Shown here in pieces: positions 1 to 35,897 of a stretch of 35,897 nucleotides of DNA. The notes beneath the pieces are model-generated. The model ran no database searches. It was not told the DNA's origin and was given only the letters and a program-made list of their open reading frames with translations. The translations under genes and the position numbers were made by a program. This stretch comes from a virus, in IMG/VR virus record IMGVR_UViG_3300014911_000017, positions 1-35,897 of that record. One strand, written 5' to 3'. How positions within the stretch are numbered: position 1 is the stretch's first letter; each line of letters begins with the position of its first letter.

Positions 1-123
1 CGATTCCAACATTCGCGGGACACACAGAAGATAATGAAATCTATTTTGTAGATTTGCGCAATTTAAGCGTTTTTGAACCGTGCTATCGATACAAGGCGGA
101 TACGCGACCAGACGAACAGCAAA
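1..123. repeat. Terminal direct repeat, left copy (circular closure)
   Basis: These 123 bases are identical to 35775-35897. The repeat lies inside one open reading frame, which runs off the right end and resumes here in the same frame. This is what a circular assembly cut at an arbitrary point looks like. A true packaging repeat is less likely, because it would sit in the middle of a gene. Confidence 0.93.
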
Positions 124-368
124 TGGAACGACTAATTGAGGAAGCATGGAAGACCTTAGAGAAGGTCAATGAATTGATTAATTACGCTTGGGAACATGAT
201 GACATTAAAGAAATGCGCAGATGGGTAAACACAAAGGTCAACCTGATCAACATTATAAACAGACTGTTATGGCGTGCAGGCAAAAACGTCGCGGCAGAAG
301 ACTTGACAAGTCTCCTGAAACAGGTTGAGCAGGAAGGTATGGAAAATGAAGACGTTCAGTCTGGATGA
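1..368 (+). CDS. Hjc-like resolvase, C-terminal part (continues from the right end)
   Basis: This is the 3' part of the resolvase gene that starts at 35420; the reading frame begins with the codon at base 3. Joined across the ends the gene encodes about 240 residues. This half holds the end of the nuclease fold (strand EIYFVDLRNLSVF) and then roughly 90 mostly helical, charged residues not found in typical Hjc proteins of 120-145 residues. The extension has no motif I recognise and could mediate dimer or partner contacts. The next gene starts inside its end, so the two are probably co-translated. Confidence 0.82.
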   Translation, partial: IPTFAGHTEDNEIYFVDLRNLSVFEPCYRYKADTRPDEQQMERLIEEAWKTLEKVNELINYAWEHDDIKEMRRWVNTKVNLINIINRLLWRAGKNVAAEDLTSLLKQVEQEGMENEDVQSG

Positions 369-753
369 AATATGGGAAATAATCGATCAACTGCAACAAG
401 GCGACATCATCGAAGTCAAATTTCTCGACGCGTCACACACCAGAAACGTCCGCAAACTGACAAACAAGGTGATTGCGACCTATAAAAAAGTGCTTGGACG
501 ATACATAGGCGTCGCATACGATAAACTCTATGGGAGAGAGTTTATCATTCTCAGTAATTTGGAGACAGATGCCGAATACATTGACATTTACAGTATTCCA
601 GTCGGATGCGTCGTCAAAATAGAAATCATCAAACCGTCAAAAACGCTCAAGGAAACAAGCGACGTTGGAATGCCATATTTGGCGGCGGGAAAAGACGTGA
701 AGTTGGTGATGAAAAGTGAAGGAATCGGCAGAGAATGGTCAGGAAGGGACTAA
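346..753 (+). CDS. Hypothetical protein, 135 aa
   Basis: The function is not recognised. I chose the ATG at 346 because AGGAAGGT lies 7 bases before it; an upstream TTG at 325 has no such site. The gene overlaps the end of the resolvase gene and its own end overlaps the holin-like gene, so it belongs to a tightly packed rightward operon leading to the terminase. The sequence alternates beta-prone segments (GDIIEVKFLD, YIGVAYDKLYG, EFIILSNL) like a small beta-barrel. Its place upstream of the large terminase makes a small terminase or DNA-binding role conceivable, but no helix-turn-helix is visible. Confidence 0.7.
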   Translation: MKTFSLDEIWEIIDQLQQGDIIEVKFLDASHTRNVRKLTNKVIATYKKVLGRYIGVAYDKLYGREFIILSNLETDAEYIDIYSIPVGCVVKIEIIKPSKTLKETSDVGMPYLAAGKDVKLVMKSEGIGREWSGRD

Positions 754-964
754 GGAGTCCCTTCTCGAACTTAAAGACTTTACGGAACTACAAGAAAAGG
801 ATTATCGGGGAATCTTAGCGTTGATGATCGTCGCTGGATTTCTGATGACCATTATCGCTTGCATCATTAAAGGCGACATTGAAATGCTGACGCAGATCGC
901 CGCGATTCTCGGTTCGCCCGTTTCAGCCGTGATAACATGGTATTTTATGAGCAAGAGGAAGTGA
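716..964 (+). CDS. Two-helix membrane protein, holin-like
   Basis: This protein of 82 residues starts at a GTG inside the preceding gene. A charged N-terminal tail of about 30 residues is followed by two hydrophobic stretches, roughly residues 33-52 (ILALMIVAGFLMTIIACII) and 58-78. They are joined by a short acidic turn and followed by a basic end (SKRK). Size, two helices and a basic C terminus are the usual outline of class II holins, which make lesions in the cell membrane at the end of infection. No lysis enzyme is found beside it, so the function is inferred from topology only. Confidence 0.62.
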   Translation: MKESAENGQEGTKESLLELKDFTELQEKDYRGILALMIVAGFLMTIIACIIKGDIEMLTQIAAILGSPVSAVITWYFMSKRK

Positions 965-970
965 ACTTCC

Positions 971-1252
971 TTGACAAAATGTGACATGTGTGGTAAAGAA
1001 TCAGGAAAATTGTATTGTGCTAAATGCCGTGCAAAAATAGAAGGAATAGAGCCAAATCTGGACTTTAAAGATTTGATTCCGTTACTCTACTGGGACAAGA
1101 AACATAAATGTTATCGTTTTGGTTGCACCGTCCGATTATGTCCATACAACCGTAACGGCGTATGTGTAATCAGACATTTAAGCATTGAGTCGGTAAAACA
1201 AATCTTACATGAATTTGACGGCGATAACATTTGTCATAATTTTTGCGGGTGA
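971..1252 (+). CDS. Cysteine-rich zinc-binding protein, 93 aa
   Basis: The start is TTG at 971, six bases after the holin-like gene. An N-terminal CDMCG...CAKC pair (residues 4-19) is a typical four-cysteine zinc knuckle. A second cluster follows (C47, C52, C57, C65, then C88 and C92). The spacing suggests two metal sites. The family is not recognised. Sitting directly before the large terminase, it could take part in packaging, for instance as a small terminase substitute, but nothing in the sequence proves this. Its stop codon overlaps the ribosome site of the terminase gene. Confidence 0.7.
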   Translation: MTKCDMCGKESGKLYCAKCRAKIEGIEPNLDFKDLIPLLYWDKKHKCYRFGCTVRLCPYNRNGVCVIRHLSIESVKQILHEFDGDNICHNFCG

Positions 1253-1257
1253 AAAAA

Positions 1258-2688
1258 GTGACTAAAAACAAAAAGAATGGTTACAAAACCATTCTACGCC
1301 GTCTTTACGATGATCCAGTCTTTTTTGTAGAAACGATCATATTTCCGTTTCTGGATAGGAAACAATTTAAAGAATTATATCCATATCAGAAAGAATTCTT
1401 AAGGTGTCGATCCAAACGAATAGTTGGGATTTACGGCAGGCAAAGCGGCAAAACCACAGTCGCCGCGCTTAAAGCGATACATTTCATTTATACGCGGTCG
1501 AACGTTACAGTCCTTATTGTTTCAAAAGGACTTAGACAGTCCATGATCATGTTTCAGGTCATATCGAATTTTATTCTCGGTAACCCAATTCTAAGGAAAT
1601 CGGTTGCACGATACACGCATACGCAGATACAATTGAAAAACGGAAGCCGCGTAATTGCGCTTCCATGCTCGTCGGACGGTGCAAACCTTAGAGGCTTCAC
1701 CGCACACATGGTTATTGCCGACGAAGCCGCGTTCATGCCCGAAACCGTAATCACAAACGTTATCATGCCCATGCTTGCAACGACGGATGGAACGCTAATT
1801 CTATTAAGCACACCTTGGGGTAGAAATCACATTTTCTATCGTTGTTGCATGAACCCGAAATACTGGGTGCAACATATCCCGTCAACCATGTGTCCAAAAA
1901 TATCAAAGGAATATTTAGAGGAACAACGCCGTGAACTAGGCGAATTACGATTTAACATTGAATATATGGCGCAGTTCATTGAGGATGCAACCGCATTCTT
2001 TCCGCAAGACCTTATAAGGGCAGCAGTCGAAGCCGACTATCACTTGATCACAGACGAGGAAATTTTGAACGCGCCTGACGGAAAATGGTTTGAAGGCGAA
2101 TACTTTTTAGGCGCAGACTTCGGTAAGCGCGTCGACTACTCGGTTGTTTACGTGGTCAGAAAAGTCAAAAGAAAAGTAATCGACAGAAAAACGGGACGCG
2201 CAACAAAAACCGTCTATCCCGCCTATCGAACCGTCTATTTCAAAGTGTTTCCGCTTAGAACACGCCTGACCGACGTTTGCACATGGATCGAAATGCTGTT
2301 CCGAAAATTCCGCATTTCAAACGCCTGCGTCGACCAGACAACAATGGGCGAAATGCTTGTTGAACGGCTGAAAGAGTCATGCCGCAACATTGAAGGAATA
2401 ATTTTTGAACCGCGCCGAAAACAGGACGTTATGATGCACCTATACACAATGTTCGAGCAGGAACGCGTCATAATCCCGTTCGACCGTGAATTACTGGCGC
2501 AAATAAACGAACAGCAATACTCATTCAGCCGCGTCAGAACCAGAAAAACAACCGACATTTACCCTGAAGAAAAAGGTGTAATCGTCTTTTATCATCCAGA
2601 AGGCAGACATGACGATATTCTAATGGCGCTTGCGCTGGCTATATACGCGGCGAGAGACGTAAAAACGTCGAGACTTACAATCTATTAG
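1258..2688 (+). CDS. terL: Terminase large subunit
   Basis: This is the ATP-driven motor and nuclease that packs DNA into the prohead. The N-terminal ATPase has Walker A GRQSGKTT (residues 60-67 from this start), Walker B VIADEA (D155, E156) and the coupling motif LLSTPWG (about 183-189). The C-terminal RNase H-like nuclease shows its acidic residues in GADFGKRVDYS (D287), CVDQTT and HDDILMALALA near the end. At 476 residues it has normal length. GTG at 1258 is chosen because GGGTGA precedes it by six bases; GTG 1249 and TTG 1243 are in the same frame. It is the last gene of its operon and faces a convergent RHH gene. Confidence 0.96.
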   Translation: MTKNKKNGYKTILRRLYDDPVFFVETIIFPFLDRKQFKELYPYQKEFLRCRSKRIVGIYGRQSGKTTVAALKAIHFIYTRSNVTVLIVSKGLRQSMIMFQVISNFILGNPILRKSVARYTHTQIQLKNGSRVIALPCSSDGANLRGFTAHMVIADEAAFMPETVITNVIMPMLATTDGTLILLSTPWGRNHIFYRCCMNPKYWVQHIPSTMCPKISKEYLEEQRRELGELRFNIEYMAQFIEDATAFFPQDLIRAAVEADYHLITDEEILNAPDGKWFEGEYFLGADFGKRVDYSVVYVVRKVKRKVIDRKTGRATKTVYPAYRTVYFKVFPLRTRLTDVCTWIEMLFRKFRISNACVDQTTMGEMLVERLKESCRNIEGIIFEPRRKQDVMMHLYTMFEQERVIIPFDRELLAQINEQQYSFSRVRTRKTTDIYPEEKGVIVFYHPEGRHDDILMALALAIYAARDVKTSRLTIY

Positions 2689-2737
2689 TTTTAGTTACCT
2701 CTCCATGAACAACAGTATAAGCAATAAAATAAGGTTT

Positions 2738-2905
2738 TTATTGTGATTTTTTACTTTTCATTTCATTGTATGCCTTAACAATCAAATATCGGACTAGGTC
2801 GGTTGCCGTGAAAATGCCCAGTTTGCGACGTAAAAAGTTAAACTTTTCCAACATTTCGTCTTCTAAGTCGAGTCTGACTGACAACTTTTCTTGCTGTTTC
2901 GACAT
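2738..2905 (-). CDS. Ribbon-helix-helix DNA-binding protein, 55 aa
   Basis: Read leftward from the ATG at 2905. The ribosome site GGTGAT precedes the start by a few bases, and a TATA box (2940-2947) is correctly spaced. The first strand, KLSVRLDLEDEMLEKF, is followed by two helices (FNFLRRKLG and TATDLVRYLIVKAYNEMK), the layout of CopG/Arc-type dimers that insert a beta ribbon into the DNA major groove. A longer reading frame upstream is hydrophobic and lacks a ribosome site, so it is rejected. The gene is divergent from another RHH gene at 3028 and probably represses its own region. Confidence 0.85.
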   Translation of the reverse strand: MSKQQEKLSVRLDLEDEMLEKFNFLRRKLGIFTATDLVRYLIVKAYNEMKSKKSQ

Positions 2906-2939
2906 TTTATCACCCACGAATTCATTCTGGATGCAGACA

Positions 2940-2947
2940 TTTATAAA
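2940..2947 (-). promoter_or_regulatory. TATA box of the leftward RHH gene
   Basis: TTTATAAA lies about 38 bases from the ATG at 2905. This leaves a leader of about a dozen bases that contains the GGTGAT ribosome site. The box reads the same on both strands, so it might also serve the rightward gene at 3028, although the distance there is long. Confidence 0.6.
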
Positions 2948-3027
2948 TTTTATTCCAAAGTGCGATTCCGACACCGTAAAACTTATTAAGTGCGAGTGCA
3001 ATAAAAACACCATGCGGGTGTGAGCGT

Positions 3028-3312
3028 GTGAAGTTCACAATACAACTTGAACCCGACGAGTTACAAAAACTCGAAGAACTTAGAAAGTTCAGAAAAGTTA
3101 AGACGCGACAGGAACTTATACGGAAACTGATAGATGAACAATACCAGTTTATATTGTGCGAACCATGCCCTGAATTCGACGACTGCACAATTCCCGTTAA
3201 CATGATCAATCAGTTATGCAGGCGCTGTCCAAGATGCTTTGCGCCGCTGGACGTTCCACGCTCACATCCGCAGGCGCGGTGTAAAAGTTGTGGATGGAAG
3301 AATCAGACCTGA
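3028..3312 (+). CDS. Ribbon-helix-helix plus zinc-ribbon regulator, 94 aa
   Basis: The start is GTG at 3028. The first 45 residues read as an RHH domain: strand MKFTIQLEPDELQKLEEL, then helices with TRQELIRKLIDEQ. The second half carries many cysteines. CEPCPEFDDC is followed by CRRCPRC and CKSCGW, and the last two pairs form a classical zinc ribbon. The fusion suggests a transcription regulator whose metal-bound end contacts DNA or a partner protein. The gene is divergent from the RHH gene at 2738-2905. A pyrimidine-rich stretch after the stop (3313-3340) may end the transcript. Confidence 0.78.
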   Translation: MKFTIQLEPDELQKLEELRKFRKVKTRQELIRKLIDEQYQFILCEPCPEFDDCTIPVNMINQLCRRCPRCFAPLDVPRSHPQARCKSCGWKNQT

Positions 3313-3390
3313 TTCTCCCTTCTCCCCCTTTAGGGTTTTCGCATTCCATCTGCAACTTTTATACCGCTAAACCAAAAATAGGAGAGAAAA

Positions 3391-3774
3391 ATGAGTAAAC
3401 AAGAATACAACTATCTAGCGATGATACTGGTGATTTTAACGGTAATGTTCGTCGTCGTGGAAGCACTAATATGGTTCGACGTCATCGACATTCCACAACT
3501 CGGCAACCTCAACAACAAACTTGACCAGCTATTCGATAATCCAGCGTTCGTCGGACTAATAACAACGCTTTTTGTAGGCGTATTCAGCGGCTTCATGGAG
3601 AACTGGTCAATTACAGGCGAAGCATTTGATCCCAAAAGATTCGCTGAAACATTCTTTTACTATGAACCATTGCTGATACTGTTTTCACAATGGCTTCCAG
3701 TAAATTACGCCGCAATAATGCTGTTCATCATCGACATATTGAGAAGAATAGCAAAGCGCCTTAAAGGCGCATAA
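3391..3774 (+). CDS. Membrane protein, about three helices, 127 aa
   Basis: The ribosome site AGGAGAG precedes the ATG. Hydrophobic stretches at about residues 9-29 (AMILVILTVMFVVVEALIWF), 53-68 and 90-116 predict two to three membrane helices, ending in a basic tail RRIAKRLKGA. The family is not recognised. It stands between the terminase and head operons and may belong to lysis, together with the holin-like protein at 716, or to membrane remodelling. The last codons form the stem of a terminator-like hairpin. Confidence 0.75.
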   Translation: MSKQEYNYLAMILVILTVMFVVVEALIWFDVIDIPQLGNLNNKLDQLFDNPAFVGLITTLFVGVFSGFMENWSITGEAFDPKRFAETFFYYEPLLILFSQWLPVNYAAIMLFIIDILRRIAKRLKGA

Positions 3775-3785
3775 CCCCCTTTTTT
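3756..3785 (+). terminator. Hairpin plus T-run terminator
   Basis: GCGCCTT and AAGGCGC pair perfectly around a single A (3756-3770) and are followed by ACCCCCTTTTTT. This is the shape of an intrinsic terminator. In archaea the T-run alone often suffices. The stem overlaps the last codons of the membrane protein and sits just before the head-operon promoter, so it separates the two transcription units. Confidence 0.65.
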
Positions 3786-3809
3786 ATTTGTTATTATAAT
3801 TCCGTAATG

Positions 3810-3829
3810 TTTATATAGCACGATAGCAC
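3810..3829 (+). promoter_or_regulatory. Head-operon promoter with AGCAC direct-repeat operator
   Basis: The TATA box TTTATATA (3810-3817) runs straight into AGCAC (3817-3821), and a second AGCAC follows at 3825-3829, eight bases on. The same arrangement occurs at 21875 and 28040. Transcription would start near 3840, upstream of the ATG at 3861. The repeats lie between the TATA box and the start site, where a bound repressor would block RNA polymerase. Confidence 0.72.
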
Positions 3830-3860
3830 ACTTTAAAACACTAACAATGGTTGTGAGTGC

Positions 3861-4313
3861 ATGGGCGAAAACATCGAGATAGATATAGAGAAACTCAAAA
3901 AATATAAAGGCGAACGACGACCGTTTTTGAAGTTTAAACCGCCTGACGGCAACACCTATTATGCCTACGCCGTAAAATTCGAGGAAGAACCGAGAACAGT
4001 TTTCAACAAGCGATTCAACAGAGAAGAAACACACGTAAACGTCGAACTTCTAAAAACGGTCAACGATGAGGAACAGAAAGAAGGAAAATACGTTCTCAAT
4101 ATTCAACACGCATCGCTTAAACGGCAACTAGAAGCGCAGACTCCATTAACAGACAAGATATTCCTGATAATGCATCGCGGAAAGGTGAAAACCAAAAGCG
4201 GAAAAAGAGTCATCGATTACGCGGTCATGCCATATACGCCTGAAATGGAAAAGTCGCAAATAGTGATTCAACTGATTGAATATCTAAACTGGTTAAGACC
4301 ACACGGGGCATAA
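3861..4313 (+). CDS. Hypothetical protein at head of capsid operon, 150 aa
   Basis: This is the first gene of the head operon, ending two bases before the portal gene. It is strand-rich (FLKFKPP, YYAYAVKFEEEP, HVNVELL, KYVLNIQHASLKRQL, KIFLIMHRGKVKTKSGKRVIDYAVM) with many basic and aromatic residues, which resembles an OB-type nucleic-acid-binding barrel. I do not recognise the family. The position before the portal would suit a packaging accessory or a single-strand DNA-binding protein. The promoter directly upstream carries the repeated AGCAC operator. Confidence 0.75.
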   Translation: MGENIEIDIEKLKKYKGERRPFLKFKPPDGNTYYAYAVKFEEEPRTVFNKRFNREETHVNVELLKTVNDEEQKEGKYVLNIQHASLKRQLEAQTPLTDKIFLIMHRGKVKTKSGKRVIDYAVMPYTPEMEKSQIVIQLIEYLNWLRPHGA

Positions 4314-4315
4314 AT

Positions 4316-5548
4316 ATGCCCAAAATCCCCTTTTTTAGCCGATTTTTCGGAAACAAACAGAAAGAATCGCAACACGGCGTGGTCGTCGGGTTCGGTTACA
4401 CAGTCGGCAAATATATTGAACCGACATTTAAACGCATGATACAATATTACCTGTGCGATCCAAACGTTAAGGGCGCAATAGACGAACTAGCCGAAACGTC
4501 GGTCGGTCACGGATTTCATTTAACGGGCAAAAATGAACAGGCGCTTAAAATCGCAAAAGACTGGTGTGAACAAATAGATTTGGACAATATCAACCAGAAC
4601 ATTGCACGTGAATTATGGGCGACGGGAAACGCGTTCCTAGAAAAGGTTGATCCAAACAACTTGGTAAACGTCGTTCACCTTCCAGTTTCAAGCATCACAA
4701 AAATAAAGGCAGACGTATACGGAAACATTCAGGCTTACATTCAAGAGTTAGGCGGACACCAAAAAAAGTTAAGTCCAAACCGCATAATCCATTTCGCATG
4801 GAACAGAATAGACGGAAGTCTGATAGGCAGAGGACTGCTTGAACCGCTTTTACGGAAAGGTTTAGGATACACATGGAAAAAGGCGGATGGAACGCTTCAA
4901 ACCGATTATCGACCAAGCTATCAGGAAATAATGGAAGAAATAGAAGATTCAATGCGTAAAGTTCTCCGCCGATACGTTCCGCGCTTCGTATACAAGTTTT
5001 CAGGATTTACAGACGACGAAGTGAACACTCACGCGAGAAAAATAAAGAGCTTACGTCCCGAAGATGATGTGATCATTGGAGTTCCAAACAAGGAACGACA
5101 AGACATTAAAGTTGACCGTTTAACGACCGATCCACGTTCCCGTCTCGATCCGTTCATCGAATTCTTCCATAACGCACGATACACGGCGCTTGAAACGCCC
5201 ACGCTTAAACTGTTCTTGGAAGCGGGATTCACAGAAGCAAGCGCGCGAACCGCAGTTCAGGTTCTTGACCGTAAAGTCGCCGCGTTCCAGCGGTTCTTGA
5301 AGCGACGAATAGAACGGGAAATAATCAAACCGAAAGTAATGCAGGAAATGGGTTGGAGTCGCGAAACAGAATGGAGAAAGGCGGAAATACGCTTGAACTG
5401 GGGACAAATCGAAAAACCGAAAATAGATTTGAACGCGCTTATCCAGCTAGCCCGAATAAGCGCCGAAACAGGAATCCAGTATATAACGCCTGAAGAACTT
5501 AGGAAAGTTCTCCGTGAATTAGGATTTCCGATTGAGGTGAGTGAATAG
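4316..5548 (+). CDS. Portal protein
   Basis: The portal forms the twelve-fold ring at one capsid corner through which DNA passes. The 410-residue length fits the HK97/SPP1-like family. Supporting segments are a basic N terminus after PFFSRFFG, then DPNVKGAIDELAE, the wing region with NIARELWATGNAFLEKV and HLPVSSITKI, NRIIHFAWNRIDGSLIGRGLLEPL, and a long helical C-terminal part with ETPTLKLFLEAGFTEASAR. The order terminase, portal, protease, decoration, capsid confirms the call. The next small gene has its ribosome site in the last codons here. Confidence 0.9.
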   Translation: MPKIPFFSRFFGNKQKESQHGVVVGFGYTVGKYIEPTFKRMIQYYLCDPNVKGAIDELAETSVGHGFHLTGKNEQALKIAKDWCEQIDLDNINQNIARELWATGNAFLEKVDPNNLVNVVHLPVSSITKIKADVYGNIQAYIQELGGHQKKLSPNRIIHFAWNRIDGSLIGRGLLEPLLRKGLGYTWKKADGTLQTDYRPSYQEIMEEIEDSMRKVLRRYVPRFVYKFSGFTDDEVNTHARKIKSLRPEDDVIIGVPNKERQDIKVDRLTTDPRSRLDPFIEFFHNARYTALETPTLKLFLEAGFTEASARTAVQVLDRKVAAFQRFLKRRIEREIIKPKVMQEMGWSRETEWRKAEIRLNWGQIEKPKIDLNALIQLARISAETGIQYITPEELRKVLRELGFPIEVSE

Positions 5549-5549
5549 A

Positions 5550-5723
5550 ATGAATAAAAAGAAGGAAAAATGGCGATTGTTTCAAACAGCTATCCATGAA
5601 ATAATAGTCAACCCAACTGACGATCCTTATGATTACACTTTCAGAGTGACACCTAATTCTGAAACCCGAAAACGAGTCACTATAATAGCTGTTGTAGAGT
5701 TGGAAGAAAATGCCAGTTCCTAA
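5550..5723 (+). CDS. Small protein between portal and protease, 57 aa
   Basis: The ATG at 5550 is preceded by GAGGTGA within the portal stop region; a GTG at 5541 is too close to that site. The product has a basic N terminus (NKKKEKWRLFQTAI) and beta-prone segments YDYTFRVTPNSE and KRVTIIAVVELEE. Its end overlaps the protease gene, so translation is probably coupled. The family is not recognised. A role in head assembly is inferred from position alone. Confidence 0.68.
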   Translation: MNKKKEKWRLFQTAIHEIIVNPTDDPYDYTFRVTPNSETRKRVTIIAVVELEENASS

Positions 5724-7344
5724 ACCGAAACCGAATGAATCTCAACAGGAATTCATTAGCCGTTGCATAAGCGAAATGCACGACATCGATCCAGACCGTC
5801 CACACGACCAGATAATCGCAATCTGTTACACGGCATGGCGCGACGCAAAAGGCGAATCACAAGACGGAACAGCAAACATAAAAGCGGAAACACTCAAGGA
5901 ATTCTTACCAAAAGAATTCCATAGACCGCTTATTTACGGCGCAACACTTCAAAATCCAGTAAACTGGAATTCAACAACGAGTCAGCCCATTATACATATT
6001 GATACGACAACAAATGATACTCCTTCTGTAACATATCAATTCATCCCGTCCATACCCAAATGGACTGAACCGACACCCAAGAAAGGTGAATCGTTCCGTT
6101 GGATGCCTGAAATAAAGGCTGAACTGCCTGAAGGCGCTCGACTATACAAGGTCATCGCGTTAAGAGAAGGCGAAACATATCATATTGACTGGGAAGGAAA
6201 ACGTTACACGCGGCATTTCAGCCGAGAAGAAATTGCACGCGCCGCACGAACATTAATAGGCGGATACGTAAACGAAAACCATCAATTCTGGAAGCCGTTC
6301 AAAGACACTTGGATAATAGACGCCGAAGAGGAAGATGGAAACCTCGAATGTATAATCTACTCTAAAAATCCAGAATTCCACGCACTTTACGATTCAGGAA
6401 AAATTTTGGGAGTTTCAATCGAGTATGACGTGCGGGCAGAACCAGTCGTAAACGGATACGCCCAACAGGGCATTCTGCTTTACGGTTTAGCCGTTATAAC
6501 CGATCCAGACGATCCGCCCGCATGTAAACAAACTTCGATAAGTTTGTTACGGTCACCAGAGGTGACAAACCAAGTTAAAGGAGAAAGCAAAATGGAAAAA
6601 GACCAACCGAAACTTGACGAAGTGATTTCGCGCCTGACCGCGCTAGAAGCGGAAGTGAAGGCGCTCGCAGTCAAAGTGTCACAACTGACACTCGACGACA
6701 AACAACGCGCCGAAAAACTGCTGAATTTCGCGACAGAACTAGGATTTTCCGATGAGAAAATCGAGAAACTAAAGGAACTGTTAGTTCCAACCAAACCAGA
6801 AAAGAAAGAGCAAGAAGACGAAGGCGAACGCGAACGACTCAGAGAACAGGCACGTGAAAGATGCGCTAAATATCCAGTATCGTTCAAGGAAGGGAAAGGA
6901 CATTTGACTAAACCCGCCGAATACGAGAATGTTCCGCTTGACATGTTCGCTGATCCCTGCAATTTCAAGTATCCGATAGACACGGAAGAACATGTCAGGG
7001 CGGCGCTTGCATACTGGAATAAACCTGAAAACCGCGAAAAAGGCGGATATACAGAACAGGAATGGACGTGGATAGGCAACCGCATCAAAAAACGCGCAGA
7101 AGCGCTTGGAATTGAAGTCAGCGAGGCAGGCGAATCGCCGACAAAAGAGTCTGAAAAATCAGACTCTAAACAAGAACCGCCCAAAACAGAGTCCCAAAAA
7201 GAACCAAAAACCGAGTCTGAGAATCAGACTCCTAAACAGGAAGGAATGGTTAGCAACCCAACCGAATCTGAAGAACCTGAAGTTCCAGATTACCTCAAAA
7301 AGCGTTGGGAAAAACTCGAAAAGGAACGCGAATTGTATGTCTAA
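5710..7344 (+). CDS. Prohead maturation protease fused to scaffold
   Basis: The first 40 residues (QQEFISRCISEMHDIDPDRP, then QIIAICYTAW) are a segment often found at the start of phage proteases. The middle, about residues 110-285, has the look of a prohead serine protease: a histidine in GGYVNENHQFW, a serine in LGVSIEYDV, then GLAVITDPDDPPA. After residue 294 comes a charged coiled coil (LDEVISRLTALEAEVKALAV) typical of scaffold. A compact domain follows around residues 380-470 (KYPVSFKEGKGHL to RIKKRAEALGIEV), then a low-complexity Ser/Glu/Lys stretch. The protease would cut scaffold and capsid N termini during head maturation. Confidence 0.85.
   Translation: MPVPKPKPNESQQEFISRCISEMHDIDPDRPHDQIIAICYTAWRDAKGESQDGTANIKAETLKEFLPKEFHRPLIYGATLQNPVNWNSTTSQPIIHIDTTTNDTPSVTYQFIPSIPKWTEPTPKKGESFRWMPEIKAELPEGARLYKVIALREGETYHIDWEGKRYTRHFSREEIARAARTLIGGYVNENHQFWKPFKDTWIIDAEEEDGNLECIIYSKNPEFHALYDSGKILGVSIEYDVRAEPVVNGYAQQGILLYGLAVITDPDDPPACKQTSISLLRSPEVTNQVKGESKMEKDQPKLDEVISRLTALEAEVKALAVKVSQLTLDDKQRAEKLLNFATELGFSDEKIEKLKELLVPTKPEKKEQEDEGERERLREQARERCAKYPVSFKEGKGHLTKPAEYENVPLDMFADPCNFKYPIDTEEHVRAALAYWNKPENREKGGYTEQEWTWIGNRIKKRAEALGIEVSEAGESPTKESEKSDSKQEPPKTESQKEPKTESENQTPKQEGMVSNPTESEEPEVPDYLKKRWEKLEKERELYV
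6592..7344 (+). CDS. Internal in-frame start: free scaffold protein
   Basis: An ATG at 6592, in frame with the protease gene, follows AAAGGAGA (6577-6584), one of the strongest ribosome sites in the window. Translation from it would give a 250-residue protein starting MEKDQPKLDEVIS, which is exactly the coiled-coil scaffold half without the protease. The same arrangement is known for lambda C and Nu3, where both forms are made. Production here is inferred from sequence only. Confidence 0.6.
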   Translation: MEKDQPKLDEVISRLTALEAEVKALAVKVSQLTLDDKQRAEKLLNFATELGFSDEKIEKLKELLVPTKPEKKEQEDEGERERLREQARERCAKYPVSFKEGKGHLTKPAEYENVPLDMFADPCNFKYPIDTEEHVRAALAYWNKPENREKGGYTEQEWTWIGNRIKKRAEALGIEVSEAGESPTKESEKSDSKQEPPKTESQKEPKTESENQTPKQEGMVSNPTESEEPEVPDYLKKRWEKLEKERELYV

Positions 7345-7465
7345 CACAACATTTCTAAATTCGCCTTTTAACGGCGGGGATTGGGGGAAGCCGATGCACC
7401 CATGCCCACACGCGAATGAAAGTTGGGGTAATAAGGGCGTATTAAAGGAAGGTGATGTCAAATGA
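7337..7465 (+). CDS. Small protein between scaffold and decoration genes, 42 aa
   Basis: The ATG overlaps the last codons of the protease-scaffold gene, and the stop TGA overlaps the ATG of the next gene as ATGA, a sign of coupled translation. The product (NSPFNGGDWGKPMHPCPHAN in the middle) is rich in glycine, proline and histidine and matches nothing I know. The gene fills an otherwise 118-base gap. Its ribosome site is weak (GGAAC about a dozen bases upstream), so it may be a coupling leader and not a functional protein. Confidence 0.45.
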   Translation: MSNTTFLNSPFNGGDWGKPMHPCPHANESWGNKGVLKEGDVK

Positions 7466-7881
7466 CAGATTATGCACCCAATTACCAAGAAGGAAAAGCA
7501 GGAATGGAAGCAATCGTGGTGACAAAAATTGCCGCCGCATCAATTTCAGCATTTCAAACTGTAAAATTAGCATCTGGAGACGATGAAGGAAAAGTTACTC
7601 CAACAACGGCGGCAACAGACCATGTTTATGGAGTCGCACTTGAAGATGCAAGTGCAGACGATGCAGTAAAAGTCTGCATATTCGGAAGATGTAAAGTTAT
7701 CGTTCAAGCGTCATCATCCAACATTTCAGTAGGCGATTATCTCTGTGCTAGCGGAACTGCTGGACGAGCGCAAAAGGCAACAACAAACGGATTTCCATTC
7801 GCAATCGCTGAACATGCCGCAACAGGAGACGGCGATTACATACTATGCACCGTCGGTGTTGCCGCAACAGCAGTAGCATAG
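7462..7881 (+). CDS. Capsid decoration protein
   Basis: The protein has 139 residues and is alanine- and threonine-rich, with short strands and motifs such as VVTKIAAASISAFQTVKLAS, HVYGVALEDASADDAVKV, ISVGDYLCASGTAGRAQKA and PFAIAEHAATGDGDYILC. This is the pattern of DUF2190-type head decoration proteins: a beta barrel with a variable-residue turn followed by GDYL and GRA. Such proteins trim the outside of HK97-fold capsids. The place immediately before the major capsid gene agrees. Confidence 0.85.
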   Translation: MTDYAPNYQEGKAGMEAIVVTKIAAASISAFQTVKLASGDDEGKVTPTTAATDHVYGVALEDASADDAVKVCIFGRCKVIVQASSSNISVGDYLCASGTAGRAQKATTNGFPFAIAEHAATGDGDYILCTVGVAATAVA

Positions 7882-7894
7882 GAAGGTGAATAAA

Positions 7895-8881
7895 ATGGAA
7901 CATCCAGATATTATAACCCGAAAAATGCTATACGAAAACCTCGAAACTCTCAAGAAATATGAGTCAGAAAAAGGACGAAGCATCAGAGAAATACCGCTCG
8001 AAAAAGTTATAAAACATGTCGAGACAGGCGCTGATCCATCATTGATAACCGTAAAAGCGATTGACACGGTAATACGCGGCGCAGAAGCCGTAGAGGGATT
8101 ATGGCGTAAATGCGCCCGCGTCGTTCAAATGACACAACCCAAACAGGAATTTCCAGTCGTAGGATACACAGACTTCAAAGTATATAAGGGACGAACAGCA
8201 AGCGCCGCAAGAGAGGCAGGCGGATATTTCGACCGTATAGAACTCGACTGTTCAAGTGGACGTGGAATGAGAAAAGTTGCAGTATCAATTCCATCCGATC
8301 TAATCCGTGATGTAGGATTCAACATTGTCGAGGAAGCACTAGAAATGGCAGGATACGTAATGGCAGACGAAGTTCTAGGATCAATAATATACGAATACGA
8401 AAACGACGTGGACTCAAGCATGACAGACACGCTAGCAAACTGGGGAAACGACCATTACAAGGCTTTAGTCATTGCCGTCTCAAAAATCGCCGCTCAAAGA
8501 ATGACTCCAGACATAGTGTTGATTCATCCAGACGAAATGGGCGATCTACTACAAAAAGATTACTTCATTCACGGACAATACAGTCAACTTGCAGGAAAAC
8601 AACAATACCAACCAGAACAAGGATTAGCCGCATATCTATTCCCAAACAAGATACCAATATACTACTCGCCGAAAGTGACGGCAGGAAAAATGATTGTTGC
8701 CGCATCACAGAAAGCAGTAATAGTCGGAGTAAGACAAGACCTTACAATTGAAAACTTCAATGACATCCTAAAAGGCGAAAAAGGCGGCGTTGTCACCATG
8801 CAATGGGATACTAAATCAGGAAAAGATGCACAAAAAACTAAACCAACTGCAAAAGCATGGGCAGTCGTAACCAGCGCTTAG
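7895..8881 (+). CDS. Major capsid protein (HK97 fold)
   Basis: I chose the ATG at 7895 with GGAAGGTGA just before it. The product is 328 residues. Roughly the first 50 are helical and charged, like a delta domain. Then come the E-loop/N-arm region (FPVVGYTDFKVYKGRTASAA), the long spine helix (VEEALEMAGYVMADEVLGSI), the A-domain with PDIVLIHPDEMGDLLQ, PIYYSPKVTAGKMIVAA and a strand-rich end with WDTKSGKDAQKTKPTAKAWA. These are the hallmarks of HK97-fold capsids of archaeal and bacterial tailed viruses. Position after decoration and protease supports the call. Confidence 0.9.
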   Translation: MEHPDIITRKMLYENLETLKKYESEKGRSIREIPLEKVIKHVETGADPSLITVKAIDTVIRGAEAVEGLWRKCARVVQMTQPKQEFPVVGYTDFKVYKGRTASAAREAGGYFDRIELDCSSGRGMRKVAVSIPSDLIRDVGFNIVEEALEMAGYVMADEVLGSIIYEYENDVDSSMTDTLANWGNDHYKALVIAVSKIAAQRMTPDIVLIHPDEMGDLLQKDYFIHGQYSQLAGKQQYQPEQGLAAYLFPNKIPIYYSPKVTAGKMIVAASQKAVIVGVRQDLTIENFNDILKGEKGGVVTMQWDTKSGKDAQKTKPTAKAWAVVTSA

Positions 8882-8906
8882 ACCTAACAACGGCAGGTGA
8901 CCAGCA

Positions 8907-9071
8907 ATGCCGTCCAGAACGCGATCAAACATTACAGTAACGCTCGACAACGAACTCATAGAAAAGCTTCGTAAAGACCATAGACGGCGACAACAAGAAA
9001 AGGGCGACGAACGATACAAATTCAGCCATTATATTGAGGATATACTGAAAGGAAAAATAAAACCGCCTTAA
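8907..9071 (+). CDS. Ribbon-helix-helix protein after capsid gene, 54 aa
   Basis: The ribosome site GGCAGGTGA lies six bases before the ATG. The strand NITVTLDNELIEKLRKDH is followed by a basic stretch and a helix ending FSHYIEDILKGKI, the RHH pattern with first strand, helix A and helix B. It lies only 25 bases after the capsid gene and before a T-rich terminator, so it would be made with the head proteins. It may act as a late regulator of the following tail-fibre promoter or of the capsid operon itself. Confidence 0.72.
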   Translation: MPSRTRSNITVTLDNELIEKLRKDHRRRQQEKGDERYKFSHYIEDILKGKIKPP

Positions 9072-9095
9072 TTCCCCTTTTTTCTTTTTTATAAC
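9072..9095 (+). terminator. T-rich terminator after head operon
   Basis: TTCCCCTTTTTTCTTTTTT follows the RHH stop codon directly. Archaeal RNA polymerase stops at such U-runs. A new promoter begins about 35 bases further on, so the head and fibre transcripts look separate. Confidence 0.55.
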
Positions 9096-9130
9096 GCTTT
9101 ATTCCCGATAAAAACCATTTTTTAACAACA

Positions 9131-9138
9131 TTTAAATA
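9131..9138 (+). promoter_or_regulatory. TATA box for the fibre cassette
   Basis: TTTAAATA lies about 40 bases before the GTG at 9174 and gives a leader of roughly a dozen bases containing GTGGTG. A second weaker box, TTTATA at 9151, is also present. The promoter follows directly after the head-operon terminator. Confidence 0.6.
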
Positions 9139-9173
9139 TTTCGACGCTAATTTATAGGGCGTGGTGCATTAAA

Positions 9174-9737
9174 GTGTCTATAAGTGTCGCAGATAAAATA
9201 AGTTGGAAAGCGAAATGGCGAATCTGGAAATTCCACGATCCCGACAACAAAATCGCTGAATTCTTGAAGAACGGCGGAAGCGTCGAAGACGCAATCAAAA
9301 TGTGTCAGGCAACATACGGAAAGCATGAATTCTTGGGACTAGACGAATTTGAAGGTAATACTGCATTAAACGAAGGACTACAACTTCTAGAGGACATAAT
9401 CGCGGGACTCGACACGACCAGCAATAAATGGGATTCGTCAAACGCGCATCTAGGAGTAGGTGACTCAAACGCGTCAGAAAGCGCATCGCAAACGGGACTT
9501 CAGGGAACAAACAAGACGCATGAAGATATGGATTCAGGCTATCCTCAACGCTCAGGACAAACGCTGAAGTGGCGCTCAACGTTCGACGGCAACACAGGCA
9601 ACCATTCATGGCAGGAATTCACAGTTGTAAACGATACTGACGATTCTGGAACAAACTTGAACCGTAAAGTTGCAGACAAAGGAACCAAATCGTCTGGAGA
9701 AACTTGGACGCTTGAACTGCAAATAACGTTCAGCTAA
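9174..9737 (+). CDS. Virion structural protein of the fibre cassette, 187 aa
   Basis: The start is GTG at 9174. The first 65 residues are helical and basic (KISWKAKWRIWKFHDPDNKI). The rest is a Gly/Ser/Asn/Thr-rich beta region, with LKWRSTFDGNTGNHSWQEF and SGETWTLELQITF at the end. I recall similar endings in small structural proteins of many phages, but I know no assigned role. As the first gene of the host-contact cassette it may attach fibres or be a small fibre itself. Confidence 0.65.
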   Translation: MSISVADKISWKAKWRIWKFHDPDNKIAEFLKNGGSVEDAIKMCQATYGKHEFLGLDEFEGNTALNEGLQLLEDIIAGLDTTSNKWDSSNAHLGVGDSNASESASQTGLQGTNKTHEDMDSGYPQRSGQTLKWRSTFDGNTGNHSWQEFTVVNDTDDSGTNLNRKVADKGTKSSGETWTLELQITFS

Positions 9738-9759
9738 AAATAAATAAAGGGATTCAAAC

Positions 9760-10179
9760 ATGAAACTGCAAGAATTAATTGACAAAATAAAGGCTAGTCC
9801 TAAAGTTCAACGGGTAGATTTCATCGAGAAGCATCCGCCCTATCATTTCTACCGTATTAGAACGCAAGAAGCCGAAGATTTGGTCAGAGAATTTGCGGTC
9901 TGTATAATCGTAGAAAATGAAGGAACAGAAGATGAAGTTGCATACTTCAAGGATAGCAAACCAATCATTGAAACAACCGCAAGTCCAATTGAACAAGCAA
10001 AAAATAAAATTATCGAAAAATGCGGCTTCATAAAATTGGAAAGCCTTACAATTAGAAAAGATGAACAATATGCTTTAGCAACTGGTTTTGTTTCTAATCA
10101 AGACGGAACAGTAAGCAGAAAGACATTTCTTGTCTATTTCGACGAAAACAAGAATTTAATCGTAAACGAGATCATATAG
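9760..10179 (+). CDS. Hypothetical protein, 139 aa
   Basis: AAAGGGA precedes the ATG. The protein is mixed alpha/beta, starting MKLQELIDKIKASPKVQRVD, with strands FAVCIIVENEGTEDEVAYF, QYALATGFVSNQDGTVSRKTF and LVYFDENKNLIVNEII. No cysteine pattern, membrane segment or known motif is visible. It lies between two fibre genes; a chaperone for fibre folding would fit the position, but there is no sequence support for it. Confidence 0.65.
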   Translation: MKLQELIDKIKASPKVQRVDFIEKHPPYHFYRIRTQEAEDLVREFAVCIIVENEGTEDEVAYFKDSKPIIETTASPIEQAKNKIIEKCGFIKLESLTIRKDEQYALATGFVSNQDGTVSRKTFLVYFDENKNLIVNEII

Positions 10180-10191
10180 GTTGACTAACGG

Positions 10192-11976
10192 ATGGGCTGG
10201 CTATCTGGATGGAGTTACCGCAAGTCGCATGAAATAGAAGGAAGTAATGCTGGCGCTCAAACAAATTATCAAGTAAAAATCATAGTTCACTACGAAAGTG
10301 GAACAGATTACAATGATAACACAAAGACACCCCCAGAGGGACATATTTATGTAGGCGGAAAATCTAGAGTAGACTTTCAAGATATACGTTTTACTAGGAG
10401 CGATGGAGTAACAGAGCTTGACTACTGGTTTGAAAATGAGGAGACAGCCGAGGCGGATGGCTACGGCATTTTCTGGGTTGAAGTGGACAGCATCTCAGCC
10501 AGTCCAGACACAACAACCATCTATATTTACTATGGAAAAAGCGACGCTACGACAACAAGCAACGGAGACAACACCTTCATTATCTTCGATGATTGGGAAG
10601 ATGGGCAAGACCATGTAGATACGAAATGGACTGTTGTCTATACCAGACCAACAACTCTTGGCGGCTCGCACTCCGTAATAACCGACGGAAACGTGAAAGT
10701 TTTACGGTTTTATTTGGGCACAGACAATACTTCAAGAGCATTTAAGAGTCTTGATACTGTTCCAGACGGTTTCGCATTAAGATACAGAACAAAAATGCTT
10801 CAAGGCGCAACTACAAATGTTTTCACTCTTGATAGCTTCCCAAGATTCCAAAACATAGACAACTTTGAGAGGACATGGTATCATAACTATTATGAAGAAT
10901 ATCGGATTAACAAGCGAGTTTCCGCATCAACCACACTATTAGACCATACTGGCACCGACTCCTATCCTTGGTCAGATGAATATAACGCTTACAGAGTTTA
11001 TGAGGTGCGTGTCTCAGGCGTAACATTCAAGTTCTTAAGAGAAGACACGGAAATTCTTTCAAGCACAAACGGATGGGACACGACTGATAAGCCGATTGCG
11101 TTCGGTGCTGCGAGATGGAGTGATGGAACTACATGCGAAGTATATTACGATTGGGTGCTGGTCAGAAAGTGGGTTAATCCCGAGCCAACGCATGGAAGTT
11201 GGGGAAGCGAAGAACAATCAGGTGGGGCAACTGAAATTACGATTACAGATTCAATTTCGCTTTCCGACTCTGTTTTACGCCATAAAACCGTGAGCATAAA
11301 CGACTCAATAGGCGTGTCAGACTCGATTCTCGGACACAAAACCTTCACAATTACAGATTTAATCCAAACCGCTGAACAAATCCTACGCGACAAATCTTTC
11401 GCGATTTCCGATTCTATCTCGCTTTCCGACCTAGTCAACGTAATCACGCAAATATTAAAGACGGTAACCGACTCAATAGGATTATCCGACCAAGTTCTAA
11501 CTCATAAAACATTCGCGGTTTCCGACCAGATTACGCTTTCAGACCAAGCGTTACGCCATAAACTCGTCGAAATCAGCGACCAAATCAGCCTGCTGGAATC
11601 GACAGTCGCAAGCAAACTTTTCATAATAATCGACCAAATCGGATTAACAGACACGGTTCAAATCATCCAGATAATAAAGGTTATAAAGGATTCCGTTTCG
11701 CTTCTAGACAAGATTTTGACGCATAAACAGTTAACCGTCCAAGACCAAGTCACGCTTACAGAAGCGATAAGGCTTTTAGGCGTATTAGCCAAATTAATCA
11801 AGATTCTAACAGAATCATTTATTCCCATAAAAATCGAAACTGGAAACCTTTCATATTTTGATCCGTCCAGTTTCGACAAGGACGATTTTATTGCGGATGA
11901 ACCGTTCATTCCGCTTAAAATCACGTCTGAACCGTTTAATCCCATAAAAATTGAATGTGAAGAGGTGATTGAATGA
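10192..11976 (+). CDS. Tail fibre/adhesin: DUF2341 domain plus 18-residue repeats
   Basis: Residues 1-110 (GWLSGWSYRKSHEIEGSNAG, later TTTIYIYYGKSDATTTSNGD) form a DUF2341 domain. A jelly-roll-like domain follows to about residue 345 (FDDWEDG, YYDWVLVRKWVNPEP). Residues 349-533 hold about ten repeats of 18 residues with the pattern [IV]xDSIxLSDxVLxHKxx. The last 45 residues repeat E-x-F-x-P-[IL]-K-I three times. Such modules occur in surface adhesins of archaea. The product is probably a fibre that binds the host surface layer. Its stop overlaps the spike gene as ATGA. Confidence 0.8.
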   Translation: MGWLSGWSYRKSHEIEGSNAGAQTNYQVKIIVHYESGTDYNDNTKTPPEGHIYVGGKSRVDFQDIRFTRSDGVTELDYWFENEETAEADGYGIFWVEVDSISASPDTTTIYIYYGKSDATTTSNGDNTFIIFDDWEDGQDHVDTKWTVVYTRPTTLGGSHSVITDGNVKVLRFYLGTDNTSRAFKSLDTVPDGFALRYRTKMLQGATTNVFTLDSFPRFQNIDNFERTWYHNYYEEYRINKRVSASTTLLDHTGTDSYPWSDEYNAYRVYEVRVSGVTFKFLREDTEILSSTNGWDTTDKPIAFGAARWSDGTTCEVYYDWVLVRKWVNPEPTHGSWGSEEQSGGATEITITDSISLSDSVLRHKTVSINDSIGVSDSILGHKTFTITDLIQTAEQILRDKSFAISDSISLSDLVNVITQILKTVTDSIGLSDQVLTHKTFAVSDQITLSDQALRHKLVEISDQISLLESTVASKLFIIIDQIGLTDTVQIIQIIKVIKDSVSLLDKILTHKQLTVQDQVTLTEAIRLLGVLAKLIKILTESFIPIKIETGNLSYFDPSSFDKDDFIADEPFIPLKITSEPFNPIKIECEEVIE

Positions 11977-13595
11977 GCGAGTTTAGAACTATTCCGCCAA
12001 AATTGACCGCGACAGAATGGAATGCCCTGTTAGATCATGGATTAGTTGATACCGTAAGCTATAAGATACGTAAAAACGGTTCGTATTATGAGGCGATAAA
12101 CGGCAACACGGGAAAAATCGATTACGGTGGCGCAAATAATGCAGGCGGTGCGGATGGAACAGACGCAAGCCAAGTGATACAATATGCAATAAATGCTTCA
12201 GCCGCAGGTAGTAAGATAGTCTTGAAAAATGGAGTTTATGAGATAACTTCAACTATTACGATAGAAGGAAAAAATAGTATTGTTCTGGAAGGCGAAAGCC
12301 TTAATGCTATATTAAAACAGAAAGACGGGACTAACTTAGACCAACTTGTCTTAATCTTAAATTCGCACAATGTCATAATTCGCAATCTATCTGTTGATGG
12401 TAATAGGGCAAATAATACTAAAGGAGATGGAATAGTAGCTGATGGGCAATCTTACAGAGGAATTATCGAGAAGGTTCAAGTGTGGAATTGCTATACTGGA
12501 ATTAGGATTGATTATGTTACCGTTCTTTGGTCTGTCATTAACTGCCACGTTGAAAATTGTTATGAAACTGGAATTGCAGTAATTAACAGAGAAACAACGA
12601 TTTGGAGTGCTAAAGCCAATATTAGAGGAAATAAAGTTGTGAAGACAGGTCACCACGGAATCCTTATCAGCGGAGCAAGCGATTGTATAGTGGCGGAAAA
12701 CCACTGTTATGACATAGGAGTTCTTAGAACAGACGGATTTGCTCATGGAATAGCTTTAGATGGAGATGGCGGGGCAAGACCTTCTTACAACAATAAAGTG
12801 ATTGGAAATTGGATTTACAACACAAGAATGTGCGGAACAGAAGTTGCTGACCAACAGAACTGGGTTGAAATCATCGGTAATCACATTGATTCGGCTAAAG
12901 CGCGTGGTATTTACTTCGGCGGTGGTCTTGCTCCCTCATATCAAGCCGTCATCAGTGACAACATATGTTGTAACGGCGATGGTAACGGAATAGAAGTAAA
13001 CTCTCCTAACTCGACTGAACTTTCGGCTCATGTTATCATTGAGAATAACATTTGCTTTGATAACGCTGGCGATGGCGTGTTTATAGGATGGTCATACTGC
13101 GTTAAGGTTGTTAATAACATACTGTTTAATAATGACAAGGATAACACAGGCAATGCCGGAATAAGGTTGAGTGAATGCACTAATACCGAAATAATAGGAA
13201 ATATACTCTATGACAATAGAGACACACCACAGCAGGACTACGGCATTAACATTTGCTCTGACACTTATGGAATAATCCGCATATTTGATAACAAAATTGG
13301 AACACATCAGTATGGAGCAATAAATTTAGCTGGAACTGGAACCAGAGTAATAAAGCGTAATGAAGGCTTTGTTACTGAGAACAGTGGAACCGCAACCATA
13401 CCAAGCGGACAAACAAGCGTAACAGTTCCGCATGGCTTAGTTGATACACCGACGATCGTTTTTATAGAAGTCAACCATGACGAATTGAAAAATTATAAAA
13501 TCACCAATAAAACATCCACGCAGTTCACGGTTGAAGTTCCAAACGCCGTAACGGCGGATAGAACGTTCAGTTGGAGAGCGTGGTATGAGCCATGA
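11973..13595 (+). CDS. Right-handed beta-helix tail spike
   Basis: The N-terminal 45 residues (KLTATEWNALLDHGLVDTVS) look like a trimer or attachment domain. The segment GGADGTDASQVIQYAINASA begins a pectate-lyase-type parallel beta helix that runs to about residue 455, with stacked coils (IVAENHCYDIG, IIGNHIDSAKARGIYFGGG, VVNNILFNNDKDNTGNAG). The last 70 residues (TIPSGQTSVTVPHGLVDTPT to FSWRAWYEP) form a small beta-sandwich seen at the ends of other receptor-binding proteins. Spikes of this shape bind or cut surface polysaccharide. Catalytic residues cannot be assigned by eye. Confidence 0.85.
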   Translation: MSEFRTIPPKLTATEWNALLDHGLVDTVSYKIRKNGSYYEAINGNTGKIDYGGANNAGGADGTDASQVIQYAINASAAGSKIVLKNGVYEITSTITIEGKNSIVLEGESLNAILKQKDGTNLDQLVLILNSHNVIIRNLSVDGNRANNTKGDGIVADGQSYRGIIEKVQVWNCYTGIRIDYVTVLWSVINCHVENCYETGIAVINRETTIWSAKANIRGNKVVKTGHHGILISGASDCIVAENHCYDIGVLRTDGFAHGIALDGDGGARPSYNNKVIGNWIYNTRMCGTEVADQQNWVEIIGNHIDSAKARGIYFGGGLAPSYQAVISDNICCNGDGNGIEVNSPNSTELSAHVIIENNICFDNAGDGVFIGWSYCVKVVNNILFNNDKDNTGNAGIRLSECTNTEIIGNILYDNRDTPQQDYGINICSDTYGIIRIFDNKIGTHQYGAINLAGTGTRVIKRNEGFVTENSGTATIPSGQTSVTVPHGLVDTPTIVFIEVNHDELKNYKITNKTSTQFTVEVPNAVTADRTFSWRAWYEP

Positions 13596-13885
13596 CGCAA
13601 AAAACATATAGAGGAGACACAATCGGACGAATCTTCCACTTCAAAGACGAAAACGACGCTTATTTCGATCCGTCAACCGTAACCATAAAAATAATTGATC
13701 CAAACGGAATAACCAAAGCGACATTGTCGCTGAATGATTTAACCAAGGTTGATACTGGACAATATAAAATGACCTATAACGTTCCAAGCGACGCGGAATA
13801 CGGTTTATGGACGATTCAGGTCACGGCAACCGCATCGGGAAATGTGCAAAACACGGAAAAATTCGTTTTCGAGGTGATTGAATGA
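13592..13885 (+). CDS. Ig-like beta-sandwich structural protein, 97 aa
   Basis: The ATG overlaps the spike stop. The whole protein reads as one immunoglobulin-like sandwich: YRGDTIGRIFHFKDENDAYF, TVTIKIIDPNGITKATLSL, VDTGQYKMTYNVPSDAEYGLW, TIQVTATASGNVQNTEKFVF. Such domains decorate virion surfaces and stick weakly to cell surfaces. The gene ends in the same EVIE codons and GAGGTGATTGAATGA junction as the fibre gene at 11976, which couples it to the connector gene after it. Confidence 0.72.
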   Translation: MTQKTYRGDTIGRIFHFKDENDAYFDPSTVTIKIIDPNGITKATLSLNDLTKVDTGQYKMTYNVPSDAEYGLWTIQVTATASGNVQNTEKFVFEVIE

Positions 13886-14223
13886 CTTATGGAACTGTAA
13901 TAGGCGTAAAGGAAAGATGCGAAATAGACATGGATGACACAAGCTATGACCAGACAATAAACCGCGCACTCGCATACGCAGACGGCGTTATTGATACCAT
14001 GTTCGCCGCAATCGGAAAAACAGTTCCAACCGCAGTTCCACAAATAATCAAAGATGCCGCATGCGACCTAGCGGCATATTACATGTTACGCATCAAAGAA
14101 CCAGAAAAAGCACAAATATTCTATGAGCATGGAATCATGCTCGTCAACCAATATATAGACGCCCAATACCGTAAAGGAACGGTGATACGCGGAACGACAG
14201 GACAGGTGTATTCAGATGAATGA
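13882..14223 (+). CDS. Head-tail connector (adaptor) protein
   Basis: This all-helical protein of 113 residues has GVKERCEIDMDDTSYDQTI, then NRALAYADGVIDTMFAAIG, QIIKDAACDLAAYYMLR and KAQIFYEHGIMLVNQYIDAQ. This is the pattern of the gp6/gp15-type adaptors of HK97 and SPP1, which dock under the portal: two early helices, then a D/C-A-A-x-Y-x-L helix and a long last helix. The following gene is a tail-completion type protein, as expected for this module. Confidence 0.8.
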   Translation: MTYGTVIGVKERCEIDMDDTSYDQTINRALAYADGVIDTMFAAIGKTVPTAVPQIIKDAACDLAAYYMLRIKEPEKAQIFYEHGIMLVNQYIDAQYRKGTVIRGTTGQVYSDE

Positions 14224-14659
14224 TCCCGCACAGAGTCTGAAAACTCTGATAGAGTCCAACTGGACTCTGAGTTCGCCCAGCAAAAACGATATAACGTTTA
14301 GAGTCGGCGAACCAGTCAACCTAGCTGAACGCTTCCTCAAACGCAACATATCCATTGAATTCCACAGACTGCGTGCAGTCAGTCAACCGCGCAATAAAGC
14401 ACGAACAATAATCCGTGAATTAACGCCGATACACATCTGGATACGCGTAACGCCCGCAACTGAACACGGAAAAGAGTCTAAACAGACTCTCAGACAGGCA
14501 ATAATCGACCACATTAAATCTATCATAAAAAACAACGCTGAGTCGGTGACCGACATAAAATACATCTATCAGGGCGGCGACCAACACGTCGACCAGTTGG
14601 GAGATGAACCGCCCGTTCTACATTCCGTAATAAACGTGGTGTGCCTATATTGGATGTAA
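14216..14659 (+). CDS. Tail completion (terminator) protein
   Basis: The 147-residue alpha/beta protein begins with a short helix (QSLKTLIESNW). Strands follow around ISIEFHRLRA, THIWIRV-like (ELTPIHIWIRVTP) and SVINVVCLYW, with a long helix KQTLRQAIIDHIKSIIK. This is the layout of gpU/gp17-type proteins that cap the tail tube where it meets the head. The gene overlaps the connector gene by a few bases. The assignment rests on fold pattern and order more than on strict sequence identity. Confidence 0.68.
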   Translation: MNDPAQSLKTLIESNWTLSSPSKNDITFRVGEPVNLAERFLKRNISIEFHRLRAVSQPRNKARTIIRELTPIHIWIRVTPATEHGKESKQTLRQAIIDHIKSIIKNNAESVTDIKYIYQGGDQHVDQLGDEPPVLHSVINVVCLYWM

Positions 14660-14799
14660 AATACAGTTACGAAACAAAATGGCAAATCGTCGAAATAAAA
14701 GAATTCCACGTTTCAGTATCGTTGGATTCGCGCCCGATCGCGTCTGCAACAGTCAGACACGACGGGAAACGCAAAATAAAAGGTGAAAAGCATGAGTGA
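14641..14799 (+). CDS. Small protein before tail tube gene, 52 aa
   Basis: GTG at 14641 lies inside the end of the tail-completion gene, and the stop overlaps the ATG of the tube gene. The product (VKYSYETKWQIVEIKEFHVS, then DSRPIASATVRHDGKRKIKG) is a compact strand-rich protein without known motifs. Coding is supported by the coupled overlaps on both sides and by the lack of any other feature in the gap. Function is unknown; it may be a tail protein. Confidence 0.5.
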   Translation: MPILDVKYSYETKWQIVEIKEFHVSVSLDSRPIASATVRHDGKRKIKGEKHE

Positions 14800-15721
14800 A
14801 TTAAGAGCAGGATACGACGTCGTTGAATGCGTATACATCGAAGAACCAACATTTGGAACAACGCCGACAAGCGGAACATGGAAACCGATCGCATTAGTAA
14901 CAAACTTTGATCCTCGACCACGCACCATATACAAGGAAAAAATCGGAGTAGGACGGCAGTTACCGTCTAAATACGTCAGAGTCAAAAGATACGCCGAATT
15001 CACCATAAACCATGAATTACTAGCGAAAGAAACGTCGCCCGAATACGAATGGACACAAATCTGGTATTACATAATCACAAACGCCGCTTACGGATCAACA
15101 TTCTCACTTGGAAAGCGCTTAAAAACGCTTTCTATCGGCGCAAAACTCGACTTAAGCACGGATGAATACTGGTTGCTGAAAGGATGTATGCTGAACCGAT
15201 ACGAAATCGCAAGCGGCGGAGTCGACCAAGTTGTGACAGGAACAATCGAAGGTGTCGCACAACTCGCAGACTTCAGCGAAACCGACTATGTAACTGGAAC
15301 AGCAACTAGGCAGGCAAACCCGTCAAGCGATTATATTAAACACGGCGACTGTGAAATAACAATCGCTGGAAACGACATCTACGACAGCATCAACTCGTGG
15401 TCGTTTGTTATCGAGCGGACAATAGAAAGAAAAGGAAAAAACGCGTCGGACGGAACGCTTTACAGAACATTTGTTCCGACCAGATGCGACATTAGCCTAA
15501 GAATAAACCGCGACTTCGACTCTACAACAGAACTGAATCAGTTCCTAAACGACACAGAATTCACGGCTGTTCTAAAAATCCCATCGGAATCGGGCGGAAG
15601 ACAGATAACATTGTCGGGCGGAAAATGGCAAGAACTTTCATCACCGCACCGAGAAATTGACTTAATTGACCTAACATTGACTGCACGGTTCACAGGACTA
15701 TCAGTTGAAACAATAAGTTAG
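14792..15721 (+). CDS. Major tail (tube) protein
   Basis: I chose the ATG at 14792 with AAAGGTGAA before it. The 309-residue, strand-rich protein starts YDVVECVYIEEPTFGTTPTS and includes WKPIALVTNFDPRPRTIYKE, ARL-type strands, IAGNDIYDSINSWSFVIERT and a closing REIDLIDLTLTARF. The opening EEPTFGTTPTSG, the long repeated half-barrels and the position just before the frameshifted chaperone identify a tube protein that stacks in hexamer rings. A second half-barrel domain may be present, as the protein is longer than many tube proteins. Confidence 0.82.
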   Translation: MSELRAGYDVVECVYIEEPTFGTTPTSGTWKPIALVTNFDPRPRTIYKEKIGVGRQLPSKYVRVKRYAEFTINHELLAKETSPEYEWTQIWYYIITNAAYGSTFSLGKRLKTLSIGAKLDLSTDEYWLLKGCMLNRYEIASGGVDQVVTGTIEGVAQLADFSETDYVTGTATRQANPSSDYIKHGDCEITIAGNDIYDSINSWSFVIERTIERKGKNASDGTLYRTFVPTRCDISLRINRDFDSTTELNQFLNDTEFTAVLKIPSESGGRQITLSGGKWQELSSPHREIDLIDLTLTARFTGLSVETIS

Positions 15722-15734
15722 TCAGGTGATCAAC

Positions 15735-15998
15735 ATGAAAGAATACAAAGCGGAAAACTTCAAAGTTAGAGGATTAAAATTCGGCGAAAGAAACCGCATA
15801 TTAGACGAATGCAGTTTCATCGATCCAAATACGGGCAAAATGTATGTCAAAACGGGAACAATGCGGTTCTTAACGCTTAAATACGGCATCATCTCGCCAA
15901 AACTCTCCGATAAACAAATCAACGAACTACCCGAATCAATCGCGGTCGAACTTTACAATCGCATACTCAAGGAGACAGGCATCCCTTTAGGGCAATAG
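15735..15998 (+). CDS. Tail assembly chaperone, short form (gpG-like)
   Basis: ATG at 15735 follows AGGTGATC. The 87-residue product (EYKAENFKVRGLKFGERNRI, FLTLKYGIISPKLSDKQINE, ESIAVELYNRILKETGIP) sits between tube and tape-measure genes, as G-type chaperones always do. They coat the tape measure while the tail tube grows. Three codons before its stop it contains CCCTTTA, which allows a share of ribosomes to slip and make the long form. Confidence 0.78.
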   Translation: MKEYKAENFKVRGLKFGERNRILDECSFIDPNTGKMYVKTGTMRFLTLKYGIISPKLSDKQINELPESIAVELYNRILKETGIPLGQ

Positions 15999-16273
15999 CA
16001 AGAGTCATCCTTGCGTATAAAGGTGTCCAGATAGACCAGAAACGGATCGAACATGTCGTCAAATGGCTAAAAAGAAAACAAAACAAAAACGTCGACTATA
16101 AAACGGCGCAAACAATAATTTACCATATACTAGGCAAAGAATACGGTTGGACACCCCAGCAAATCGACAATCTCGATCCAGCAACCATAATTTGTTTGTT
16201 ACATTTGATAGAGGAAGATAAGGAGAGAGAAAAAGTTGCCCTTCAGAATCTCAATCGAACTAAAAGGACTTAA
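15735..16273 (+). CDS. Tail assembly chaperone, frameshifted long form (gpGT-like)
   Basis: After a -1 slip at 15983-15989 translation continues in the overlapping frame (15989-16273), adding 94 residues to give about 179. The added part (AYKGVQIDQKRIEHVVKWLK, TAQTIIYHILGKEYGWTP, ATIICLLHLIEEDKEREKV) is helical and protein-like, and has no start codon of its own near its beginning. It ends within the next gene. The arrangement matches lambda G/GT, where the long form recruits tube subunits to the tape measure. The slip is inferred from sequence and context. Confidence 0.72.
15983..15989 (+). promoter_or_regulatory. Slippery heptamer for -1 ribosomal frameshift
   Basis: CCCTTTA is read in the chaperone frame as C CCT TTA, an exact X XXY YYZ heptamer. 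After the slip the codons are CCC TTT, so both tRNAs keep good pairing. It lies nine bases before the zero-frame stop and at the very beginning of the open -1 frame. No strong stimulating hairpin is evident directly downstream by eye. Confidence 0.75.
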
Positions 16274-16610
16274 AGAAATACAACAGAAGATAGCTAATAA
16301 GCTATCGCAGTTCGACAAGATACCAGTCATAATGCTAGAGGAAGTTCAACAGGCGGTTATAGAGGCGAAATCGACAGTTCCAGTCCGCACAGGATTCCTC
16401 AGAGATTCTATCGGAATCTTAGACTGGAATCCACAAGAGTACAGAATACTCGCAGGAACAGAATGTCATTACGCCCATTTCGTCGAGTTCGGAACGGTCA
16501 AAATGCATGCCCGACCATACTGGACGCCTGCAATTTGGGAAGCATTCTTTCGCATTAGAGAACGAATAAAAGATGAAGTTTTGGAGAGTGAAAGAACATG
16601 CCGCTTGTAA
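16236..16610 (+). CDS. HK97 gp10-like tail/neck protein
   Basis: TTG at 16236 follows AAGGAGAG. The 124-residue product has the motif line of the HK97-gp10 family: an N-terminal strand and helix (IELKGLKEIQQKIANKL), then STVPVRTGFLRDSI, YAHFVEFGT and MHARPYWTPAI. These proteins join head and tail or cap the tube. It overlaps the end of the frameshifted chaperone. Its place after the chaperone, and not among the connector genes, is a little unusual. Confidence 0.85.
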   Translation: MPFRISIELKGLKEIQQKIANKLSQFDKIPVIMLEEVQQAVIEAKSTVPVRTGFLRDSIGILDWNPQEYRILAGTECHYAHFVEFGTVKMHARPYWTPAIWEAFFRIRERIKDEVLESERTCRL

Positions 16611-17698
16611 CCGAAGTTAGAGTTGAAGGCGTAAGAGAATCAACACAGGAACTCATCGAGTTCTTTAGAGCGTTCCGTGAAGGACGACAGGATGTCCAAA
16701 CGATAAATACGGCAATGCGCGAAACCGCCGCACCCATTTACGGAATGCGGCGTTCACTAATGCTTTTAAGAACGGAATGGCGAGCAATGCACGCCGCATG
16801 GATTGAAGGTGCACGAGTAATGCGAGATTTTGGACGGATAGGACGTAACATAACACAAATATTCACAACATACACAGTCGCGCAAATACGTTTAGCACAG
16901 GCACATAGAGATTATGAAGACGCAGTTGAAGATGTCGCAGAGGCACAAGCAGTTTATAACCGTTACCTGCAAGTTTTTGGCGAAGAAAGCGCGTTCACAC
17001 AACAAGCGTATGAACAACTACAAGAAGCTATAAAAAACCAAAAAGAAGCCGAAGAAAAACTGCAAAAAGCACAACAAGACACAATAATGGGATATGTCGG
17101 AATAGCACTTCAAATAGGCGACATAATTGGGACAATTCCAACCATGATAATGCACATCAAAATGTTAAGTTATACAATGAAAATGGCAAATACTTCAGCA
17201 TCAACACTTGCTGGAACTTTAGGAGTGATAGGCGCGGTTCTAGGCGGAATATTCTTGGGAGTTGAAGCCGCAAAAGCATTGACGGACGCGTTTGGAGAAG
17301 CAGGAGCGGCGGCATCAATGATTTTGGGAAGCCTAATAGCAATCGCGGCGATACTGGCGGCAATAGCATTGAATGTAAGCATAATCTCGTTTGGCGGCGC
17401 GGCAATCGCTGGAATCGCGGCGTTCGGCGCGGCAATGGCGATTTACGGCGGATACTTGGCAATGGCAGAAGGAGAATATCAGTATGGCGGATACGTGCCC
17501 GAAACAGGTTTATACGTGTTGCATGCAGGCGAATATGTCGTTCCAAAAAATGAAGTTGAAACAATAACGAGAACACCTAAAGTAGTCAATATCCGAATGC
17601 CCATTTACATCAACCAAGTAACAAAGGAAGTCGATATCGAACGCGCAGCCGATTTAGCAACCAGAAAAGTGTTGAAGGTGATAGAAAAGGAATGGTAG
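16598..17698 (+). CDS. Tape measure protein (short)
   Basis: GGAGAG precedes the ATG. The protein has 366 residues: a helical N-terminal part with a coiled coil around residues 95-165 (AQAHRDYEDAVEDVAEAQAV, AIKNQKEAEEKLQKAQQD), then long hydrophobic Gly/Ala-rich helices (GIALQIGDIIGTIPTMI, ASMILGSLIAIAAILAAIAL, AAIAGIAAFGAAMAIYGGYL). It ends with YVPETGLYVLHAGEYVVPK, a segment shared by many tape measures. Tape length sets tail length; at about 1.5 angstrom per residue the tail would be near 55 nm. The hydrophobic part may also help DNA cross the membrane. Confidence 0.85.
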   Translation: MPLVTEVRVEGVRESTQELIEFFRAFREGRQDVQTINTAMRETAAPIYGMRRSLMLLRTEWRAMHAAWIEGARVMRDFGRIGRNITQIFTTYTVAQIRLAQAHRDYEDAVEDVAEAQAVYNRYLQVFGEESAFTQQAYEQLQEAIKNQKEAEEKLQKAQQDTIMGYVGIALQIGDIIGTIPTMIMHIKMLSYTMKMANTSASTLAGTLGVIGAVLGGIFLGVEAAKALTDAFGEAGAAASMILGSLIAIAAILAAIALNVSIISFGGAAIAGIAAFGAAMAIYGGYLAMAEGEYQYGGYVPETGLYVLHAGEYVVPKNEVETITRTPKVVNIRMPIYINQVTKEVDIERAADLATRKVLKVIEKEW

Positions 17699-19380
17699 AA
17701 TACACAGTATTCATAGACGACAAAGAATACTGGTTCACATCGCTAAAATACAAAAGAAGCTATAAACTTAAACCGCAACCCTTCACAATTACAGTTCCAC
17801 TAACATACGATATAACATCGTCGCTTCTAGGAAAATACGCAGAAATAAAAAGAGACAACGACACAGTATTTAAAGGCAAAATCAAATCGTTAGAGAAAGG
17901 TCAAGGAACAGTCAACCTTTCAGGAAACGATATGTGGGATCAACTGTCAAAACTTCTCGTTCCATATCGACGAAACTCCGCTAGCGCTGGAACTCAGGTT
18001 CAAGAGCAAATTCAGAATACAGACTTGACAGAAGGAACAATCCAATCAGGCGACGTCATCGATATGGAATACGGAAGCAACGAAGACAGTAAATTTACAA
18101 GGTTAAGAGCGCTTCGAGAAATATGCTTTGTAACTGGATATGAACTTTACATGTCGCCGACAGGAACAGTAGATTTCAAACCTTCATGCGGACAAGCTCT
18201 GTCTGAACAAATAAAATTCAAAGCAGGTGAACTTCTCAAAAACTGGACAGAACCATTCAAAATAATCGACGACAGAATCAAAAAGGTAATAGTTATCGGC
18301 GCGGGATCAAAAGATAACATGTGTGTCGGAGAAGCGCATGTAATCGGTTATTTAGATGGCGATCCAGTAAAACAGATAAACAGGAAAAACTTGGTGACAG
18401 ACGAAACATGCACTTCAGCCGCACAAAAATTGCTGGACGACCTCAAAAACCAAATACGATACGCAAAAATAGATGTAATAGACACGTTTAAAGGACGCGC
18501 CTATGACATATTCGATGGAATATACGTCAGAGATGATTATTTAGGAATCGCAGGTCTTTTCAGAATATTTGAAATTGAAAAATCGTTTAACCTAGAAACA
18601 GGAGAAACCACAAAAATCGGAATATGCAATCTAAATCACATCACAAGCAACGCAGAATATACGATAGAAAAGGGAGAAGGCGCAATCAACGACCTTTTGG
18701 GACGCACAGAAGAGTGGGCAAAAACGCACCAAATAATTTCAGATTATCCATTTCTATTGACCATGAAACACCACACAACCTTTGAATCCACAGACGGATA
18801 TTTCATACTGATGAATGGAAATGCGACATATAACATATATCACGATTACGTTGAGGTAAAAGTGCTTTCAGGCGGATCAAGCGGAAACGGTGTAATCTCA
18901 GGATTCAACACTATAAAAATAAACAAGGAAGTAAATCCATACTTTAAAGCCGTTGTCTACACGAACAGATCAACAGGCGAATCTGACGAAACTTTTCATT
19001 TCAACATTGGAATCGGAAATAAATACTCGCCATCCGATAATGCATGGTATTACGTAGATTCCATAATGATTAAATTCGAGAAAAGCAACTCAAACAGCAA
19101 AATTTACGGTAAATGGAGAAACGAAGAAGCGGGATACAACGGATCAATAGAACTCCAAGACTGGACAGGAGACAAGTTCTACACCGTCGAAGCGTTCATC
19201 CGAAACAAAAATAAACTGTATTTTCTGATAGACGGTGAAGTCAAAGCAATAGCAACCACAAATTTGCCAAACATGACAGATAGAGTATGCGATTTCTTTT
19301 GTGATTTTGGCGGAAGCGGAAATTCAACTCAAGATTTTATTGCCCGAATATACAATTTCACGGCGGGATACGACATATGA
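17692..19380 (+). CDS. Tail hub (gpD/gp27-like) with C-terminal lectin-like domain
   Basis: The ATG overlaps the tape-measure stop. Residues 1-330 read as a hub protein (IDDKEYWFTSLKYKRSYKLK, YAEIKRDNDTVFKGKIKSL, LREICFVTGYELYMSPTGTV, then KIIDDRIKKVIVIGAGSKDN and DIFDGIYVRDDYLGIAGLF). This resembles late-control D/gp27 proteins, which form the ring at the tail tip. From about residue 350 a separate sandwich begins (TTFESTDGYFILMNGNATYN to FDCDFGGSGN-like FFCDFGGSGNSTQDF), of concanavalin/laminin-G type, which could bind sugars. The fusion is inferred from the change in sequence style. Confidence 0.78.
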   Translation: MVEYTVFIDDKEYWFTSLKYKRSYKLKPQPFTITVPLTYDITSSLLGKYAEIKRDNDTVFKGKIKSLEKGQGTVNLSGNDMWDQLSKLLVPYRRNSASAGTQVQEQIQNTDLTEGTIQSGDVIDMEYGSNEDSKFTRLRALREICFVTGYELYMSPTGTVDFKPSCGQALSEQIKFKAGELLKNWTEPFKIIDDRIKKVIVIGAGSKDNMCVGEAHVIGYLDGDPVKQINRKNLVTDETCTSAAQKLLDDLKNQIRYAKIDVIDTFKGRAYDIFDGIYVRDDYLGIAGLFRIFEIEKSFNLETGETTKIGICNLNHITSNAEYTIEKGEGAINDLLGRTEEWAKTHQIISDYPFLLTMKHHTTFESTDGYFILMNGNATYNIYHDYVEVKVLSGGSSGNGVISGFNTIKINKEVNPYFKAVVYTNRSTGESDETFHFNIGIGNKYSPSDNAWYYVDSIMIKFEKSNSNSKIYGKWRNEEAGYNGSIELQDWTGDKFYTVEAFIRNKNKLYFLIDGEVKAIATTNLPNMTDRVCDFFCDFGGSGNSTQDFIARIYNFTAGYDI

Positions 19381-19607
19381 AAAAATATCAAATAAAAATA
19401 AAGAAAATAAACCCGATAAAAGAAATAGAAAACCAAATAGGTATAAAAATCGTTGGAATCCTAAAAACACCAAATGAAACGATCATCGACATAGAATCGG
19501 AAGCGTTTCCAACTCCTGAAATAATAGAAAAAATCAAAGAAATGCTTGAAAAGAAAAAAATAGAAATAAATGAGGTGCAAAAGCATTGCCATATATTAAC
19601 CAGATAG
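19377..19607 (+). CDS. Small protein between hub and distal tail genes, 76 aa
   Basis: The ATG overlaps the hub stop as ATGA, and its end overlaps the next gene. The lysine- and isoleucine-rich product (YQIKIKKINPIKEIENQIGI, then IIDIESEAFPTPEIIEKIK) is a small alpha/beta protein with repeated strand-helix units. No family is recognised. It is probably translated together with the tail-tip proteins and may be a minor tail component. Confidence 0.7.
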   Translation: MKKYQIKIKKINPIKEIENQIGIKIVGILKTPNETIIDIESEAFPTPEIIEKIKEMLEKKKIEINEVQKHCHILTR

Positions 19608-20377
19608 ACATAGAAACAGTAACCGACATCAACAAGCTAACCAGAAAACTTTACAATCCAATACGAATCGCATCGCTTGGAAAATACACTCAAAACATGT
19701 TGATTGAAGAACACACATGGCAAATAAACGGAACGTTAGACACGCCGACACAAATGACAATAGACAGACTGCAAAGTTTCAGAAACACGGGAAAAATCGT
19801 CCTTATCGACCTAGACGACATAGAACCAAACACAATAGCATGGGGAAAAATAACCGACCTAAACTTTTCAAGCAATGAGACACGCGCAAACATGATCGAT
19901 TACGAGATGACAATACAAATTCAACCAGCAATAGGATACACAACAAGTCAAAAAAACAACATAAAACTATACGATCTAGAAGTAAACAAGATAGGCAGAT
20001 ACATTGATCCGCATTTTGGACGATTCAGCAAATCATACTCATCAGACAGAAAAACACTTCAATACCAATTCAAAATACTTAATATAGGTGATTCAGCCGC
20101 AACGCCTGAAATAGAAATCCAAATAGGCGACAACATTTCAAGTCTAACCATAACATCAGATGCAGGAACATGGAACAGCGGAACCGGAGAAAGAGGAACA
20201 CAAATATCGGTTGGAACAGAAACCAAAACCTTAAGCCTTATGCTCGGATGTTTATACCGCGGATACGGCATTCACCCATCAACACTCGCGGCAGGTGCAT
20301 CTGAAACCGTAACTGTAACAATAACACATTCGGCATTCCCATACACAACATATATTGAAGGCGGGGTGAACGAATGA
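19586..20377 (+). CDS. Distal tail protein-like, 263 aa
   Basis: TTG at 19586 follows GAGGTG. The N-terminal part (IDIETVTDINKLTRKLYNPI, LIEEHTWQINGTLDTPTQMT, GKIVLIDLDDIEPNTIAWGK) resembles the tube-like domain of distal tail proteins; TWQINGT and GKI are typical of such barrels. The C-terminal half (LQYQFKILNIGDSAATPEIE, ISVGTETKTLSLMLG, AAGASETVTVTITHS) is an Ig-like sandwich. It would close the tail tip or carry fibres. Order at the end of the tail operon fits. The assignment is by pattern only. Confidence 0.68.
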   Translation: MPYINQIDIETVTDINKLTRKLYNPIRIASLGKYTQNMLIEEHTWQINGTLDTPTQMTIDRLQSFRNTGKIVLIDLDDIEPNTIAWGKITDLNFSSNETRANMIDYEMTIQIQPAIGYTTSQKNNIKLYDLEVNKIGRYIDPHFGRFSKSYSSDRKTLQYQFKILNIGDSAATPEIEIQIGDNISSLTITSDAGTWNSGTGERGTQISVGTETKTLSLMLGCLYRGYGIHPSTLAAGASETVTVTITHSAFPYTTYIEGGVNE

Positions 20378-20583
20378 AACGCCGCACAATGATGTTCCCG
20401 AACGGGCTGATACAAAAAATAGAAGATGAAGCCCGCAAACGCATCCTTTCAATGCGCAGTCGAAAATCAGTCGGAACAATGAGTCGCGACATAATATGCG
20501 TATGCATCACAATCGCGCTTAAAGACATCCAAAAAATGAACGATATAGAACTCAAGAAACTGATCAACCAAGTCGTAAAGTAA
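20374..20583 (+). CDS. Small basic protein, possible RHH, 69 aa
   Basis: The ATG overlaps the preceding stop. The sequence RTMMFPNGLIQKIEDEARKR, then SRDIICVCITIALKDIQKM, can be read as strand, helix, helix as in RHH proteins, with a basic start. It is the last gene of the long tail operon and stands directly before the integrase control region. A role as a regulator of the integrase promoter is possible. Confidence in the fold is modest. Confidence 0.6.
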   Translation: MKRRTMMFPNGLIQKIEDEARKRILSMRSRKSVGTMSRDIICVCITIALKDIQKMNDIELKKLINQVVK

Positions 20584-20599
20584 TTGAATAAATTTCATC

Positions 20600-20667
20600 G
20601 TCCAGACAATTTTTTCTGAACTATTTAAGTTCTACGGACATTTTTGTCCGAACGACACATTTAAATA
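20600..20667 (+). promoter_or_regulatory. Integrase promoter with clustered inverted repeats
   Basis: From left to right: the 25-base element GTCCAGACAA-N4-TTCTGAACTAT (20600-20624), which recurs at 27342; the inverted repeat GAACT-ATTTA-AGTTC (20618-20632); the inverted repeat CGGACA-TTTT-TGTCCG (20635-20650); and the TATA box TTTAAATA (20660-20667). The TATA box lies about 27 bases before the GTG at 20691, so the mRNA is probably leaderless. The palindromes sit just upstream of the box and are good binding sites for dimeric regulators or for the integrase. Confidence 0.68.
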
Positions 20668-20690
20668 CAACCACAAACACTATAATACAC

Positions 20691-21863
20691 GTGAAAGCAA
20701 TGAACCCGAAAGTAGAAAAATTGATGAATGAATTCCAAAATTACGGTTTGAAGCGGATGACCGCAAAGGGATACGCCGCGCATGTGATAAGGTTCTGCAA
20801 CCGAAACGGAATAACAGAAAATGACCTACTGAATTTACCGCTCGAACAAATAGAAGATTTAACCGAACGATTCATAAAGTCGAACATGCGCAGGTTGAGT
20901 CCGAAAGAACTCAACAATTACTATGCGAGCATCAAAGCGTATCTGGTAATGAAGCGAAAAATAAAGTCGACACGGGAATTTAGACAGATCAAATTCGACG
21001 GTCAAAGCCGCAAGACACGCGACAGAGAAATGATAACACGCGAAATAATGAGACAGGCATGCGACAATACAGATGTGGTCGGAAAACTGGTGCTTACATT
21101 TTACGGCGTAAACGGGCTTAGACCAAGCATTATACCACAACTGAAAGTCGGAAATATCCGTAAAAAGGATATAAAATTTAATGCGGATGGAACAGTCAAG
21201 CTAGCGCCGAAAACGTGGATTTGGATATGGCGCGAATATGAAGGAAATAAGGCGCGAATTGATTTTCCAATAATTTTGACGGATGAACAGCGAAAATGGT
21301 TGGAAGACCATTTAAACCAGAGAATAAGATATGGAGAAGTCATCAACGATGACACGCAATTGCTGGCGATCGGACAAACGGCAGACTGCGTATACAAAAT
21401 CGTCAAGCGACTATTAAGAAAGGTCGGATTTAACGGTCGAACCTATCTCCTGAGACATTACGCATTCAAACAGTTGAAAAGGGCAGTTGAAGATTACGAT
21501 TTTAGAGAATGGCTAATGGGACATAAAGGACGTATAAGCGCCATATACGACCATGAACATTACTTGGACGACCGCGAAATAGAAGAATACAAAATGCAAT
21601 ACGACCAGACAAAGTTGCTCATATATGGAGCAACAACAGAGGAAATGCGACAGGCTGAATTACTAGCTGGATTCGCACGAAACTTAGGCGTAAGCGACGA
21701 CAAAATCGCACAGATACTCAACCTACTGAAAACAGGACAGTTAACGGCGAAACAGTTTGAACAGCGATTAAACCAGATTGTCCAAAAACATCTTGAACAG
21801 CAAATAGAAGATAAGTTTGAAGAGTTGTTCGTGAAACTCAATCGAAAATATAACGGTCAATAA
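20691..21863 (+). CDS. int: Tyrosine recombinase (integrase)
   Basis: This enzyme would insert and excise the viral genome at a host site. The N-terminal 105 residues are a helical core-binding domain (MTAKGYAAHVIRFCNRNG). Catalytic candidates are R144 in NGLRPSIIPQL, R255 in YLLRHYAF, H278 in LMGHKG and Y286 in AIYDH. The usual first histidine of the HxxR box is a tyrosine here. At the C terminus about 90 extra residues form a helical extension (KIAQILNLLKTGQLTAKQFE). GTG at 20691 would give a leaderless transcript; an ATG three codons on is the alternative. Confidence 0.9.
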   Translation: MKAMNPKVEKLMNEFQNYGLKRMTAKGYAAHVIRFCNRNGITENDLLNLPLEQIEDLTERFIKSNMRRLSPKELNNYYASIKAYLVMKRKIKSTREFRQIKFDGQSRKTRDREMITREIMRQACDNTDVVGKLVLTFYGVNGLRPSIIPQLKVGNIRKKDIKFNADGTVKLAPKTWIWIWREYEGNKARIDFPIILTDEQRKWLEDHLNQRIRYGEVINDDTQLLAIGQTADCVYKIVKRLLRKVGFNGRTYLLRHYAFKQLKRAVEDYDFREWLMGHKGRISAIYDHEHYLDDREIEEYKMQYDQTKLLIYGATTEEMRQAELLAGFARNLGVSDDKIAQILNLLKTGQLTAKQFEQRLNQIVQKHLEQQIEDKFEELFVKLNRKYNGQ

Positions 21864-21874
21864 CAAGCGCAATG

Positions 21875-21894
21875 TTTATATAGCACCTTAGCAC
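21875..21894 (+). promoter_or_regulatory. RHH-gene promoter with AGCAC direct-repeat operator
   Basis: TTTATATA (21875-21882) runs into AGCAC (21882-21886), with a second AGCAC at 21890-21894. This is the same geometry as at 3810 and 28040. The start site would fall near 21905, a dozen bases before the ATG at 21917 of a small RHH gene, whose product is a candidate for the bound repressor. Confidence 0.72.
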
Positions 21895-21916
21895 ACTATA
21901 ATACACGGTGAAACAA

Positions 21917-22066
21917 ATGAAAAGGAAGGACACAAAAATAATACGCGTGACACCAGAAGTCCACAAACAACTCTTAGAACTCGGAAAGAAGGGAGAAACA
22001 TTCAATGACATTATAGAACGATTGATTGGATTCTATAATACGAACAAAATAATAACGAGGAAGTAA
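21917..22066 (+). CDS. Ribbon-helix-helix regulator, 49 aa
   Basis: This short gene translates as strand TKIIRVTPEVHKQLLELGKK, then GETFNDIIERLIGFYNTNK, the compact form of RHH seen in VapB-type and archaeal viral regulators. The leader contains GGTGAAAC before the ATG. It stands right after the integrase behind the repeated AGCAC operator and may control its own promoter and the two others that share it. Confidence 0.78.
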   Translation: MKRKDTKIIRVTPEVHKQLLELGKKGETFNDIIERLIGFYNTNKIITRK

Positions 22067-22067
22067 A

Positions 22068-22328
22068 ATGAACCAGTTAAAATGGGAGAAAGAAGGAGAG
22101 AAATGCATAGGTTCTTCAAAACGCTTAATGCGTGAAGAACACAGAAAACCCGCTAGTCCGCTTAATGCGGTGGGTTTCGGGGAGAGGCAGACTCTCTCTC
22201 ACTCTCTCTCCAGCAACTTGGATTTCGGTTACAAGTGGCAAACGCAAAGTTTTCCCGTTTTCCGCATTTCGGGCAGGTCGCCAACATTTCTCTCCTTCCT
22301 CCAAACAAAGGTGATAATTAATGGATGA
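22068..22328 (+). CDS. Doubtful reading frame over a structured region, 86 aa
   Basis: An ATG after GAGGAAG opens a frame whose stop overlaps the next gene, which speaks for translation. Against it, the product (MNQLKWEKEGEKCIGSSKRL..., serine-rich with no repeat of hydrophobic positions) does not look like a folded protein. The DNA underneath also contains two hairpins and a pyrimidine tract with runs of CTCTCT. It may be a leader peptide, a young gene, or simply an open frame across a functional RNA or recombination site. Confidence 0.3.
   Translation: MNQLKWEKEGEKCIGSSKRLMREEHRKPASPLNAVGFGERQTLSHSLSSNLDFGYKWQTQSFPVFRISGRSPTFLSFLQTKVIING
22111..22177. repeat. Twin hairpins with identical loops
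   Basis: Hairpin one: GTTCTTCA (22111-22118) pairs with TGAAGAAC (22133-22140) and encloses CGC-TTAAT-GCG. Hairpin two: AAACCC (22146-22151) pairs with GGGTTT (22172-22177) and encloses CCGC-TTAAT-GCGG. The outer stems differ in sequence while the inner CGCTTAATGCG is the same, which argues for a kept structure. It could be a non-coding RNA, a recombinase core site near the integrase, or a protein-binding RNA in the leader of the next gene. Confidence 0.6.
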
Positions 22329-22710
22329 TAGAATGATGAAAAACTGGCTTTACGGTCTTGCACGAAAAGCAGGATTCAGACGCAACCAAATCAAATCCGA
22401 AATAGTCGTTACATTTCCAGATGGTTCACAAATTAGACCAGATGTAGGAATATACGATAGACACGGTCGATTGCTAATAGCATTAGAAGGTTTTAGAACA
22501 TCAGCAGTTTCACGACGAAAAAAACAATTATCACGAAAATACGGATTCCAAATATTTGAATTCTGTGTAGGCGATTCAAGACGCCACGTTTACCAACGAA
22601 AAATACTCGCCAAAGAATTTTTAGAATGGGTTAAACGAAAAAGACAACAAAATCCAGAAAGACCTTTATGGATTCCGCCTGAAAAAAGCAAAATTTACCG
22701 TGTGCAATAA
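22321..22710 (+). CDS. PD-(D/E)XK nuclease-like protein, 129 aa
   Basis: The ATG follows AAAGGTGATAATTA. The protein is basic with the line QIKSEIVVTFPDGSQIRPDV, GIYDRHGRLLIALEGFR, KKQLSRKYGFQIFEF. This looks like the core of a restriction-type nuclease: helix, PDV, strand with an acidic residue, then helix. The expected lysine of E-x-K is not in place (EGFR), so activity is uncertain. It overlaps the following HExxH gene by 11 bases, so the two are made together. Compare the gene at 34115, where an HExxH domain is fused to a nuclease. Confidence 0.5.
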   Translation: MDDRMMKNWLYGLARKAGFRRNQIKSEIVVTFPDGSQIRPDVGIYDRHGRLLIALEGFRTSAVSRRKKQLSRKYGFQIFEFCVGDSRRHVYQRKILAKEFLEWVKRKRQQNPERPLWIPPEKSKIYRVQ

Positions 22711-23020
22711 ATTGACAATAACATTTACAACTTATAATGAATCCGTTAGAAATCAAATCTTCAAAGATTTTGGAGTGAAATACGAATGGATTAAGAAGAT
22801 AGAAGATCAAACCATCGGATGGGCAAACTTTGAGAAATCGCAAATAGAAATTTATATTGACAGAATTGTAAAGTTTTTAGGAGAAAATAAATTGGAAGAA
22901 ATCAAAATAATATCCGAAATTATTAATGCAGTAACGATTCACGAATTAATTCATTTGATGGGACATATTTTAGCTGAAGACACGACAGATAAATTAACGA
23001 AAATCTTATTAGATTTTTGA
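22700..23020 (+). CDS. Minimal HExxH metallopeptidase-like protein, 106 aa
   Basis: GTG at 22700 lies inside the end of the nuclease-like gene. The motif VTIHELIHLMGH (HExxH at residues 81-85) is a zinc site of metallopeptidases, with a possible third ligand in the following AED. The whole protein is similar to the first 125 residues of the product at 34115: both share a Gly-Trp after T-I/L, IEIYIDR, VTIHEL.H and IL.E followed by a TK..L helix. With 106 residues this is close to the smallest possible form of such an enzyme. The substrate is unknown. Confidence 0.72.
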   Translation: MCNKLTITFTTYNESVRNQIFKDFGVKYEWIKKIEDQTIGWANFEKSQIEIYIDRIVKFLGENKLEEIKIISEIINAVTIHELIHLMGHILAEDTTDKLTKILLDF

Positions 23021-23104
23021 CCTACTGGATTTTCCGCCTCAAATTTTGACCTACTGGATTGCTCCTCGCGAAAAATTTTCGCTCAGAAAATGACCTACTG
23101 GATT
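23018..23104. repeat. Three copies of TGACCTACTGGATT
   Basis: Exact copies lie at 23018-23031, 23047-23060 and 23091-23104, separated by GC-richer spacers. One spacer holds the near-perfect palindrome GCGAAAA-A-TTTTCGC (about 23068-23082). Two further copies lie at 25476 and 25491, on the far side of a block of four genes. No copy was noticed elsewhere in the window. They could be ends of a mobile cassette, binding sites for a regulator or replication iterons. Confidence 0.8.
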
Positions 23105-23142
23105 TCAGGCTAAAAACGGAAATAGACCGCAAAAACGCAATA

Positions 23143-23192
23143 TTTAAATATGACCGTGCAACCTAGTTAAACATGGTGCGAAAAACGCACCT
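23143..23192 (+). promoter_or_regulatory. Promoter and leader hairpin of the accessory cassette
   Basis: The TATA box TTTAAATA (23143-23150) predicts a start near 23173. Directly after this, GGTGCG-AAAAA-CGCACC (23176-23192) makes a perfect six-base hairpin in the leader, followed by GAGGTG as ribosome site. The hairpin may be an operator at the start site or an RNA switch that limits translation. Confidence 0.62.
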
Positions 23193-23215
23193 AAAACGCA
23201 AAGAGGTGTTGAAAC

Positions 23216-23629
23216 GTGAAAACGTATATCATAAACGTTAGAATAAATGAATCCGATTTTGAAGGATGGAGTAAGAAAGAAATCAAAGATTACATTACGA
23301 CGCTCTTAACACGATGCGAAAACAACAGCATAAAAAACGGTTATCCGATAGAAATAGGCGCAATAAAAGACATTGATCAAGGCGTTTATGCGTTCTGGAA
23401 ATACGATATACCTTTTGAAGTTGCTGAATCAGTTCTTAGAAGGCTGAAAATACCATATAAAATATTGACTAGAACCGAAAAACGAAACGATGAATGGGGA
23501 AAAGACGAATGGGGAATAATCCAAGTCAACCCAAACAAGCTAGTTAAATGGTTAGAGCGATTAATAGAGGAAGAAATAGGAAATTATCCGCATTCTGAAC
23601 TTGAAAAACGAATTTTAGGAGAGAATTAA
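23216..23629 (+). CDS. Hypothetical accessory protein, 137 aa
   Basis: The GTG start follows AGAGGTG. The product is alpha/beta and charged: KTYIINVRINESDFEGWSKK, EIKDYITTLLTRCENNSIKN, VYAFWKYDIPFEVAESVLRR, then WGIIQVNPNKLVKWLERLIE. A pattern of strand, helix, strand with conserved tryptophans is visible, but no known family. It is the first gene of a four-gene block enclosed by 14-base repeats and has its own promoter. The sequence is poorer in CGA/CGC codons than the structural genes. Confidence 0.7.
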   Translation: MKTYIINVRINESDFEGWSKKEIKDYITTLLTRCENNSIKNGYPIEIGAIKDIDQGVYAFWKYDIPFEVAESVLRRLKIPYKILTRTEKRNDEWGKDEWGIIQVNPNKLVKWLERLIEEEIGNYPHSELEKRILGEN

Positions 23630-23630
23630 A

Positions 23631-24575
23631 ATGGAAAAAGAAAAAATTGAAAAAGTAAAAGAAATAGTCGATAAATTGCCGATTTCTCCACTTGAAAAAC
23701 AAATAGCATTAATGACAACTGCAATAGGCGGAAATCCCACAAAATTTCTAGTTGAATGCGTAAGCAATGCGGAAACCAAAAAAGCAGAAAAAGAAAATCC
23801 GAAACAACCATATCCAGAGGATTACACGGAAATAGAGCGAGCAATAGCTGAAATGCTAACCGAAAATACAGGCGCGCACATACTTGACTCAGGCAGTATT
23901 TACGGAAGACATTGGGAAAAGAACCGAAAAATCAAGAATTTCCGAAAATTACCACAAGTAGAAGTAACGGTTTGGAAAGATGGAGAAATTGACATTTCAA
24001 TAAACATATTTCACTATTTAACCGCGTTTCTAGAAATTGACGAAACCGCGAAATGGTTGCAGAAATTGTTTGACGAATTTGAGAAACGACCAGAATACGC
24101 TAAAATGTCATGGTTGGGTGTAATGGAAGAATTCGCGGAATACATTGAACAAAACTATCCCGAATTTGAATATGCTGGATCGTGGAATACATACAATTGG
24201 GAAAACCTATTAAGTCAAGTGCTTCAAGGCGTAACGTTACATAAAGGAAATGAGTATAACGCCTATTGGATTCTGCAAATACATAATGGATGTGATGTTA
24301 GAGGCGGATATACTAAACCGCGAATTTTCCATGTGATTGATCGTGATTACGCATTGATGGGAATGGATAGCATACAAGCATGTTGCGAATGCACCCAATT
24401 ATATAGTGATGATTGCGGTTATCATTGGTATGGAGAAAAAGAAAATGAAGACAACAGTTTACCCGAATATTGGAAACCTAAACCCAAAAAACCTAATGCT
24501 GAAAATTGGGAATACAAGCTAGTATGCGAAAAATGCGGAAAAGAAGTTGAATTTTTCGCAAATTTAGACATTTAG
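23631..24575 (+). CDS. Conserved viral protein of unknown role (TENTG..LDSG..YGRHWEKN), 314 aa
   Basis: AGGAGAG precedes the ATG. The segment AIAEMLTENTGAHILDSGSI, YGRHWEKN, FRKLPQVEVTVW is, to my memory, a hallmark of a protein found in many phages without known function. The next part (YNAYWILQIHNGCDVRGGYT, then DYALMGMDSIQACCECTQLY) keeps several aromatic and cysteine residues. The C terminus ends in a CEKCGKEVEFF zinc pair. The protein could be a DNA- or RNA-processing factor, but I cannot assign it. It is the second gene in the repeat-flanked block. Confidence 0.72.
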   Translation: MEKEKIEKVKEIVDKLPISPLEKQIALMTTAIGGNPTKFLVECVSNAETKKAEKENPKQPYPEDYTEIERAIAEMLTENTGAHILDSGSIYGRHWEKNRKIKNFRKLPQVEVTVWKDGEIDISINIFHYLTAFLEIDETAKWLQKLFDEFEKRPEYAKMSWLGVMEEFAEYIEQNYPEFEYAGSWNTYNWENLLSQVLQGVTLHKGNEYNAYWILQIHNGCDVRGGYTKPRIFHVIDRDYALMGMDSIQACCECTQLYSDDCGYHWYGEKENEDNSLPEYWKPKPKKPNAENWEYKLVCEKCGKEVEFFANLDI

Positions 24576-24586
24576 GAGATGATACA

Positions 24587-25279
24587 ATGACATTCAAACC
24601 TAAATGCGGAATATGCGGAAGCGAGTTAATAACCGCGTTTCTTCCTAACGGTTTACGCATTGCGATATGTCCAAACGTGAAAGGAAGAACCGTAAAAATC
24701 GGATTAACAACCAAACAAATAGAGATATGGTGTGATATGCAACCGACAAGCGAGAAAACGGTTAGATTCAGACCAATAGACAAAAATCAAATGCGAGCAT
24801 GGGAAGAATACACAAAAAATAAGGGATTACGCGAAACATTCAACCGAATAGTTTCAAATCGATACTATGATATTTTGAAACGCGAAACATACGAAATAAT
24901 ACCCGAAAACCAATTATTAGAACAAACAAACCTAGCTTTACTCATGGAGTTGCCACTTTTACAACTTCCCAAACTATTCAATTCAGCAATAAAGTTAAGT
25001 AGAGCAATGGGATTGAACCCAATAAAAGGCATAGAAGCAATTTCAAAAGGTATAGGCAGAAGATCATGGATGATATTGGACAACATCGGAATCAAGATTA
25101 AACGCGGATTAAAAGGCGAACAATGGACAAAAGAAGCAATAAACCAAGTATTAACAAAAGCAAATGAGTTGCCAAATCCAACCGAAACGGAAATGGAGAA
25201 ATACATAAAAGACAAAAATGAATTAAATGGATTAATAGAACTAGGTAAAAAATTAGTAGGAGAAAATAAAAATGAATAA
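24587..25279 (+). CDS. Zinc-ribbon plus helical protein, 230 aa
   Basis: AGGAGATGATACA precedes the ATG. The N-terminal 45 residues have CGICG...C and a later single C, which may form a zinc ribbon (KPKCGICGSELITAFLPNGL, RIAICPN). The rest is helical, with YYDILKRETYEIIPENQLLE and AMGLNPIKGIEAISKGIGRR, resembling small DNA-binding helices. A function cannot be named. It is the third gene of the repeat-flanked block and overlaps the following zinc-ribbon gene by eight bases. Confidence 0.68.
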   Translation: MTFKPKCGICGSELITAFLPNGLRIAICPNVKGRTVKIGLTTKQIEIWCDMQPTSEKTVRFRPIDKNQMRAWEEYTKNKGLRETFNRIVSNRYYDILKRETYEIIPENQLLEQTNLALLMELPLLQLPKLFNSAIKLSRAMGLNPIKGIEAISKGIGRRSWMILDNIGIKIKRGLKGEQWTKEAINQVLTKANELPNPTETEMEKYIKDKNELNGLIELGKKLVGENKNE

Positions 25280-25427
25280 AAAGAAAAGTTTAAGAGTGAA
25301 ATGTCGAAAATGCGGAAAAATAGGAGAAACAGAACCATCAACAACGGAAAACGAAAAGCAAATAAGCCCAATAATAATTTATTGCGATAATTGCGAAGAT
25401 TTTACATTAGCTGATATAATTGATTAA
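25272..25427 (+). CDS. Small zinc-ribbon protein, 51 aa
   Basis: The ATG lies within the end of the preceding gene after AGGAG. Two pairs, CRKCGK and CDNCED, separated by 24 residues, make a complete four-cysteine zinc ribbon. The N terminus is strongly basic (MNKKKSLRVK). Such miniature ribbons bind nucleic acid or the basal transcription machinery. It is the last gene of the repeat-flanked block; the stop is followed by pyrimidine-rich DNA that probably ends transcription. Confidence 0.72.
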   Translation: MNKKKSLRVKCRKCGKIGETEPSTTENEKQISPIIIYCDNCEDFTLADIID

Positions 25428-25470
25428 TCCCTTCTTTTTCCGATTTCGCCCGAATCTCCGCCTTTTTTCG
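25428..25470 (+). terminator. T-rich end of the accessory operon
   Basis: CCCTTCTTTTTCC and, a little later, CCTTTTTTCG follow the zinc-ribbon stop. These U-runs would release archaeal RNA polymerase. No clear stem is needed or seen. Confidence 0.45.
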
Positions 25471-25475
25471 CGTTT

Positions 25476-25504
25476 CAACCTACTGGATTTTGACCTACTG
25501 GATT
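25476..25504. repeat. Two further copies of the TGACCTACTGGATT repeat
   Basis: A copy with its first two bases changed (CAACCTACTGGATT, 25476-25489) and an exact copy (25491-25504) lie almost head to tail, one base apart. With the three copies at 23018-23104 they enclose the four genes 23216-25427, all in the same orientation. Confidence 0.8.
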
Positions 25505-25550
25505 CCGCGAAAGCAATAAGCATTATTAAATTATGGTTTTTAATGTTGTT

Positions 25551-25583
25551 CACGCGTGAGAATAACGTTTAAGACGTTATTCT
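25551..25583. repeat. Palindrome CACGCGTG plus 10-base inverted repeat
   Basis: CACGCGTG (25551-25558) is a perfect palindrome. Directly next to it, AGAATAACGT (25559-25568) and ACGTTATTCT (25574-25583) are perfect inverted repeats around TTAAG. They stand at the left of a 414-base stretch (25428-25841) without a gene. The pair could be an operator or part of a replication origin. Confidence 0.6.
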
Positions 25584-25644
25584 TCGCTAAATATTCGACA
25601 TATACATAAAATAATGTTGTTTTGAATCGAACATTTTTCGATTA

Positions 25645-25732
25645 AACACTTACATTTAAAAACACAATATAACACTTAAACGCAACCAAACACAAAATTA
25701 ACATAAAAGTGTGCGTAAGTGTTTTAAAGTGT
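25645..25732. promoter_or_regulatory. Phased AAGTGT boxes upstream of a promoter
   Basis: AAGTGT occurs at 25707, 25717 and 25727, exactly ten bases apart, so all three lie on one face of the helix. Two reverse copies (AACACTTA) stand at 25645 and 25671. The phased array ends about ten bases before the TATA box at 25742. This is the layout of a cooperative activator or repressor site. Confidence 0.65.
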
Positions 25733-25741
25733 TTATGAATA

Positions 25742-25816
25742 GTATATAACGGTTGCTCTCCGCGAAAAACATCGGTGGCTTCGACCACATAACGGATGTG
25801 TGCGTGTGGGAGCAAC
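25742..25816 (+). promoter_or_regulatory. TATA box and three-tier nested inverted repeat
   Basis: GTATATAA (about 25742-25749) is the TATA box. Three stems nest inside each other: GTTGCTC (25752-25758) with GAGCAAC (25810-25816), ACATC (25769-25773) with GATGT (25795-25799), and GTGG (25775-25778) with CCAC (25785-25788). The innermost loop is CTTCGA. With transcription starting near 25770, the inner two stems would be in the leader RNA and the outer one would span the promoter. Confidence 0.58.
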
Positions 25817-25841
25817 ACAACAAAACAGGGGGAATGCAACC

Positions 25842-26144
25842 GTGAATTTTGAGAAACAACTAGAAAAAATAAAATACGATATAGAGAATTTGAAAATTAA
25901 GGAAAGACTTCTGAAAACCTTTGAATCAAGCAATACGGACATTGAAAACATTGAAGTCGAAAACTCAATGAATTATAACACAAAAATAACCATACAACTG
26001 AAACCTTACGAAACCATAACACTAGAATTCATTGAAGCAATAAAAAATGTGCTTTCAGAATTTGGCTATAAAACTCTTTACGATATGGAAATTACATACA
26101 TAACAAAACCTTTCGACGTATTAACGTTAAGGTTGTGGTTTTAA
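25842..26144 (+). CDS. Hypothetical accessory protein, 100 aa
   Basis: GTG at 25842 follows AGGGGGA. An earlier in-frame ATG-like start (25800) falls in the hairpin region and is less likely. The product begins with a coiled coil (NFEKQLEKIKYDIENLKIKE) and continues with strands TKITIQLKPYETITLEFIEA and MEITYITKPFDVLTLRLWF. No family is recognised. It is the first of three genes read from the promoter with phased AAGTGT boxes. Confidence 0.66.
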   Translation: MNFEKQLEKIKYDIENLKIKERLLKTFESSNTDIENIEVENSMNYNTKITIQLKPYETITLEFIEAIKNVLSEFGYKTLYDMEITYITKPFDVLTLRLWF

Positions 26145-26145
26145 A

Positions 26146-26361
26146 ATGAGTTTTGTCAAAAAACTCCAAAACTCTGCAATAGATCAAGCATTCCAAACAG
26201 TAAACACAACACTAGAAGACCACGAAAAACGAATAACGGAAAACGAGGAAAACATTAAAGCAATAATCGAAATACTAGCCAAAAACAACCTTATTCCAAA
26301 TTTCAAACGAGAATTCGAAACATATCAAACATTTAAAAAACAAATTCTAGGAGAACAATAA
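26146..26361 (+). CDS. Coiled-coil protein, 71 aa
   Basis: The ATG comes one base after the preceding stop. Most of the protein is one predicted coiled coil (VNTTLEDHEKRITENEENIK, then AIIEILAKNNLIP), flanked by a short basic N terminus. Function is unknown. Its small size and helical nature suggest a subunit that joins the products before and after it. Confidence 0.66.
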   Translation: MSFVKKLQNSAIDQAFQTVNTTLEDHEKRITENEENIKAIIEILAKNNLIPNFKREFETYQTFKKQILGEQ

Positions 26362-26362
26362 A

Positions 26363-27061
26363 ATGCCAAAATGGTTTAAAATAAAACCAAAATTTAGAGT
26401 TTTGGTTGAAACCGTTAAAAATCCGCCAAAATACAGTAGATTAGAAGCAATATTGAACCAATACGGAAGAGTAAACAAAATTCTGTTAGTTGCATTAACA
26501 ATATGCGAAAACAACCGACAAAAACGATTCGTATTAAAGGGAACAATACGAAAAGATCAAACAGTTGTCTTCACGCGAATATCACACAAAATTAGCGAAA
26601 AAGCGTTAAAATTCGTTAAAAACGCATTCAAAACCGCGAATCAAGAAATATTAGCGAAACGAAAAGCAATGAAACTAGAAATAATCAGAGAATTGCTAAA
26701 ATACGGATACGAAATAGAATATGATCAAAAACGCAAAAAATGGCTAGCTTGGAGAAAACAATATCTAGACAACGGATACGGATTTTACTTTTACGCGGAC
26801 ATTGACTTAGAAATAAGCCAAAACGGCAAAATAACTGAAATAAAAGTTGATGGACTGAAACTAAGCGAAATAGAAAAAGAAATTGAGAAAACAATTTCAG
26901 AATGTCCAATAATGCAGAAATACGATGAATGCATCGAATCTTTACATTGGGAAACACGAGAAAAAATCGAAAACGAAATAGATACAGACTTATGTCAAAC
27001 GTGCACCTATTACAGTATGATCCGCAACCTAGCCGAAATGTTAGAGGATAAAAATTGGTAA
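26363..27061 (+). CDS. Hypothetical accessory protein, 232 aa
   Basis: AGGAGAAC precedes the ATG. The product is very basic in its first half (WFKIKPKFRVLVETVKNPPK, RLEAILNQYGRVNKILLVAL), suggesting nucleic-acid binding; RLEAILNQYGRV looks like a winged helix. Later come YGFYFYADIDLEIS and helices ending in CQTCTYYSMIRNLAEML with a lone cysteine pair. No family is recognised. It ends the accessory block; a T-rich terminator follows. Confidence 0.66.
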   Translation: MPKWFKIKPKFRVLVETVKNPPKYSRLEAILNQYGRVNKILLVALTICENNRQKRFVLKGTIRKDQTVVFTRISHKISEKALKFVKNAFKTANQEILAKRKAMKLEIIRELLKYGYEIEYDQKRKKWLAWRKQYLDNGYGFYFYADIDLEISQNGKITEIKVDGLKLSEIEKEIEKTISECPIMQKYDECIESLHWETREKIENEIDTDLCQTCTYYSMIRNLAEMLEDKNW

Positions 27062-27525
27062 AACCTTAAATTTCCTCTTTTTTTTGTTTTTCGTTTTATT
27101 TTGTTTCGTTTTGTATTTTTACGAATTTTAGTTTATTCCATTTTTGAATTGGAATATTAAATGTCAAGTCTTATTATTTTTGAAACAATTATTCGTTACA
27201 GATAAATGTGCATAACGACTGTTGTGCGTGTGCATGCATAACGGTAGTTGCGCGGAAGAATGAAAAAAAGATCAACCGCAACTTAAATTTTTGCAATTGG
27301 CATAATTGAATTTTGGAATATATCACGAAAAGACGCTTATAGTCCAGACAAAAAATTCCGAACTATAACTTTTGTTCAGAAAAAAAAAATAAAAATTCTC
27401 ACGCATTATGCCCGCTCGAAAATATTAGGTATCCATGCAGTTTAACTAAAAGTTGGAACGTCCCTACGGGCAACCATGTTCAGGCGGTAAAACGAAAAAA
27501 TGGGGAAAGAAAAGCGCTAACGTCT
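27062..27525. other. Convergent intergenic region with repeats, no gene seen
   Basis: This AT-rich stretch of 464 bases begins with a T-rich terminator (about 27070-27120). It then holds CATAACG twice (27211, 27237) around the palindrome TGCATGCA (27231-27238), the inverted pair AGTTGCG/CGCAACT (27246-27252, 27277-27283), and a second copy of the 25-base element found before the integrase (27342-27366). No convincing reading frame or tRNA is visible. An origin, an attachment site or a regulatory RNA are open options. Confidence 0.6.
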
Positions 27526-27984
27526 CTAGGGCGTGAAATAAAACGTTTGAACAGGTCGCTCGTTACAAAAAACTGAAATATTTGCTGAATAAAGAACACG
27601 TGACCAGCGGAAGTTGACGCTTCCTGAACAGCATGTGAATTCTGACCATTCAAAAGTTACGTCGATGATTTGATTAGAAGACAAGCTAGAGAAACGTTTG
27701 ACCGCTTTGAACGTTCCAATCGAATTTGGTTCATCCGCTTTATAGGCGATATGATCCGCAAAAACCGCATAACAAAGAATTTTCACGTTTGACGCTGAGC
27801 CATCACCTATATTTTGAAGATTGAAAGTTAAACTGTAAAACCAATCGCCATACACGCCCATTTCCGACTCTATTTCAAAATCGAACACGTTAAATTCGGG
27901 AGTTGACCGACCAGCAGTAAAGAAGAAAACAATCAAACAAATTACGGCAATGATAGACAATGCAACAACAATTTTTCTATTCAT
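27526..27984 (-). CDS. Membrane-anchored secreted protein, 152 aa
   Basis: Read leftward from the ATG at 27984, which lies a short way after a TATA-like ACATTTATTAATT. Residues 1-25 (NRKIVVALSIIAVICLIVFF) form a signal anchor. The rest (FEIESEMGVYGDWFYSLTFN, IGDGSASNVKILCYAVFADH, CCSGSVNFRWSRVLYSANIS) is a beta-sandwich with four cysteines that could form disulphides outside the cell. Such proteins may alter the infected cell surface or block superinfection; no family is recognised. It is divergent from the RHH gene at 28078. Confidence 0.72.
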   Translation of the reverse strand: MNRKIVVALSIIAVICLIVFFFTAGRSTPEFNVFDFEIESEMGVYGDWFYSLTFNLQNIGDGSASNVKILCYAVFADHIAYKADEPNSIGTFKAVKRFSSLSSNQIIDVTFEWSEFTCCSGSVNFRWSRVLYSANISVFCNERPVQTFYFTP

Positions 27985-28039
27985 AGCTATCCATAATAAT
28001 TTAACTGTCTCGCAATTAATAAATGTTGTGATAGAAACA

Positions 28040-28058
28040 TTTATAAGCACGCAAGCAC
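28040..28058 (+). promoter_or_regulatory. RHH-gene promoter with AGCAC direct-repeat operator
   Basis: TTTATAA (28040-28046), AGCAC (28046-28050) and AGCAC (28054-28058) repeat the design of 3810 and 21875. The predicted start site lies only about ten bases before the ATG at 28078, so the leader is very short. Confidence 0.7.
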
Positions 28059-28077
28059 ACTTAAAATGTGTGATTAA

Positions 28078-28290
28078 ATGGGAAATGCAAGCGCAACAAA
28101 AACATATTTAACTGTAACCATTGACAAGAAAATTTACCGAGAAATTGAAGATTTACGCGGCGCAATGAAAAGAAGTAATTTCGTCGAAATAATTCTGAAA
28201 TATGGTCTGAAAGAATTTAAAAAACGACATCGGAGAATACCAAAAATTGAACAAAAACCAAACCCAACTCGAAAAACTGAAACGGCTTAG
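28078..28290 (+). CDS. Ribbon-helix-helix regulator, 70 aa
   Basis: The strand TYLTVTIDKKIYREIEDLRG and the helix SNFVEIILKYGLKEFKKR give the RHH pattern. A basic proline-rich tail of about 20 residues follows (RIPKIEQKPNPTRKTETA). It is read from a promoter with the AGCAC operator and may regulate it. The end overlaps the following small gene. Confidence 0.78.
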   Translation: MGNASATKTYLTVTIDKKIYREIEDLRGAMKRSNFVEIILKYGLKEFKKRHRRIPKIEQKPNPTRKTETA

Positions 28291-28381
28291 AGTCAAACTT
28301 TACAATGGACAATACTCGCTGACGCACACAATCGAAGAAATATTGGATATTCTAGAAGCGCATTTGAAGGGGATAGAATGA
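28247..28381 (+). CDS. Small helical protein, 44 aa
   Basis: TTG at 28247 follows CGGAGAATA. The frame overlaps the RHH gene and ends in ATGA with the next gene, a sign of coupled translation. The product (NQTQLEKLKRLRVKLYNGQY, then HTIEEILDILEAHLKGIE) is two helices with regular hydrophobic spacing. This compact basic-acidic hairpin could pair with the RHH protein. Function is unknown. Confidence 0.5.
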   Translation: MNKNQTQLEKLKRLRVKLYNGQYSLTHTIEEILDILEAHLKGIE

Positions 28382-28566
28382 AAGTATTGAGATCAGGTTA
28401 TTTGTTATATGACAGACACAGACTAATAATAATAGGATGGAGATTTGATTGTGAAGGAAAAGACATAAACATCGACGAAATGCTAGAAGCAATATTTGAC
28501 CATATAAAGAAAGATACAACAATAGGATTAGACTCAAACCAATTCGCAAATACTAAAAAAGAATAG
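28378..28566 (+). CDS. Hypothetical protein, 62 aa
   Basis: The ATG overlaps the preceding stop. The product has strands GYLLYDRHRLIIIGWRFDCE and a helix NIDEMLEAIFDHIKKDT. No motif is recognised. It is the last gene of the RHH operon and ends 13 bases before the converging end of the replication operon. Confidence 0.6.
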   Translation: MKVLRSGYLLYDRHRLIIIGWRFDCEGKDINIDEMLEAIFDHIKKDTTIGLDSNQFANTKKE

Positions 28567-28579
28567 AATTTTATATGTC

Positions 28580-29113
28580 CTATATGCGACGGATTTTGAA
28601 CGTATACATTCCAGTCGGTTTTCCGCCGCTAATCACCTTTAACAGTTCATCGACAAGTTTTGGTAACTTGTTAAGCGGAACATTCACGTTGACCTCATAG
28701 TCGACCTTTATCTGATCCTGTTCGATTTCAGACGCATGAGTCGCAAGTTCAGGATCAAGCGAATATCCGCGACCATACAGACGGACAAGAACGAAACCGT
28801 GATCACGCAGAAACTCGGCTTCATTCAAGTATCGCACGTCGTCAATTACGACATTAGCGTCTTTAGGGAGTTTGTGTAACTCCCGCCATACATGTCTGAT
28901 CCACATGCTCGTGTCGAACATGCGTCCAAGTTCTCCAAGACTCTGAAGAAAGAGTCGATCTTTCGATTTGTCAACTGGGCGACCGAGAATTTCGGCGGCG
29001 ACCTCTTTCAGTTTAGCGGCGAAGGACAAGCGGACAAAACCGTATTTTTCGACAAGAATGTTCGCGATGGTTGTTTTGCCGACTCCCGCTTTACCGACCA
29101 ATCCAATTCTCAA
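28580..29113 (-). CDS. Deoxynucleoside monophosphate kinase-like protein
   Basis: The P-loop GKAGVGKTT (residues 7-15) opens a small kinase fold of 177 residues. RLSFAAKLKEVAAEILGRPV and FLQSLGELGRMFDTSMWIRH are the segments seen in T4 gp1-type deoxynucleotide kinases, followed by VVIDDVRYLNEAEFLRDHGF and a lid region with arginines (VRLYGRG). It would raise dNDP supply for viral DNA synthesis, which fits its place at the end of the replication operon. The start overlaps the preceding small gene by four bases. Confidence 0.82.
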   Translation of the reverse strand: MRIGLVGKAGVGKTTIANILVEKYGFVRLSFAAKLKEVAAEILGRPVDKSKDRLFLQSLGELGRMFDTSMWIRHVWRELHKLPKDANVVIDDVRYLNEAEFLRDHGFVLVRLYGRGYSLDPELATHASEIEQDQIKVDYEVNVNVPLNKLPKLVDELLKVISGGKPTGMYTFKIRRI

Positions 29114-29307
29114 CCCATTCTCACCTCGCTCTCGTCTAAACAGGCTAAAATCTCCTCTAGAAACTCAATTTCGGACGAAATTTGGCGTTTCCACTCTGGA
29201 TTTTCGCTGAATTTCAGCAAATTTTGGCATAAAATCAACTGTTTTTCGAGGTATTTCCGCAATTTTTCAAGCAAATTTGGGGGAATTTGCACGATCATTT
29301 TCGACAC
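29110..29307 (-). CDS. Small coiled-coil protein, 65 aa
   Basis: This frame begins inside the polymerase C-half gene and ends in a four-base overlap with the kinase gene. The product (MIVQIPPNLLEKLRKYLEKQ, LILCQNLLKFSENPEWKRQI, SSEIEFLEEILACLDESEV) is almost entirely helical. It might start like an RHH strand (MIVQIPP). No family is recognised. The tight overlaps speak for a real gene of the replication operon. Confidence 0.62.
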   Translation of the reverse strand: MSKMIVQIPPNLLEKLRKYLEKQLILCQNLLKFSENPEWKRQISSEIEFLEEILACLDESEVRMG

Positions 29308-30419
29308 CTTTTACACATGAATTCATACAATTTCGGTGTGCGCTGTTCAACAAGAGGTTGAATCACGCGTTGGACGACCGAACGAATGCGCTCACGATAA
29401 TAATTGTAGTCGAGCATACGCTCTAATTCCTCACGCTTTTTGACGCCGAGTGGAACATATCCATTCACGGTTTTGACGAAGCGGATGGACTGATCAAACG
29501 CGCCGACCATGCCCAACTGCGCGGCGAGTTGTTTCGCAAGCGCATCGCCCTTATACTCGTCGTAATCCTTTCCCATTTCAATTTCCATAATGAAATTCTG
29601 GAATGGAAAACGCTTCAAATCGTAAAATTCCCGCCAAACATCGTTGATTTTTTCGCCGTTGAACAGGGCGCGAACGAAACGTTCAAGCGCGATGCGGCAG
29701 ATAGGCGGGTGATGACGTCCCTTGAACGCCGAACCTTTGAATATGAGACGATTACCATCTTTAAGGACATAATTTTTGGATGCGTAAACGAGCGCGCCGT
29801 CGAAACGTTCAGTTTCAACACGTAGAAAATGCGCATATTCATACTGTTTAAAGAATTCGTGGATACGGCGGTTAATCTCGTCGGAAATGTCTTCTCCCTG
29901 CGTTAGGAGACCGTCAGTATCCAGTTCAAGCGGTAGGACGTTGTATTCGCGGCAAACGTCGAGAACAATCTTGATTATGTAACGACCAATCGCCGCACAG
30001 ACAACCGCAACCACGAATGAACCGTAACGGGCGAAACGGAGACCGTTATAGCCGTAAAGACTGTTCATGACGATTTTAATGGCGAGTTGACCGCTTTTGT
30101 TTCCCTGCTTCTTGTATGATTCTCGAAGTTTCATTAGCGGTATAAGTTCTTTTCGACTCACCGAATCTTCAACGGCAGTTTCAACGACGAGTTGTCCCAA
30201 CTTTTCATCAGGAATTTCAATTACTCGACCGTTAAAGCGATACTCGCCCGTATACGGTTTACGCTCAATCAGCCTAGTCGATTCAGGCGACAAGTTAAAG
30301 ACTATCATGATAGAAGGATACATCGACTTAAGGTCATACTTGATAATATCACCTAGAAAAAGTCCCTTATTGAAACAGTCGCAGTAAGCGCCCTGATAGA
30401 GTTTAGTGGACATTTTCAC
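29295..30419 (-). CDS. polB: Family-B DNA polymerase, C-terminal half (palm, fingers, thumb)
   Basis: The 374-residue protein starts just before the catalytic palm. Motif A is YDLKSMYPSI (D29), motif B KIVMNSLYGYNG (K115, N119, Y122, G123) and motif C LELDTDGLL (D167, D169). The KxY-like segment SKNYVLKDG follows, then FKGSAFKGR and a short thumb ending in cysteines. It has no exonuclease; this lies in the gene at 31447-32586. The two halves together (379+374) match the length of one archaeal PolB. The start overlaps the methyltransferase gene by 17 bases. Confidence 0.93.
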   Translation of the reverse strand: MKMSTKLYQGAYCDCFNKGLFLGDIIKYDLKSMYPSIMIVFNLSPESTRLIERKPYTGEYRFNGRVIEIPDEKLGQLVVETAVEDSVSRKELIPLMKLRESYKKQGNKSGQLAIKIVMNSLYGYNGLRFARYGSFVVAVVCAAIGRYIIKIVLDVCREYNVLPLELDTDGLLTQGEDISDEINRRIHEFFKQYEYAHFLRVETERFDGALVYASKNYVLKDGNRLIFKGSAFKGRHHPPICRIALERFVRALFNGEKINDVWREFYDLKRFPFQNFIMEIEMGKDYDEYKGDALAKQLAAQLGMVGAFDQSIRFVKTVNGYVPLGVKKREELERMLDYNYYRERIRSVVQRVIQPLVEQRTPKLYEFMCKRCRK

Positions 30420-31254
30420 TTCTCCTGAATATCACGATACAACTTGGGAACGGCGCTGAATTTTTGCCGTCAAACTTTAATCGACCTTTAATGAACCGTA
30501 TCTCATCCGCTTTCATAACGTAATCATGCCACCAGCGAGTGTCGGTGCGACTAGGAATCAAACAGACGACAAGTTCACAGTTGCCTTTCACCTTGCATTC
30601 TTCATACGCCTTTTCCATCCATTTGCCGATTTCGCGACCGTAAGGCGGATTCATAAAGACTCGACCAAACCATGACTGTTTCAACCCATCATCCTCTGGA
30701 GTGAAATATTTTTCACATTTCGCATTTTCTGGAGTCGCATATGGATCAAGAGTGAAGTGGAACTCGGCGTTTAACTGGTCAAAAACTTCCTGCGGAGTCG
30801 AATAGTCAAGACGCATCGAACTAAAATGAACCCTCAAACGAGAAGCCGTGAACAGAGCGGACATGTCAAGCGCTAAATCGTTCAATCTTTCAGCGAGAAC
30901 CTCAACGTCACGACGGGACAGTTCGACGGGACGCGGCGCATGCAACACGACCTTACGTGAATCCATGAAATGACGGCGAATAAGCACGCGAGCGCCATAC
31001 CTATCCTCGAAGAGGACAGTAGGTTTGAATGAGTATTTGGCAGAACCAATGTATCTCAACATTTTACGCTCAAAATCGGTAATAACGCCCTGACCGCCAT
31101 GAAACAGAATGCGCTCGGCAATATAATCGTCGATATATTCTGGAGTATTCGTATGCCACGTTGCAACACAAGCGTCGAAAAGTCGTTTGACTTTATGTTT
31201 CATTTTACAGGTCGAACTATATGGACAAACGAGACAGTCACTCCACTTGACCAA
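30403..31254 (-). CDS. Dam-type DNA N6-adenine methyltransferase
   Basis: The C-terminal half belongs to the phage Dam family: EFHFTLDPYATPENAKCEKY, the catalytic MNPPYG (NPPY at 202-205), then ELVVCLIPSRTDTRWWHDYV, IRFIKGRLKFDG and APFPSCIVIFRR. It would methylate adenine in the viral DNA, against host restriction or to mark new strands. The N-terminal 150 residues are extra, start with a CLVCPYSSTC cysteine cluster that may bind metal, and have no match I recognise. The gene lies between the two halves of the DNA polymerase and overlaps both neighbours. Confidence 0.87.
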   Translation of the reverse strand: MVKWSDCLVCPYSSTCKMKHKVKRLFDACVATWHTNTPEYIDDYIAERILFHGGQGVITDFERKMLRYIGSAKYSFKPTVLFEDRYGARVLIRRHFMDSRKVVLHAPRPVELSRRDVEVLAERLNDLALDMSALFTASRLRVHFSSMRLDYSTPQEVFDQLNAEFHFTLDPYATPENAKCEKYFTPEDDGLKQSWFGRVFMNPPYGREIGKWMEKAYEECKVKGNCELVVCLIPSRTDTRWWHDYVMKADEIRFIKGRLKFDGKNSAPFPSCIVIFRRSENVH

Positions 31255-31450
31255 CCTTATTCACCAACTCCAATTTAGCATATTTGAGACCTTCAAATGT
31301 GACAAATGGATAAACGAAACGAAGCGTTGAAGTGTCAGAAACTGTCTTGTAACGGATAAAAACCTCAACATATTTGGAACGTTCAATTACTTCAACTGCA
31401 ATATCACCACAACAGACCAATATCCTGTCTCTATATTTTTCGACGTTCAA
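31238..31450 (-). CDS. Small protein between polymerase halves, 70 aa
   Basis: The start overlaps the polymerase N-half stop by four bases and the end overlaps the methyltransferase start by 17. The product (RDRILVCCGDIAVEVIERSK, YVEVFIRYKTVSDTSTLRFV) is mostly strands and then a short helix (GLKYAKLELVNKVGQVE), like a small beta-barrel. It might be a bridging subunit for the split polymerase, but this is speculation from position. No family is recognised. Confidence 0.62.
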   Translation of the reverse strand: MNVEKYRDRILVCCGDIAVEVIERSKYVEVFIRYKTVSDTSTLRFVYPFVTFEGLKYAKLELVNKVGQVE

Positions 31451-32586
31451 CTAAACAACACCCCCTTAAACCTGTCGTAATTTGCGCCGTCAGAAACGAT
31501 GCCTCGTTCCTTCATTGCGCGACCATAAACAACGTTGCCGATGTGAGATGGAGAACGGTAAACGATAAAGTCGAGCGGAACACGCAAGAGATACGCGAGG
31601 TTGAGAAGAACGTCGAGATAGTGCATGCCCAACTTATAAGTGACACGAGCGTCCGACAGGCAATACTCATACAACTCGTCTTCACTCAATTTATACATCT
31701 CTGTTCGGTCGACCTCACGGATCAAATCGCGATCGTCAGAGAAGAAGTGACGAGCGACAGTTTTAAGGTCGTGACGCATACCCTGACAGAAGGGATCAAT
31801 GCGAACCTCTTTATAAACGTCCATGCAAATCCGACCGTGTAAATAGACTTCACGCTCACGGCGGAATTTGCCAAACTTTTTCTCGACGATACGCGGTTCA
31901 TCGCCTAAACGACCAAGCGGGAAACGGAGACCGCGAAGATGAGCGCGTTGAAGCGGATACCAATAGTCAAGCGCCGTGCCTGAATAAGTGAATAAAATGT
32001 CGGGATTCTCCCTTTCCACAATATTCACGAACTCATCCAAAATTTCCAGTTCATCACCGACCAGAACACGCTGAACAGAATTCGACCAGACGCCGATTGC
32101 AGTGACAGGATCACGTTTAGGATTAGGAAACTGACCGAGCGAAAACATTTCATCATCGAACGCAAGCGTCTTAAGCGGTTTAGCCTGAGCGTAACTGTGC
32201 GAAAAACCGTAATCAATCGCCAAACGCTCAACAAAACGGACGTCACATTCGAGACTATGGTCGGTGCGCAGATACTGAACCTGCTCAACACCACAAAAAC
32301 ACTTATACAACTTTAGTTGTTTCGACACGTCCGACAACAAGCGTCTAGTCACGAGTTCGCAGGTGCGGGTGACAGGTTCAAAATCGTAAAAGTAGGGAAA
32401 GGTCGGCGCTGGAACGATGTATCGCTCTCCGCCCGTCAACCAGCAGTCCAGCATGCGACCGCGCAACGGACGAACAATGAGTAAACAATTTTTTTCCTTT
32501 TTGTAGGGGGGAGAGAGGGACGCGCATAAATCTTTACCATTATATCGAGAGTGTGCTAATATATCATATATATTTGTGGTTGTCAT
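31447..32586 (-). CDS. polB: Family-B DNA polymerase, N-terminal half (exonuclease)
   Basis: This 379-residue protein carries the N-terminal and 3'-5' exonuclease domains: Exo I LAFDDE (D144, E146), Exo II YSGTALD (D207) and Exo III YCLSD (Y308, D312). All catalytic acids are present, so proofreading should work. It stops at a segment like YDRFKGVLFS, exactly where an unsplit enzyme reaches the YxGG motif before palm motif A; no palm motif remains. GGAGAGAGAAGGA before the ATG is a very strong ribosome site. It overlaps the ATPase gene by four bases. Confidence 0.9.
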   Translation of the reverse strand: MTTTNIYDILAHSRYNGKDLCASLSPPYKKEKNCLLIVRPLRGRMLDCWLTGGERYIVPAPTFPYFYDFEPVTRTCELVTRRLLSDVSKQLKLYKCFCGVEQVQYLRTDHSLECDVRFVERLAIDYGFSHSYAQAKPLKTLAFDDEMFSLGQFPNPKRDPVTAIGVWSNSVQRVLVGDELEILDEFVNIVERENPDILFTYSGTALDYWYPLQRAHLRGLRFPLGRLGDEPRIVEKKFGKFRREREVYLHGRICMDVYKEVRIDPFCQGMRHDLKTVARHFFSDDRDLIREVDRTEMYKLSEDELYEYCLSDARVTYKLGMHYLDVLLNLAYLLRVPLDFIVYRSPSHIGNVVYGRAMKERGIVSDGANYDRFKGVLFS

Positions 32587-33917
32587 TCCTTCTCTCTCTC
32601 CCCGTCCTGTAAAACGGAAAAAAATTCAGTTGCACTAGGTGTTTCACTTTTCTTTACTGGTTGCGTTGACGGTCGTTGAACGCCGCGTAACTTCCAGAAC
32701 TCGTCGGTTAAGAACCATTTTAGGTCGCTTGAAAGTCTTGCGCAGTATGGCGGTCTTCCGCGTCCGACAGTCTCCTTTTTGTCTCTTTTCACTATTCCAA
32801 GTATTTCAAGCGTGTTTATCGCTCTAAGCGCCGTTTTTCTACTGCATCCCATTTCTTTTTCCAATTCTTCAGCGGTTATTTCGCCGTTGTATTTGAGAAT
32901 GACGTCTAATGCTCTTACACGGTCTTCGGGCGCGCTTGACAATGCGATTTCAATTGCGATCTTTAAATCTTCGTCTTTAATGTGGTCTCGACCTTTAATG
33001 AATGCGTATCCGCGAACGAAATTGTAAAGCATCAATCCTGCACGTTGTGGATTTTCTATATTGGGAAGCGTATAGTTTACCTGTTCAACTTTTCCAGATA
33101 TTGGATCGTATTCTTCAGAGACGCTTACGTTTACTGCGCCTCTAAGTTTAGCAAGCATTTTTGCGATGGTCATAATTTTAGTTACGAGTTCAATGTCGTC
33201 TTTTTCAGAATTCCATTTTACAGGCGTCCTTTTCAGAAGCGACTGGATAAAATATTTAGTTGCCATTCGACATTCAGCGAGCGCCTTTGAATAGTTGCGT
33301 TTCAACAGTATTTTTGCCATTTCGCTTGGTGACTTGTCGATTTTGGGAATACGCAAAAAGTATATTTTTGTTCCTAAGTTTCCCATACATCGCCAAACAC
33401 GGTGTGGAATCGGCGTTGTTGCGGCTAACCAGACAAATTTGAATCGTCCTCTATATCCTCTATGTCCATGTGAACCTGAATCCTTAACGTATCCTTGACC
33501 GTCCAATACACGTGTTAATATTCCAAGCGCTTCAGTCAATTCGTCGCCTGTCTTCGTGAAAATCGGCGCTAATTCGGGAACAATGAATATTTTGTTTTGG
33601 ATTTTAGGAAGCAAATCTATCTTTTCAAGTTCCTCTTTTTTAACGTCTGCCTTATGCGATACAAAACTTTGCGGCGTAAAATTGTCTGTATAAAAAACTA
33701 AATCTTTAATTTCTGGTTCACGAAAAAATTCAAGAAAGCTAAACATACTCAAAACTGTCGTCTTATAACTTGCAGGCGAACCAACCAATACAAGTGCGCA
33801 TGGAAGTTCAATATCTTCAAACCATAACTGTGCAACCGCGCTCATACACGCCTCTGCTGGAAAAACGACTTCAGGAAAGTTTTCTTCAATAACTTTTTTC
33901 CATTCTTGGTAATTCAT
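32583..33917 (-). CDS. AAA+ replication ATPase with winged helix (MCM-like?)
   Basis: Walker A is GSPASYKTT (residues 46-54, K52). The presumed Walker B is IFIVPEL (110-116), in which proline replaces the usual first acidic residue. Sensor-like segments (FVWLAATTPIPHRVW) follow, with an arginine-rich strand GSHGHRGYRGRFK. The C-terminal 120 residues hold a winged helix (GEITAEELEKEMGCSRKTAL, RAINTLEILGIVKRDKK), as in MCM and other archaeal replicative ATPases. As the first gene of the replication operon it is probably the helicase or its loader. An MCM relation is a guess from layout. Confidence 0.75.
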   Translation of the reverse strand: MNYQEWKKVIEENFPEVVFPAEACMSAVAQLWFEDIELPCALVLVGSPASYKTTVLSMFSFLEFFREPEIKDLVFYTDNFTPQSFVSHKADVKKEELEKIDLLPKIQNKIFIVPELAPIFTKTGDELTEALGILTRVLDGQGYVKDSGSHGHRGYRGRFKFVWLAATTPIPHRVWRCMGNLGTKIYFLRIPKIDKSPSEMAKILLKRNYSKALAECRMATKYFIQSLLKRTPVKWNSEKDDIELVTKIMTIAKMLAKLRGAVNVSVSEEYDPISGKVEQVNYTLPNIENPQRAGLMLYNFVRGYAFIKGRDHIKDEDLKIAIEIALSSAPEDRVRALDVILKYNGEITAEELEKEMGCSRKTALRAINTLEILGIVKRDKKETVGRGRPPYCARLSSDLKWFLTDEFWKLRGVQRPSTQPVKKSETPSATEFFSVLQDGEREKE

Positions 33918-33947
33918 AGCTGTTCACGCTTTTAGTAGAAACACTCA

Positions 33948-34111
33948 TATATAAATAAAGTGTCAAAATTACACTTTTCCAACATGTAAAGTGTCCAATT
34001 GTCACTTTGTGACTTTTTCACTTTTTGACACATATGCACTTTCCATCTTTCCATTTTTCACTTTGTCACTTTTGGAATGTGTGAACATCATTTAAATACT
34101 CGAAAAGTGTT
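33948..34111. promoter_or_regulatory. Bidirectional control region with nine CACTTT/AAAGTG boxes
   Basis: The TATA box of the leftward operon is TATATAAA (33948-33955), about 35 bases from the ATPase start. The rightward box is TTTAAATA (34091-34098), close to the ATG at 34115, so that mRNA may begin at or near the start codon, perhaps using GTG 34124. Between them the six-base word CACTTT or its complement occurs nine times. Three arrangements are inverted pairs: AAAGTGT/ACACTTT at 33957-33977, AAAGTG/CACTTT at 33988-34008, and GTCAC/GTGAC at 34001-34013. This can be operator, origin or both. Confidence 0.72.
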
Positions 34112-34114
34112 TTT

Positions 34115-35245
34115 ATGGCACGAGTGAAAAATTTGGACGCGAAAGAAGCATTGCATAAATTCAGGTTCATCGATTTCGTGTTCAGCGAGGAGTCATGGCG
34201 GAAAATACTGCGTAAGGCTTATGGATTCGACAGGTTGCCCGACGACGAAACGCTTGGATGGTGTCTATACTTCATCAAAAAGGAAATGCCCGACATTGAA
34301 ATCTACATCGACAGGTTAGCGCGTGCAGTCGCGTATGAAATCAAAGAGCAAGGTAAGGAACTGACCGAAGACGTTTTTATGAGGGCGATGATCGACGTTT
34401 TAAACGAGGTCACCATACATGAACTCTGCCATAAAATCGGCGGAATACTAAACGAGGAACTGGTTGAGCGGATGACCAAGAGCATGTTAGCGGAAGCCTG
34501 CATGACATGGCATTACATTCCCTGTCCAAAACTTCAAAAAATGGTTACATGGTTGGAATGCTTGAAATGTAAAGATTCAGAGAAGCATCCGTCCTGTCCG
34601 CTTCAGCGTATTCGGGAAGACGCATTCAAATATAAATATGAACCCAACAAGTATCATGTTAGCGAATTAATCTTTCCACGATACGCATATTACAACCGCA
34701 AATACAAATACGCGATGAGTTGGAACGAATACTGGGACTTATTTTATGGTAAAGCGCTGGGCGCATACATCGAATCATTATATGCACGTGACAGGTCGGA
34801 AATGGAAGTTGCGGTGCAACTAGGAGATTACACGGTTTATGGTCACGCTGACCTAGTTGATGACAAAGAGTTGAAACTCTACGAAATCAAATATTACTAC
34901 GCTCTCAGACACGTCTATAAATCCAAAAAGGCGAAACCTGAACATGTTTTACAGGCGCAGGCTTATTATTCGCTTGGACTCAGAAGCCGACCAGATGTTT
35001 TTAAAAACATTACGGGAATCAAGGTTCTATATTTCAGCAAGACGCGAGAACGAAACGTTCCAAGATACGTCGAAATGGACGTCGAAATGAAGGACATAAT
35101 GGACTGGATCGAAAAACAGGCTAGAATCCTGCATGAAGCGATAAAAAACGATGCACCGCCTAAATGCCGATGTCCAGAATGGAAATGTAAGTATTGCCCG
35201 TTTAAAATGTGTAAATATCATCCGAATTATGGTGAACAACAATGA
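34115..35245 (+). CDS. HExxH metallopeptidase domain fused to Cas4-like nuclease
   Basis: Residues 1-125 match the stand-alone HExxH protein at 22700 (VTIHELCHKIGG, HExxH at 102-106). Residues 129-161 hold five cysteines (129, 137, 149, 152, 161). From residue 180 a RecB/Cas4-type nuclease follows: HVSELIFPRYAYYNRKY, GHADLVDD (D246), LYEIKY (E257, K259) and VLQAQAYYSLG. It ends in CRCPEWKCKYCPFKMC (351-366), like the iron-sulphur cysteines of Cas4. The cysteine normally before PR is phenylalanine here. It may process DNA ends, with the peptidase acting on a bound protein; the substrate is unknown. Confidence 0.82.
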   Translation: MARVKNLDAKEALHKFRFIDFVFSEESWRKILRKAYGFDRLPDDETLGWCLYFIKKEMPDIEIYIDRLARAVAYEIKEQGKELTEDVFMRAMIDVLNEVTIHELCHKIGGILNEELVERMTKSMLAEACMTWHYIPCPKLQKMVTWLECLKCKDSEKHPSCPLQRIREDAFKYKYEPNKYHVSELIFPRYAYYNRKYKYAMSWNEYWDLFYGKALGAYIESLYARDRSEMEVAVQLGDYTVYGHADLVDDKELKLYEIKYYYALRHVYKSKKAKPEHVLQAQAYYSLGLRSRPDVFKNITGIKVLYFSKTRERNVPRYVEMDVEMKDIMDWIEKQARILHEAIKNDAPPKCRCPEWKCKYCPFKMCKYHPNYGEQQ

Positions 35246-35427
35246 GATTACCTTTATTGTGTATTAATTGTGGTCATTCAACGTTTCAAATCGATGTTGT
35301 ATTTGGCGAAGATGATAATGTAAAGGGGATAATTACGACGTGTCAAAAATGTGGAACTCAATCCTTCTATAAAATTTCAGCAATTGTAAACACAAAAGTC
35401 GTAATGAAGGTGAAAAAACGTGAGTAA
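35242..35427 (+). CDS. Small zinc-ribbon protein, 61 aa
   Basis: The start overlaps the nuclease stop as ATGA, and the end overlaps the resolvase start. CINCG (residues 7-11) and CQKCG (34-38) form a zinc ribbon of the type in transcription factors and DNA-processing subunits. The rest is strand-rich (HSTFQIDVVFGEDDNVKGII, then YKISAIVNTKVVMKVKK). With nucleases before and after it in one operon, a role as their DNA-binding helper is likely. Confidence 0.75.
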   Translation: MRLPLLCINCGHSTFQIDVVFGEDDNVKGIITTCQKCGTQSFYKISAIVNTKVVMKVKKRE

Positions 35428-35897
35428 AAAATACTACGAAAAAGCAAGTCAACTTGCACGCGAGAACTACAAGTTCGGTCAAAAATTCGAGTATCGAGTC
35501 ATGCGCTATCTTAGGAAGCGCGGCTTCCATGTAATGCGTCGATTCGGCAGTCACGGCGAATACGTCTGCCTAGAATGCGGACATAGATGTAAAAGAACCG
35601 CAAAGAAATGTCCAAAATGCGGTGCGACACCCCAAAAGATTCCGCTGGACTTGACCGCATTCAAAAACGGCAACTATTACATGATAACCTGTAAAGCGTC
35701 GAAACGTCGCGGAACAACGTGGATGGACGATCCCTACTACATGAACCTCGTCAAATACGCCGAAATGTATGATGCGATTCCAACATTCGCGGGACACACA
35801 GAAGATAATGAAATCTATTTTGTAGATTTGCGCAATTTAAGCGTTTTTGAACCGTGCTATCGATACAAGGCGGATACGCGACCAGACGAACAGCAAA
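35420..35897 (+). CDS. hjc: Hjc-like Holliday junction resolvase with zinc-ribbon insert (continues at left end)
   Basis: The start is GTG at 35420; the gene continues at base 1. The opening GQKFEYRVMRYLRKRGFHVM matches Hjc, with catalytic E24, then RRFGSHG. A zinc ribbon (C50, C53, C57, C64, C67) is inserted before IPLDLTAFKNGN with catalytic D77. The next strand reads MITCKASK. Hjc has E-x-K here, but this protein has T-C-K, so one catalytic acid is missing while K92 remains. Hjc cuts four-way DNA junctions left by recombination or replication before packaging. Activity is uncertain because of the lost acid. Confidence 0.82.
   Translation, partial: MSKKYYEKASQLARENYKFGQKFEYRVMRYLRKRGFHVMRRFGSHGEYVCLECGHRCKRTAKKCPKCGATPQKIPLDLTAFKNGNYYMITCKASKRRGTTWMDDPYYMNLVKYAEMYDAIPTFAGHTEDNEIYFVDLRNLSVFEPCYRYKADTRPDEQQ
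35775..35897. repeat. Terminal direct repeat, right copy
   Basis: This stretch is identical to bases 1-123. Removing one copy closes the circle at about 35,774 bp and restores the complete resolvase gene. Confidence 0.93.

Follow-up and report, generated by a model that had tools for sequence, protein, structure and literature searches.

A short direct repeat in five copies borders a four-gene operon in a tailed virus of a probably archaeal host

We found that a short repeat occurs in five copies on the two sides of a four-gene block in a viral genome of 35,897 bases (IMG/VR record IMGVR_UViG_3300014911_000017; this whole stretch is called the window below). The five-copy observation is real. 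As the leading reading, we tentatively suggest that the 14-base repeats are asymmetric protein-binding control sites, of the operator or a stoperator-like type, at the borders of what may be an ordinary accessory ('moron'-type) operon inside an AT-rich variable zone. This reading is favoured because of the position of the sites before a TATA box, their co-orientation, their asymmetry, and the parallels with the sites of F55 and with stoperators. A regulatory role appears somewhat more likely than a mobile cassette.

The repeat and the operon between its copies

The 12-base core ACCTACTGGATT starts at positions 23020, 23049, 23093, 25478 and 25493, always on the + strand, and has no further exact copy elsewhere in the window. 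The 14-mer TGACCTACTGGATT is exact at 23018, 23047, 23091 and 25491, and the fifth copy, at 25476, carries CA in place of TG at its start. The original observation of five copies in the same orientation, exact over 14 bases with one exception, three of them before and two after the block, was borne out by the coordinates. The region contains the following features.

22700..23020, + strand: SprT-like zincin ORF (HELIHLMGH; Pfam SprT-like, E 9e-4, below the cut-off)
23018..23031, + strand: repeat copy 1, TGACCTACTGGATT, exact match
23047..23060, + strand: repeat copy 2, TGACCTACTGGATT, exact match
23068..23082, no strand: palindrome GCGAAAAATTTTCGC between copies 2 and 3, read from the sequence
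23091..23104, + strand: repeat copy 3, TGACCTACTGGATT, exact match
23141..23151, + strand: archaeal-type TATA box TATTTAAATAT, putative block promoter (rank 22 genome-wide with a small matrix)
23175..23191, + strand: 17-base leader hairpin GGTGCG-AAAAA-CGCACC, read from the sequence and present in the predicted fold
23216..23629, + strand: P0001, block gene 1, 137 aa, orphan (database searches without a match)
23631..24575, + strand: P0002, block gene 2, 314 aa, phrog_11344 (PHROG E 2.8e-36)
24587..25279, + strand: P0003, block gene 3, 230 aa, orphan with a zinc-ribbon-like N-terminus (CxxC sequence motif)
25272..25427, + strand: P0004, block gene 4, 51 aa, zinc-ribbon-like protein (weak zinc-ribbon family matches only)
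25428..25472, + strand: T-rich stretch CTTCTTTTTCC...CCTTTTTTCG, putative archaeal terminator of the block, read from the sequence
25476..25489, + strand: repeat copy 4, CAACCTACTGGATT, approximate match with two mismatches at the 5' end
25491..25504, + strand: repeat copy 5, TGACCTACTGGATT, exact match
25559..25583, no strand: perfect 10-bp inverted repeat AGAATAACGT/ACGTTATTCT, 3' of the repeats

Three copies thus lie 5' of the four-gene operon (23216-25427) and two lie 3' of it. In 200 order-2 Markov surrogate genomes, the most frequent 12-mer reached four copies at most, and did so in 3 of the 200; a 12-mer in five copies was absent from all 200 surrogates of the same composition. Matches to the repeat with up to three mismatches elsewhere (20822, 5473, 26430 and 34849) fall within coding sequence, and their number is near the chance expectation. 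The repeat is asymmetric, and each of its five copies points in the direction of transcription. Copy 1 overlaps the end of a gene, as its TGA serves as stop codon to ORF 22700-23020; this stop codon excepted, the repeat sequence is confined to the two gaps bordering the operon. The start-to-start spacings are 15, 29 and 44 bases, with copies 4 and 5 forming a tandem 15-base duplication. The core is exact over 12 bases in the five copies, and the DNA between the copies is unrelated. When the repeat cores were masked, the upstream and downstream flanks were no more alike than shuffles (p 0.76), and a longer degenerate repeat around the cores was considered and rejected as not significant.

The four block genes are separated by 1, 11 and -8 bases, and a purine-rich ribosome-binding site (AGAGG or AGGAG) precedes each of them; they therefore most likely form one operon. 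The TATA box TATTTAAATAT, which is of convincing archaeal type, follows the end of copy 3 by 36 bp and was ranked with a small promoter matrix built from five other putative promoters of the same virus. Together with the hairpin at 23175-23191, it agrees with the prediction that the co-directed block has its own promoter and leader hairpin. T-rich stretches such as that at the end of the block are typical of archaeal terminators. Searches of Pfam, PHROGs, NCBIfam, PADLOC and the phage records gave nothing for P0001, a search for relatives of P0003 returned none, and the single-sequence model of P0003 (pLDDT 43) was too poor to use. Neither a recombinase nor an initiator or partition protein was recognised within the block.

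The virus and the surroundings of the operon

The first and last 123 bases of the window (1-123 and 35775-35897) form an exact terminal direct repeat, which shows the record to be a complete genome of about 35.8 kb, either circular or terminally redundant. Its genes are those of a tailed virus. They encode a large terminase, a portal protein, and tail tube and tape-measure-like proteins, along with a two-part family B DNA polymerase and an MCM/AAA-like protein that contains an Lrs14/Sta1-like HTH. The polymerase is split on the - strand (29295-32586) into an exonuclease piece at 31447-32586 and a polymerase piece at 29295-30419; a Dam methylase gene and a small ORF separate the two. Since the large terminase has its best full-length match in Halogranum virus HGTV-1, and in view of the HTH matches and the TATA-like promoters, the host is probably archaeal. 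No close relatives of the virus were found in IMG/VR, GTDB or the phage records, and exact-peptide scans with the large terminase, the MCM-like protein, PolB, the integrase, P0003 and the DUF6582-like protein yielded no true relatives; L012 was rejected as a relative, having only a short motif in common. A scan of IMG/VR for two close copies of ACCTACTGGATT returned collagen-like coding repeats only, and the paired matches in L006 and L007 were rejected as such.

The GC content falls from about 42% to 31-38% across 22-28.5 kb, far past the block ends. In size-matched comparisons, the codon usage distance of the block is 6.75 to the right-hand genes and 7.1 to itself, with 8.0 to the structural genes and 10.4 to the replication genes. 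Because the AT-rich zone outruns the block, whose codon usage matches that of the genes to its right, the repeats do not coincide with a compositional edge, nor does the end of the last copy at 25504. An inserted cassette would be expected to differ from both flanks, and the block shares its codon usage with the genes to its right. The claim that the block genes are unlike the rest of the virus therefore holds in part only, as the AT-richness, too, continues to about 28.5 kb.

ORF 22700-23020 is paralogous to the N-terminal region of 34115-35245 (33% over 111 aa); the SprT-like zincin domain occurs alone in the former and fused to a Cas4-like nuclease domain in the latter. Truncation of the SprT-like gene by the block was not supported, as the homology to the paralogue runs to the end of the domain, two codons short of the stop codon. 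Two small genes encode a VapB-antitoxin-like (RHH-type) protein (21908-22066; E 2e-5, just below the cut-off) and an RHH-like protein (28078-28290). A long leader hairpin, GTTGCTCTCC..GGGAGCAAC, lies at 25752-25815 before gene 25842. The divergent gap 33918-34114, between the MCM/AAA-like gene and the SprT plus Cas4-like nuclease gene, holds roughly a dozen CACTTT/AAAGTG-like motifs and is a candidate origin or control region. The element CCAGACA(N6)TTCYGAACTAT is common to about 20604, 5' of the integrase gene, and about 27340, in the 27.3-kb gap. The Rfam search gave no matches.

The P0002 family in other viruses

By its sequence match, P0002 is assigned to the widespread tailed-phage accessory family phrog_11344, whose conserved motifs are TGxHxLDSGG, NTYN and HxGxDxRGGYT. 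Its relatives occur in Mycobacterium, Gordonia and Erythrobacter phages, and in Saintus the relative (gp90, with a homologous core of about 36% identity) adjoins an annotated anti-restriction gene. Compared with most of the family, P0002 is extended at its N-terminus by a helical part of about 65 residues. The AlphaFold model of P0002 is confident (pLDDT 85), and a fold search with it against the PDB gave no match; its widespread phage family thus combines a confidently predicted fold with the lack of a solved relative.

An alignment-based scan of IMG/VR recovered 140 relatives of P0002, of which 80 were examined as loci. In these 80 loci, no relatives of P0001, P0003 or P0004 were found near the P0002 relatives, the repeat was present within one mismatch in none, and the few matches with two mismatches were single and scattered. 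Short repeats bridge the P0002-family gene in 26 of 48 distinct loci; for control positions within these loci the figure is 81 of 339, an imperfect control since accessory regions hold more intergenic space. The inspected bridging repeats often lie at gene starts or ends and resemble promoters (CTTGACGAATCAC in L014), leaders including the start codon (L064, L073 and L084) or terminators (L059). The P0002-family loci mostly have their own repeat per virus, and a virus-specific regulatory repeat is therefore the ordinary expectation. In phages with a P0002 relative (L086 and L089), the palindromic repeat AGTGTCTTCGAAGACAC also occurs in many copies at gene boundaries.

Control sites and competing explanations

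If the 14-mers are control sites, a DNA-binding protein would occupy them in the two gaps bordering one accessory operon. The three sites 5' of the TATA box would control transcription of the block, by activation or by repression via cooperative binding, and the two sites past the T-rich end may regulate transcription that runs on into the following unit, or shield that unit from it, like operators plus stoperators; both the binding and the direction of its effect on transcription are what we infer. The small RHH-like proteins at 21908-22066 and 28078-28290 are candidate regulators. In favour of operators, the short asymmetric sites are aligned with transcription in intergenic gaps, with copy 1 overlapping a stop codon, and further repeated or dyad elements occur between genes of the virus, close to promoters (AAACACTTAC/GTAAGTGTTT at 25.64-25.72 kb, CACTTT/AAAGTG at 33.9-34.1 kb, and CCAGACA..GAACTAT at about 20.6 and 27.3 kb). 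Against them, the spacing to the nearest TATA-like box is unequal at the two ends, no copy stands at any other promoter of the virus, so that the regulator would serve a single operon, and a boundary repeat would equally enclose a whole operon from both sides. Near copies 4 and 5, candidate promoters are weak, the best being at 25534 (genome rank 225).

The block may instead have been gained or lost via recombination or slippage between short direct repeats, with an empty site keeping at least one copy, which we regard as somewhat less likely. The operon is self-contained, having a promoter and a T-rich end of its own, and the copies do mark its two ends exactly, as direct repeats on both sides of a cassette should; recombination of any upstream copy with copy 5 would preserve the stop codon of ORF 22700-23020, and LRRHood and the SH1/PH1 haloviruses offer published parallels (PMC3029335, PMC3622292). 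However, the repeats come without a compositional edge, the block being as close in codon usage to the right-hand genes as to itself, the masked flanks share no likeness beyond that of shuffles, and five copies at such spacings exceed the needs of a simple insertion boundary. Furthermore, the same gene set and repeats did not recur elsewhere: the about 80 P0002 loci lack both the other three genes and the repeat. No recombinase was recognised in the block either, and none of the findings shows the mobility that cassette ends would imply. A modular exchange slot of an archaeal tailed virus family, in which accessory operons are swapped between repeat clusters that double as operators of the resident operon, seems quite unlikely. 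Of the three options originally offered (cassette ends, exchange sites or operators), putative operators fit the position upstream of the TATA box and the co-directed orientation, and mobility was not seen.

The copies could also be functionless remnants of tandem duplication and slippage, as the duplication of copies 4 and 5 and spacings near multiples of 14.6 would allow, but this is improbable given a core kept exact in five copies amid unrelated DNA. Slightly less probable still is a role as replication-origin iterons or as a partition site, with the operon inside or beside it. Although the clustered direct repeats adjoin an AT-rich, strongly structured gap of 414 bp (25428-25841) whose predicted folding is far stronger than that of shuffles (z -4.9), the two clusters are separated by 2.4 kb that contain genes, the block has no recognised initiator or partition protein, and the gap at 33918-34114, adjoining replication genes, is a more repeat-rich origin candidate. 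Integrase arm sites are short direct repeats flanking a core, and a tyrosine-recombinase-like integrase is encoded 1.2 kb upstream (20691-21863; Pfam E 2e-4, below the cut-off). That the copies are its arm-type sites, as part of an attachment site, is nevertheless very unlikely, as a separation of 2.4 kb with four genes is unlike a normal attP of a few hundred bases, and the region yielded neither a tRNA nor a tRNA-like fragment.

As operators, the repeats would give an uncultured archaeal virus a small regulon that can be tested; as exchange boundaries, they would clearly show, for an archaeal virus, an accessory operon carried by short boundary repeats, as LRRHood does for phages. Either reading marks the location of the variable genes of the virus.

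Among known systems, LRRHood genes 43-46 are likewise a four-gene accessory segment bracketed by direct repeats: 1.35 kb lie between 29-bp repeats, of which Cali has one copy (PMC3029335). There, however, one repeat stands on each side and single-copy relatives show gain or loss, whereas here the repeat has 14 bp and 3 + 2 copies, and no relatives were found. In the SH1/PH1 haloviruses, repeat-mediated deletions occur at short repeats of about 5-10 bp (PMC3622292). The RHH lysogeny regulator F55 of the archaeal virus SSV1 binds tandem repeats at early promoters (PMC5569661), comparable to the short tandem direct repeats near a promoter and the small RHH-like genes of the present virus; the F55 sites overlap the BRE or the transcription start at several promoters, whereas ours are found before a single TATA box and past the end of the operon. 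In cluster A mycobacteriophages, the stoperators, which are asymmetric 13-mers, stand between genes and follow the direction of transcription (PMC9283540, PMC6550527), and the present sites resemble them in length (13 to 14 bp), asymmetry, intergenic position and alignment. Stoperators in the strict sense number more than 20 genome-wide, whereas the five copies described here occupy the two gaps that border one operon.
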